The notes below the pieces were generated by a model. It searched no databases. It saw only the letters and a list, made by a program, of their open reading frames with translations, and was not told the DNA's origin. From positions 1-43,767 of the forward strand of contig JAFXCE010000065.1 of assembly GCA_017521565.1 (NCBI GenBank): a stretch of DNA of 43,767 bases, in the 5' to 3' direction. Source of the stretch: Clostridia bacterium (GTDB lineage Bacteria > Bacillota > Clostridia > Christensenellales > Aristaeellaceae). Positions 1 through 43,767 of the stretch are shown here, piece by piece (positions within the stretch are counted from its first letter, which is position 1; every line of letters starts with the position of its first letter). The translations under genes and the position numbers were made by a program.

Positions 1-108
1 TACAAGGCCGGTGAGTTCATGATCTGGACGGACGGTGCGGTGTACAGGTGCGTGGAGGACACGACCTTTACGCCGTGGGCGTATCCGGCGGCGTGGGAGG
101 TAATGTGA
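1..108 (+). CDS. Partial tail-tip protein, C-terminal end (carbohydrate-binding-like)
   Basis: Only the last 35 codons are present, open from base 1 to TGA at 106-108. They are identical in amino acids to the end of the complete 141-residue protein at 42970-43395, which has aromatic residues spaced as in ChiA-type (CBM5/12) carbohydrate-binding modules. It is therefore the 3' end of a second copy of that gene. By analogy it would help virion or lysin contact cell-wall glycan; this is inferred from the family only. The gene must begin outside the window. Confidence 0.8.
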   Translation, partial: YKAGEFMIWTDGAVYRCVEDTTFTPWAYPAAWEVM

Positions 109-412
109 ATGCGGAATTCGGAATGCGGAATTGAGAGAGTGGGGCGGTTGAGTGAGTGAAATCAAGCGAGTGAAGGCGATCAATGCATTCGGGGTGATGG
201 CGCGTCAGCTGCCGTGCGTGGTGGGCGACGGGCCTGCCTTCCCCGTTGAAAGCGCGGTGGGCGAACTGTTCATGGACGCGCTGAGCGGCCGGGTATTCAA
301 GTGCACGGGCGCGGGGGTGTGGATCGAATTGGCTGAGATGACCGCCGTGTCTGCGCTGCAGGAAGAGGTGGCGCAGCTGCGGGAGATGGTGGAGGCAATG
401 AGGAAGGAGGGC
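1..412. repeat. Long direct repeat, left copy (partner 43288-43706)
   Basis: Bases 1-412 match 43288-43706 with about a dozen substitutions and one 7-nt length difference. The 7-nt change is an extra CGGAATG unit in the right copy, in the spacer before the small GTG-start gene. Differences cluster near 305-365. Homology stops abruptly at the end of the small gene, where the left copy continues into an amidase and the right copy into an unrelated reading frame. The left edge is cut by the window, so the true repeat may be longer. Confidence 0.95.
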
Positions 413-427
413 GAAAATGAGGCTTGA
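152..427 (+). CDS. Small phage protein with C-terminal coiled coil, tail/lysis junction
   Basis: A 91-residue protein from a GTG start. The N-terminal ~60 residues form a compact Gly/Phe-containing domain (motif FMDALSGRVFKCTGAGVW). The last ~30 residues (VSALQEEVAQLREMVEAM) show heptads suited to a short coiled coil. It overlaps the amidase start by 11 bases, so the two are probably translationally coupled. A near-identical paralogue lies at 43446-43715. The position between tail-tip and lysin genes suggests a tail-fibre-associated or trimerising structural protein; the function is not recognised. Confidence 0.8.
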   Translation: MSEIKRVKAINAFGVMARQLPCVVGDGPAFPVESAVGELFMDALSGRVFKCTGAGVWIELAEMTAVSALQEEVAQLREMVEAMRKEGENEA

Positions 428-1292
428 AACGGTATACCAGACGAAGAACCGGTGCTACATCAAGGGCCAGAGCGCTGACCAGATCGGCATCCTGGTACAC
501 AGCACGGGCGCAAACAACAAAAACGTGAAGCGGTACGTGGACGCGCCGGAACTGCTGGGCGTGAATCAGTACGGCAACCACTGGAACAGCGAAGCAGCCG
601 ACAAGTGCATGCATGCCTTTATCGGTTTGGACAAGAACGGGGAAATGATCACCGTCGAAACGCTGCCGTACGAGTTTGCGTGCTGGGGCAGCGGCAAGGG
701 CAAAAACGGCAGCTACAACTACAACCCCACGGCCCACGTTCAGTTTGAAATCTGCCAGGGCAGCAACACGGACGAGGCGTATTACCGCCGCGCGATCAAG
801 GAAGCGGAAGAATACTGCGCGTACCTGTGCAGGAAATTCGGCTGGAAGGCGGACAGGATCACCAGCCACAAGGAAGCGGCTGACGCGGGGTATGCGTCCA
901 ACCACGGAGACCCGCAAAGCTGGATGGAGAACTTTGGAGACGACATGAACCAGTTCCGCGCGCGTGTGGCTGCGCTGCTGGGCGAGGAAACGGAGGAAAA
1001 CCCGATGCGTGAGTACGAGGTGACGGGCGTTAACTTGGCCTTGCGCAAGGGCATGAGCACGTCCACCGCCGTGCTGGCGCGCATGGCTACCGGCACGCGG
1101 GTGCAGGGCGTGGAGGCCGGCGACGGCTGGGTGCAGGTGCAGTATGGCAATCTGACCGGCTACAGCATGGCGCAGTATCTGCGCGCGGTGGAGAAAGCGG
1201 AAAATTCACCCCCTACCCCCTCCCCTGCGGAGCCGACCGACGCGGAAAAGCTGGCGCTGCTGTGGGCGTGGTATAAGGAGGAGCACGGCTGA
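417..1292 (+). CDS. Endolysin: N-acetylmuramoyl-L-alanine amidase with SH3 domain
   Basis: A 291-residue phage lysin that would cut the bond between N-acetylmuramic acid and L-alanine in peptidoglycan at the end of infection. Residues 1-~185 fit the Amidase_2/PGRP zinc-amidase fold: HSTG with H28, FEIC with E111, H151 in SHKEAA, and the SNHGDP block with H163/D165. H28, H151 and a residue in the HGDP block are the likely zinc ligands. Residues ~199-256 form an SH3-type wall-binding domain, followed by a Pro-rich linker. The start overlaps the upstream gene, the stop overlaps the XhlA-like gene, and a holin follows: a standard lysis cassette. Confidence 0.93.
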   Translation: MRLETVYQTKNRCYIKGQSADQIGILVHSTGANNKNVKRYVDAPELLGVNQYGNHWNSEAADKCMHAFIGLDKNGEMITVETLPYEFACWGSGKGKNGSYNYNPTAHVQFEICQGSNTDEAYYRRAIKEAEEYCAYLCRKFGWKADRITSHKEAADAGYASNHGDPQSWMENFGDDMNQFRARVAALLGEETEENPMREYEVTGVNLALRKGMSTSTAVLARMATGTRVQGVEAGDGWVQVQYGNLTGYSMAQYLRAVEKAENSPPTPSPAEPTDAEKLALLWAWYKEEHG

Positions 1293-1612
1293 TGGAGCAG
1301 ATTTTGCGCATTGAGCATGAGCTGGCGGAGATCAAGGCGCATCAGGCCGCGTCGGACGAACAGCACAAGACGATCTTCACGCGCCTGGCCCAGCAGGACA
1401 AGCTGCTGGAAAGCGTGCACTCTCTGGCGCTGTCGGTCAGCACGCTGACGGCGGCTCAGGAGCAGATGGACGACAAGCTGGACGGAGTGAGCAAGGATTT
1501 GCAGGAAATCAAAGACAAGCCCGGTCGCCGGTGGGAAGGCCTTGCCGACAAGGTATGGCTGACGATTGCCGGTGCGCTGATCGGCGCGCTGCTGGCGCAT
1601 TTCGGGCTGTGA
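1292..1612 (+). CDS. XhlA-like coiled-coil membrane protein, lysis cassette
   Basis: A 106-residue protein. Residues ~1-75 are a long amphipathic coiled coil (LAEIKAHQAA, LKEI-type heptads). A basic stretch KDKPGRRW leads into one C-terminal membrane helix (~84-104, TIAGALIGALLAHFGL). This matches the haemolysin XhlA type of phage lysis accessory proteins, which sit beside the holin and amidase. It starts on the last base of the amidase stop codon, so is coupled to it. It could act as holin partner or antiholin. Confidence 0.8.
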   Translation: MEQILRIEHELAEIKAHQAASDEQHKTIFTRLAQQDKLLESVHSLALSVSTLTAAQEQMDDKLDGVSKDLQEIKDKPGRRWEGLADKVWLTIAGALIGALLAHFGL

Positions 1613-1626
1613 ACGGAGGGTAAAGT

Positions 1627-1902
1627 ATGAATTTCGATATTTTCGCAATTATCCAGGAATACGCGGTGATGGCGGTCGCGGGTGCGTGCTATCTGCTGGG
1701 CGCGCTGATCAAGCACACGACCCCGGTGGATAACCGGTGGATCCCGCTGCTGCTGTTGCCGGTGGGCGTGGTGGGCGTGCTGTGGATCAACGCCTGGGAG
1801 ATCACGCCGGACACGATCATGGGCGGTATCTGCTCGACGGCGCTGGCGGTGTACGCGCACCAGACGGGCAAGCAGACCGTATCGATCATGGGCGAGGGGT
1901 GA
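1627..1902 (+). CDS. Phage holin
   Basis: A 91-residue, very hydrophobic protein with about three membrane segments (residues ~8-28, ~38-55 and ~62-80). It has a good ribosome site (GGAGGGTAAAGT) and lies directly after amidase and XhlA-like genes. Size, topology and context resemble the Phage_holin_5 (Hol44/Hol118) superfamily of Firmicutes phages. It would form membrane lesions that release the endolysin. The exact holin family is a guess; the role is well supported by context. Confidence 0.85.
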   Translation: MNFDIFAIIQEYAVMAVAGACYLLGALIKHTTPVDNRWIPLLLLPVGVVGVLWINAWEITPDTIMGGICSTALAVYAHQTGKQTVSIMGEG

Positions 1903-1903
1903 C

Positions 1904-2110
1904 GTGGTGACGCGGTCGGAGATCAACGGCATCATCGACGAGCACATCATGGACGAGAGAGACCGGTACATCCTAAAGCGCAAACTGCTGGACGGCGCGC
2001 ATTACCCGCAAATTGCGGAGGAAATGGGCGGCGCGTGGTCGCTGAGCTGCGTGCAAAAGCGCGCGGCGGCGGCAAAACGGGTGATCGGGCGATATCTGGC
2101 CGGGGCTTAG
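1904..2110 (+). CDS. Sigma-70 region-4-like HTH protein
   Basis: A 68-residue protein starting at GTG 1904 (or GTG 1907), two bases after the holin stop. The sequence (DERDRYILKRKLLDGAHYPQIAEEMGG, then QKRAAAAKRVIGRYL) follows the sigma-70 region 4 / phage HTH pattern: an acidic start, a helix with KLLDG, then a turn and recognition helix. Small proteins of this sort at the end of late operons can act as transcription activators. A strong terminator overlaps its stop codon, closing the operon. Confidence 0.7.
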   Translation: MVTRSEINGIIDEHIMDERDRYILKRKLLDGAHYPQIAEEMGGAWSLSCVQKRAAAAKRVIGRYLAGA

Positions 2111-2127
2111 GCTCCGGCCTTTTTTTG
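2098..2127 (+). terminator. Intrinsic terminator ending the lysis operon
   Basis: A near-perfect hairpin GGCCGGGGC / GCTCCGGCC with a 4-base loop is followed by T7. It spans the stop codon of the HTH gene. Confidence 0.92.
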
Positions 2128-2171
2128 TTTGCAAATATCGCAAAAAATCTCGAAAAAATTGTTAAAACCCC

Positions 2172-2205
2172 TTGTAAAATCACTCAATGAGTGATATACT
2201 ATAAT
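2172..2205 (+). promoter_or_regulatory. Promoter A with extended -10 and overlapping palindrome
   Basis: TTGTAA (2172-2177), 17-bp spacer, TGATATACT extended -10 (hexamer 2195-2200), with TATAAT also at 2200-2205. A 6-bp inverted repeat CACTCA-A-TGAGTG (2181-2193) sits in the spacer and could bind a regulator. The 17-bp GTGATATACTATAATCA and parts of the leader down to the ribosome site recur at 2980-3042. Confidence 0.7.
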
Positions 2206-2265
2206 CAGCTGGATGAGGGAAGGGAAACAAAAGCCCACCGGGAAACCACCGAAAGGAGCATCACA

Positions 2266-2748
2266 ATGGCTATCGCAAAAGTAGATATCACCTGCAAAGA
2301 TTGCGGCTGCACCTTTACCCACCGTAAATCATGCCATAGTCGGCCCGAAGCAGACGACTATGAGCGCTGGGCTTCTCGCAACATCACGATCTGCCCTGAA
2401 TGCAATCACAAGCATAGAGTCGCCGCCATGGTCGACACGTTGAAGCAGCACGGCTTTGCGCTCCCTGAACTGACCGGTGTGAGCGATAAGCAGATTGCCT
2501 ACGCTCAGAGCGTCCGAGAGCGCTACTTGCTCGATAACCTCAACCGTGTCGACAAATATCGCAGATTTCAAGGCCGCCTCAACGACGCTGAACAGATGGC
2601 CCAATTAGCGCAGGTTTGCACTGAGCAAGGGACAACGGTGGAAGACGCTATCAATGAGTACAAGCGGAGTATGGGCTTTGACACTATGCAGATAATGCTG
2701 ACCAGTGCCAACGCCGGCGAGATCCTCGACGCGCACGCCCACCATTAA
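2266..2748 (+). CDS. Zinc-ribbon protein of unknown function
   Basis: A 160-residue protein, start chosen at ATG 2266 behind GAAAGGAGC. Residues ~10-55 carry CKDCG and, ~35 residues later, CPECNHKH: a split C4 zinc ribbon. The rest is helical (TGVSDKQIAYAQSVRERYLL). It has its own promoter and a different base and codon usage from the lysis genes, so it looks like an accessory cargo (moron) gene. A single-domain DNA- or RNA-binding role is possible; the family is not recognised. Confidence 0.72.
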   Translation: MAIAKVDITCKDCGCTFTHRKSCHSRPEADDYERWASRNITICPECNHKHRVAAMVDTLKQHGFALPELTGVSDKQIAYAQSVRERYLLDNLNRVDKYRRFQGRLNDAEQMAQLAQVCTEQGTTVEDAINEYKRSMGFDTMQIMLTSANAGEILDAHAHH

Positions 2749-2766
2749 AAAAGGAGGCGACTGACC

Positions 2767-2961
2767 ATGGACACGATCAAGGAGCTGCGGACGGCTGCGG
2801 GCATGACACAACAGGCGTTTGCTGAGTATTTCGGCATACCCAAGCGCACCATCGAAAACTGGGAAGCCAGCGCCGACGTAAGGGCAAAACGCGGCTGTCC
2901 TGAGTACCTTTTGCCCCTGATCCGTTACAAATTAGAAAAAGAGGGAATCATACAAGGATGA
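2767..2961 (+). CDS. Small XRE-like HTH protein
   Basis: A 64-residue protein with good ribosome site AAAGGAGG. The helix-turn-helix is at residues ~4-30 (LRTAAGMTQQAFAEYFGIPK, then RTIENWE), typical of Cro/CI or antitoxin-type proteins. It follows the zinc-ribbon gene by 18 bp, so is probably co-transcribed from promoter A. It could regulate the paired promoters A and B or be a stand-alone antitoxin-like protein. No partner toxin is evident. Confidence 0.78.
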   Translation: MDTIKELRTAAGMTQQAFAEYFGIPKRTIENWEASADVRAKRGCPEYLLPLIRYKLEKEGIIQG

Positions 2962-2980
2962 TGCTCTGTTTTGCGATGAG

Positions 2981-2994
2981 TGATATACTATAAT
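2981..2994 (+). promoter_or_regulatory. Promoter B, repeat of promoter A
   Basis: Extended -10 TGATATACT (hexamer 2984-2989) overlapping TATAAT (2989-2994). No clear -35 is seen. The 17-mer GTGATATACTATAATCA is identical to promoter A. AAGCCCACCG and GAAAGGA of the leader are also shared, so promoter plus 5' leader appears duplicated. Confidence 0.65.
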
Positions 2995-3046
2995 CAATCG
3001 GAGGGGCAAGGGACACAAGCCCACCGAGATGAAAGGAAGCAAGATT

Positions 3047-3379
3047 ATGGATAACATGCTGTTTTACGTCCGGAACCTTAAGAATAGCGAAGAGGCTATT
3101 ACCTTGCTGTATAACGCCGCGGCTTTAAATTTTGCATTTAGCGGAGATCAGCGCGTTATCTGGGAGGGTATCAAGGCGCAGGAAGAGGCGCTGACAAACT
3201 ATTGCAAAAATGAGCGGGAACGGCTGGCCAAGATCATCCGGGAGAAAGGCCAAGTGGTCAGGGGCATGTCTATGGAAGGATGTCCTTTTGGAAGCGTGGT
3301 CTATGATCTTGACGGCGAAAAATACGAAATCAAAACCGAATTCGGCGCAGTGACGAACATCGATTACCTCGAAGTGTGA
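3047..3379 (+). CDS. Hypothetical accessory protein
   Basis: A 110-residue protein, start set at ATG 3047 behind GAAAGGAAGC. The N-terminal half is helical (ALTNYCKNERERLAKIIREK) and the C-terminal half is beta-rich (FGSVVYDLDGEKYEIKTEFG). There is no signal peptide or membrane segment and the family is not recognised. It has its own promoter (B) and overlaps the next gene by 4 bases. Probable prophage cargo gene. Confidence 0.7.
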   Translation: MDNMLFYVRNLKNSEEAITLLYNAAALNFAFSGDQRVIWEGIKAQEEALTNYCKNERERLAKIIREKGQVVRGMSMEGCPFGSVVYDLDGEKYEIKTEFGAVTNIDYLEV

Positions 3380-3585
3380 GAAAAGCGGAAATGGATAAAA
3401 AGTATACGACGCAAAAGGCCATCGACGCGCTGAACGAGCTGGATGCGGTGCTGGTGGAGAAGCTACGAGCGCTGTCGAGCGGGGACTCCTACATTGCATA
3501 CATCCGGTGCCAGGACATGATCCGGCAGGTCAGGGAATACCGCCACGGCGTGGAGCTGCTGGAGGAAGAAATAGCGATGTTATAA
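3376..3585 (+). CDS. Hypothetical helical protein
   Basis: A 69-residue, all-helical protein (ALNELDAVLVEKLRALSSGD, VELLEEEIAML). It starts at GTG 3376 overlapping the upstream stop; ATG 3391 is an alternative start. Neither has a strong ribosome site, so translational coupling to the upstream gene is likely. The stop is directly followed by the promoter at 3588. Confidence 0.62.
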   Translation: MRKAEMDKKYTTQKAIDALNELDAVLVEKLRALSSGDSYIAYIRCQDMIRQVREYRHGVELLEEEIAML

Positions 3586-3587
3586 TA

Positions 3588-3616
3588 TTGACAAATAGGA
3601 GCACGCATGGTATACT
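3588..3616 (+). promoter_or_regulatory. Strong promoter for a short transcript
   Basis: Consensus TTGACA (3588-3593), exactly 17 bp, then TATACT (3611-3616) with extended -10 TGG. It is followed by no reading frame but by a terminator about 55 bp after the predicted start site. Confidence 0.85.
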
Positions 3617-3622
3617 AATCTT

Positions 3623-3706
3623 TGCTCGAGAATGTAGTATAGGCGGCTAAGACGCACTTGCTCTTCTTAAACCCGCGGGATGTAGGAGTCCCGCGGGTTT
3701 TGTTTT
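3623..3706 (+). ncRNA. Predicted small RNA or attenuated leader (~84 nt)
   Basis: Bounded by the consensus promoter at 3588-3616 (start about 3623) and a 10-bp GC-rich terminator hairpin with T-rich tail ending about 3706. It holds no start codon with a ribosome site. The 5' part includes the CTCGAG palindrome and a run that faintly resembles a tRNA D-arm, but no acceptor or T-arm is present. It may be a free small RNA, or a leader whose terminator gates the cassette starting at 3912. Confidence 0.6.
3671..3706 (+). terminator. Intrinsic terminator 1 of the small RNA locus
   Basis: Perfect 10-bp stem ACCCGCGGGA / TCCCGCGGGT, 8-base loop, then TTTGTTTT. Confidence 0.93.
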
Positions 3707-3775
3707 CAAATTTTATGCACATAAAGCATTATATCATAAATACCTCTTTTGACAGCACTGCTATAACACGGCAAG

Positions 3776-3805
3776 CCTCGGACACACGTCCGGGGATCTT
3801 TTTTT
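3776..3805 (+). terminator. Intrinsic terminator 2
   Basis: Stem CCTCGGAC / GTCCGGGG with loop ACAC (one T-G pair), then ATC and T7. It is about 70 bp after terminator 1. Between them lies an isolated TTGACA at 3749-3754 with no matching -10. The rest of 3586-3911 holds no gene. Confidence 0.85.
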
Positions 3806-3911
3806 GTGCGCAAAACTGCGGAGAAATTGCAACGTTATTGCGATGATCATGCAACGCCCTGCCGGCGCGCGGAAGGGGGAAAAACGGGATAATCGGGGCG
3901 AGGTGATGGAA

Positions 3912-4322
3912 ATGACCAATTATCCGTACCAGTACCAGCAGCCGTGGATCGGCTATCAGCAGAGGCCGCAGCAGCAGTGGTATCAGCCGCCGGTGCAGCA
4001 GCCGATGCAGCCCGCACAGCCCATGCAGACCGGACAGCCCGTGCAAGCGGTGCTCGTAACCAGCCGCGCAGAGGTGGAGGCCGCACAGATCCCCTTCGAC
4101 CCGAACGTGGTGACGGTCTATGTGGATCAGGCACACGGCGCAATCTACACCAAACGCTTTAACCAGATGACCGGCGGCGCTGATCTTGACGTATACAGCC
4201 GCCAGACCGCACCAGCGCAGGAAGCTGCGCCTGAACCCGTAGCTGATCGGATCGAAGATCTGGCGCGCCGCGTGGAGGCGCTGGAAGCCCGGAAAAGCGG
4301 CAAAAAGGAGGCGGCTGAATGA
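3912..4322 (+). CDS. Gut-phage cassette protein 1, Gln/Pro/Tyr-rich N-terminus
   Basis: A 136-residue protein. The start is set at ATG 3912, 8 bases after the GAGG of GAGGTGAT; ATG 3906 is possible. Residues ~1-45 are a disordered Q/P/Y-rich tail (QQRPQQQWYQPPVQQPMQP). Residues ~46-95 form a compact domain (VTVYVDQAHGAIYTKRFN). A coiled-coil end follows (LARRVEALEAR). From memory, small proteins of this design occur with the next genes in gut Firmicutes phages; no function is established to my knowledge. It overlaps the following gene by 4 bases. Confidence 0.72.
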   Translation: MTNYPYQYQQPWIGYQQRPQQQWYQPPVQQPMQPAQPMQTGQPVQAVLVTSRAEVEAAQIPFDPNVVTVYVDQAHGAIYTKRFNQMTGGADLDVYSRQTAPAQEAAPEPVADRIEDLARRVEALEARKSGKKEAAE

Positions 4323-4534
4323 ATCCGATGGCAATGGTGATGCAGATGATGCGCACGCGCAACGGCAACCCTGCTCCGCTGCTGGAGCAGCTGGCGAGGC
4401 AGAATCCCGCAATGCGTCAGGCGATGGACATGGCGCGGGGGAAATCTCCGCAGGAGCTGAGGCAGATCGCCGACAACATGGCGCGGCAGCGCGGCACGAC
4501 GGTGGACAACATCATCAAGCAGATGGGTTTTTGA
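4319..4534 (+). CDS. Gut-phage cassette protein 2, small Met/Gln-rich
   Basis: A 71-residue helical protein, coupled to the upstream gene by an ATGA overlap. It is rich in Met, Gln and Arg (MNPMAMVMQMMRTR; ELRQIADNMARQRGTT). The composition suggests a flexible structural or nucleic-acid-associated peptide. The family is not recognised beyond its recurrence beside similar genes. Confidence 0.7.
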   Translation: MNPMAMVMQMMRTRNGNPAPLLEQLARQNPAMRQAMDMARGKSPQELRQIADNMARQRGTTVDNIIKQMGF

Positions 4535-4586
4535 CGTCAACGGGGCTGCAGACCCGATGACCATATAAAAAGAAAGGGGATAACCT

Positions 4587-5288
4587 ATGGATAACGAATT
4601 TGCAACCGGCTATGCGCTGGGCCAGAACGACAGTAATTCCAACAACGGCATGTTCGGCGGAGACTGGGGCGGCCTGCTGGCCATTCTGGTGATCGCGGCG
4701 CTGTTCGGCGGCGGCTTTGGCTTCGGCGGCTTCGGCTTTGGCGGTGGCGGCGCTGGCCTGCAGGGCATGGTCACCCGTGCCGACATCAACGAGGGCTTTG
4801 CCTTCAACAACTTGCAGAACGGCGTACTGTCCATCCAGCAGGGTCTGTGCGACGGCTTTTACGGCGTACAGGGTCAGCTGGCCAACATGGCGGCGCAGCA
4901 GGCAAGCTGCTGCTGCGAGACGCAGCGCGCGATCGAGCGCGGCTTTGCCGAAGTCGGTTACAACATGGCTAACCAGGCGTGCGAGACCCGCAACCTGATC
5001 CAGTCGACCACGCGCGACCTGATCGACAACCAGAACGCCAACTTCCGCGCGCTGATGGACTACCAGGTGCAGCGTGAGATGCGCGACAAGGATGCGAAGA
5101 TCGCCGAGCTGCAGAACGCTGCCAGCCAGGCGGCTCAGAACAACTACCTGGCCGCGCTGTCTGAGGCGCAGACGGCTGAGCTGATCCGCCGCATCAATCC
5201 TACGCCCGTGCCGTCCTACAACGTACCCGCGCCGTATCCCTACGGCGGCTGGAACGGCAACGGCTGCGGCTGTGGCTGCGCTGCCTGA
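4587..5288 (+). CDS. Gut-phage cassette protein 3, Gly-rich membrane segment and Cys clusters
   Basis: A 233-residue protein with strong ribosome site AAAGGGGATAAC. Residues ~1-30 contain GYALGQNDSN. Residues ~31-60 are one hydrophobic membrane segment followed by a Gly/Phe zipper (FGGGFGFGGFGFGGGG). Next comes a region rich in paired Gln/Asn helices (FNNLQNGVLSIQQGLCDGFYGVQ), a CCC cluster (ASCCCETQ), an acidic-basic helix and a Cys-rich tail GCGCGC. I recall this protein type as frequent in gut Clostridia phages, without assigned function. It could be membrane-associated or virion-linked; both are guesses. Confidence 0.78.
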   Translation: MDNEFATGYALGQNDSNSNNGMFGGDWGGLLAILVIAALFGGGFGFGGFGFGGGGAGLQGMVTRADINEGFAFNNLQNGVLSIQQGLCDGFYGVQGQLANMAAQQASCCCETQRAIERGFAEVGYNMANQACETRNLIQSTTRDLIDNQNANFRALMDYQVQREMRDKDAKIAELQNAASQAAQNNYLAALSEAQTAELIRRINPTPVPSYNVPAPYPYGGWNGNGCGCGCAA

Positions 5289-5357
5289 TCCCCGGTTGAC
5301 GGGTGACGAAATTCGGGGAGGGGTATACCCCCTCCCCTGAGAAAGGAGAACAACGCT

Positions 5358-5759
5358 ATGAGCAAATATGTATGCAAGCTGTGCAACCGCGCCGTGTATT
5401 CACAGGCCGTGACCTTTGCGGACGGCACGCTGACGATCAACATCCCGGCTGGCTCATACAGTCGCGGCTGTGATTACTGCCTTGTGATCACGCAGGCGAT
5501 CCCGGCGGAAACGACGATCACCGCGCCTGTGGTGGTCACGATCGGCGATGGTACGGAGGAATATCCGCTGCTGACGAGCTGCTGCGCGCCGGTAACGGCC
5601 TGCGGCATCCGAACCCGCACACGCTATACCGTCCGCGTGGCGACCTCTGCCACGGGCGGAAGCTTCCGGATGCTGGGCCGTCCGTACTGCTCGCCGGATT
5701 ATGCGCTGGCCGCGATTGACGGCACGGCGCCGGCGGCTGAAGGGGGTGCTGTTGGATGA
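5358..5759 (+). CDS. Gut-phage cassette protein 4, Cys-rich beta protein
   Basis: A 133-residue protein with ribosome site GAAAGGAG. Cysteines occur as CKLC near the start, CDYC in the middle, CCAPVTAC, and one near the end. The sequence is beta-rich with alternating Thr/Val. No signal peptide is seen, so the cysteines may bind metal in the cytoplasm. It always follows the Gly-rich membrane protein in the arrangements I recall. Function unknown. Confidence 0.75.
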   Translation: MSKYVCKLCNRAVYSQAVTFADGTLTINIPAGSYSRGCDYCLVITQAIPAETTITAPVVVTIGDGTEEYPLLTSCCAPVTACGIRTRTRYTVRVATSATGGSFRMLGRPYCSPDYALAAIDGTAPAAEGGAVG

Positions 5760-6484
5760 GGCCGGGACTTAGGATGGCGATGATGACGCGTGAGGAAGAA
5801 AATCGCCGGAAAATCGGTTTTGGCGAACGTGACCGGGAACAGCAGCGCCGGGAACCGATGCGCAGCAGACCCATGCGCGACGAAGGCGGTTATGACGATG
5901 ACATGCGGTATAACTATGATGATGACGATCGCCGCATGATGGGTGATGAGCCGTACGGCGATCCGGCAGAAATGCGTCGTCGACGCGACAAAAAAGGCCG
6001 GTATATGGGGTATGATGAAGAGCCGGAAATGAATTACCCGACGGACAACATCGTGCCCATGCCGCGCCAGTGGCCGCAGCGGGCCGGAATGAATTCCGCC
6101 GAAAAAGGCCATGAGCAGCAGAAAGTGCAGGCAGGCGGGACATTTTGGATGATTCCCCCGGAAGGCACTCAGAAATTGAGCCGGGAAAAAGCCGAACAAT
6201 GGGTGAAAAAGATCAACCGGCGCGGCGGCGGCTGGACGTGGGAAGATGCGAAGAGGCTGGGCGAAGAATGTGGCGTGGGCGAAGGCCAGGACATGATCAA
6301 CTTCTTTGCGGCGCTGAACATGATGGCGTCCGACTATCGCGACGTGGCGCGCAAATACGGCGTAGACAACGAAAAGTATTATGCGGCGCTGGCGCTGGCT
6401 TTCTTGCACGACAAGGACGGGAAGCGCCCTTCTGAAAAGCTGGCGGCTTACTATAAATATGTAGTGCCGCACGACGAGGATTAA
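5756..6484 (+). CDS. Gut-phage cassette protein 5, charged N-terminus and helical C-terminal domain
   Basis: A 242-residue protein with an ATGA overlap to the upstream gene. Residues ~1-100 are highly charged and low-complexity (Arg/Asp-rich with DDDMRYNYDDDDR), probably disordered. Residues ~130-240 form a conserved helical domain (SREKAEQWVKKINRRGGGWTW ... YYKYVV). I associate that domain with an unnamed DUF of gut phages (possibly DUF7841; not verified). An acid/base-rich tail with a helical head suggests a nucleic-acid or assembly role. Confidence 0.75.
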   Translation: MRPGLRMAMMTREEENRRKIGFGERDREQQRREPMRSRPMRDEGGYDDDMRYNYDDDDRRMMGDEPYGDPAEMRRRRDKKGRYMGYDEEPEMNYPTDNIVPMPRQWPQRAGMNSAEKGHEQQKVQAGGTFWMIPPEGTQKLSREKAEQWVKKINRRGGGWTWEDAKRLGEECGVGEGQDMINFFAALNMMASDYRDVARKYGVDNEKYYAALALAFLHDKDGKRPSEKLAAYYKYVVPHDED

Positions 6485-6487
6485 AGC

Positions 6488-6769
6488 ATGCTGACGCTTG
6501 AGTGGGTGATGGAGCAGCTTGAGCGGACGCGTACGGGAACGCAGACGATGCAGGCAGCGCGGGACTTCGCGCTGCTGTGCATCTGCCGCGATGAATTAGA
6601 AAAAATGCAGCAGCCGCGAGAAACGGAGCCCCCGAAAAAAAATACCCCCCTACGGGGGGTAGATGAAATTGAAGAGGCGATAACACAATTTGTCGCCAGA
6701 ACGCCGGAGGAAAGGCAGCGGGTGCAGGATGCGAAGGTGATCACAAACATCATCAGGCAGAAAGCCTGA
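6488..6769 (+). CDS. Gut-phage cassette protein 6, small helical protein
   Basis: A 93-residue helical protein, last gene before the attachment region. An A8 run and a 7-bp hairpin in the middle of the gene (6635-6660) encode Lys-Lys-Asn-Thr-Pro and form an intrinsic terminator on the opposite strand. The family is not recognised. Its stop codon overlaps the first of the attachment-arm repeats. Confidence 0.65.
   Translation: MLTLEWVMEQLERTRTGTQTMQAARDFALLCICRDELEKMQQPRETEPPKKNTPLRGVDEIEEAITQFVARTPEERQRVQDAKVITNIIRQKA
6635..6660 (-). terminator. Antisense intrinsic terminator inside the cassette's last gene
   Basis: Read on the minus strand: ACCCCCC, loop GTA, GGGGGGT, A, then T8. It would stop leftward transcripts coming from the integrase before they run through the cassette. 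Confidence 0.75.
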
Positions 6770-6840
6770 CCCCTTTTTTGACCCCCTGCAGAAAGAACAA
6801 AAGGGGTCAAAATGAACGGAATGAACGACAATAGAAACGA

Positions 6841-6877
6841 AAAAGCCCTTGCAAACCGTTGATTTGCAAGGGCTTTT
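6841..6877. terminator. Bidirectional terminator / perfect hairpin next to att core
   Basis: A perfect 15-bp inverted repeat AAAAGCCCTTGCAAA / TTTGCAAGGGCTTTT with a 7-base loop. It has T4 on either strand. It would end the cassette transcript rightward, and the tRNA (when restored) or integrase transcript leftward. Confidence 0.85.
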
Positions 6878-6878
6878 C

Positions 6879-6925
6879 TGGTCGAAGTGGCGGGATTCGA
6901 ACCCGCGGCCTTTTGGTCCCGAACC
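6879..6925 (-). other. att core: 3' part of tRNA-Pro(CGG)
   Basis: Minus strand, from the anticodon loop to CCA. The loop TTCGGGA gives anticodon CGG with G37, as in tRNA-Pro. It is followed by CCAAA (3' anticodon stem), AGGCC, T-arm GCGGG-TTCGAAT-CCCGC, acceptor strand CACTTCG, A and CCA. The 5' half is absent; only three of five anticodon-stem pairs survive. This is the identity segment a phage carries to restore a tRNA gene after integration. Confidence 0.9.
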
Positions 6926-6926
6926 A

Positions 6927-8177
6927 TTATATCGCAGTATGCGAAAACGCTTGTATATCAAGCATTTGCGAATGGCTTGACGTGGTTTGACCCCCGTTTT
7001 GACCCCCTGCGCTGCTTTTTATGGCGTTTTCGAGGCGTTCAGCGGCATTTTTTTCGCGCTCTGCGGTGAGGTGCGTATAGATTTGCATTGTCACCTCGCC
7101 ATCGGCATGCCCCATCCATTTTTGTGCGGTTTTGACGTCAATACCGACATCGTAGAGCATGGTGCAATAGGAGTGGCGCAGATCATGGGGACGAATGGTT
7201 ATATCCTGCCACGGCGGGAGCTTGATTTGCTCGGCTTCGATGTGGCGGCCTGCGGCGGTGAGCGCTTCATATTGTTCGATACGCTGCTTGTGTGCTTTGG
7301 TGCGACCGTACCAGCGTTTTTGACAGCCGTTATGTGTGCAGTTGAGCGCATTGATATAGCTTTCCCACGCACGAGACCAAGAGGATTCAGACATCATATG
7401 ACCATTGACGTCCTGAAGCAAAAGACCGTGAAGGCCGCGCAGTTCCTCGGCCAGATCGCCGATCAACGGCACGGTACGCTGCCCGGCTTCCGTTTTGGTG
7501 GAGACAATAACAGGCGCGCCCCGGGGGTTATACCGGACAGAATGGCGAACGGTGATCGTGCGGGCAATGAAATCAACATCGCGGTCGATATCGAGAGCAA
7601 GCGCTTCACCCCGGCGCAATCCTGCGTATAGCATGACCATTACAGCAGGCCGTATGCGGTGCTGCGTCCGATGGATCAAATCACGCTCTTCGGTGGTGAT
7701 TGCGCGGTGTGTGCCTTTCTTGCCTTTGGGCGGCTTTGCTTTGATGGTCGGATCATGCAAGATCACCCGATCCGCCAATGCAAACAAGAAAAGGCCCTTA
7801 ATCGTATCGCGCATGTCGCAAATATAAGAGTGGGACATATCTTGTGCCGTGTTGTAAAAATTCTGGATATCAATCGTGTCGACATCCTGCATGGCTCTTT
7901 CTCCGATATCTTCAAAGGCGCAAAAGCGATTGAGGATGCGGACACACTGATCATACGATGCGTCGGCGAGATGTGCCTTATATGTGGCGACCCATCGCAA
8001 AGCATATGATTTGACAGTCAGGCCTTCGGCTTTTGCGCGCATGCCTGCCTCAATTTTGCGGCGGTATTCGTCGCGTTTTTGATACGCCTCTTTTTGCGTT
8101 GCGCCGTAAAAATATCGGCCTTGATACTTACACCGATAGCGCCCGTCAGCGCGCTGGGTGAGTTTGGGGCGGGGCAC
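6927..8177 (-). CDS. int: Tyrosine-type site-specific integrase
   Basis: A 416-residue recombinase that would integrate and excise the phage at tRNA-Pro. Residues 1-~45 are the arm-binding domain (RYRCKYQGRYFYGATQKEA), ~50-145 the core-binding SAM-like domain, and ~155-380 the catalytic domain. The catalytic set is visible: R188 (AGLRRGE), K228, H331-x-x-R334 (HDLRHS), H357 (MGH) and nucleophile Y367 (IYTH). Starts at GTG with strong AAGGAGGCGAT. Its 3' end runs to the att core and carries two arm-site repeats, so the gene and site move together. Confidence 0.97.
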   Translation of the reverse strand: MPRPKLTQRADGRYRCKYQGRYFYGATQKEAYQKRDEYRRKIEAGMRAKAEGLTVKSYALRWVATYKAHLADASYDQCVRILNRFCAFEDIGERAMQDVDTIDIQNFYNTAQDMSHSYICDMRDTIKGLFLFALADRVILHDPTIKAKPPKGKKGTHRAITTEERDLIHRTQHRIRPAVMVMLYAGLRRGEALALDIDRDVDFIARTITVRHSVRYNPRGAPVIVSTKTEAGQRTVPLIGDLAEELRGLHGLLLQDVNGHMMSESSWSRAWESYINALNCTHNGCQKRWYGRTKAHKQRIEQYEALTAAGRHIEAEQIKLPPWQDITIRPHDLRHSYCTMLYDVGIDVKTAQKWMGHADGEVTMQIYTHLTAEREKNAAERLENAIKSSAGGQNGGQTTSSHSQMLDIQAFSHTAI

Positions 8178-8189
8178 TGGATCGCCTCC

Positions 8190-8858
8190 TTACGATATCG
8201 GCAGCCACTCCCACGGCGGCTGGATCATCATGCCTGTGATGAAAAACGCAATACTCAAAATGATACACAGGCGGAGCATGGCGTAAAACACATCGTGGCG
8301 GCGCTTGTCGCTATCGGCGCGCTGTGTCTGGGCAAGATCGGCGCGCTTTTCCGCATCGGTGGCGCGGGTCATGAGTACGCGATTTTTCTCGCGGGTGTCT
8401 TTGAGGTCGCCCTTGAGATAGCCGACGGAATTCCTGTAGGTTTCATCACGCTTTTCGAGGGCGGCGGCGTGAGTGCGTTCGAGGGAAGCAATGGCTTTGT
8501 CAAAACTGGCCTGCAGCTCCGTGCGCAGCTGCATCTCGTAGGTGATGCGCGCCTCGTAGTGTTCCTTGTTGATTTTCTCCCGGCGCTCGAATTCGGCAAG
8601 CAGCGCGTCGGTACCCTTTAAGCCGACTTTTTCGGCAGCAAGAAGCTCCTGCTTGCCGACGTCGTCGAAAATGTCGCGCATTTTACCGCCAAGGGCAGTT
8701 ACTACGGTTTCGAGATCGTCAATGCTGGGGTTGGATTTATCGTTAAACCAACGGTTGATTGTGGACGCGGTGATGCCGGTTTTTGCCTCCAAATCTTCGT
8801 AGGTCATGCCTGCAGCGGCTCGTAAATCCGCCAGATGCTGTAAAACTATGGTTTTCAT
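8190..8858 (-). CDS. Membrane-anchored XRE-type HTH protein
   Basis: A 222-residue protein, start set at ATG 8858 behind TAAGGAG (GTG 8864 is closer than ideal). Residues ~8-55 are a HTH (MTYEDLEAKTGITASTINRW). Residues ~75-195 are a long charged coiled coil. Residues ~197-220 are one membrane helix (LRLCIILSIAFFITGMMI), followed by a short Pro/Trp tail. This would tether a DNA-binding dimer to the inner membrane. It lies 12 bp from the integrase start, so both are likely co-transcribed. Repeats upstream (8907-8953) are candidate operators. It could sense membrane state or control integrase; unproven. Confidence 0.8.
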   Translation of the reverse strand: MKTIVLQHLADLRAAAGMTYEDLEAKTGITASTINRWFNDKSNPSIDDLETVVTALGGKMRDIFDDVGKQELLAAEKVGLKGTDALLAEFERREKINKEHYEARITYEMQLRTELQASFDKAIASLERTHAAALEKRDETYRNSVGYLKGDLKDTREKNRVLMTRATDAEKRADLAQTQRADSDKRRHDVFYAMLRLCIILSIAFFITGMMIQPPWEWLPIS

Positions 8859-8904
8859 GCGCACTCCTTAAGAAATATTGGGGTGTATGCAACAAAAACA
8901 ACGG

Positions 8905-8953
8905 TTGATGCAATGCCGTTGCAAAATCTATGATGGACGCAATGCCTTTTGCA
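8905..8953 (+). promoter_or_regulatory. Direct repeats (candidate operators) and weak promoter
   Basis: GATGCAATGCCGTTGCA (8907-8923) and GACGCAATGCCTTTTGCA (8936-8953) are near-identical direct repeats 29 bp apart. They lie between the divergent membrane-HTH gene and the gene at 9010. TTGATG (8905-8910), 18 bp, TATGAT (8929-8934) is a plausible rightward promoter overlapping them. Confidence 0.5.
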
Positions 8954-9009
8954 TGGCATGATGTAGCCAGCGGGACAGACCGCAAAAACGTACGACAGGA
9001 GGCACTGCT

Positions 9010-9198
9010 ATGACGTATGACCGTGACTGGTGTTTGACGAGCGAGGCCGTGAACCAGATTGCCCGGGCGATGGAGCTGGCCGACGCGTTGGAGGACTGCA
9101 TCGACATCTACATGCAGGAGATTGCGGAGGATGATCCGCTGTCGGTGCAGCTGCTGGCGCGTGGGATCCTGGCGCAAAGGCTGAGTGATCGCGATTGA
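9010..9198 (+). CDS. Small acidic helical protein
   Basis: A 62-residue protein with strong ribosome site AGGAGG. It is acidic and helical (IARAMELADALEDCIDIYMQ). It is divergent from the membrane-HTH gene and first of a two-gene unit. The family is not recognised; the size and place fit a small regulator or anti-repressor-type peptide. Confidence 0.7.
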   Translation: MTYDRDWCLTSEAVNQIARAMELADALEDCIDIYMQEIAEDDPLSVQLLARGILAQRLSDRD

Positions 9199-9455
9199 CG
9201 TGGAGGCAGGAGCTTGCGCGGCGCGACACGCTGGGACCGTCGGACGACCTGCGCGACATGGTGGCCGCGCTTGACTGGGCCGGACGGGAAAAGCTGCGCG
9301 CGTGGCTGATCACCCATCAGGACACGCCGGACGTGGAGGATCCGGAAACGCTGGCGGCGGCGACGGCGGAAATCAAGGCGCTGCTGCCGTGGGTCAAGAC
9401 GGAAGAACTGAGGTGTCTGGTGCGGGTGGTGAGGGCGTTTGCCGAAAGGCGGTAA
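9195..9455 (+). CDS. Hypothetical helical protein in lysogeny module
   Basis: An 86-residue protein whose TTG start overlaps the upstream stop (TTGA), implying translational coupling. It is helical with many charged residues (LRDMVAALDWAGREKLRAWL; VRVVRAFAERR). No motif is recognised. It ends next to the converging secreted-protein gene. Confidence 0.58.
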   Translation: MTWRQELARRDTLGPSDDLRDMVAALDWAGREKLRAWLITHQDTPDVEDPETLAAATAEIKALLPWVKTEELRCLVRVVRAFAERR

Positions 9456-9923
9456 TCATTTGAAAGAAAAGGACGGCTTTCCGCTATATGGTGTGAATTG
9501 CACGGCCCCGCCAGAAATTTGAATCCAGAAGCCTTCCTTGCAATCAATGGAAACGTAACGATCCATTGATGAATTGTACATCCAATGGTCTGGGCCGCAG
9601 ATGGTGGCATGAATCGCTTTGGGCGCTAACACCCAATCCAAATCAACGCCGTTATCACCCATTTCGTTGGAATAGATGATCGTGTTGTAACGATCAGAGC
9701 GAGATGAGATTGTCCAATAACCGGCAGGAATGTCTTCGCCAATCTTCCATGTGCCGTTTGGCACGATGACTTCCTGCCAATCCTGAGATTCCCACATGGC
9801 GAGGTTAAGCTGGTCTTTCAGCGAAACCAGATCCGCGTAGGTCATGCCGGACAGATCGATATCCGCGGCAGCGGTGGAAAACAAAAGCAGGGAGGCGGCC
9901 CCAAAAGCCATGAGCCTACGCAT
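9456..9923 (-). CDS. Secreted protein, probable lysogenic conversion gene
   Basis: A 155-residue protein, start set at ATG 9923 behind GGAGGTG. It has a clear signal peptide (MRRLMAFGAASLLLFSTAAA) with cleavage before DIDL. The mature part reads SGMTYADLVSLKDQLNLAMW, then a beta domain with GTWKIGEDIPAGYWTI. I recall similar DIPAGxWTI secreted proteins in Clostridia, without known activity. Its place among integrase and repressor genes suggests expression in the lysogen, perhaps surface alteration or superinfection exclusion; this is inference. Confidence 0.78.
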   Translation of the reverse strand: MRRLMAFGAASLLLFSTAAADIDLSGMTYADLVSLKDQLNLAMWESQDWQEVIVPNGTWKIGEDIPAGYWTISSRSDRYNTIIYSNEMGDNGVDLDWVLAPKAIHATICGPDHWMYNSSMDRYVSIDCKEGFWIQISGGAVQFTPYSGKPSFSFK

Positions 9924-10040
9924 AAACAACACCTCCGTAACTTAACGCCAGGATTTCGTGGAATTTCCGGGTAACGATATGATATGATGATAACGAAAAC
10001 AAACGTTCCTGTTTTTTGACGCAAAGGAGTGTGACCCGTG

Positions 10041-10187
10041 ATGGAAAAAGAGTTCGCTCGGCTGTTGGAACAAATGAACGATGAAGACAAGCGCGATTTA
10101 CTGGAACTGATGCGCACGATCACGAACGCAGACGTCGATCACGGGTTGCAGTTTTTGCAGGGGACGTATCCGTTTCGCGTTGCCTGA
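10041..10187 (+). CDS. Small acidic helical protein (48 aa)
   Basis: Starts at ATG 10041 behind AAAGGAGTG. The sequence includes LLEQMNDEDKRDLLELMRTI, a typical short amphipathic phage helix pair. The upstream TATGAT boxes (9978-9988) have no clear -35. Its last 49 bases overlap the end of the converging secreted-protein gene, which lowers confidence. Confidence 0.5.
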   Translation: MEKEFARLLEQMNDEDKRDLLELMRTITNADVDHGLQFLQGTYPFRVA

Positions 10188-10693
10188 TCACGGTCGAAAA
10201 GGCTGGTTTTGTTGGAATCCTTCATGCGGTCGACTGAAGGACAGGTGTGGTAGTGGAATTTGTCAGTATTCATGTTTCCGACATAATACCGGTCAGCGGT
10301 GACGGTGAAACGATCGCCGTCGGATGAAATGGTAATGGTACCGTTTAGCTCGGTGGAAGCCCTGCGGGGGTATGGACGGGTTTTGCTGCTGCTGTCGGGT
10401 GCATTGTCGCAACAATAAATGAAAAACCGCACATAATGGGGAATCGTAAGGGTCGGCGTAATCGGTGCGAAAAGCACAAGAGCGTCGGCCCTTTCGTTCA
10501 TCGCGCCAATGGTGACTATGCTCTTGCCGTATGTGATGGTTTCAGCGTCACCGGCCCAAACAGTGTGTTCCCGCCCGTTTGCATTGACGACAGCGCGTGC
10601 GCCCGCCTGATCATTGATGACGGTGATGGTAAGATCAGCGCGAGCAAAGACGGGGAAAAAGAGCAGTAGCAGCAGGGCAAGGAGGCGTTTCAT
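10139..10693 (-). CDS. Secreted protein with C-terminal Cys/His motif, coupled to repressor
   Basis: A 184-residue protein. Signal peptide at residues 1-19 (MKRLLALLLLLFFPVFARA). The middle is a beta domain. The C-terminal ~40 residues (FHYHTCPSVDRM ... NGYVPCKNCNP) match the small Cys/His module found at the end of many secreted nucleases and competence-like proteins (H-x-x-C ... C-x-x-C). No nuclease domain precedes it. Its ATG overlaps the repressor stop (ATGA), so it is translated with the repressor in lysogens and is a good candidate for a lysogenic conversion or exclusion factor. Confidence 0.8.
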   Translation of the reverse strand: MKRLLALLLLLFFPVFARADLTITVINDQAGARAVVNANGREHTVWAGDAETITYGKSIVTIGAMNERADALVLFAPITPTLTIPHYVRFFIYCCDNAPDSSSKTRPYPRRASTELNGTITISSDGDRFTVTADRYYVGNMNTDKFHYHTCPSVDRMKDSNKTSLFDRDQATRNGYVPCKNCNP

Positions 10694-11031
10694 GATTGAC
10701 CTTTCTGTTGCGCGGCTTTATAGCGCGCGTAGGACAGAATTTCTTCCCGCAATTGATCGCTGGGCAGGGCGCGGAAAGCCGCCATCATTTCTGCGTCGAG
10801 ATCAGATACGGGTGTAGAGGGGGTGGGTTCATCGCGCCCCAAAATGTAATCAACGGAAACGCCATAGTATTCGGCTAAGATGCTTGCGTAATTGAGACGC
10901 GGCGTGCGAGATCCGTTTTCGTAGCGGGTAATTGTAACCCTTGGTATACCGGTAGCGTCGGCGACTGCTTCTTGTGACATGTGCAGGGATTCGCGCAATG
11001 CGACCAAACGATTTGCTACTTTATTATCCAT
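10690..11031 (-). CDS. CI-like repressor (XRE family)
   Basis: A 113-residue protein. HTH at residues ~6-60 (LRESLHMSQEAVADATGIPR, recognition helix RVTITRYENG), then the common IL-AEYYGVSVDYILGRDEP end. The C-terminal helical region (~75-113) probably mediates dimerisation; there is no S24 peptidase domain, so SOS autocleavage is not expected. Divergent from the Cro-like gene across four operators. Its recognition helix is almost the same as that protein's. Confidence 0.88.
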   Translation of the reverse strand: MDNKVANRLVALRESLHMSQEAVADATGIPRVTITRYENGSRTPRLNYASILAEYYGVSVDYILGRDEPTPSTPVSDLDAEMMAAFRALPSDQLREEILSYARYKAAQQKGQS

Positions 11032-11052
11032 ACTAATATCACCATCCTAATT

Positions 11053-11160
11053 GTACCATTCGGTAGCAAAAAAAGATAGAACCGAATGGTACATTTTTTT
11101 ATAAAAAGGTATTGACAAATGTACCGTATGGTACTATAATCTAACCGTACCGATTGGTAC
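11053..11160. promoter_or_regulatory. Four operators of the lysis-lysogeny switch
   Basis: Copies of GTACC-N4-GGTAC at 11053-11066 (last base differs), 11079-11092 (one mismatch), 11121-11134 (perfect) and 11147-11160 (perfect). Centres are 26 bp apart within each pair and 42 bp between the inner two. The third copy fills the spacer of the early promoter and the fourth covers its start site. A candidate leftward -10 (TACAAT, 11050-11055 on the minus strand) overlaps the first copy, but its -35 is unclear. Confidence 0.9.
11112..11140 (+). promoter_or_regulatory. Early rightward promoter
   Basis: Perfect consensus: TTGACA (11112-11117), 17 bp, TATAAT (11135-11140). It drives the Cro-like gene and the early operon. 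Occupation of the operator between the two boxes would block it. Confidence 0.95.
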
Positions 11161-11214
11161 TGAAATCTAAACAAAATGAACCGAAAGGAACATATACAAG
11201 AAAGGAGAGACTGG

Positions 11215-11406
11215 ATGAACATTCGTGTGCGTCGCGAAACGATCGGCATGAATCAGCAGGAACTTGCAGACGCCGCAGGCGTATCCCGCGTTGCAATTAC
11301 GCGTTATGAATCAGGCCAGCGTGTTCCGCCGCTCGATATCGCTGTAAGGATTGCGGCGGCGCTTGGTTGCAAGGCAGATGATCTGATCGACCATAAGGAA
11401 AACTAA
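11215..11406 (+). CDS. Cro-like regulator
   Basis: A 63-residue XRE protein, start set at ATG 11215 behind AAAGGAG; ATG 11176 lacks a ribosome site. HTH reads MNQQELADAAGVSR with recognition helix RVAITRYESG, nearly that of the divergent repressor. Both should read the same GTACC-N4-GGTAC operators. First gene of the early operon. Confidence 0.9.
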   Translation: MNIRVRRETIGMNQQELADAAGVSRVAITRYESGQRVPPLDIAVRIAAALGCKADDLIDHKEN

Positions 11407-11436
11407 CCCCCCACCCCATCATACCATCCCCGGGAG

Positions 11437-11895
11437 GTGATCCACACGGCAGAAATTACTTACAAAGACCTGAAATCCGCACGGGAAAAGGCGGAACTGT
11501 ACCAATACCAGGTGGCGCATCTGCTGCACGTATCAGAGGATACGGTGTCGCGGTGGGAGCGGGGCGAAATGGCCCCGACGCCCGACCAGGTGAGCGAAAT
11601 GGAAGCGCTATACAAGGCTCCGGGCCTGTGGTACGGGTGGATGCGGTACCAATATAAATCGTTCCGCGACCGCTACCCGGAAAAGCCCGAGGGCGCGGAG
11701 CTGGCGCTATCGATGCTTGACGCTGGTTACCAATTGCAGGACATGATGAAGCGGCACGAGGACGCTTTGCGGGACGCGCTGGACGGGCGGATAGACAATG
11801 CGCGCCAGTTTGCGGAATACATCAAAGAAGCCAAGGAAGCGCACGCCGCGCTGGGCGTGATGCTGGCGAAGGCTGAGTGCAGGGAGGATGGCTGA
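11437..11895 (+). CDS. HTH protein of the early operon, unusual start
   Basis: About 150 residues. HTH at residues ~14-45 (AELYQYQVAHLLHVSEDTVS, then RWERGE), then a helical C-terminal half. Two start choices exist. GTG 11437 lies inside the ribosome site GGGAGGTGATC itself. ACG 11446, in frame, stands 8 bases after GGAGG, the normal spacing. The same arrangement occurs at 27339. It could be an excision or replication-control regulator. Confidence 0.8.
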   Translation: MIHTAEITYKDLKSAREKAELYQYQVAHLLHVSEDTVSRWERGEMAPTPDQVSEMEALYKAPGLWYGWMRYQYKSFRDRYPEKPEGAELALSMLDAGYQLQDMMKRHEDALRDALDGRIDNARQFAEYIKEAKEAHAALGVMLAKAECREDG

Positions 11896-12100
11896 AATGT
11901 ACTATCTTAAGGACATCGTAACGGGTCAATACGCGGCGCTGAAGAAGCGCCGGGGCAAGGTCAGAGTGGAGTACAGGGACAGGCCGGACAACGCGACGTT
12001 CTGGTCGGAGGTGGACATCGCCGCATACGCGCTTGACCGGCTGGAAAAATCGGGGGCCATACCCCCTATGACGCTGGCGATTGTGGGGGAGGAAATATGA
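11888..12100 (+). CDS. Hypothetical early protein
   Basis: A 70-residue protein overlapping the HTH gene by 8 bases, with ribosome site GGGAGG. Basic N-terminal half (YAALKKRRGKVRVEYRDR) and a helix DIAAYALDRLEKSG. No family recognised. It overlaps the next small gene. Confidence 0.68.
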   Translation: MAEMYYLKDIVTGQYAALKKRRGKVRVEYRDRPDNATFWSEVDIAAYALDRLEKSGAIPPMTLAIVGEEI

Positions 12101-12246
12101 TCGAGCTCAAAGCGGTCTACCATGACCGATGCGAAACGGAGACATACCCGGACGACGCGGCGCTGCATGACGTGGCGGTAAAGGCCGACGAACACAGGGC
12201 GCTGGGCGCAATCGAAATCAAGATCAAAATTGAACGGGAGGCATAA
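12097..12246 (+). CDS. Small hypothetical protein (49 aa)
   Basis: ATG 12097 overlaps the upstream stop (ATGA) behind GGGGGAGG. The short protein alternates strands and helix, ending AIEIKIKIEREA. Not recognised. Confidence 0.6.
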   Translation: MIELKAVYHDRCETETYPDDAALHDVAVKADEHRALGAIEIKIKIEREA

Positions 12247-12250
12247 GAGC

Positions 12251-12397
12251 ATGACGGCATACAGACCACGGCACAACCAGGCCGCAGCGATGCGCATCCG
12301 CCGCAGGAAGCAGGCGCGGCAGGATATCCTTTCCGGCATGGCTGCCGGGCTGATGCTCGGGCTGCTGATCGGCGCGATGTTCCTGCTCCCCGGTTGA
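12251..12397 (+). CDS. Small membrane protein (48 aa)
   Basis: ATG 12251 behind GGGAGGC. A basic N-terminus (MRIRRRKQARQD) is followed by one membrane helix (MAAGLMLGLLIGAMFLLP). Single-span phage peptide; function unknown. It is the last gene before the hairpin-rich region. Confidence 0.65.
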   Translation: MTAYRPRHNQAAAMRIRRRKQARQDILSGMAAGLMLGLLIGAMFLLPG

Positions 12398-12410
12398 GTT
12401 ACCCGCTTGA

Positions 12411-12890
12411 GGTCGGGCAAAGCCCGACTAGCAGGAGCAAATATTTATATTTGCCCTGCGTACCCAGCGCACGGCCTTGCGCCGTGTGATGGGCGACAAC
12501 AGAGGTCGGGCAAAGCCCGACTAAGCGGATGCAATGCTTGCATTGCGCCGCTGTACCCGCGACGCGCCTTTACGGCGCGGGGCGGGCGAACCCCGCCTGA
12601 AGATGGCTGGATGGCTACCAGCCGAAACGCTCCATTGCGGAGCGTCGCGGGAAGCCCTGGACCAGTTTCTCGCGTGAGTATCCTCCTCATGACGCTACAA
12701 GCGTCTGACGCTTACATACACCTCCTGTGAGCGTCGCGCGCCTCGGGTCACGCCGTGGCCATAGCGGCAAAAACCTGCTAAGGCGCGCTATCCGCCGGTT
12801 TTGCGGTCAACGGACGTCTCCCCCGTCCGGCAGGGTCAGCACCTGCAACCGGTGCCACATACACGGGCGGCAGCCCGGAAAGGAGGCACA
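12411..12890 (+). ncRNA. Hairpin-packed non-coding region with two repeated units
   Basis: No supported gene lies between 12398 and 12890. Nine hairpins follow each other: 12412-12428 (GTCGGGC-AAA-GCCCGAC), 12431-12459, 12463-12493, 12505-12521 (same as the first), 12525-12551, 12563-12579, 12581-12597, 12605-12623 and 12627-12645. The first three and the next three form two copies of a ~93-nt unit. The second stems differ in sequence but keep pairing (GCAAATA/TATTTGC against GCAATG/CATTGC, closed by GCAGG/CCTGC against GCGG/CCGC). From 12646 to 12890 smaller pairings continue. It could be a structured RNA or a set of mobile palindromes. Confidence 0.6.
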
Positions 12891-13226
12891 ATGTACCACT
12901 TAGAGAGGCTGATGAGCGTACAGCAGGCGATGCAATACATCCCGCTGGGCAAAACTAAGATGGTGGAGGTTTTCCACGACATCGGCGCCGTAACGATTGG
13001 CAAAAAGCTGATGGTAACGGAAAGGCAATTGGCGCTGTATGTGCAGCGGCATAAGACGCAGCAGGACGATGAAACGCAGCCGAAAAGAAAAAAGCCCAGG
13101 CCGAAGATCGACACGGACGGGCTGCTGAACGAATTTGGACACATACCCACACGCCGCGAAATGCGGGAAAAGGACAAAAAGAAGGGAGCAACGAGCAATG
13201 GCAAATCAGGTTCCGGCAAAAGTTGA
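12891..13226 (+). CDS. Excisionase/MerR-like HTH protein
   Basis: A 111-residue protein, start ATG 12891 behind AAAGGAGG. Residues ~8-50 (MSVQQAMQYIPLGKTKMVEV ... GKKLMVTERQLALYVQRH) match the winged HTH_17/excisionase pattern, in which a helix-turn-helix is followed by a pick-up of the K-x-x-V-T strand. The basic tail (KRKKPRPKID) suits DNA contact. It could be the excision factor for the integrase, or a small replication regulator. Confidence 0.7.
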   Translation: MYHLERLMSVQQAMQYIPLGKTKMVEVFHDIGAVTIGKKLMVTERQLALYVQRHKTQQDDETQPKRKKPRPKIDTDGLLNEFGHIPTRREMREKDKKKGATSNGKSGSGKS

Positions 13227-13617
13227 ACTTATCCTGTCGATGCGCAAACAGGGCATGACGTACAGGGTGATTGGCGAGGCGCTGCACATGTCGGGCGAAA
13301 ACGTACGGCAGACGCTGCTGCGCTACGCTGGCGACCGGACGACAAAGCCCCGGAAATATCACATGAGCGGCGAGAGGGTCAACGGCAAGGCGTTTTGCTT
13401 TGAAGGACTGGAGCAGTGGCGGAAGGCACACGAAATGAGCGTGTACCGGGTGCTGAACAATGCGGGCATAGTACCGCCTAACGGGGGTACGTACCGGTAT
13501 ATGATCGGGAAAAAATACTCGGTCGATCTGGACGATGTGAAGCGACTGCTGAACTACACGGGGCTGACTTTCTGGGAGGCGTTTGGCGATGGGACGATCG
13601 GCCGCGGTACGCGATGA
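13198..13617 (+). CDS. HTH protein, first of a paralogous pair
   Basis: A 139-residue protein, start ATG 13198 behind AAGGGAG. HTH (LSMRKQGMTYRVIGEALHMS) at residues ~13-35. The C-terminal half (YSVDLDDVKRLLNYTGLTFW) matches the end of the next protein (LTLGDIRRIIRYTGETFEQL). It overlaps the upstream and downstream genes. DNA-binding, target unknown. Confidence 0.75.
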   Translation: MANQVPAKVELILSMRKQGMTYRVIGEALHMSGENVRQTLLRYAGDRTTKPRKYHMSGERVNGKAFCFEGLEQWRKAHEMSVYRVLNNAGIVPPNGGTYRYMIGKKYSVDLDDVKRLLNYTGLTFWEAFGDGTIGRGTR

Positions 13618-13945
13618 AATGATCGCCATGTGGCGGCAGGGGCTGACATATGAGCAGATCGGGCGCGCGTACGGCATGACCGGGAAAGGGGCTTATGCCT
13701 ACGTCCACTACAAGCCGCGCAAGCAGCCGCCAGACTGCATATACCCCGGGCTGCGTGACTGGCTTGACCGACACGGCACGCGCGCGGAGCTATACGGGGG
13801 CGCGGGATTCCGATGCAGCAGAAAAGTGTTTTACGGCAAGCTGCGCGGGGGCTCGCCGCTGACGCTCGGCGATATCAGGCGGATCATACGATATACGGGG
13901 GAAACGTTTGAACAGCTTTTCGGGGAGGGGGGTGCAGGAGGGTGA
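13589..13945 (+). CDS. HTH protein, second of a paralogous pair
   Basis: A 118-residue protein, start ATG 13589, 9 bases after GGAGG. HTH MWRQGLTYEQIGRAYGMTGK. Same design as the preceding protein, with diverged middle part. Overlaps the upstream gene by 29 bases. The pair looks like an old tandem duplication. Confidence 0.75.
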   Translation: MGRSAAVRDEMIAMWRQGLTYEQIGRAYGMTGKGAYAYVHYKPRKQPPDCIYPGLRDWLDRHGTRAELYGGAGFRCSRKVFYGKLRGGSPLTLGDIRRIIRYTGETFEQLFGEGGAGG

Positions 13946-14118
13946 ACAGTAAGACATGCAGGATTGACTATTCCGGCGCATGGGGCACATGGTCAGCCGG
14001 GTATCACGCACCGACGCTGCCGATGGACCGGAAGGCGTACGAAGAGCGGCTGCAGCTGCAGGCGCAACGGATGGCGGCAATCAAAAGAGCGGCGACCGCT
14101 GGAACGGTCAACCGCTGA
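13942..14118 (+). CDS. Small hypothetical protein (58 aa)
   Basis: GTG 13942 overlaps the upstream stop and follows GCAGGAGG. Aromatic, Gly-rich N-terminus (DYSGAWGTWSAGYH), then a charged helix (YEERLQLQAQRMAAIKRA). Not recognised. Confidence 0.6.
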   Translation: MNSKTCRIDYSGAWGTWSAGYHAPTLPMDRKAYEERLQLQAQRMAAIKRAATAGTVNR

Positions 14119-14178
14119 TGAAACGGCATTTGGGGAAATGCACAACCTCATTATAACACGGCAAGGGAGGTCTGACAA

Positions 14179-14379
14179 GTGCGACAGTATAAAGTATGCA
14201 CGTTTTGCGGGAGTCATCTGGACTACGGCGAGCGCTGCGAATGCGACGGATACGAACAGCCGGAAATTGAAACGGCAAGGCGTCCGAATTTCAACCCCCT
14301 ATACCCCCTGCCCGACTACACGTCAGACCCGAATGAATCGGCTGTAAGGCGCGCGTGGCGAGAATACTACATGAGGTAA
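14179..14379 (+). CDS. Small zinc-finger protein
   Basis: A 66-residue protein from GTG 14179 behind AAGGGAGG. CTFC and CEC near the N-terminus (14-residue spacing) form a likely zinc knuckle. The rest is Pro/Tyr-rich. Unknown role, typical early-region filler gene of Clostridia phages. Confidence 0.68.
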   Translation: MRQYKVCTFCGSHLDYGERCECDGYEQPEIETARRPNFNPLYPLPDYTSDPNESAVRRAWREYYMR

Positions 14380-14383
14380 CGAT

Positions 14384-14830
14384 ATGACGACGGTGCTTGA
14401 AAACAGGATGGTGATCGGTGAATACTACGCTCCGGTTCCGGTCCCGATTGATTGGGCGGTATGCCCCGTATGCGGCGCAAAATGGGAGCGATACCCGGAC
14501 GGCGACGCTGAGATTGACGGCAGGCCGTGGGAAAGCGGCATGTGTTCATCGCCGATCGAACCGAATGCGTGCGGCTGCTGGGCTTGCGCGATCGACAAGG
14601 CGGACGGCGAAACGCTGGCGCGGTTCATCGAGGAAAAGCGCTTGCAGAAAACGGCGCTGGAATGGGCGTTGATCAACGATTTCGACTGGCGGAATCATCT
14701 CAACGACGAATATGTTCCGGCGCTGTGGGACGCGATGAGGGCGCAGCTGATCCGGGAGGACGTGCTGCGGGATTACATTACAGATTGCGCTGACGTGGCG
14801 TTCATCGAATGGCGCCTGGGCGTGGAATAA
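14384..14830 (+). CDS. Hypothetical early protein with Cys cluster
   Basis: A 148-residue protein starting 4 bases after the upstream stop. CPVCGAKW at ~28-35 and CGCWAC at ~64-69 suggest a zinc-binding N-terminal half. The C-terminal half is helical and acidic (LEWALINDFDWRNHLNDEY). It precedes the annealing-protein gene. Family not recognised. Confidence 0.7.
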   Translation: MTTVLENRMVIGEYYAPVPVPIDWAVCPVCGAKWERYPDGDAEIDGRPWESGMCSSPIEPNACGCWACAIDKADGETLARFIEEKRLQKTALEWALINDFDWRNHLNDEYVPALWDAMRAQLIREDVLRDYITDCADVAFIEWRLGVE

Positions 14831-14839
14831 GGAGGGCAT

Positions 14840-15532
14840 ATGGACGCATTCAACACCTTGAACGCGGTGGACGTAAACGGCCACACAGAGAAAAAGAACG
14901 GGTTGACCTATCTGAGCTGGGCATGGGCCTGGGCGGAGGTCAAGAAGCGATACCCGGAAAGCTACTACACGGTGTATGAAAACGCTGCCGGCCTGAACTA
15001 CCACACGGACGGCAAAACGGCGTGGGTCAAAACGGGCGTAACGCTGATTGACGGCGAAAAGGCGCTGGAACACATTGAATACCTGCCGGTGATGGACATG
15101 CGCAACAAGTCTATTCCGGTCGGCAATATGACGTCGTTTGACGTGAACAAGGCGATTCAGCGCAGCCTGACAAAAGCGTGCGCGCGGCACGGCCTGGGGC
15201 TGTACATCTACGCCGGAGAAGACCTGCCGGAAGGTGAAGAGGCTGAAAAAAAAGTACCCCCTACCCCTCTCCCCCGAAAAATTACGGAAAGCCCCTCCCC
15301 GGTGACGGTGGAAAAGACGGCGACGGTGTACAGCCCGAAGGAGCAGATCAACGCGATCAAGCGGAAGTATGGTGTGGATGACGAGGGGTTCAAGCGCATT
15401 CGGCAGACGCTGATTCTGGGCGGGTGCATTGAGGATATCCCGTCGAGCAAGATGACGGAGGCCGATTGGCAGCAGCTTTTCCGGGCAATAGAAGTCAATT
15501 TCCCGCTGGATGAGGCAGGAGGGGCGACATGA
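14840..15532 (+). CDS. DUF1071 / Sak3-like single-strand annealing protein
   Basis: A 230-residue protein. The N-terminal ~130 residues (GLTYLSWAWAWAEVKKRYPE, DVNKAIQRSLTKACARHGLG) match DUF1071, the group of phage annealing recombinases that includes Sak3. It would anneal single strands during phage recombination. The middle (~135-160) is a Pro-rich linker, and a C-terminal helical part may bind partners. Strong ribosome site AAGGAGG; the stop overlaps the HNH gene. SSB follows two genes later, which fits a recombination module. Confidence 0.85.
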   Translation: MDAFNTLNAVDVNGHTEKKNGLTYLSWAWAWAEVKKRYPESYYTVYENAAGLNYHTDGKTAWVKTGVTLIDGEKALEHIEYLPVMDMRNKSIPVGNMTSFDVNKAIQRSLTKACARHGLGLYIYAGEDLPEGEEAEKKVPPTPLPRKITESPSPVTVEKTATVYSPKEQINAIKRKYGVDDEGFKRIRQTLILGGCIEDIPSSKMTEADWQQLFRAIEVNFPLDEAGGAT

Positions 15533-16230
15533 GCGGCTTTGCGGATGCGCAATTGGTCGACATCCGGCCTGACGGCATCCTGTGGCGCACGGCGTACGAC
15601 CCGGAGGTTGTACGCCAGCGCAGCCAGGCCGGACGGCTGTACATACGCGACGGGCGGATGATATCCGACCAGCAGCGGAAAAACATATGGGCGTTAATTG
15701 GTGAAATCTGCGCGCACAGCGGGTATCTCAAGGCTAAGGAAAAGAAAGAAGTCAACAACGCGCTGAAGATCCGCTTTTTGACGGAATGCTTCGATCAATT
15801 GACCGCGTCGGCCATCGGTCAGTTTTCCACGGGCGACGTTGACATGGAGACGGCGGCGCTATATCAGGGGTTTCTGATCGACTTTGTCGTATCGCACGAC
15901 ATACCGACGCGGCAGCCGCTCTTGTCGTACTGCGATGACATCCCGGCGGCGGTGTATGCGTGCCTGATGCACCACAAATGCATCATTTGCGGAAAGAAAG
16001 CGGAGCTGCACCACGTGGACAGGATCGGCATGGGCGGCGACCGACGCGACATGTGTCACATCGGCATGGAATGCCTGCCGCTATGCCGGGAATGTCACAT
16101 GGAGGCTCATCAGCACGGCGACAGGGCGCTGATGGACAAGTATCATCTGGAAACGATCGTGATCGACCAGAAGATTGCTAAGGAATACAAATTGGGGAAA
16201 TACAGGGAGGAAGCCGATGAAAGCATATAA
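15529..16230 (+). CDS. Putative HNH nuclease (HNHc_6-like)
   Basis: A 233-residue protein overlapping the annealing-protein gene by 4 bases. The N-terminal half is helical. The C-terminal half has CIICG, LHHVD (HNH His pair), GMGGDR, MECLPLCRECHMEAHQHG: a zinc-bracketed HNH core. Families of this type replace RuvC/NinG-type resolvases or trim recombination ends in Firmicutes phages. The nuclease assignment is secure; the exact substrate is inferred. Confidence 0.85.
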   Translation: MSGFADAQLVDIRPDGILWRTAYDPEVVRQRSQAGRLYIRDGRMISDQQRKNIWALIGEICAHSGYLKAKEKKEVNNALKIRFLTECFDQLTASAIGQFSTGDVDMETAALYQGFLIDFVVSHDIPTRQPLLSYCDDIPAAVYACLMHHKCIICGKKAELHHVDRIGMGGDRRDMCHIGMECLPLCRECHMEAHQHGDRALMDKYHLETIVIDQKIAKEYKLGKYREEADESI

Positions 16231-17023
16231 AGGTTTCAACACAGATATGACTTGCCGTGGGTATCAATTTGAAGAAGGCAAAACATACGAAGAAGAAAAG
16301 GCAAGTCTATGCAACAGGGGTTTCCACGCATGCGAGGATCCGTTGGACTGTTTGTCTTATTATCCGCTTAATAGCAGCCTGTATCACGCGGTGGAATTGA
16401 TGGATGTAGACAGCAAACGAGAACAGGACTCGAAAGTCTGCGCAAGAAGAATAAAAATCGGAGCCCGTCTGAGCATAAAAGATATCGTACAAATATCGGT
16501 GAAATACGTTAAATCTCATATTTCAGCCACTACGGGCTACAAGGCTCATGCAGCCACTACGGGCGACTGGGCTCATGCAGCCACTACGGGCGACTGGGCT
16601 CATGCAGCCACTACGGGCAACGAGGCTCACGCAGCCACTACGGGCGACTCGGCTCACGCAGCCACTACGGGCAACTGGGCTCATGCAGCCACTACGGGCT
16701 ACAAGGCTCATGCAGCCACTACGGGCTACAAGGCTCATGCAGCCACTACGGGCAACTGGGCTCATGCAGCCACTACGGGCAACGAGGCTCATGCAGCCAC
16801 TACGGGCAACGAGGCGATAGCGATAGCGGTTGGTATGGAATCGTGTGCAAAAGCTTCCCAAGGCGGATGGATAGTCCTGGCGGAGTGGGAGGAAAAGAAC
16901 GATAAGTATACCCTTGCCGGTGTGAAATCGGCGCCGGTTGATGGGATCACGATCAAAGCAGACACATGGTACATGTTGAAAAATGGGGAATTTGTCGAAG
17001 CGGAGGATAACGAATATGAATAA
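16217..17023 (+). CDS. Repeat protein with variable nonapeptide array (DUF7666-like)
   Basis: A 268-residue protein, start set at ATG 16217 behind GGGAGG. Residues 1-~103: MKAYKGFNTDMTCRGYQFEE, a small domain I recall from phages. Residues 104-202: eleven copies of the nonapeptide A-T-T-G-x-x-A-H-A, with x-x = YK, DW, DW, NE, DS, NW, YK, YK, NW, NE, NE. Residues ~205-268: a closing domain (GGWIVLAEWEE, DTWYMLKNGEFVEAE). The repeats suggest a beta-helix-like stack with two exposed variable positions. Function unknown. It overlaps HNH and SSB genes. Confidence 0.85.
   Translation: MKAYKGFNTDMTCRGYQFEEGKTYEEEKASLCNRGFHACEDPLDCLSYYPLNSSLYHAVELMDVDSKREQDSKVCARRIKIGARLSIKDIVQISVKYVKSHISATTGYKAHAATTGDWAHAATTGDWAHAATTGNEAHAATTGDSAHAATTGNWAHAATTGYKAHAATTGYKAHAATTGNWAHAATTGNEAHAATTGNEAIAIAVGMESCAKASQGGWIVLAEWEEKNDKYTLAGVKSAPVDGITIKADTWYMLKNGEFVEAEDNEYE
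16526..16822 (+). repeat. Eleven 27-bp in-frame tandem repeats
   Basis: Unit GCCACTACGGGC then two variable codons, then GCTCATGCA. Units are almost identical outside the two codons (TAC/GAC/AAC and AAG/TGG/GAG/TCG). The array gains or loses whole units without changing the frame, so copy number is likely to vary between strains. Confidence 0.97.
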
Positions 17024-17414
17024 GCTCATTTTGATTGGCAACTTGACGCGGGATCCGGAATTGCGAACGACGCCGCAGGGGATCAGCGTATGCGACTTTA
17101 CGGTAGCGGTCAACCGGAAGGCCGGCAGCCAGCAGGAAACGGATTATTTCCGCGTGACGGCCTGGCGGCAGCTGGGCGAAAACTGCCACAAGTACCTGGC
17201 GAAGGGCCGGAAGGTGTTCGTATCCGGTGCGGTGTCAGCCAGAACGTATCAGGCGCAGGACGGTTCAACGCGCGTATCGCTTGAGGTTACGGCGGACGAT
17301 GTGGAATTCCTGTCGCCTCGGAACGATGGCGCTACGCCTGCTCCGACCCATGCCGCGCCGCCGGTTATGCAGAGCGGCTACACGGTGGTAGACAACGATG
17401 AAATACCCTTTTAA
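17016..17414 (+). CDS. ssb: Single-stranded DNA-binding protein
   Basis: A 132-residue OB-fold protein. N-terminus MNKLILIGNLTRDPELRTTP, core DFTVAVNRK and VFVSGAVSARTYQAQDG, all as in bacterial SSB. A short Pro-rich linker leads to the acidic tip DNDEIPF, the usual partner-docking tail. Overlaps the repeat-protein gene by 8 bases. Would coat replication intermediates together with the annealing protein. Confidence 0.96.
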   Translation: MNKLILIGNLTRDPELRTTPQGISVCDFTVAVNRKAGSQQETDYFRVTAWRQLGENCHKYLAKGRKVFVSGAVSARTYQAQDGSTRVSLEVTADDVEFLSPRNDGATPAPTHAAPPVMQSGYTVVDNDEIPF

Positions 17415-17425
17415 CGGAGGGACGT

Positions 17426-18115
17426 ATGGATGAGTGGTTCAAGGGTCGGCTGAAGTGGCACAGATCGATCATGAAGCTCTCGGATGCGGAGGCCGGGCGG
17501 TTTGCCAAGGCGCTGTGGACGTATGCAGCGACCGGTGAAACGAGCGACCTTAGTGGACGGGAAAGCATCATGCTGGAGATGTGCATATCGACGCTCGACG
17601 AAGACCAGGCACACCGCACCAATGTATCGGCTGCCAGGGCGGCAGCCGGTGCGAAGGGCGGTAGACCCAAAACCTCAAAAGCAAACGAAAGCAAAAAAAG
17701 CAATTGCTATCCGGAAAAAGCAAACGAAAGCAAAAAAAGCAATTGCTTTAATAAGAAAGAAGATACAAGAAACAAGAAAGAAGATGCTGCTGACGCAGCA
17801 TACGCGCGCGGCGGCGGCTTTATCTCAGACGACGACGCGGACGCGATCAACGGCGCGCTGAACGACGTATTCGACGAGGCGAAGCGTGCAGGCTTCCCCG
17901 ACAATCAGGCGACGCTTGACCGCCTGAATGCGATGTGCGCGGAATACAGCCCGGAATGGGTGACGGCAGGGATCGCCGTATGCGTGGAGCGCGGCGCGTC
18001 GAATCCTGGATTTCTCGACGGCGTGCTGAAAAAGTACCGGGAGCAGGGCGGTGTGGATGATACACGCAGGACTGCAAGAAGCACGGAAGACGATTTGACG
18101 CCGCTGTGGGGGTGA
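17426..18115 (+). CDS. DUF6291-like replication protein, candidate initiator
   Basis: A 229-residue protein directly before the DnaB-type helicase. N-terminal ~70 residues (LSDAEAGRFAKALWTYAATG) match the DUF6291 type seen in phage replication modules. The middle (residues ~84-120) is Lys/Asn/Ser-rich and low-complexity, encoding two copies of KANESKKSNC. The C-terminal part (~130-215) is helical, of DnaD-like character (LDRLNAMCAEYSPEWVTAGI). Helicase loader or initiator is the likely role; the 32-bp repeats inside the gene may be its binding sites. Confidence 0.72.
   Translation: MDEWFKGRLKWHRSIMKLSDAEAGRFAKALWTYAATGETSDLSGRESIMLEMCISTLDEDQAHRTNVSAARAAAGAKGGRPKTSKANESKKSNCYPEKANESKKSNCFNKKEDTRNKKEDAADAAYARGGGFISDDDADAINGALNDVFDEAKRAGFPDNQATLDRLNAMCAEYSPEWVTAGIAVCVERGASNPGFLDGVLKKYREQGGVDDTRRTARSTEDDLTPLWG
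17677..17747 (+). repeat. Two 32-bp direct repeats, candidate origin iterons
   Basis: Identical 32-mers at 17677-17708 and 17716-17747, offset by 39 bp, each with the palindrome AGCAATTGCT. A purine-rich, AT-rich stretch (17748-17785) follows. They lie in the low-complexity middle of the replication gene, as in phages whose origin sits inside the initiator gene. Confidence 0.7.
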
Positions 18116-18119
18116 TGCG

Positions 18120-19445
18120 ATGGAGCTGCTCCGCAACCGGGACGCAGAACTGGCTGTAATCGGGTTGGCGATGCAGGATCACGCCTGCGCGGTACAATTG
18201 GCGGCGTTGCCGGACACCATGTTTGTGCATCAGGATACGCAGGCGGCGCAAAGGGCAGTATTCCGCTGCCTGCAAAACGGCCAGCTCCCGGACATGATCA
18301 CGTTGTCGGCAGAAATGGCGCGGGATATCGATCGGCCCGAACCTATGCTGATCGACTGCATGCAAAAGGGCTTCGCGCCGTCGATGTACGGGCAGTATCT
18401 GGGCATACTGGACGATTGCCGGATGCGGCGGTTATTGAAAACGCAGGGCGCGGCGCTGATCACGGCAGCCGGGGACCCTGCTTGCGCGGCAGATGCGGCG
18501 GCGGCGATGGCGGCGGAGGCGCTTAGGGGAAGTGAAATACAGACGGGATCGATCAGCGCGGCGGAAGCGGTGCGGGAACTGACGAAATCCCTGACGGAAT
18601 CCAGGGAGGGACGTTGCTACACAGGTATTGCCGACCTTGACCGCCTGACGGGCGGTATACGGGGCGGAAAGCTGATTGTGATCGGCGCACGGCCCGGCGT
18701 GGGCAAAACGGCGCTTGCGATCCAGATGGCCGAATATGTGGCGCAGCACTGCGCGCCGGTGCTGTTTGTCTCGCTGGAAATGGACGGCGCGGAAATCATG
18801 AGCCGCATTGCGGCGGCAAAAAGCGGCGTGGACGTGCAATGCATGGAATCGGGCAACATGACGGACGATGAGGCAATCGCCGTGGGCGCAATCGTGCCGG
18901 AATTGTCTGCGATACCGCTGCGGATATCCACGCGTACCAATACCCCGGCGCTGATCCGGAAGGAAGCGGCGGCGATGCAGTACCGGGACGGCTTGGGCAT
19001 GATTGTAATTGACTACCTGCAGCTTTTGCATGCATCGGGCAAATCATCCAGCCGCTACGATGAAATATCGTCGATCAGCCGGGATCTGAAACAGCTGGCG
19101 ATGGATTTAGGCGTGCCAGTGCTGGCGCTGACGCAATTTAACCGGCAATCAGAAGGCGGGGTAAATGGCAAAAGCGAAAAGCGCAAGCCGCAGATGTCGG
19201 AGGCGAAGGAAAGTGGCAGCATTGAGCAGGACGCGAACATGTTTCTCACCCTATGGGAGCCACCGGAACCGTTTGAGGATCATTCCCCGGCCTGGTGGGC
19301 GAAACGCACGTGCGAGCAGCTGGATTGGGCGATGATGGCGCTGCACGTAGACAAAAACAGGCAGGGGCGCACGGGATGTATCTATCTGGGCTTTGACAGG
19401 CCGCATATGACGTTCCACTGCCTTGACAGGAGAGAAAAAGCATGA
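18120..19445 (+). CDS. DnaB-type replicative helicase
   Basis: A 441-residue protein. N-terminal helical domain (~1-105), linker, and RecA-like domain (~160-441). Walker A GARPGVGKTA at ~188-197, Walker B IVIDYLQLL at ~296-304, then the SLEM-D motif FVSLEMDG and the arginine-containing DKNRQGRTG loop near the C-terminus. It would unwind the phage replication fork as a hexamer. It follows the candidate initiator by 4 bases and overlaps the RusA-like gene by 4. Confidence 0.95.
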   Translation: MELLRNRDAELAVIGLAMQDHACAVQLAALPDTMFVHQDTQAAQRAVFRCLQNGQLPDMITLSAEMARDIDRPEPMLIDCMQKGFAPSMYGQYLGILDDCRMRRLLKTQGAALITAAGDPACAADAAAAMAAEALRGSEIQTGSISAAEAVRELTKSLTESREGRCYTGIADLDRLTGGIRGGKLIVIGARPGVGKTALAIQMAEYVAQHCAPVLFVSLEMDGAEIMSRIAAAKSGVDVQCMESGNMTDDEAIAVGAIVPELSAIPLRISTRTNTPALIRKEAAAMQYRDGLGMIVIDYLQLLHASGKSSSRYDEISSISRDLKQLAMDLGVPVLALTQFNRQSEGGVNGKSEKRKPQMSEAKESGSIEQDANMFLTLWEPPEPFEDHSPAWWAKRTCEQLDWAMMALHVDKNRQGRTGCIYLGFDRPHMTFHCLDRREKA

Positions 19446-19858
19446 TTGAAAAACGCAAATTCGTCTTGGACGGTCCTCCGCGGGGCCAGGGGCGCCCCCG
19501 ATGGGGCAACGGACGCGCATACAAGGCGCGGGAAGACGTGTCATGGGAGAGCAGCATTGCGGCGGCGTATTGGCGGGATAATCCGCGGGCGCCGAAATAC
19601 ACGGGGCAGGTGCATGTGACTATCGAAGCATACCTGCCGATACCGCAAAGCGCTAACCGGGCCGCAAGGTTTGACATGGCAGCAAACAAGCAGCCGGCGC
19701 TGAAAAAACCGGACGTGGACAACGTGGCAAAGGCGGTGCTGGACGCCCTGAACGGCGTCGCATGGAACGATGACAAGCAGATTACGCTGCTGATTGTGCA
19801 AAAGCTATACAGCGATGACCCGCACCTGACGGTACGGCTGAGGGGCGTGTCGGAATAA
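19442..19858 (+). CDS. RusA-family Holliday junction resolvase
   Basis: A 138-residue protein. The key block KPDVDNVAKAVLDALNGVAW-NDDKQI holds the catalytic aspartates of RusA, and the N-terminal GPPRGQGRPRW fits the family start. It cuts four-way junctions made during recombination-linked replication. Start overlaps the helicase gene. Confidence 0.93.
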   Translation: MIEKRKFVLDGPPRGQGRPRWGNGRAYKAREDVSWESSIAAAYWRDNPRAPKYTGQVHVTIEAYLPIPQSANRAARFDMAANKQPALKKPDVDNVAKAVLDALNGVAWNDDKQITLLIVQKLYSDDPHLTVRLRGVSE

Positions 19859-19880
19859 AAACGGCAAGGGGGAATGCAAC

Positions 19881-20429
19881 ATGAAAACATACACGCTGCG
19901 GATGCCTGACGGGCGGAACTACGTGGTGGACGATGCGATTTGCGATCAGCTCAACCGTGAGCAGGGGCGCGAACGCGTGCCGGGAACGGTGCTGGACGGC
20001 CTGATCCTGATGAAATGCGGGTGCATCGCGATGGAAGCCGGGATGCGGGAATGCGAAAAGATGGCCAAAAAGCGCAAAGCATGGTCCCGGCTGCGGCCTG
20101 GCCAGAAGATGGTAGAAAACACGGTGGACGCGCTATTGGAAACACTGGAGGCGCGGCAGTTTATCAGCGCACAGAACAACTTCAACGCGGTGACGCTGAC
20201 GGTTTCCTCGCTGCCGGTGCAGCAATACACCAACATCCGGCAGGATTACCTATCGGAGGTCACGAAGGCCGCGACGGCGAACTGCGCCGCGACGTGCGTG
20301 CTCACCCGTGACGAAGCGAAGCACTGCAAGCTGCGCCGGGCGTTGGATCAAATTCCGGGGATGAAGCAGGCCGCACGGGAGCAGGTGTTCGCGCTGGGCG
20401 GCTGCCCATATATGACGGTGGAGGGATGA
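19881..20429 (+). CDS. Hypothetical early protein
   Basis: A 182-residue protein behind AAGGGGG. N-terminal strand pair (YTLRMPDGRNYVVDD), helical remainder with scattered Cys (CGCIAME, CAATCV, GGCPYM). No family recognised. It is part of the replication-region operon. Confidence 0.7.
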   Translation: MKTYTLRMPDGRNYVVDDAICDQLNREQGRERVPGTVLDGLILMKCGCIAMEAGMRECEKMAKKRKAWSRLRPGQKMVENTVDALLETLEARQFISAQNNFNAVTLTVSSLPVQQYTNIRQDYLSEVTKAATANCAATCVLTRDEAKHCKLRRALDQIPGMKQAAREQVFALGGCPYMTVEG

Positions 20430-20431
20430 CG

Positions 20432-20770
20432 ATGGACTACAAACGCACAATCCGCAAGCTGGTATGCTGCGCCACGCCGGGCGGGTGCAATGACTGCCCT
20501 GACAAGATGGACACGACCGGCTGCGGGGTCAAGCTGTACAGAGAGGCGGCGGAGACATTGAAGAACGCCGTGGTGGAAATTGAAGCTCTGAAGCACGCCA
20601 TGGCGAAGGTTGATATAGACTGTGCGTACTGCGCGCACAAGGATGAGTATGCGCGGGAGTGCATGGCGGCGGACTTCGAATGTGAGCGGTGCACGGCAGC
20701 TGACTGCGCATGCCGGAAGTGCCGTGAAGCGCCGGGGCGGTGCTGGGAGTGGGGAGGAAGGAAAGGATGA
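20432..20770 (+). CDS. Cys-rich hypothetical protein
   Basis: A 112-residue protein, start set at ATG 20432, 7 bases after GGAGG (ATG 20426 is too close). It holds about 17 cysteines in CxxC-like pairs (CNDCPDK; CAYCAHK; CERCTAADCACRKC), forming probably two zinc modules around a short coiled coil. Overlaps the next gene by 4 bases. Confidence 0.72.
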   Translation: MDYKRTIRKLVCCATPGGCNDCPDKMDTTGCGVKLYREAAETLKNAVVEIEALKHAMAKVDIDCAYCAHKDEYARECMAADFECERCTAADCACRKCREAPGRCWEWGGRKG

Positions 20771-21462
20771 AAGTCTTGGTCGCATGTGAGGAATCACAGG
20801 CCGTGACGAAAGAGTTGCGCAGGCTGGGACATGAAGCGTATTCGTGCGATATCATACCGTGCAGCGGCGGACATCCTGAATGGCATATCATGGGTGATGC
20901 GCTGGCGGTTGTCAATGGTAAATGCAAGTTTGCCACGATGGACGGCATACAGCATGAAATCGCTGAAACGTGGGATTTGCTGATTGCGCATCCTCCCTGC
21001 ACCTACCTGTCGAACGCAGGTGCGCGGCACTTATGGAAGGGCGGCGTGCTGAATCAGGAACGATACGACAAAGGACTGGAAGCAAAGGCTTTCTTCATGG
21101 CTTTCTACAATGCAGACTGCGAACGCATTGCGATAGAAAACCCTATACCTAGTAAAGTGTACGGATTACCGCCTGTCACGCAATATGTACAGCCTTATGA
21201 ACACGGGCATGAGTACACCAAACGCACGGGGCTATGGTTGAAAAACCTTCAACCGCTTAAACCGACCTGCGTTGTAAAGCCGATTGCGACATGGTGTCCA
21301 TCTAGTTCATATTCTCACAAGCACGGCGAACAGCGCCGGGGAATGTTCACAACAGACCGTGCAAAAAACAGGTCAAAGACCTTCCCAGGCATTGCTAAGG
21401 CAATGGCTGAACAATGGGCGGGAATGTTAGAAAACAGGAGAGATGATGATGACCCGACCTGA
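20767..21462 (+). CDS. DNA cytosine methyltransferase-like protein
   Basis: A 231-residue protein, start ATG 20767. N-terminal VLVACEESQAVTKELRRLGH resembles the SAM-binding start of C5 methyltransferases, and AHPPCTYLSNAG holds a PPC motif. However, the ENV and QRRER motifs of true C5 enzymes are lacking. Such short HPPC proteins are common in phages and usually annotated as methyltransferase. It may modify phage DNA or a nucleotide. Activity is not certain. Confidence 0.75.
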   Translation: MKVLVACEESQAVTKELRRLGHEAYSCDIIPCSGGHPEWHIMGDALAVVNGKCKFATMDGIQHEIAETWDLLIAHPPCTYLSNAGARHLWKGGVLNQERYDKGLEAKAFFMAFYNADCERIAIENPIPSKVYGLPPVTQYVQPYEHGHEYTKRTGLWLKNLQPLKPTCVVKPIATWCPSSSYSHKHGEQRRGMFTTDRAKNRSKTFPGIAKAMAEQWAGMLENRRDDDDPT

Positions 21463-21862
21463 CGTAGACCAATATTTCCTGAACATCGCGGCTGCGGTGG
21501 CTGCGCGCTCTACGTGCCTCCGCCGCCAGTATGGCGCGGTGATCGTCAAGGACGGCGTGATTGTATCCACGGGATACAACGGCGCATGTCGGGGTGAGGC
21601 GAACTGCTGTGATAAGGGTGAGTGCGTCCGTGCGGCGCAGAAAATCCCGCACGGGGAGCGGTACGAGCTGTGCAAGGCCGTCCACGCGGAAGCCAACGCC
21701 ATCATTAACGCCAACCGGGCGGACATGATAGGCGCTACGCTGTACCTGGCTGGATTCGAGGCTGGCGAACCAATCACGGCTAAGCCCTGCGCCATGTGCC
21801 ACCGGATGATTCAGAACGCGCAGATTGGGCGCGTCGTTATGGCTGAAAAGGAAGGGAAATAA
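21443..21862 (+). CDS. dCMP deaminase (ComEB type)
   Basis: A 139-residue zinc enzyme converting dCMP to dUMP. Motifs HAEANAI (zinc His and catalytic Glu, ~81) and PCAMC (two zinc Cys, ~114), preceded by GAVIVKDGVIVSTGYNG. Additional CCDKGECVRA fits the family. Three ATGs in a row give start ambiguity (21443, 21446, 21449). Supplies thymidylate precursors for phage replication. Overlaps the upstream gene by 20 bases. Confidence 0.93.
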   Translation: MMMTRPDVDQYFLNIAAAVAARSTCLRRQYGAVIVKDGVIVSTGYNGACRGEANCCDKGECVRAAQKIPHGERYELCKAVHAEANAIINANRADMIGATLYLAGFEAGEPITAKPCAMCHRMIQNAQIGRVVMAEKEGK

Positions 21863-21863
21863 C

Positions 21864-22538
21864 ATGAGCGACCACGCCACCTATAAACACATGCGAGAAT
21901 GGCCGTTTGATCTGCTGGACGACCTGTACGGCGAACCCGATAGAGCCTACGACAATCTGCCGGAAGACTTCGCCGGGAGCCTTGCGTATGTCATCGAATC
22001 GCTGTCCGAACGCGAAAAGACGTGCATCCTCGAACGCTACCGCGACCATGATTCACTGGCTGCCATCGGACAGCGCCACAAGGTTACAACGGAGCGTATC
22101 CGTCAGGTAGTCGGAAAGGCTGTGCGGAAGCTCCGCCATCCGTCCCGGATGCGAATCATCGAATACGGCGTTCATGGCTACCTTGCCCGCCAGACGGCGG
22201 AAGCGGCTGAAAAGGCTGGGCGGCGAGCTGCTTTCAAGGCCGTGGAGGACTACAAGCTCGGCCGTGCGCTCAACCCCGGCGACGCGGAAGCCGTGGAGCG
22301 GGAAAAGCTGTACAGCGTGCGCATTGAGGATCTGAACCTGTCCGTGCGTTCCTTTCATTGCCTAAAGCGCCAATGTGTGAACACCGTCGGCGACCTGTTG
22401 ACCATGACAGCGGAGGAACTGGAACGCGTGCGAAACCTCGGCGTAAAGAGCCACGACGAAATCGTGACCGCGCTGGAACGCCTCGGCTGTAACTGCCTCC
22501 ATTTGAGACGGAAGGAGCGGAAGACGAGTGGCTTCTGA
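21864..22538 (+). CDS. Fusion of sigma-70 region 4 with RNA polymerase alpha C-terminal domain
   Basis: A 224-residue protein, start ATG 21864 behind AAGGAAGGG. Residues ~45-95: LSEREKTCILERYRDHDSLA and TTERIRQVVGKAVRKLRH, a clear sigma region 4 HTH. Residues ~105-145: helical linker. Residues ~150-212: RIEDLNLSVRSFHCLKRQ and LERVRNLGVKSHDEIVTALE, a clear match to the RNAP alpha-CTD (two helix-hairpin-helix halves). It should contact DNA at -35 or UP elements and may take over host polymerase for middle or late genes. Confidence 0.88.
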   Translation: MSDHATYKHMREWPFDLLDDLYGEPDRAYDNLPEDFAGSLAYVIESLSEREKTCILERYRDHDSLAAIGQRHKVTTERIRQVVGKAVRKLRHPSRMRIIEYGVHGYLARQTAEAAEKAGRRAAFKAVEDYKLGRALNPGDAEAVEREKLYSVRIEDLNLSVRSFHCLKRQCVNTVGDLLTMTAEELERVRNLGVKSHDEIVTALERLGCNCLHLRRKERKTSGF

Positions 22539-22788
22539 TACGGTTCGACCGATTGACGCGAACGCGCTGCTGCGAGAATACCCGGTATCGAATAACCCGG
22601 TGCACATAGCTGTAAAGTGCGTGCCCACCCTCGACGCTGTGCCGGTTGTGCAGTGCAGGGAGTGCAAGCATTATCGTGAATATGAACGTTGCTCAATGAG
22701 TGCTGTTTACCGCCATTGTGCCTTGCATAAGGGGCTTGCAATGGTCACTCCTGATAGCTTTTGCAGCTATAGTGAACGGAGGGAATGA
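22528..22788 (+). CDS. Small zinc-ribbon phage protein
   Basis: An 86-residue protein from GTG 22528, overlapping the fusion gene by 11 bases. RPIDANALLRE at the start, then CRECKHYREYERC, a mid C, and FCSYSERRE at the end: a well-known phage pattern with four to five Cys in a ribbon. Function unknown. Confidence 0.75.
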   Translation: MASDTVRPIDANALLREYPVSNNPVHIAVKCVPTLDAVPVVQCRECKHYREYERCSMSAVYRHCALHKGLAMVTPDSFCSYSERRE

Positions 22789-22789
22789 C

Positions 22790-23038
22790 ATGTTCAACTG
22801 GTCGGCTTTCTGGCTGGGGATTTTGCTGGTTGGTATTGGTGCGATCGGTGCTGGTTTGTTAATGCTCGTTATCCTTTTCGGCTTCTGGGTGGAGGACAGA
22901 ACTGGCATACCGGGGCTTGTTGTGGTGTTGGTATTCTTGTTTTTGAGCATTGCCGTTTTTTTCGGGTTCGCCACTGGAGAATGGGGGCGTGAAACGGCTG
23001 AATGGATTAACGCTATGTGGAACGGAGGAAACCAATGA
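22790..23038 (+). CDS. Small membrane protein, two spans
   Basis: An 82-residue protein, ATG 22790 behind GGAGGG. Two hydrophobic helices (WLGILLVGIGAIGAGLLMLV and VVVLVFLFLSIAVFFGF) separated by a short loop. A host membrane target or exclusion role is possible. Function unknown. Confidence 0.72.
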   Translation: MFNWSAFWLGILLVGIGAIGAGLLMLVILFGFWVEDRTGIPGLVVVLVFLFLSIAVFFGFATGEWGRETAEWINAMWNGGNQ

Positions 23039-23301
23039 AAGATGATCTTGTATCCCGTCAATGGCTGCTGAATGAATACGACCGACAACACAAAGGCCCA
23101 CCCGGTGGTGCGCGTAAAATCATGGAGGAAGCTCCTGCTGTGGACGCAGAACCCGTGCGGCATGGGCGGTGGATTCGGATGGATGACACCTTTGCAAGAT
23201 GGCAGTGTTCGGCGTGCGGTGCCAAGAATCACAGCGTCTGCTGGACATACTGCCCCAGCTGCGGCGCGAAGATGGACGGAGGGACGCGTGATGTGGAGTA
23301 A
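23035..23301 (+). CDS. Zinc-ribbon phage protein
   Basis: An 88-residue protein from ATG 23035 with GGAGG. N-terminal DDLVSRQWLLNEYD, then WQCSACGAKNHSVCWTYCPS-CG: a C4 zinc ribbon typical of short phage proteins that end in a CPxCGAKM motif. Probably nucleic-acid-associated. Confidence 0.75.
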   Translation: MKDDLVSRQWLLNEYDRQHKGPPGGARKIMEEAPAVDAEPVRHGRWIRMDDTFARWQCSACGAKNHSVCWTYCPSCGAKMDGGTRDVE

Positions 23302-23443
23302 GCTGTTTCATTGTTGCCGTAAGTGGTGGGGCGTGAGATACATCCACTGCCCCGTGTGCGGCACACGCATGACTGACGAAGAAATCAGCGCGGGCATGAA
23401 ATGGGCGATGGACGGAGGTACTGAAGATGGCCTTAACGCTTAA
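23291..23443 (+). CDS. Small zinc-binding protein (50 aa)
   Basis: ATG 23291 overlaps the previous gene by 11 bases and follows GGAGGGACG. CC near the start and CPVCGTRM at ~20-27. It may bind one zinc ion. Overlaps the next start. Confidence 0.6.
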   Translation: MWSKLFHCCRKWWGVRYIHCPVCGTRMTDEEISAGMKWAMDGGTEDGLNA

Positions 23444-23603
23444 ACAGAAAGCGGTTCTCAATCGCCATATCGGCGTGTTGGAGGGCATTAGCTGGGTAGC
23501 ATGCATTGACGAAAAAATGCGCCCCATTGCCGAAGCGATCAACACTGTGTGCAGTGAGCTTGAAATGCTGCTGGATGATGACGGAGGTGCGGGAGATGAA
23601 TAA
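23427..23603 (+). CDS. Small helical protein (58 aa)
   Basis: ATG 23427 behind GGAGG. All-helical, with acidic end (CSELEMLLDDDGGAGDE). Overlaps both neighbours by 8 to 17 bases. Not recognised. Confidence 0.6.
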   Translation: MALTLKQKAVLNRHIGVLEGISWVACIDEKMRPIAEAINTVCSELEMLLDDDGGAGDE

Positions 23604-23928
23604 AACGCCTGACGAGATCAAGCCGAAAGCGTACCATGTATGGGTAGAGCGAGGCGAAGGGTCAACAGTCGTTTTTGCGAAAAGCAGGAACGAAGCAAAG
23701 GTGATTGCTCTGGGCTGTGACTGCTGCGAAGATGCGCAATACATTGATATTTTCGCAAAGCGCATGAAGGATTTTGACCGATTGTACAAGGGCGAATCTG
23801 AAATTGACTGGTACGACCCGGAAACGCGAATTGCGCTTGTCCGTGACCACGGCTGGTCATGCCTCGAACCTTCGTGGGAGTGCGATAACTGCACTGCGAA
23901 AAATTATTGCATTTGGGGTGAACGATGA
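23596..23928 (+). CDS. Hypothetical early protein
   Basis: A 110-residue protein from ATG 23596. Alpha/beta, with YHVWVERGEGSTVVFAKSRN at the start, a CDCC pair and CDNCTAKNYC near the end. This resembles small RNA-polymerase- or ribosome-associated phage proteins in style only. Function unknown. Confidence 0.68.
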   Translation: MNKTPDEIKPKAYHVWVERGEGSTVVFAKSRNEAKVIALGCDCCEDAQYIDIFAKRMKDFDRLYKGESEIDWYDPETRIALVRDHGWSCLEPSWECDNCTAKNYCIWGER

Positions 23929-24224
23929 AAACGCGTGACGAGATCAAGAAGGGGCTGGAATGCTGCAGACAAGTAAATTGCCCTGGCGATATTTGCCCGT
24001 ATTATTGCGAGGAATATTGCATAACCAACATGAGCGGCGATGCCCTTGCCCTCATCCGGCAGTCTGAAAGAGAGAGGGATGCCATGCTTGACAGCATGAA
24101 GCAAGACCCGCATTGTTGTTTCCATTGCAATGGGATTGGTTGTATCACGAGAAAAGCCCGAGGAGATGGAAGCTGCTTTGAATGGCGTGGCTTGGAGGAG
24201 GATGAAAATGAACGTGAATCCTGA
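23925..24224 (+). CDS. Cys-rich hypothetical protein
   Basis: A 99-residue protein with an ATGA overlap. N-terminal CCRQVNCPGDICPYYCEEYC (six Cys in ~20 residues) and CCFHCNGIGC further on: dense Cys clusters of the small phage type that start MKTRDEIKKGLECC. Function unknown. Confidence 0.7.
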   Translation: MKTRDEIKKGLECCRQVNCPGDICPYYCEEYCITNMSGDALALIRQSERERDAMLDSMKQDPHCCFHCNGIGCITRKARGDGSCFEWRGLEEDENERES

Positions 24225-24636
24225 AATTGTGGAAAGCATTAAAGTTGTAACTGACATCCAGATTGAAAACCGTGCCTTGATGAGATGCCCTGAATATGAC
24301 GGGTATGAAGTCAAGACGAATCAACATTGTTACATGGTGCTGATCGAAAACGAACAGAACTGCTGCGAAACGTGGGGATACTTTGCCAGCAATGACAACG
24401 ACCTTGGTCAATACGTTGGGAAGGTGCTTGCTGGCGTGTATCTCACCGATACGGCGCTCAACACGAAAAAAGTTGAGGAACTACACCTCGACGAAAGAGA
24501 TATACAGTTTGTTGATTTTGTTTTTGCGGACGGCGACAAGCTCCAATTGGCTGTATACAATGCCCATAATGGGTATTATGGACATTCGATCCTTGTTATA
24601 CGCGACGATGTGATCTTGAAGCAGGATACGCTTTGA
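24208..24636 (+). CDS. Hypothetical protein (DUF7448-like)
   Basis: A 142-residue protein, start set at ATG 24208, 6 bases after GGAGGAGG (ATG 24202 in frame is too close). Beta-rich, with NCCETWGYFASND, TDTALNTKKV and YNAHNGYYGHSILV. I recall this pattern as a phage family (DUF7448, not verified). Possibly a dimeric accessory protein; no catalytic motif seen. Confidence 0.7.
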   Translation: MNVNPEIVESIKVVTDIQIENRALMRCPEYDGYEVKTNQHCYMVLIENEQNCCETWGYFASNDNDLGQYVGKVLAGVYLTDTALNTKKVEELHLDERDIQFVDFVFADGDKLQLAVYNAHNGYYGHSILVIRDDVILKQDTL

Positions 24637-24648
24637 GGAGGATGCCTG

Positions 24649-24822
24649 ATGGCAACGCTGTGGGAATGGGTCATTATTGACCCTATTGGACGGCGCACGG
24701 TTGTGTGGGCATACACCCGGAATGCGGCAATAGCCAAGTACAGCCGCGCAAACAGAACGCCAGAGGATTACATCCGCGAAAAATGCAAGATTGTGAGGCG
24801 GAAGCGTGCCGGATGGGATTGA
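24649..24822 (+). CDS. Small basic protein (57 aa)
   Basis: ATG 24649 behind TTGAGGAGG. Strand-rich N-terminus (LWEWVIIDPIGRRTVVWAYT), basic C-terminus (IVRRKRAGWD). Not recognised. Confidence 0.6.
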   Translation: MATLWEWVIIDPIGRRTVVWAYTRNAAIAKYSRANRTPEDYIREKCKIVRRKRAGWD

Positions 24823-25022
24823 ATGATATGGATTGGCGTGAATCGCTGGATTACCTGTACCATGACCTGCACAGGACGCGCCGGGCGTACGGGCGGGCAG
24901 AGCACCGGCCGGGCGTGACGGAGGATGAATTGCGCGCCCTCAGAAGGAAGATAGAAATCATCGAATGGACGGCGGCGCTTGTGCTGCGGGATGGAGGGAT
25001 TGGAGGTGCTGCACGCAGCTGA
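24813..25022 (+). CDS. Hypothetical helical protein (69 aa)
   Basis: ATG 24813 overlaps the previous gene by 10 bases; ATG 24828 is an alternative. All-helical with Arg-rich heptads (LYHDLHRTRRAYGRAEHRPG). No family recognised. Confidence 0.6.
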   Translation: MGLNDMDWRESLDYLYHDLHRTRRAYGRAEHRPGVTEDELRALRRKIEIIEWTAALVLRDGGIGGAARS

Positions 25023-25206
25023 CGGGTTGATTGCACATGTGACGGATATACTGCGCGCTATAGCGGCGACGATGATACAGGGCGCCGCGATGGCGCTGAT
25101 GATAACCGCATTGCTGCTGTTGGCTGCCTACGCGGCCGGCATTGTAACGGCGGCGTGGCAGATTGCAAAAGATCAGCGGAAAAAGAACGGAAGGAGAATG
25201 CCATGA
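25006..25206 (+). CDS. Small membrane protein
   Basis: About 66 residues from GTG 25006 (7 bases after GGAGGG). ATG 24991 in frame is possible. One long hydrophobic helix (GAAMALMITALLLLAAYAAG) and a basic tail (KDQRKKNGRRMP). Overlaps neighbours by 17 and 4 bases. Function unknown. Confidence 0.6.
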   Translation: MLHAADGLIAHVTDILRAIAATMIQGAAMALMITALLLLAAYAAGIVTAAWQIAKDQRKKNGRRMP

Positions 25207-25601
25207 CCGGGATAGAGATTCTGCGGGCGTATGCTGCGGCGCTTCGGGAGCGGAATGCGATAGAATTGCAGATTGAACGTTTGCGCATCCCGTGCAGGCC
25301 GTCGGGGCTGACGGGCGTAACGTATGACAAGGTTGGCCGGAACACCAATGATCCGACGGCGGCGGCCATGCAGGCGCTGGACGGGCTGGAGGATCGGCTG
25401 CGGGCGCAGATGGTCGAACTGGCGGCGATCGCGGAACGCGGCGAAGCGGTATTGCAGACGGTTCCATCGCTGACGGACAGGACGATTCTTAGATGCGCGC
25501 ACGTGCTGGATATGTCGGACGAGGACATCGCGGACGATATGCACCGGTCGCGGTCATGGGTGCAGCAACGCCGGAAGGAAGCGGAAAAAAATATTTCGTG
25601 A
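25203..25601 (+). CDS. Late-regulator-like HTH protein (DUF1492 type)
   Basis: A 132-residue protein. N-terminal coiled coil (RERNAIELQIERLRIPCRPS), then a sigma-4-like HTH at the C-terminus (LTDRTILRCAHVLDMSDEDI, then SRSWVQQRRKEAE). The size and the place just before the terminase-side genes match DUF1492/ArpU-type proteins, which switch on late transcription in Firmicutes phages. It closes the early operon. Confidence 0.8.
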   Translation: MTGIEILRAYAAALRERNAIELQIERLRIPCRPSGLTGVTYDKVGRNTNDPTAAAMQALDGLEDRLRAQMVELAAIAERGEAVLQTVPSLTDRTILRCAHVLDMSDEDIADDMHRSRSWVQQRRKEAEKNIS

Positions 25602-25841
25602 ATGGCAAAAATGGCAGAAATGGCAATCGACATGTGATAAATTGATATTACGGACGCCCGGCAGGAAGCACTGCCGGGCGACTTTGTTACCCGGAAACAA
25701 TAGAGGTCGGGCAATGCCCGACTACAGGAGAGCAGGCGCGGCGCATGTGCGCTACAAGCGGGTTGGTCCGCTGGAAGGCCTGCGGGATTACCTCCCAGCT
25801 GGCGGGGGCTGGGCGGGGCGCATCGAAAAGGGAGGAATTCG
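25602..25841 (+). other. Early/late junction: hairpins, repeats, no gene
   Basis: Holds three 9-bp tandem units ATGGCARAA-like (25602-25628). A 10-bp hairpin CGCCCGGCAG / CTGCCGGGCG (25655-25680) followed by ACTTTGTT may be a weak terminator. GTCGGGC-AAT-GCCCGAC (25706-25722) is a third copy of the hairpin found twice at 12.4 kb, again with GAGG before and TA after. A GCGCATGTGCGC palindrome lies at 25741-25752. No clear late promoter was found. Confidence 0.6.
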
Positions 25842-26315
25842 ATGAACGTAATCATGAAAAAGGTTTCGGAGCTGAAACCATACGACAAAAATGCGAAAAC
25901 ACACGACAAGACGCAGATTGCCAATGTGGCGCAGTCGATCGCCGAAATGGGGTGGAAGCAGCCGCTGGTGATCGACGCTGACGGCGTGGTGATTGCGGGG
26001 CACTGCAGACTGCTGGCGGCGAAAAAGCTGCGGCAGAAGGAAGTGCCGTGCGTGGTGGCTGACGACCTGACCCCGAAACAGATTCGCAAGTACAGGATCC
26101 TCGACAACAAGCTGGCTGAATCCCCGTGGGATTTGGGCATTCTGGCGGAGGATATCGAGGGGCTGGATTTTGAGGGGTATGATGTTGATTTCGGTTTGGA
26201 TGATATAATCAACGTGGAACCGCAGGAAGGCGCGAGAGAATTTACTGAGGAGGAATTCAGTGACGAGCAATTCAAATGTGAATGTCCTCGATGTGGATTT
26301 AAATTCAACCCATAA
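25842..26315 (+). CDS. ParB/Srx-like domain protein
   Basis: A 157-residue protein behind AGGGAGG. VSELKPYDKNAKTHDKTQIA, then GHCRLLAAKKL (the GHxRxxA motif) and VVADDLTPKQIRKYRILDNK: the ParB-like nuclease fold found beside phage DNA methyltransferases. The C-terminal end CECPRCGFKFN is a zinc-like knuckle. It probably works with the following methyltransferase in protecting or marking phage DNA. The two genes overlap by 56 bases. Confidence 0.85.
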   Translation: MNVIMKKVSELKPYDKNAKTHDKTQIANVAQSIAEMGWKQPLVIDADGVVIAGHCRLLAAKKLRQKEVPCVVADDLTPKQIRKYRILDNKLAESPWDLGILAEDIEGLDFEGYDVDFGLDDIINVEPQEGAREFTEEEFSDEQFKCECPRCGFKFNP

Positions 26316-27342
26316 ATATCCATGGAAATGGCAGCTCTCAGATGTTGAAAGCATTCCCCAAAATGGACTGAAGGTGTTTTCTTGCTTTTCCTGTGGCGGC
26401 GGTTCGTCAATGGGCTACAAGCTGGCGGGATATGATGTAGTTGGTAACGTGGAAATAGATCCGCGTATGATGCGCGTCTATCAAAAAAACAATCATCCCA
26501 GACATCCATTTCTCATGGACGTACGGGATTTCCTCAAAATCCCCGATGAAGAACTGCCCGAAGAATTATTCCATCTGGATATACTTGATGGGTCGCCACC
26601 ATGCAGTGTATTTTCTACTGCTGGCGAAAGAGAAAAAGGCTGGAATAAGGAAAAAGTGTTCCGTGAAGGGCAGGCGAAGCAGAGACTGGACGACCTGTTC
26701 TTTTGGTTTATAGATATCGCCAGAAAACTGCAACCAAGAGTGGTAGTTGCAGAAAACGTTTCAGGACTCTTGCGAGGCCAAGCAAAAGGTTGCGTGAACG
26801 AAATATTCCATGCATTCGATGCGGCCGGGTATAAAACTCAGCTGTTTCTTCTGAACAGCGCTTACATGGGCGTGCCACAAAAAAGGGAACGCTGCTTTTT
26901 TGTGGCTCAAAGAAAAGACCAGCAATTCCCGAAGCTGTCATTGTCGTTTAAGGAGGTCCCGATACGCTTTGGCGCTGTTAGGACGCCGGAAGGGTTAGAG
27001 CCAGAAGACGGCGTGTATAAAGAGTTGTTGAAGCAACGCAAACCGTCTGACAAGAGTATCGGAGATATCAGTAAAAGAGTGCGCGGGAAAGACTCCGGGT
27101 TTAACAATACGATTTGGCCAGATGATGAACCTGCAGGAACAGTTACTGCGAGCGGTAATCATTTTAGAGGTTACGACGGTAAGAAGCCTACGATACAAGA
27201 TTACATCAATGTTCAGACTTTCCCGCAGGACTATGCTTTTGATGGGCAGCCAGCGCAATACATATGCGGCATGTCTGTCCCGCCCGTCATGATGGCGCAA
27301 ATAGCATCTGAAATCAACAGACAATGGTTTGCAAGGAGGTGA
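26260..27342 (+). CDS. C5 cytosine DNA methyltransferase
   Basis: A 360-residue enzyme. Motif I FSCGGGSSMGYKLAG (~43-57), motif IV GSPPCSVF with the catalytic Cys (~114), motif VI ENVSGL (~165), motif VIII QKRERCFFVA (~207), and a C-terminal NVQTFP region (motif IX/X). GTG 26260 follows GAGGAGG. No restriction enzyme is seen nearby, so it is an orphan modification enzyme, probably shielding phage DNA from host restriction. Slightly more AT-rich than its neighbours, which hints at separate acquisition. Confidence 0.94.
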   Translation: MTSNSNVNVLDVDLNSTHKYPWKWQLSDVESIPQNGLKVFSCFSCGGGSSMGYKLAGYDVVGNVEIDPRMMRVYQKNNHPRHPFLMDVRDFLKIPDEELPEELFHLDILDGSPPCSVFSTAGEREKGWNKEKVFREGQAKQRLDDLFFWFIDIARKLQPRVVVAENVSGLLRGQAKGCVNEIFHAFDAAGYKTQLFLLNSAYMGVPQKRERCFFVAQRKDQQFPKLSLSFKEVPIRFGAVRTPEGLEPEDGVYKELLKQRKPSDKSIGDISKRVRGKDSGFNNTIWPDDEPAGTVTASGNHFRGYDGKKPTIQDYINVQTFPQDYAFDGQPAQYICGMSVPPVMMAQIASEINRQWFARR

Positions 27343-27731
27343 TCCCAACGCCCAGAGGTACACACCCCAACAGCCTGGCGAACCTGAAAAAGGGAACGGC
27401 GACGCAATTCGGCGCGCACGGCGATTCCGCGGCGAGAGAAGCGCAGAAGAAAAGCACGGCGGCGCAGGCGGAACGGCGATCCTTCCGCGACGGGCTGATC
27501 AGCCTGTTGAATGAGACGCTGAAGGACAAGAGCGGCAAGGCGACCGATAAGACCACGCAGGATGCGATCATCGCCGGATTGGTGAAGAGAGCCATCGGCG
27601 GCGACACGCGCGCGTTTGAAATCATCCGAGACACGATTGGCGAAAAGCCGGTGGAGCAGATCAACGTCAACGCGCCCGACCCGAACATCATGGAAGAGAT
27701 CAGGCAGCGGATGGCAGGCGAATTGCAATGA
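27339..27731 (+). CDS. Terminase small subunit, unusual start
   Basis: About 130 residues. N-terminal PRGTHPNSLANLKKGTATQF, helical core with DAIIAGLVKRAIGGDTRAFE: the pattern of small terminase DNA-binding proteins in Clostridia phages, which recognise the packaging site. Its position before the large terminase fits. GTG 27339 lies inside AAGGAGGTGATC; ACG 27348, in frame, stands 8 bases after GGAGG. The same context occurs at 11437. Confidence 0.82.
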   Translation: MIPTPRGTHPNSLANLKKGTATQFGAHGDSAAREAQKKSTAAQAERRSFRDGLISLLNETLKDKSGKATDKTTQDAIIAGLVKRAIGGDTRAFEIIRDTIGEKPVEQINVNAPDPNIMEEIRQRMAGELQ

Positions 27732-28978
27732 TTGGTAATTCGGAAACCGCGTACCGGTTCCTGACGGCGCATCAGGCGGAATATGGGCAGATGCTCGGAT
27801 ACCGCGACCTGTTGCCGGAATTGCACGGGAAATGGATGCGGGATATGCTGCTGGGGCATGACGATATGACGCTGCAGGCGCACCGAGGCAGCTACAAGAC
27901 GACGTGCCTGTCGGTGGTGCTGGCCGAAAGCCTGATGTTGCATGCGGATAAAAACATCATATTCTTACGAAAGACCGATGGCGACATTGCCGAGGTGATC
28001 AAGCAGACGCACCAGATTCTGCTGCACCCGGTGACGCAATCGGTCTTTTTGGCGCTGACGGGCAAGCCGCTGGGAATCAGCCGCGTCAACGCGAGCGAGA
28101 TCACGACGACGGCCTATTATGCGCCACGCGGCGCGGCACAGCTGCTGGGCATTGGTATCGGCGGCAGCCTGACGGGCAAGCATGCAGACATCGTGATCAC
28201 GGACGATATCATCAACCTGAAGGACCGCGTGAGCCAGGCGGAGCGCGAGCGCACGAAGGCCGCGTACATGGAGTTGCAGAACATTCGCAACCGGGGCGGC
28301 AGGATCATCAACACCGGCACGCCGTGGCACAAGGACGATGCGTTTCAGTTGATGCCTTCCCCTATCCGGCACACTTGCTATGACAAGCCGCGGCTGATTG
28401 CCGACGACAAGCTGGCGCAGCTGAAGGCGAGCATGTCGCCGTCGCTGTTCGCGGCGAACTACGAGCTTGTCCACATCGCGGCGGAAAACGCGCTGTTTGC
28501 GACCACACCGCCGACGGTGGAGGACGCAAGCCTGATCCGGGACGGCATTGCGCACATTGACGCGGCGTACGGCGGCGAGGACTACACGGCGCTGACGTGC
28601 GGGAAGCGCGTGGGCGACACGATGTATCTCTACGGGCGGCTGTGGCGCGCGCATGTGGACACGGTGATGGACGCGGCGCTTGCTGACTGCGACCGGCTGA
28701 TGTGCGGCCCCGTATATTGCGAGACCAACGGCGACAAGGGGTATCTGGCGCGGGAAATCCGGCGCGCGGGATACGAAACTCGGCCATACCCGGAAAAGCA
28801 GAACAAGCACTACAAGATTTCGACGTTCCTGCGCAAGTGGTGGGGGAACGTCGTTTTCATCGACGGGACAGACCCGGAATATATCGCGCAGATATTGGAC
28901 TACACGGAGCAGGCGGCGCACGACGATGCGCCGGACAGCGCAGCCTGCGTATGCCGGGCGCTGGATCGGAGGGAATGA
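27728..28978 (+). CDS. terL: Terminase large subunit
   Basis: A 416-residue packaging motor. Walker A AHRGSYKTT at ~53-61, Walker B DIVITDD at ~154-160, C-motif NTGTPW, and the RNase H-like nuclease domain opened by HIDAAYGGEDYTAL at ~276. Translationally coupled to the small subunit (ATGA). With a SPP1-like portal next to it, headful packaging from a pac site is plausible. Confidence 0.95.
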   Translation: MIGNSETAYRFLTAHQAEYGQMLGYRDLLPELHGKWMRDMLLGHDDMTLQAHRGSYKTTCLSVVLAESLMLHADKNIIFLRKTDGDIAEVIKQTHQILLHPVTQSVFLALTGKPLGISRVNASEITTTAYYAPRGAAQLLGIGIGGSLTGKHADIVITDDIINLKDRVSQAERERTKAAYMELQNIRNRGGRIINTGTPWHKDDAFQLMPSPIRHTCYDKPRLIADDKLAQLKASMSPSLFAANYELVHIAAENALFATTPPTVEDASLIRDGIAHIDAAYGGEDYTALTCGKRVGDTMYLYGRLWRAHVDTVMDAALADCDRLMCGPVYCETNGDKGYLAREIRRAGYETRPYPEKQNKHYKISTFLRKWWGNVVFIDGTDPEYIAQILDYTEQAAHDDAPDSAACVCRALDRRE

Positions 28979-28980
28979 CG

Positions 28981-30390
28981 ATGTACACGAAACACACCTA
29001 TCAGGACTGGCTGGCGACGCCGGAAACAGAACGCCCGGAGCTGGCGCGGCAGATTGTGCAGCGCTATGTATCGAGCGACGATTTCAAAACGGCGCTGCTG
29101 GCGGACCGGTACTTCCGGGGCGACAACCCGACCATTGAGAAAAAGCGCGTGCTGCGCGCGGTGGCGGTGGACGCGCCAGGCGGGAAGGGCAAGAAGCGCA
29201 CGGCGATGCGGGAGATCATCGGCAACCAGATTCGCAACAATTTCTTCTTCCGCTTTGTAGTGCAGGAGGCGCAATACCTTTTGGGCAACGGCGTCACGGT
29301 GGACACGCCGGAAACGAAGGCCGCGCTGGGCCTGGGCTTCGATACGGTGATGGAGCAGATCGGCGAAGCGGCGTTGCGGCACGGCGTGGCCTACGGCTAC
29401 TGGAACAATGATCACCTCGAACCGCTTCTGGCGTGCGTGGATGCGGCGAGCGGGTTTGTGGCGCTGCCGGACGAGCGGACGGGCGCGCTGATGGTGGGCG
29501 TGCAGTTCTGGCGGCTGACGCGGGGCAAGCCGATGTATTACCGCGTGTTTGAGCCGGACGGCGTGACGATGTACCGCAAGGCGGATGACGGTGAAATCGA
29601 AATCGAGGAAGCCAAGCGCGCGTACAAATTGCGGGTGACTCGGGACGCGATCGGCGTGACGGGCATAGAGGGCGAAAACTACGGCGCGCTGCCGATCATC
29701 CCCCTGTACGGCAACCCGATGAAGATATCGGAGCTCACGCCGTCGATCAGGAGCAAGATTGATCTGTATGACAACATCGTGAGCGATTTCGGCGACAACC
29801 TGGACCGCGCGAACGACGTGTATTGGGTGCTGAACAACTTCGGCGGCACGATGTCGGACGTGGCGGAGATGATGCAGCAGATCCACGAGCTGCGCGCGGT
29901 GGTCAACCTGTCCGACGGCATGGGCGGCGGCTCCACGGCGACGGCGCAGACGGTGGAGGTTCCCTACGAGGCGCGGAAGACGGCGATGGAGCTGCTGCAC
30001 AAGGCGCTGTATGCGGACTATATGGCGCTGGACATGGACGCGATGACGGGCGGCAGCCTGACAAACGTAGCAATCCAGGCGGCGATGACGAACCTGAACC
30101 TGAAGGCCGACCGGTTTGAATGGCAGGCGTTCGCATTTGTGCAGGGCGTGCTGGCGCTGATCGGGAAAGCGTCGGAGAAGATCGCGTTCAAACGGCAGCA
30201 GATCACCAATCGCAGCGAAACGGTGCAGGATATCTACGCGATGCGGGAGGACATCGACCGCGAAACGGCGCTGAAGCTGAACCCGTACATCGACGAGGAA
30301 CAGATCCCGGATATCATGGATGCGATGGACGCGCAGGAGATTACCGGCCTGAGCGGCATGCGGGCGCTGGACCGGCTGACGGAGGCATAA
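28981..30390 (+). CDS. Portal protein (SPP1 gp6-like)
   Basis: A 469-residue protein. ATG 28981 follows GGAGGG; a longer upstream reading frame is not needed. NQIRNNFFFRFVVQEAQYLL and TGGSLTNVAIQAAMTNLNLK match the gp6-type portal, including the long helix before the clip. The C-terminal acidic-helical end fits. It forms the dodecameric DNA gate at one capsid vertex. Overlap-free but tightly spaced with the terminase. Confidence 0.94.
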   Translation: MYTKHTYQDWLATPETERPELARQIVQRYVSSDDFKTALLADRYFRGDNPTIEKKRVLRAVAVDAPGGKGKKRTAMREIIGNQIRNNFFFRFVVQEAQYLLGNGVTVDTPETKAALGLGFDTVMEQIGEAALRHGVAYGYWNNDHLEPLLACVDAASGFVALPDERTGALMVGVQFWRLTRGKPMYYRVFEPDGVTMYRKADDGEIEIEEAKRAYKLRVTRDAIGVTGIEGENYGALPIIPLYGNPMKISELTPSIRSKIDLYDNIVSDFGDNLDRANDVYWVLNNFGGTMSDVAEMMQQIHELRAVVNLSDGMGGGSTATAQTVEVPYEARKTAMELLHKALYADYMALDMDAMTGGSLTNVAIQAAMTNLNLKADRFEWQAFAFVQGVLALIGKASEKIAFKRQQITNRSETVQDIYAMREDIDRETALKLNPYIDEEQIPDIMDAMDAQEITGLSGMRALDRLTEA

Positions 30391-30391
30391 G

Positions 30392-31303
30392 ATGGACGCA
30401 ATTGAGCGCGGCGAGCAGCTGATGATGGAGATGGAAAACCGGTATGTATCCGTCTATGACGCGGCGCTGCGCAGGGCGGTGCGAAATACCCGGGCTTTCC
30501 TGCAAAAGGTTAAGGACGTGCAGAGCGGGAAGATCAAGCCACCGCAATTTTACGTTGACCGGGACGAAGTGGACAAGTGGCGCGAGGGCTTTTTGAAGGA
30601 ACTGGCGCGTCAGCTGCATGTGGTGGAAAACATCGCGGCGGAGCTGAACGCGGCAGGCGGCCAGGCGGCGGAGATTATCCGGGATGGCCTGGACGAGGTG
30701 TATGCGGTCAACCGGACGGAAACGGTCGACGCGATCACGGCGGCGGTCGACAGGCGCGGCTTTGCGGTACAGCCGACCTTCGCGTTGATGGACAAGCGGG
30801 CCATCCGGATCGCCATAGAGGACGCGCAGCCGGTGTTTTCCAAGATTGCGTATAACAACCTCGGCAACAACGTAGCCGCGCGCCGTCGGCTGCAAAACAC
30901 GCTGGCGGAGGCGCTTGCGCTGGGCGAAGATCAGGACAAGATACTGCGCCGGATACGCAGGATCACGCTGCAAACGACGAAACAGGCGCGGCGCGTGGCG
31001 CAGACGGAGCTGACGCGGGTACGGTCCCAGGCGCGGTATGAGGCTGAGCAAGAAGCCGTGCAGCAGGGCGTGGGCGCATACAACACATGGTCGACGCGGA
31101 TGATCAACAGCCGAGATACGCACATTATGCTCAACGGCAAAAAGGCGATGCATGGCGACGCCTTCCCCGGCAGCGTGCTGCGCTACCCCTGTGACCCGAC
31201 AGCCCCGGCGCGCGAGGTGATCAACTGCCATTGCGTGCTGGTGCCGGACGTGCTGCTGCCGGGGGAAAGGCTGGAAAACGGGCAGATCGTCGGAGGTGAT
31301 TAA
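30392..31303 (+). CDS. Minor head protein (SPP1 gp7 / Mu F-like)
   Basis: A 303-residue protein. The C-terminal third (RRVAQTELTRVRSQARYEAE ... WSTRMINSRDTH, INCHCVLVP) is the phage head morphogenesis domain. The N-terminal two thirds are helical and likely bind portal. Needed for head assembly or DNA ejection in SPP1-type phages. Follows the portal by 1 base. Confidence 0.92.
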   Translation: MDAIERGEQLMMEMENRYVSVYDAALRRAVRNTRAFLQKVKDVQSGKIKPPQFYVDRDEVDKWREGFLKELARQLHVVENIAAELNAAGGQAAEIIRDGLDEVYAVNRTETVDAITAAVDRRGFAVQPTFALMDKRAIRIAIEDAQPVFSKIAYNNLGNNVAARRRLQNTLAEALALGEDQDKILRRIRRITLQTTKQARRVAQTELTRVRSQARYEAEQEAVQQGVGAYNTWSTRMINSRDTHIMLNGKKAMHGDAFPGSVLRYPCDPTAPAREVINCHCVLVPDVLLPGERLENGQIVGGD

Positions 31304-31714
31304 ATGGCTGACGGAATCAACGTGCATACGGACACGGTGTTTGTCGACCACAGCGCCGACGTAAAAGCACGCATGGACGCAAATGCAGGCAAAGCGCTTG
31401 AAGCGATGGGAATAAAGGCCGTTAACCTGATATTGTGGCAGATGCGGCAGGGGTTTGGCAAGCCGATCAGGCAGAGGGGCAACCTGCAGCGCGACGTGCA
31501 GTATAGCGTGGACAAGGGCGCGCGGTGCGTATATGTCGGCAATACGCTGACTTATGCGCCGTATGTGCACGACGGCACGCGAAAAATGGCGGCACGTCCG
31601 TACATTACCAACGCGCTGACGGGCGAACAGCACAAGGAAGACCTGAAAAAGGTTGCGGAGGCATATCTGCAAATAGGCTTCAAGGAACACAACATACCAC
31701 CAGAAGGGCTTTGA
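31304..31714 (+). CDS. HK97 gp10-like tail completion protein, displaced
   Basis: A 136-residue protein. VNLILWQMRQGFGKPIRQRG, YVGNTLTYAPYVHDGTRKMA and RPYITNAL fit HK97_gp10-like proteins that help join tail to head. Such genes usually lie among the connector genes; here it is between minor head protein and scaffold. The function is inferred from the family. Confidence 0.78.
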   Translation: MADGINVHTDTVFVDHSADVKARMDANAGKALEAMGIKAVNLILWQMRQGFGKPIRQRGNLQRDVQYSVDKGARCVYVGNTLTYAPYVHDGTRKMAARPYITNALTGEQHKEDLKKVAEAYLQIGFKEHNIPPEGL

Positions 31715-31842
31715 CGGGTAAACCGTCGAGGCCCTTTCACGTTTTGGCAACATCGGCGCGGGGCGAAGCACAGCCCGGCGCCGTTTGCAAATACAAACAT
31801 CACGCGGCACGAAACGCCGCCCGAAGGAAAGGAAGATGTGTC

Positions 31843-32427
31843 ATGGCACTGACCCGGAATTTTCTCAAGTCGATGGCGCTGACCGACGAACAGATCAGCG
31901 CGATCATCGAAAACCACGCGGAAACGGTCGAGGCGCTGAAGAAGGAGCGCGACGGCTACAAGGAGGCCGCGGAAAAGGCCTCGGAGGTCGCAAAGGAACG
32001 CGACACGCTGCACGCGCAGCTTGAAAAGGCTGGCGATGCGGCGGCGGTACAGAAGGAATTCGACGACTTCAGGGCAGCGGTGGCTGCGGAGAAGGACACG
32101 GCGGCGCGAAAGGCAGCATGGCGCGACGTGCTGAAGAGCGGCGGCGTACAGCGTTCGGAATTCATCGACCTTTTGGAAGGTCAGACGGACCTGAAGGCCA
32201 TTGAAATGAAGGATGGCAAGATCGTCAACGCGGACGCACTGCTGGAACCGCTGAAGGCGAAATTTGCGCCCTGCTTCGGCACGGCGGAGACGGTCGGCAC
32301 GCAGATGATTGCGCCCCCGGCTGGCGACGGCAAACCGGCGCTGACCAAAGCCGAAATCCTGGCGATTAAAGACACGAGCGAACGCCAGAAGGCGATTGCA
32401 AACAACCTGGAACTATTCCAGAGATGA
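31843..32427 (+). CDS. Capsid scaffolding protein (GP20 type)
   Basis: A 194-residue protein, start ATG 31843 behind AAAGGAAG. N-terminal SMALTDEQISAIIENHAETV, long charged coiled coil (~30-90), C-terminal KPALTKAEILAIKDTSERQK: the usual Firmicutes phage scaffold. Guides shell assembly and is lost before packaging. Upstream 31715-31842 holds a hairpin (GACGG/CCGTC region) but no gene. Confidence 0.88.
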   Translation: MALTRNFLKSMALTDEQISAIIENHAETVEALKKERDGYKEAAEKASEVAKERDTLHAQLEKAGDAAAVQKEFDDFRAAVAAEKDTAARKAAWRDVLKSGGVQRSEFIDLLEGQTDLKAIEMKDGKIVNADALLEPLKAKFAPCFGTAETVGTQMIAPPAGDGKPALTKAEILAIKDTSERQKAIANNLELFQR

Positions 32428-32442
32428 AAGGATGAATGATTT

Positions 32443-33345
32443 ATGGCTGTTGAAACCATGACTACCCCCCGTTCTGCGCTGCCGAATGCGTATACCAACA
32501 TCACGGCGCGCGAGATTGATTTTGTTTCCCGCTTCACGTCCAACTGGGACGCGCTGCGCTCGATTCTGGGCATTATGCGCCCGATCCGCAAGGCCCCCGG
32601 CACGCAGCTGGCGTCCTACAAGGCGTCGGTGGCGCTGGAGGACGGCAACGTGCCCGCCGGCGCGGTGATCCCCTACAGCAAGGCGACGGTGGAAAAGGTG
32701 GCGTATGACGACCTGACCATTGAAAAGTACGCCAAGGCTGTGCCGATTGAGGACGTGGAAAAGTACGGCGCGGCGATCGCAGTGCAGAAGAGCGACGAAG
32801 AGTTCCTGAACGTGCTGCAGAATACCGTGCTGACCCGCTTCTACACCTTCCTGAACACCGGCAGCCTGACCGAAAGCGTGGGCACCTGGCAGATGGCGCT
32901 GGCGATGGCGAAGGGCAAGGTGCTGGACAAGTTCCAGCAGATGCGCAAGAGCGTGTCCAACGTGGTCGGCTTTGCGAACGTGCTGGATTTTTACGAGTAT
33001 CTTGGCAATGCGCAGATTACCGTGCAGACCGCCTTCGGCCTGACCTACGTGCAGAACTTCATGGGCTATTCCACCCTGTTCCTGCTGTCCGCCCCCGACG
33101 TGGAGCGCGGCAAGGTGATCGCGCTGCCGGTGGAAAACATCGACCTGTACTATATTGACCCGTCTGACAGCGAGTTCGCGCAGCTGGGCCTTGACTACAC
33201 TGTACAGGGCGAAACCAGCCTGATCGGCTTCCACGCCAATGGCAACTATTCCACCGCTGTGGGCGAGTCCTTCGCCATCATGGGTATGGCGCTTTGGGCT
33301 GAGTACCTGGACGGCATTGCGGTGATCACCGTCGCGGGGGAATGA
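32443..33345 (+). CDS. Major capsid protein (HK97 fold)
   Basis: A 300-residue protein immediately after the scaffold. LGIMRPIRKAPGTQLASYKA (N-arm and E-loop start), YDDLTIEKYAKAVPIEDVEK, and YYIDPSDSEFAQLGLDYTVQ (P-domain strands) fit the phage major capsid family without a prohead protease. Codon use is strongly biased to C/G-ending codons, as expected for the most abundant virion protein. Confidence 0.93.
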   Translation: MAVETMTTPRSALPNAYTNITAREIDFVSRFTSNWDALRSILGIMRPIRKAPGTQLASYKASVALEDGNVPAGAVIPYSKATVEKVAYDDLTIEKYAKAVPIEDVEKYGAAIAVQKSDEEFLNVLQNTVLTRFYTFLNTGSLTESVGTWQMALAMAKGKVLDKFQQMRKSVSNVVGFANVLDFYEYLGNAQITVQTAFGLTYVQNFMGYSTLFLLSAPDVERGKVIALPVENIDLYYIDPSDSEFAQLGLDYTVQGETSLIGFHANGNYSTAVGESFAIMGMALWAEYLDGIAVITVAGE

Positions 33346-33506
33346 CGGAGCTGCTGTCCGAGCCGCCCGGTGAGACCGTAGACCTGGCCGACATGACGAA
33401 GGCGGAATTGCTCCAGTATGCGGCGGAAAACGGGATCACGGGCGTCAGCAGCTCGATGCTCAAGGCGGATATTTACGCGGCGATTGTAGCCGCGGAAGGA
33501 GAATAA
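33342..33506 (+). CDS. Small Rho-N/SAP-like protein (54 aa)
   Basis: ATG 33342 overlaps the capsid stop by 4 bases. LADMTKAELLQYAAENGITG and SSMLKADIYAAIVA form a Rho-N/HeH-like helix-extended-loop-helix often seen between capsid and connector genes. May bind DNA or complete the head. Confidence 0.72.
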   Translation: MTELLSEPPGETVDLADMTKAELLQYAAENGITGVSSSMLKADIYAAIVAAEGE

Positions 33507-33509
33507 CGG

Positions 33510-33956
33510 ATGGCAGTAAGCGTCGCCGCTGTGATGCGGCATGTGCGTAACTTTTTCGAGGGCGAAGCGGTTGACGGGTGCTTCCTGATCAGCGGCGGCG
33601 TGCTGTCTGGCCCCGATGGGGCGGTAATCGACGCGCCGTATGTGGCGATTGAGGGCAGCCGATACCACGACGGCGTAACGAAATGCTTTGACGGCAGTCT
33701 GGAGCAATCGCCGGTGGATGAAGAATTCACGGGCCGGGTATGGCCCCTGTACCCCCCGGCAGACTTCCTCAGCCTGTGCAAACGCATATCGGATTACGAC
33801 GACAAGCGCCCGCCGAGCGACCTGCAAAGCGAGCGCTTTGGCAATTACAGCTACACGCGGAGCACCGGATATATGGGCAAGCCTGTTGACGTATACACGG
33901 TATTCGGCGCGCAGCTGGCGGCCTACCGGCGGATGTATACGGAGGTGCGCGGCTGA
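33510..33956 (+). CDS. Head-tail connector protein (gp15-like position)
   Basis: A 148-residue protein. VAAVMRHVRNFFEGEAVDGC opens a helical start; the middle is beta with AIEGSRYHDGVTKCF, then PADFLSLCKRISDYDDK. Position after the capsid and before a head-closure gene fits the first adaptor ring. Similarity is by pattern, not by strong motif. Confidence 0.72.
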   Translation: MAVSVAAVMRHVRNFFEGEAVDGCFLISGGVLSGPDGAVIDAPYVAIEGSRYHDGVTKCFDGSLEQSPVDEEFTGRVWPLYPPADFLSLCKRISDYDDKRPPSDLQSERFGNYSYTRSTGYMGKPVDVYTVFGAQLAAYRRMYTEVRG

Positions 33957-34291
33957 TGATCGAAGACTTTTTCATTGACGTGTGCTATGTGGACCGCGTG
34001 ACGCGCCCCGACGGCATGGGCGGCGTGATAGAGCAATGGACGGACGGCGCGCCGTTCCGGGCCGGAATTTCAACGCAGAGCAGCGCAGAAGCGATGATTG
34101 CGGAGCGCAACGGGATGAAAACCATCTACGTGATTGTGACGCTGCCGATCATTGAGCTTAAGCACGACGACCGGGTGAAGGACGTAAAGACGGGGCAAAT
34201 CTACCGCGTGACATCCGACGGGAAGGACATGACGACCCCTGCCGTGGCTGATGTGCAATACAGGCAGGTAACGGCGGAGGTGATCGGGTGA
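33956..34291 (+). CDS. Head closure protein (SPP1 gp16-like)
   Basis: A 111-residue, beta-barrel-like protein. CYVDRVTRPDGMGGVIEQWT and KDVKTGQIYRVTSDGKDM follow the head-closure/head-tail stopper pattern. It overlaps the connector stop by one base and the tail-terminator start by 4. Confidence 0.8.
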   Translation: MIEDFFIDVCYVDRVTRPDGMGGVIEQWTDGAPFRAGISTQSSAEAMIAERNGMKTIYVIVTLPIIELKHDDRVKDVKTGQIYRVTSDGKDMTTPAVADVQYRQVTAEVIG

Positions 34292-34701
34292 TTGACAACG
34301 TACAGCGCGCGCTGACCACGTTTTGGAGCCAGTTCACGTCCGGCGGCGAAGCGGTCCCGGCATACCTGCAGGGGCTTGTGCCGTCGCACGTTCCCCTGCC
34401 GTACATCACGATGCAGATGAGCATGGGCGATGCATTGCAGACGACGCCGATGGTCGCGCAGGTATGGGTGAAGCATGCGGAGGGGGACAGCACCGCGGCG
34501 GCGAATGCGCAGCGCGCGGAGATCCTCAACCAGATTGCGGAGGCGCTGCCGTCCACGGGCGTGAGGCTGCCGTGCGAGCCGGGGTTCCTGATGCTGCGCC
34601 GGTCGTCCGGCGATTTTATCACGCTGATGCTTGACGCGGACGATCCGTCGATCTACGGCGGCCGCATCGGGTATGAGGTGACGTACTACAACATGATATG
34701 A
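34288..34701 (+). CDS. Tail terminator/completion protein (gp17-like)
   Basis: A 137-residue protein from GTG 34288. Position between head closure and major tail protein, and the alternation of helix and strand (YITMQMSMGDALQT, AEILNQIAEALPST, RIGYEVTYYN), fit tail-terminator proteins that cap the tail tube. Family call rests on order and size. Confidence 0.75.
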   Translation: MIDNVQRALTTFWSQFTSGGEAVPAYLQGLVPSHVPLPYITMQMSMGDALQTTPMVAQVWVKHAEGDSTAAANAQRAEILNQIAEALPSTGVRLPCEPGFLMLRRSSGDFITLMLDADDPSIYGGRIGYEVTYYNMI

Positions 34702-34711
34702 GGTGATTTGA

Positions 34712-35311
34712 TTGACGACCGGACTGACTCCCCGAACGTTTGAAAACCTGCAGTTGAATGCGGGCGCGTTCCTGAAAAACTTCGCCTATGACACGGCGAC
34801 GGACAAGGGTACGCTGGAAAACATGGTGTTGGCGGCGCTGGAAAGCGGCGACGGCGTGCTGGGCGCGACGCGCGGAGGCGGCAGCTTTCAATGCACGCCG
34901 ACGGTGCGGCAGATTGAAGCCGACGGCATGCGCTACCCTGTGATCGGCTCCACGGTGAACGACATGTGGACGATCAAGCTGACGACCACGCTGCTGGAAA
35001 TTACGCCGGAAAACTTCGCCGATGCGCTGATGTGCTGCGACGTGGCGAAAAGCGGCGCAAAGACCACGCTGACGGTGCGGACGAGCATCGAAAAAGAAGA
35101 CTATATCCCCTCCCTTTGCTGGGTTGGCGATACGTCGAAGGGTTTGGTGCTGATCGAGCTGAAGAACGCGCTGAACCTGGCGGGCGCGAACTTTACCTTT
35201 ACCGACCGCGGCGAAGGCACGCTGCCGGTGGAATTCCAGGCGCATCAGGCGAACCTTGCCGATATGGACAAGGCGCCGTTCAACATCGTATTTTTTGACG
35301 AAACTGTGTAA
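34712..35311 (+). CDS. Major tail tube protein
   Basis: A 199-residue protein from TTG 34712 behind GAGGTGAT. TFENLQLNAGAFLKNFAYDT, then RQIEADGMRYPVIGSTVND and the final PVEFQAHQANLAD are typical of siphophage tail tube proteins. It is followed by a strong terminator that would raise its share of transcripts. Confidence 0.88.
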   Translation: MTTGLTPRTFENLQLNAGAFLKNFAYDTATDKGTLENMVLAALESGDGVLGATRGGGSFQCTPTVRQIEADGMRYPVIGSTVNDMWTIKLTTTLLEITPENFADALMCCDVAKSGAKTTLTVRTSIEKEDYIPSLCWVGDTSKGLVLIELKNALNLAGANFTFTDRGEGTLPVEFQAHQANLADMDKAPFNIVFFDETV

Positions 35312-35317
35312 ACCAAG

Positions 35318-35355
35318 GCGGCGACGATCCACTAACGGGGCGTCGCCGCTTTTTT
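35318..35355 (+). terminator. Intrinsic terminator after major tail protein
   Basis: Stem GCGGCGACG / CGTCGCCGC with a 14-base loop, then T6. It separates the abundant tube protein from the tail chaperone and tape measure. Confidence 0.88.
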
Positions 35356-35371
35356 CGGAGGGAGACGTGCA

Positions 35372-35722
35372 ATGAAGCTGGCGGAAATGAACACGGAACA
35401 GATGGCGAAAGCGCTGTGCGAGATGGCCCCGGCGGTGGGGCGGATCATGGATGACGAAGACGTGAAGACGGCGCTTGATGATGGGAAAAAGGAAAATGCA
35501 GCGCTTTCGCAGCTGATCGGCAAGATCATCCCGGCGCTGCTTGACCGGCATTTTGACGACGTGCTGACGGTGCTTTCCGCGCTGACGGGCAAAAGCAAAG
35601 CGGTTATCAGGAAACAAAAGGGCGGGGACACGATCAAGGACGTGATGGACTGCCTGGATACGGACGTAATTGATTTTTTTATGCCGTCCGCCGGTGGGGA
35701 TGGGAAAGCGTCTGCGCAGTAA
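35372..35722 (+). CDS. Tail assembly chaperone, short form (gpG-like)
   Basis: A 116-residue helical, acidic protein behind GGAGGGAG. MAKALCEMAPAVGRIMDDED and LSQLIGKIIPALLDRHFDDV fit tail chaperones that coat the tape measure. A T-run at 35674-35680 near its end allows a shift into the next frame. Confidence 0.82.
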   Translation: MKLAEMNTEQMAKALCEMAPAVGRIMDDEDVKTALDDGKKENAALSQLIGKIIPALLDRHFDDVLTVLSALTGKSKAVIRKQKGGDTIKDVMDCLDTDVIDFFMPSAGGDGKASAQ

Positions 35723-35997
35723 TTTATGCGCAGGGCGCGCCGCCGGGTATGGGGGCGCTATGCGCTGCGCTGCAAAATGCCGCGCGCGAAAAAGCGTGGC
35801 AGGACTATATGGCGCAGATGGCTTGGGAAACGATGCGGCAAGGGCTGCGGCGTAACCTGCAGGCCGCAAACCCATACAGGAGCTGGCTGGAGATGATCAC
35901 GCCTGCGAGCGCGCAGGCAGAGCAATCGGGCGCGGAAATCTTCGACGACCTGAAAAACAAACTGAAAGAGAGGCGAGCGGCACGTGAAGCTGTTTGA
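35672..35997 (+). CDS. Frameshifted extension of tail chaperone (gpGT-like)
   Basis: Slippery T-TTT-TTT at 35674-35680 in the zero frame. After a -1 shift the frame is open without a stop to TGA 35995-35997, adding ~105 residues (YAVRRWGWES ... NAAREKAWQDYMAQMAWE, then KNKLKERRAAREA). A separate start at ATG 35749 lacks a strong ribosome site. Programmed -1 frameshifting here is the rule in siphophages, giving a G-T fusion that recruits tube subunits. It overlaps the tape-measure start. Confidence 0.8.
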
Positions 35998-37378
35998 ACT
36001 ATTCGCCACGCTGACGCTCGACACGTCGTCGTTTAATACCGAAGTAAAAAACGCGACAGCCGAGGGCAAAGCGCTTGGCGATGAAATGACCGCAGCAGTG
36101 ACGAAAGGCACTGTTTTAGGCAATACGCTGACCGGCCTGTTCAAGGGTGCGGTCAATGCGTCAAAATCCGTTTTTACGTTCGGCCGAAACCTTGTGGAAA
36201 CAGCGGCGGACGTACAGGCTGAGGCGGCGGCATATCAGGCGACGTTTGGCAACCTGGAAGGCGAAGCCTCGGAGGCGATAGGCCGTGTATCGGAAGAAAC
36301 CAATATATTGGACAAACGACTGCAGCTGTTGGCAACGCAGTCGTTTTCGCAGTTTAAGGGCGCTGGCATGGAATCGGCGCTGGCGATGGACACGATGGAG
36401 CGGTATATGGGGTATGCGGCTGATGCAGCGGCGTATTATAATATTTCGCTTTCAGATGCGGATGTCCGGTTGCGTTCCTTCCTGCGCGGCAACACGGAAG
36501 CTGGCGACATGATCGGTCTGTTCACATCGGAACTGCAGCGCAATCAAAAGGCGATGGAGCTGTATAGTCTGGAGTGGCAGGACCTCAACGAAGCACAGCG
36601 TCAGCTGGTGATGCTGAACATCATTGATGATATCTATAAACAGAACAACGTAATTGGCCAGGCTGCGCGCGAAAGCGACACGTATCAGGTTGTGCTGGGC
36701 AACCTGCAGGAACGGTGGAGGCAGATTAAGGCGACGCTGGGCGCGCCGATTCTGGAACACCTGACGCCGGTGCTGAACAAGTTCGCCGATTGGCTGGAGG
36801 ATAACCCGGAAATTGTGGAAGGGATAGCGGCCACGATTGGCGATATTGCAGAAGTTACGTTCACGTCGCTGCAAAGCATATTGGAATACATGGCAAACAA
36901 TGGCCCGGCGATTGCGCAGACGTTCCAAAGCATAGCGGGCGCTATCAGCAGCATAGCGGGAAACCTGTCTGGTGGGTTGATGGGATTGCTGTTCGGGCGG
37001 TCGCAACATTTGACAGAAGAGCAGGCGGCGGCACAATTTGCGGCAGAAAGCGAAAAAGGCGGTATATGGGACAATCGTATACAGCTGCCGATAGATGATG
37101 AAGGTGGCGGAGGTTCGAATGCCGGCGGCTTGGAATACGTGCCGTATAACAATTTTCGCACGCGGTTGCACAGGGGCGAAATGGTGCTGACGGCGGCAGA
37201 AGCGGCGGAATTTCGTGCCGGTGGGCGCGGCAGTGAAATCGACTACCCCCGGCTTGCATCGGCGATTGCGGCGGCCATGACGGGCGTGACGGTGCAGATG
37301 GACGGGCATACGGTGGGCGCGCTGGTGACGCCGACGGTATCGGAGAAGATCGCGAAGGCGACGAAAATGAGGAGGTGA
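35984..37378 (+). CDS. Tape measure protein (short)
   Basis: A 464-residue protein from GTG 35984. N-terminal LFATLTLDTSSFNTEVKNAT and helical core with WQDLNEAQRQLVMLNIIDDI, GNLQERWRQIKATLGAPILE match tape-measure proteins. A hydrophobic stretch (AGAISSIAGNLSGGLMGLLF) lies at ~315-335. The family often exceeds 700 residues; at ~1.5 angstrom per residue this would set a tail of roughly 70 nm. Confidence 0.9.
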   Translation: MKLFELFATLTLDTSSFNTEVKNATAEGKALGDEMTAAVTKGTVLGNTLTGLFKGAVNASKSVFTFGRNLVETAADVQAEAAAYQATFGNLEGEASEAIGRVSEETNILDKRLQLLATQSFSQFKGAGMESALAMDTMERYMGYAADAAAYYNISLSDADVRLRSFLRGNTEAGDMIGLFTSELQRNQKAMELYSLEWQDLNEAQRQLVMLNIIDDIYKQNNVIGQAARESDTYQVVLGNLQERWRQIKATLGAPILEHLTPVLNKFADWLEDNPEIVEGIAATIGDIAEVTFTSLQSILEYMANNGPAIAQTFQSIAGAISSIAGNLSGGLMGLLFGRSQHLTEEQAAAQFAAESEKGGIWDNRIQLPIDDEGGGGSNAGGLEYVPYNNFRTRLHRGEMVLTAAEAAEFRAGGRGSEIDYPRLASAIAAAMTGVTVQMDGHTVGALVTPTVSEKIAKATKMRR

Positions 37379-37382
37379 TCGC

Positions 37383-38165
37383 GTGCAGACACGGTTTTCG
37401 GTACAGGTGAACGGGCAGGAGCTGCACGACATCGCCGAGAGCATTTACATTGTGGACGTGCGGGAGGAAGCGCCGGATATCGACATCAGGACGAGCGGCG
37501 CGGCACGCCCGTACGGGCGGCACATCACGGGCATGAGGCGGGAAACGCTGACGGTTGAGGTGGTGTGCGAGGTACACGAATACGACGTGACGGCGCGCGC
37601 TGCGGTGGTGCAGCAGATGGCCGCATGGGCGCAGGACGGGTATCTGACGGTGAACTACAGGCCGGGGCAGCGTTTGCGGTGCGTATGCGAGGTGCTGCCG
37701 TCGGTCGGATCGGCGCTGAGGTGGACGGAGCGGATTGCGATGCGGTTTGTGGCGGTCGATCTTCCGTTTTGGGAGGACGCGACTGCCGTATCGGCGACGG
37801 ATTCCGGGGTATCGGCGTACGGGCTGAAGCGGAGCGCGGGAAGCGGCTTCACGGCGCTGGAGGCGCGGGCTGAGGCGGAGATCACGGCGACGGGCCATGT
37901 GACCATCGTGACGCTGCAGACGGACAGAAGCGCGATGGTATTCACGGGGCTGAACATGTCGCCGGGCGAGACGCTGTACATCAAGTACGGGCTGAACGGC
38001 ATGCAGGAGATTTACATCAGCGGCGGAGGCGGCACGCGCAGCGCGATGCACTGCCGGACGGGCGAAAGCGCGGACGATCTGCTGCTCACCCCCGGTACGG
38101 GGGTCGCCTTCACCAGTGACGGCAGCGCGTCGGCGACGTTCCTTGTAAGGAGGCTGTACGCATGA
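37383..38165 (+). CDS. Distal tail protein (Dit-like)
   Basis: A 260-residue protein from GTG 37383, 7 bases after GGAGG. ITGMRRETLTVEVVCEVHEY, WAQDGYLTVNYRPGQRLRCV and the LPFWEDA turn fit the Dit N-terminal ring domain; the C-terminal half is a beta-sandwich. It lies between tape measure and Tal as usual. Forms the hub of the tail tip. Confidence 0.88.
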   Translation: MQTRFSVQVNGQELHDIAESIYIVDVREEAPDIDIRTSGAARPYGRHITGMRRETLTVEVVCEVHEYDVTARAAVVQQMAAWAQDGYLTVNYRPGQRLRCVCEVLPSVGSALRWTERIAMRFVAVDLPFWEDATAVSATDSGVSAYGLKRSAGSGFTALEARAEAEITATGHVTIVTLQTDRSAMVFTGLNMSPGETLYIKYGLNGMQEIYISGGGGTRSAMHCRTGESADDLLLTPGTGVAFTSDGSASATFLVRRLYA

Positions 38166-40483
38166 CGGACATGATTCCGGCGCTGCCGAGGCTGCTTGGC
38201 AGCTACGGCACGGGCGAAATACGGCGGCTGAACCCGCTGGAAATGTCGTTGGTAGAGGTGCTGTCGGGGATATCCTACGCGCAGATGACGCTCAGCCGGG
38301 CGGAGGGCGCAGGGATTGAGCCAGGCGCGCTGATCCGGCTGTACACGAACCAGGGCGACATGGGCGTATACCGCGTGCAGGCCGTGACGGAGGACGAGGA
38401 TACGACGGTGCTCGACCTGTCGCACGGCCTTGTTACGCTGACGGACACGGTGATTCCGCCGAAGGAAACGGAGGAGCCGGAGGATTCCGGGAGCGACGGC
38501 TCCGGGGGCGAATCCGGGGACGGCACGGAAAGCGGCGGCGCAGGAGATACAGAAGGCGGCGAAACGGGCGGCGAATCCGGGGACACCGGGGACGGAACGG
38601 AAGAAAATCCTGAAGAAAAGCCCGAGGAAAAGCCGACGGAGCCCAAGGGCGAAACAGTACCGCTGCGAGAGGCGATTCAGACGCTTTTCAACGCGCAGCC
38701 CGTTTCCTGGTGGACGCTGGGCGCGGTGGAAGTACCGGATTCCTCGCCGGTGACATGGTCGTACGACTACGACACGCTGTGGGAGAAGCTGACGGCGCTG
38801 ATGAGCAACTTCCCGGCGTACATGCTGACGTTCGACATGTCGTCGAGGCCGTGGGTGCTGAACGTGGTGCTGGCCCCGACGGCGGCGGACTGTGAGCTTC
38901 GATACAACAGGAACCTTGAAACGGCCTCGATCACATACGACAGGTCGGAGCTATGCACGCGACTGTACGTCGACGGGATCAAGGAGCCGATCGACGCGGA
39001 CACGATCGGGGTATGGGGGGTGGTCAGTCAGGCGATGACGGGCGATCCCGATTTTGACGAAGCATACTGGCGGGAGGAAGCGCGGCTATACCTGGAACGG
39101 TACAAGAATCCGGCGCTGTCGGTCACGATTGAGGCGGCGGAGCTATCGCACCTGACAGGCGAACCGCTTGACCGGCTTGTTTTGGGGCGGATGTGCCGCC
39201 TGGCGCTGCCGGACCGGGGCGCGATAGTGAATCAGCGAATCGTTGAAATGCAGTGGCGGGACGTATACGGCGACCCGGAGCGCGTGCGGATCAGCATGAG
39301 CAACGCGGTAGCGGATACGGCCTCGATCCTGTCGGCGATGCGCGCGGAATACAGGCGCAAAAGCAAGCAATCGCTGACGAAGCTGAAGGACATGTACAGC
39401 TCGATTGAGGAAATCGACGGGAAGCTGACGGCATTCGTCAACGAAGTGAGCATTGAGCTGGACGCGATGAACGCGACGATCGCGCTGAAGGCGAGCCAGA
39501 CGGCGCTGGACGAGCTTTCCGCGCGCCTTTCCGCAGCGGAAATCAAGATTGACGGCATCAATGCGACGATCGACCTGTCGGCGATCTACAAGCGGCTGGA
39601 TGACTTGGAGGACTTCCAATCGTCCGCGAGCATCCTGATCGACGGCATGAACGCCAGAATCGAACTGAAGGCGGAGCAATCCGTCGTCGACGAGCTGGGC
39701 GAGCGGATTTCAAAGGCCGAAATCCTGATCGACGGCGCAAACGCAAAGATCGAGCTCAAGGCCAGCCGGGAGGAAGTAACCGCGCTGGAAGAAAGGCTCT
39801 CGCAGGCGGAAATCGACATCGACGGCGCGAATGCGAGAATCGACCTGAAGGCAAGCCAATCTACGGTGGATGATCTGGCCGAACGCGTATCATCCGCGGA
39901 GGTCGCCATTGACGGCGCAAACGCGCGCATCGACCTGAAGGCCAATTCCTCGACGGTGAACAGCCTGAGCAACCGTGTAGCGTCCGCCGAGCTGACAATC
40001 GACGGCATGGAGGGCGAAATCTCCAGCAAGGTCAGCAAAAACGGCGTGATTTCCGCCATCAACCAGACCTCCGAGAGCGTGACGATCAGTGCGAGCAAGA
40101 TCAACCTGTCGGGGTATGTGACGGCGACGGAGTTCAACGCGCTGAAGGCTACGACGGAAAACCTGAAAGTAACACAGTCCGGTTGGGCATATGAATTTAC
40201 AACTGATGAATTAGGCGCGACAACCGGCTGGATTACAGGCCTGCATTCGACGACGGCAAACATCAACCATGCCATTGTCACAAACCTGACGTACGGCGGA
40301 CAGGTGATGGATTGGATGGAGGATATCCAGGTGTGTACGACGTCGGCAACTTACTATGCCAACACGACAAGTATTGCGTACATTGACGGCAACACGAACA
40401 CGAAAAAGACAATCGATGTCGTTACGGGCATCACAAGAGCTTCAGGGCCGAGCTATCGGACAATTTCGTACATTGGCAAATAA
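38162..40483 (+). CDS. Tail tip/receptor-binding protein (Tal-like) with linker and coiled-coil repeats
   Basis: A 773-residue protein overlapping the Dit gene by 4 bases. N-terminal ~98 residues plus ~167-400 make the gp27-like hub (SNFPAYMLTFDMSSRPW). Residues ~99-166 are an acidic Gly/Glu/Ser linker inserted in it. Residues ~423-620 are a coiled coil with ~30-residue repeats of the type IDGANARIDLKAS. The C-terminal ~100 residues are a Thr/Tyr-rich tip with lower GC in its DNA, the likely receptor contact. No peptidase motif was identified. Confidence 0.88.
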   Translation: MTDMIPALPRLLGSYGTGEIRRLNPLEMSLVEVLSGISYAQMTLSRAEGAGIEPGALIRLYTNQGDMGVYRVQAVTEDEDTTVLDLSHGLVTLTDTVIPPKETEEPEDSGSDGSGGESGDGTESGGAGDTEGGETGGESGDTGDGTEENPEEKPEEKPTEPKGETVPLREAIQTLFNAQPVSWWTLGAVEVPDSSPVTWSYDYDTLWEKLTALMSNFPAYMLTFDMSSRPWVLNVVLAPTAADCELRYNRNLETASITYDRSELCTRLYVDGIKEPIDADTIGVWGVVSQAMTGDPDFDEAYWREEARLYLERYKNPALSVTIEAAELSHLTGEPLDRLVLGRMCRLALPDRGAIVNQRIVEMQWRDVYGDPERVRISMSNAVADTASILSAMRAEYRRKSKQSLTKLKDMYSSIEEIDGKLTAFVNEVSIELDAMNATIALKASQTALDELSARLSAAEIKIDGINATIDLSAIYKRLDDLEDFQSSASILIDGMNARIELKAEQSVVDELGERISKAEILIDGANAKIELKASREEVTALEERLSQAEIDIDGANARIDLKASQSTVDDLAERVSSAEVAIDGANARIDLKANSSTVNSLSNRVASAELTIDGMEGEISSKVSKNGVISAINQTSESVTISASKINLSGYVTATEFNALKATTENLKVTQSGWAYEFTTDELGATTGWITGLHSTTANINHAIVTNLTYGGQVMDWMEDIQVCTTSATYYANTTSIAYIDGNTNTKKTIDVVTGITRASGPSYRTISYIGK

Positions 40484-40506
40484 TCACCGGATTTAGGAGG
40501 CATATC

Positions 40507-40665
40507 ATGGACAAACGCACACTGCAGGCCCTGTACACCACGCTCAACGGCGTAACGGTGCAGGGCGAGGAAAACATGGACAAGCTGCTGGCCTGCCTGC
40601 AGACGATCAAGAAGGAACTGAAAAAGCTGGCGGAAGCGGAAGCGCAGCAGGAAGCGCAGAAGTGA
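40507..40665 (+). CDS. Small helical protein (52 aa)
   Basis: ATG 40507 behind TTAGGAGG. One amphipathic helix pair (LYTTLNGVTVQGEENMDKLL; IKKELKKLAEAEAQQEA). Often found between tail tip and baseplate genes. Role unknown. Confidence 0.65.
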   Translation: MDKRTLQALYTTLNGVTVQGEENMDKLLACLQTIKKELKKLAEAEAQQEAQK

Positions 40666-40690
40666 GCGCAGCTCAGAAAGGAGGTGCGCC

Positions 40691-41368
40691 ATGCTGGTAA
40701 AACGACTGCCGGTAACGGAATTGATGGACCTGTGGATCGGGCATCAGGGCGAGGGCAACAGCCGCGCGGTGGAGATCATGATTGCGCCGTGGGTGAAGGA
40801 ATGGCCGGACGCGCAGGTGATTGTGCTGTACGAGCGCCCGGGCGAAAGCGTGCTGTATGCAGGCAATGCGGCGCTTGACGGCAGTGTAGTGAAGTGGGTG
40901 ATTGATCCCTTCGCCACGGAAAAGCCCGGCGCGGGACGGATGATCCTGCAGGCGAAGCAGGGCGACGCGGTGGTGAAGAGCGCCGTAGCGGTCACGCGCG
41001 TAACGCCCAATCTGCAGGGAACAGCGACAGAGCCGCCTACACCGCCGACCGGGTTTGTGGAACAGGTACTGGACGCGGCGGAACGCGCAGAAGCGTCTGC
41101 AAAGCGCGCGGAGGCTGAGGCGGAGAAGATCGCCGGGTACAAGGCCATTGCGTACGTCGAGGACGGCATTCTGGTGCTGACGATGAACGTGATGGACGGC
41201 GACGGCTACACGCTGTATGAGGGTGAATACACGGTTCGCCCGTCGGCGGAGGGGGCCGAGGTGCTGGAAACGGCTCAGCATATTCTGGTGGATGACGTGA
41301 CGGTGCAGCAGATCCCGTACAGCGTGACGGGGAATGCGGCGGACGGACTAACGGCGACGATCGGGTGA
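40691..41368 (+). CDS. Baseplate upper-like protein
   Basis: A 225-residue protein behind AAAGGAGG. N-terminal beta domain (LMDLWIGHQGEGNSRAVEIM, AGRMILQAKQGDAVVKSAVA) of the BppU type, a coiled-coil middle (EQVLDAAERAEASAKRAEAE) and a C-terminal beta segment. It would link the tail hub to receptor-binding tips. Confidence 0.78.
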   Translation: MLVKRLPVTELMDLWIGHQGEGNSRAVEIMIAPWVKEWPDAQVIVLYERPGESVLYAGNAALDGSVVKWVIDPFATEKPGAGRMILQAKQGDAVVKSAVAVTRVTPNLQGTATEPPTPPTGFVEQVLDAAERAEASAKRAEAEAEKIAGYKAIAYVEDGILVLTMNVMDGDGYTLYEGEYTVRPSAEGAEVLETAQHILVDDVTVQQIPYSVTGNAADGLTATIG

Positions 41369-41369
41369 T

Positions 41370-41650
41370 GCGCCGGTTACGGCGCTGTTTCTGATGGGGG
41401 TTCCATAGCCCTCAACAGACAGGGATCTCAAATATTCAAACAGGGCGGCCCCGAAGGGGTGGAGGGGGCGACCGGAAAGCCCCCTCCGTCTTCACTAACT
41501 AAAAAAGCTGCTTACTCAAACCAGTTAAACAGGGATTTCGCCTCTGCGGAGGCGACCAAAGGGCTTTCCGATCGCCCTTTGGAAACCTTCGGTGCGAAAA
41601 CTCAAACTTTAGGGTTCATGGAGTTTTTGTCCGCCTTTGGCGGACAGTGA
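41370..41650 (+). other. Hairpin-rich intergenic region in fibre module
   Basis: No gene between 41369 and 41675. Stems at 41370-41385 (GCGCCG/CGGCGC, followed by TGTTT, maybe a terminator), 41449-41459 (CCCC/GGGG), 41461-41487 (GGAGGGGGC/GCCCCCTCC), 41539-41554 (CGCCTC/GGAGGCG-type), 41556-41582 (CCAAAGGGC/GCCCTTTGG) and 41628-41646 (TGTCCGCC/GGCGGACA). The T-rich and A-rich gaps between stems differ from the flanking genes. Confidence 0.65.
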
Positions 41651-41675
41651 ATTGATAAGAACGGAGGCAATGCAA

Positions 41676-42257
41676 ATGAGCAACATTTCGAAGGTTATCT
41701 ACGGCGGCAACGTGCTGATCGACCTGACGGCGGATACGGTCACGCCGGAAAAGCTGCTGACCGGGTATACCGCACACGCGGCGGACGGCGCGCAGATCAG
41801 CGGTGCATGCGATTTTGACGCGAACACCCAGGACGCAACGGCGGCCGACAGCGAGATTCTGCTGGGCAAGACCGCCTACGTCAAGGGCACGAAAAAGACC
41901 GGCACCATGCCGAACAACGGCGGCGTATCCGGCGAAATTGACACGGCGGCGGAGGAATACACCATTCCCAAGGGCTACCACGACGGCAGCGGCAAGGTGG
42001 CTATCGCGCAGACGGAGCAGGGCAAGCTGATCCCGGAAAACATCCGCGAGGGCGTGACCGTGCTGGGCGTGACCGGCAGCATGACGGGCATGGAGGGCGT
42101 TGCGGCCCAGCCGAACAAGACGGTGACCCCTGCGACGACCGTACAGACGGTGCTGCCGGACAGCGGCTACAACTACCTCAGCCAGGTGACCGTGGCGGCG
42201 ATCCCGTACGAGGAGACCGACAACAGCGCAGGCGGCAAGACGGTAATGATTGCGTAA
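41676..42257 (+). CDS. Tail fibre/receptor-binding-like protein 1
   Basis: A 193-residue protein, start set at ATG 41676, 8 bases after GGAGG (ATG 41670 is too close). N-terminal ~45 residues (YGGNVLIDLTADTVTPEKLL) are shared with the next protein and serve as anchor. Then GKTAYVKGTKKTGTMPNNGG and GLIPENIREGVTVLGV-like repeats of the fibre type. It would form part of the adsorption apparatus. Confidence 0.8.
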   Translation: MSNISKVIYGGNVLIDLTADTVTPEKLLTGYTAHAADGAQISGACDFDANTQDATAADSEILLGKTAYVKGTKKTGTMPNNGGVSGEIDTAAEEYTIPKGYHDGSGKVAIAQTEQGKLIPENIREGVTVLGVTGSMTGMEGVAAQPNKTVTPATTVQTVLPDSGYNYLSQVTVAAIPYEETDNSAGGKTVMIA

Positions 42258-42269
42258 GGAGGCGGCTGT

Positions 42270-42704
42270 ATGGCGGTAAACAAGGTAACATACGGCGGTG
42301 AAACGCTGATTGACCTGACGGGGGATACGGTCACGGCGGACAAGCTGGCGCAGGGGATTACGGCGCACGACGCAAGCGGCGCGGAGATCATCGGGACGCT
42401 GGTGGCGTCGGCGACGAAAATTGAAACCGGCACTTTTAGCGTATCAAATACCACCACGTATGAATATACCCTTACACATGGTCTGGGGGTAATACCCACT
42501 TTCGTATTTGCGATAAAAACAAGTAATCGGAGAGATTCTGAGTTGGCCGCAATCATAACAGGCATTACAAATAGCGCGTGGAACTGTTCAAGCGGTAGTC
42601 AAGTAAATTCCGCTGCCACAATGGATGCGACAAAAATCACTATCGCGACCAAAACCAGAGTAAACATTTATGGCACGTATCGATACATCATCGGGGTGAT
42701 TTGA
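42270..42704 (+). CDS. Tail fibre/receptor-binding-like protein 2 with swapped tip
   Basis: A 144-residue protein behind AAGGAGG. N-terminal ~45 residues (VTYGGETLIDLTGDTVTADK) match the preceding protein. The C-terminal ~95 residues (TGTFSVSNTTTYEYTLTHGL ... IYGTYRYIIGVI) are a different Thr/Tyr/Ser-rich beta domain encoded in visibly lower-GC DNA. This suggests an exchanged receptor-binding tip. Confidence 0.8.
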   Translation: MAVNKVTYGGETLIDLTGDTVTADKLAQGITAHDASGAEIIGTLVASATKIETGTFSVSNTTTYEYTLTHGLGVIPTFVFAIKTSNRRDSELAAIITGITNSAWNCSSGSQVNSAATMDATKITIATKTRVNIYGTYRYIIGVI

Positions 42705-42973
42705 TGCGATACTTCAAAGAATTTGACGAAAACGGCAACCTGATTGCCATTGGCGCGGGTGATGCGCTGAACGGCGTGGATATCACGCAAGAAGAGTACG
42801 AAACGCTGGAAGCCGAGCTTGAGGTGAAATGGGCAGCCGAGGCCGAAGCCGCGAGGAACGAACGTGAAGAAGCGGAGCGGCAGGAACAGGAAGCTATTGC
42901 CGCCGCAGGGGCTGAAGAAGCCGCGCAGGAAGCCATGGACATTCTGACAGGCGCGGTGGAGGTGGAAGCATGA
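42704..42973 (+). CDS. Small coiled-coil fibre-associated protein
   Basis: An 89-residue protein. ATG 42704 overlaps the upstream stop. N-terminal FDENGNLIAIGAGDALNGVD is a small beta start; the rest is a Glu/Ala-rich coiled coil (EAELEVKWAAEAEAARNERE). Overlaps the next gene by 4 bases. Similar short proteins occur among phage fibre genes. Confidence 0.72.
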   Translation: MRYFKEFDENGNLIAIGAGDALNGVDITQEEYETLEAELEVKWAAEAEAARNEREEAERQEQEAIAAAGAEEAAQEAMDILTGAVEVEA

Positions 42974-43395
42974 GATTGACAGCGGAACAGCAAAAGCAGT
43001 TTTTCGCGATGCGCAAAGCCCTTGACGGGTTTGTGGCCAAAATTGTGGACAGCCCTGCGGAAATCAACGAGAATCCGGCCGCTATCCGCATCTGGAAGCC
43101 GGGCGTTTTCGCCCTGAACGACGTGCGGCAGCACAGGGGCGTCCCGTACAAGTGCGTACAGGCGCACGATTCCACCGCAAACCCCGGTTGGACGCCCGAC
43201 GCGGTTCCGGCGCTGTGGATGCAATATCACGGCACGACCATCGAAACGGCGCGCCCGTGGGTGGCCCCGACCGGTGCGCACGACATGTACAAGGCCGGTG
43301 AGTTCATGATCTGGACGGACGGTGCGGTGTACAGGTGCGTGGAGGACACGACCTTTACGCCGTGGGCGTATCCGGCGGCGTGGGAGGTAATGTGA
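42970..43395 (+). CDS. Carbohydrate-binding-module-like tail protein
   Basis: A 141-residue protein. N-terminal ~65 residues are helical/linker. Residues ~45-140 carry two aromatic-rich blocks, RIWKPGVFALNDVRQHRGVP-YKCVQAH and YKAGEFMIWTDGAVYRCVED, each like a ChiA-type (CBM5/12) sugar-binding strand set, with W-rich ends (NPGWTPDAVPALW; AYPAAW). Probably binds wall or surface glycan. The same C-terminus is at 1-108. Confidence 0.8.
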   Translation: MRLTAEQQKQFFAMRKALDGFVAKIVDSPAEINENPAAIRIWKPGVFALNDVRQHRGVPYKCVQAHDSTANPGWTPDAVPALWMQYHGTTIETARPWVAPTGAHDMYKAGEFMIWTDGAVYRCVEDTTFTPWAYPAAWEVM

Positions 43396-43706
43396 ATGCG
43401 GAATTCGGAATGCGGAATGCGGAATTGAGAGAGTGGGGCGGTTGAGTGAGTGAAATCAAGCGAGTGAAGGCGATTAACGCATTCGGGGTGATGGCGCGTC
43501 AGCTGCCGTGCGTGGTGGGCGACGGGCCTGCCTTCCCCGTTGAAAGCGCGGTGGGCGAACTGTTCATGGACGCGCTGAGCGGCCGGGTATTCAAGTGCAC
43601 GGGCGCGGGGGTATGGGTTGAGCTGGCCGAAATGACCGCGATGTCTGCGCTGCAGGAAGAGGTGTCGCAGCTGCGGGAGATGGTGGAGGCAATGAGGAAG
43701 GAGGGC
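43288..43706. repeat. Long direct repeat, right copy (partner 1-412)
   Basis: Right copy of the repeat described at 1-412, including the end of the carbohydrate-binding gene, the CGGAATG microrepeat spacer (one unit longer) and nearly all of the small coiled-coil gene. Downstream of 43706 the two copies are unrelated. Confidence 0.95.
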
Positions 43707-43715
43707 GCAGCGTGA
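43446..43715 (+). CDS. Small coiled-coil phage protein, second copy
   Basis: An 89-residue protein from GTG. It differs from the copy at 152-427 by an Ile/Val, a Val/Met and an Ala/Ser change in the C-terminal half and by the last few residues. Overlaps the following partial gene by 4 bases. Most codon differences are clustered near 43620-43690. Confidence 0.8.
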   Translation: MSEIKRVKAINAFGVMARQLPCVVGDGPAFPVESAVGELFMDALSGRVFKCTGAGVWVELAEMTAMSALQEEVSQLREMVEAMRKEGAA

Positions 43716-43767
43716 CGAAATCCGAGATGATTCGCGAGGCAGCGCTGGCCATGCGCGGCTGCCCCTA
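43712..43767 (+). CDS. Partial gene start, possibly NlpC/P60-type lysin
   Basis: GTG 43712 behind AAGGAGGG opens a frame running off the window after 18 codons (TKSEMIREAALAMRGCP). A helix ending in RGCP, in the place where the left copy has the amidase, would fit the start of an NlpC/P60 or CHAP lysin (helix followed by G-x-P-Y), but the fragment is too short for assignment. Confidence 0.4.
   Translation, partial: MTKSEMIREAALAMRGCP

Follow-up and report, generated by a model that had tools for sequence, protein, structure and literature searches.

Repeat units of a covarying, very probably mobile family and a likely hammerhead in the leader of a Clostridia phage operon

What are the hairpins in the gene-free gap at positions 12398–12890 of a 43,767-nt stretch of DNA from a Clostridia bacterium (the window, which is contig C99 of a draft genome of 3.08 Mb)? 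A sequence-only reading had seen about 490 bases without a gene, as the gap from the stop codon of the frame at 12251–12397 to the ATG at 12891 bears out. It had ventured three guesses for the hairpins: an undescribed structured RNA, an RNA-level attenuator or a family of palindromic mobile repeats.

The window reads as a temperate phage or prophage because it carries a phage integrase gene (6927–8177, minus strand; PF00589, E 4.7e-19) together with genes for helix-turn-helix regulators, a Sak-like annealing protein, a DnaB helicase, terminase, portal, a head protein and endolysin. On the plus strand, the gap is bounded upstream by a 48-residue frame (12251–12397) with one hydrophobic stretch and a single weak Pfam match under its cut-off, and downstream by a 111-residue frame (12891–13226) whose start codon closes the structured leader. 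The label ‘excisionase-like’ once given to the downstream gene found no footing, as searches of Pfam (E 0.01) and PHROG (0.001) returned no family for it. Four pattern matches in viral loci were considered as relatives of this gene, and none was confirmed.

Two repeat units in a gene-free leader

Sequence inspection and a pattern count place identical GTCGGGC-AAA-GCCCGAC hairpins at 12412–12428 and 12505–12521, a spacing of 93, in agreement with the two units of about 93 nt that had been described here. With up to 3 mismatches allowed, this hairpin has 6 matches in the window, at 3 places on both strands, against 0.16 expected. It forms the first helix (P1) of each unit. Unit 1 (12408–12500, plus strand; 93 nt, model core 12411–12497) continues with P2 (12431–12459, with a bulged A12436) and P3 (12463–12493); unit 2 (12504–12590, plus strand), a tandem copy 93 nt downstream, continues with P2 (12524–12552) and P3 (12556–12586). 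The corrected covariance model of the family, R2, scores them at 86.0 bits (E 1.3e-15, filters off) and 71.5 bits (E 9.9e-13), respectively. A degenerate third copy lies at 25705–25783 (plus strand), upstream of a frame at 25842; P1 is retained there (GTCGGGCAATGCCCGAC) and the remainder has decayed (30.9 bits, E 4.9e-5 with the earlier model R1; 19.7 bits, E 0.019 with R2).

The second stem pairs as GCAGG-A-GCAAATA/TATTTGC-CCTGC in unit 1 and as AGCGG-A-TGCAATGC/GCATTGCG-CCGCT in unit 2. By inspection, this stem and the GC-rich third stem differ in sequence between the units and keep their pairing, as had been noted for the second. The compensating changes had been taken as a sign of selection on structure; two units alone are weak evidence for this, and the 70 diverse relatives aligned below are strong evidence. 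The region is also unusually stable in folding, with z scores of −8.1 for 12404–12590 (0 of 200 shuffles as low) and −8.4 for 12398–12892 (0 of 100). The remainder of the leader, which reaches to the start codon (12657–12890, plus strand), holds more hairpins (z −3.42, 0 of 200 shuffles as low); blastn found no relatives of it, giving short hits only, to loci judged to be chance. Among individual blastn matches, those to L005, L007, L008 and L010 look like chance.

A widespread repeat family and its sites

The first alignment (A1) comprised 40 units picked through the P1 sequence and therefore overstates P1 conservation; 90.1% of its cells are paired and 16 of its 29 pairs show changes on both sides, which none of 500 shuffles equals. 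Because these units had been chosen by P1, we turned to a covariance model (R1) for further searching and compiled another alignment (A4), reducing 169 rows by 97 (14 through filters and 83 through clustering) to 72 representatives, of which 2 were dropped by hand to leave 70. Covariation is extensive in A4. Both-side changes occur in 23 of its 26 pairs, P1 covaries as well, 94.5% of 1795 cells are paired, and the covariation score reaches 0.428; shuffles give 0.124 (0 of 500 as high) and controls with slid partners at most 0.072. Model R1 has two mis-registered pairs (21–52 and 22–51), which are correct in R2; it was used for the survey of 300 genomes, the deep genome counts and the 79 hits of the site survey given below, and in collecting the rows for A4.

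Between the helices run conserved unpaired linkers (GACTA-RCG...YGTA-GCC...GGCCGA). Three covarying helices around such a core would suit a cis-acting RNA regulator, an attenuator or riboswitch-like leader that had become repeated and widespread, as would the tandem G·A mismatches that, as read from A4, swap with Watson–Crick pairs in P1 and P2. Against a regulator, G·U pairs exceed A·C pairs weakly, at 28 versus 16 of 1727 cells with one column pair (36 G·U, 0 A·C) set aside; with an excess this weak, the data do not tell RNA from single-stranded DNA as the selected form. One sub-family has GA...AA in place of the linker pair TA...TA, A4 columns 27 and 61 changing jointly. By our own, crude gene calls, 5 of 8 GA/AA copies lie inside genes compared with 3 of 51 TA copies, a difference that is suggestive only of a tie between this sub-family and in-gene location.

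A comparison with known large phage RNAs had been proposed. At gathering score, the units match no family in Rfam, a library that includes ROOL and GOLLD, and gave just weak sub-threshold matches; in searches of the window and the collected loci, the sole match above threshold was a tRNA in L026. As identities of the units, integron attC sites, riboswitches and ToxIN-type repeats were also considered and set aside.

The sequence-only reading had also called for a covariance search for homologues with kept pairing, and these exist: R1 finds them in viral contigs and in 38 of 300 host-family genomes, spread over 15 of 50 genera. A search with the P1 hairpin alone detected 10 of the 300 genomes, and several arrays had spacings of 92–93. 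Across the order, 396 genomes were searched with R2 and 6 have matches, 5 of them from the same family as the host and 1 (G324) from another. A deep search of 12 genomes gave 146 (G272), 91 (G219), 31 (G195), 25 (G115), 20, 14, 14, 12, 12, 11, 9 and 5 matches, counts that refer to draft genomes, hang on rough E-values, derive from up to 150 scored candidates per genome and may include a few antisense echoes (5 of 79 in one set). Occurrence is uneven within the rich genus, where the R1 survey has matches in 15 genomes, from 1 (G208, G245) to at least 14 each, with none for G076, G160 and G267 among the matches listed. The P1 pattern occurs in 37 named stretches; 36 of them belong to Clostridia or Clostridiales metagenome-assembled genomes, and the titles of 26 of these point to goat, sheep or deer gut. 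The remaining one, a Paucimonas contig, is probably a chance match.

Phages are probable carriers of the family. The R1 count for the window’s own genome is nine, and eight of these were located: two in the window and six in C62 (L310/L311), a Mu-like phage contig with transposase, MuB-like protein, portal, tape measure and head genes. On C62, the six matches lie between or near late genes. The window phage and the C62 phage resemble each other only distantly, in two structural proteins. Units further occur in the viral contigs L136 and L211–L215 and, in more divergent form, in L072, and phage records gave no match to window positions 11437–13617, nor phage and plasmid records to a consensus-like unit. 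Two further loci considered as family members, L209 and L210, look like chance.

Several lines of evidence back mobile repeats, the last of the three guesses. First, copies are dispersed. We surveyed 386 kb of G272, chosen for holding copies, with gene calls from our own codon-usage script; 79 hits, less 6 (five antisense echoes in L245 and one incomplete hit), left 73, which fall into 46 sites, 38 single and 8 in arrays of 2 to 9 units. Of the 46 sites, 35 are intergenic, where 4.4 would be expected (300 random placements gave at most 11; coding fraction 0.874); 9 sites lie inside genes and 2 partly so. In 16 of the 35 intergenic sites, a co-directional start codon follows within 40 nt, against 5.05 expected (maximum 11), and in twelve of these it lies 13–21 nt away. 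This sense orientation ahead of start codons is again what a cis-acting regulator would show. Another 9 of the 35 are antisense to both neighbours, however, and the genes containing copies are unrelated to one another.

Second, units form tandem arrays, each with its own linker and period: about 92 in L248, 106 in L262 and 89 in L252. Units within an array are near-identical. Arrays probably grow through duplication of whole units. The arrays span nine units in L248 (2162–2981), at least five in L262 (1–598) and four in L252 (7905–8254).

Third, the same place in related genomes holds no unit (L279), one (L265) or two (L269). The draft genome G281 contains both a filled (L268) and the empty (L279) version of one site, which may reflect paralogues or a mixture of strains.

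Fourth, copies sit in frame inside conserved genes. Among 18 genomes of one genus, 2 have an insert in PriA, 31 residues and antisense in G272 (L255, 17114–17201) and a shortened 20 residues in G219, and the 16 others are empty. QueA carries one in 3 of 16 genomes (30 residues in G272, 30 in G257 and 29 in G195; one copy at L258, 13631–13715), with 13 empty; the count runs over 16 since 2 of the 18 genomes gave no QueA match. By inspection of few sites, the three QueA copies differ mostly in loops. Pfam alignments continue across the inserts in MiaB-like and B12-radical SAM proteins, either strand of the unit can be the coding strand, and 4 of 6 sense copies within genes share a peptide like PTSDSDC-QSPSEA.

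Fifth, unit 1 (12408–12500) is 95.7% identical over 93 nt to positions 2720–2812 of the 4,639-nt viral contig L136, which otherwise shares with the window only DNA pieces of 35 and 39 nt holding a unit end or P1 and has no match to any of 53 window proteins. A near-identical unit in two otherwise unlike phage sequences is good evidence, from sequence comparison, for transfer.

Against a regulator, then, stand copies inside genes and antisense to both neighbours, the unrelatedness of the genes concerned, arrays of up to nine units and differences in presence between relatives in PriA and QueA; we regard it as quite improbable. With copies in such places, an attenuator or a single defined non-coding RNA is unsupported as the general function. 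Some features count against the mobile reading to the extent that they would equally suit an RNA function, namely the conserved linkers and the bias towards positions just ahead of start codons; the uneven occurrence within the rich genus also counts against it. For the window itself, we expect the two units to be tolerated passengers in a phage-operon leader rather than a regulator.

No signal of target duplication was present among 55 strict single copies (mean 2.91 versus 2.76; 222 of 1000 shuffles as high). A first count had appeared significant (0 of 500 shuffles), but it included array members, and the signal was gone once these were removed; a GAGGAG repeat at the L265/L279 site is for that reason best read as a shared Shine–Dalgarno sequence. 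Imperfect direct repeats of about 18 nt lie a few bases off on both sides of the single copies at L254 (4594) and L259 (9611). The lack of target duplication, the near-identity of units within arrays and their array-specific linkers would fit inherited chromosomal spacers amplified by slippage alone, with no transposition. Dispersed single copies, sites filled in a minority of genomes and a near-identical unit in otherwise unlike phage contigs make such an origin highly improbable.

A search for the Y1/REP transposase (PF01797) found it in 7 of 16 genomes and not, among others, in G272 (146 matches; 84% complete), G195 or G237, a result that counts against the mobile reading. In the mobile-repeat reading, the units may move as a folded DNA strand through an enzyme supplied in trans.

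A hammerhead motif downstream of the units

The hairpin array is not a single design. Behind its two repeat units come a type I hammerhead motif (12592–12656, plus strand) and then 12657–12890. Two hairpins of the array are stems II and III of the hammerhead, which the earlier description lacked. The motif is identified by its pattern, descriptor scans, a minimum-energy fold and relatives in L003, L004 and L072. From one base past the unit 2 core, the order is CCCGC-CTGAAGA-T-stem II-GAAA-stem III-GTC-GCGGG: stem I (12592–12596/12647–12651) encloses CTGAAGA (12597–12603), an extra T12604, stem II (12605–12610/12618–12623), GAAA (12624–12627) and stem III (12627–12633/12639–12645). Cleavage is predicted after C12646, and GGCT in loop II (12613–12616) can pair with AGCC at 12653–12656. 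The motif thus has CUGANGA and GAAA cores, A15.1–U16.1, an NUH site and three stems with stem I open, as type I requires. The minimum-energy fold of 12588–12660 is the hammerhead three-way fold (z −2.8; 3 of 200 shuffles as low). In a window of this kind, 0.27 occurrences of the pattern by itself are expected, and 25 of 100 shuffles contain it; the stems therefore matter to the identification, and a scan of 60 simulated windows with the type I descriptor, stems included, gave 0 hits. The type II descriptor gave 4, so that a type II hit in the window near 39374 is at chance level.

Relatives in the host genus number three in L003 and one in L004, and those inspected precede a ribosome-binding site and start codon. 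In a seeded scan of 123 loci, of which 120 are viral and had been retrieved by the hammerhead pattern, 117 distinct type I motifs turned up in 79 loci, with several per contig in 22 loci; 67 of the 117 have an extra base after A9, as in the window. Among the 103 motifs with a loop II of 4–9 nt, complementarity between loop II and the 3′ flank of stem I is 3.72 versus 3.00 in shuffles (maximum 3.22 of 500); pseudoknots of this general kind are known in natural hammerheads (available text of PMC3088659). In Rfam, the window motif stays below gathering score, with a best match to Hammerhead_II in another register (12620–12687; 15.9 bits against a cut-off of 37), and none of 11 viral loci with a type I motif reached the gathering score of Rfam 15. 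That phage type I hammerheads fall under every Rfam threshold marks a gap in those models.

The hammerhead is likely the functional RNA element in this leader and would cut after C12646. It would do so in the early transcript, leaving the units in the upstream fragment.

Could the units and the hammerhead form one selected processing cassette, setting the ends and stability of mRNA pieces in the early operon? The unit 2 core stops one base ahead of stem I, and the viral contig L072 has two units and at least three hammerheads on the same strand. The units and hammerheads of L072 lie at least 1.4 kb apart, however; of the 120 viral loci with the hammerhead pattern, only L072 has a unit match (plus L031 at E 0.025); and across L136–L171, most of which are 3 kb or shorter, a hammerhead descriptor that misses forms like L004 found the window’s own copies only. 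We consider such a cassette unlikely. Very probably, the array is composite: two tandem, non-autonomous mobile units of about 93 nt, then a type I hammerhead, with the units resembling Rickettsia palindromic elements (RPEs) and not an RNA regulator.

Relation to known repeats and ribozymes

The window motif resembles prokaryotic type I hammerheads in its core, three stems, GUC site and possible pseudoknot, as far as the available text of PMC3088659 describes them, and hammerheads are linked to phages in the accessible part of PMC6155905. It differs from known hammerheads in the extra base after A9 and in its score under the Rfam gathering threshold.

REP and BIME elements with RAYT transposases are abundant, mostly intergenic palindromic repeats that occur singly and in clusters. 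By contrast, the present units have three hairpins each and also lie inside genes, and no Y1 transposase was found in G272. BOX elements are modular. MITEs are a further likeness, as small non-autonomous repeats able to fuse to genes (PMC10969869, in its available text). Unlike MITE and BOX elements, the units here have no target duplication that we could find and, by inspection of A4, no long terminal inverted repeats.

A tentative proposal is that the units constitute a new mobile-element class: a geneless 93-nt three-hairpin unit, carried from host to host by temperate and Mu-like phages, reaching about 100 or more copies in some Clostridia genomes, favouring sites just before start codons, translated in frame on either strand inside essential-type proteins (as in PriA), and with its fold perhaps kept as the substrate of an enzyme supplied in trans. 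With the covariance model, these repeats can be told apart from regulatory RNAs, with which they might be confused. Searches of the literature, including the available text of PMC8040213 and with the primary RPE papers outside their scope, gave no description of this repeat family.

The closest likeness is to RPEs, short palindromic repeats present in many copies between genes and in frame inside unrelated conserved genes, such in-frame inserts being described above all for Rickettsia (both from the available text of PMC10969869). Like RPEs, the units are dispersed in many copies in one genome (up to 146 matches) and sit in frame in conserved genes yet are absent from orthologues (present in PriA in 2 of 18 genomes and in QueA in 3 of 16). 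They differ, in a likeness drawn by description, in belonging to another phylum, in measuring 93 nt rather than about 150, in their three-helix fold with a conserved core, in forming tandem arrays and in their presence in phages. The repeat would also supply proteins, PriA and QueA among them, with inserts of 30 residues. With its recent arrays, empty sites and possible phage carriers, this second in-frame palindromic system, in gut Clostridia and their phages, would make the spread of such repeats testable.
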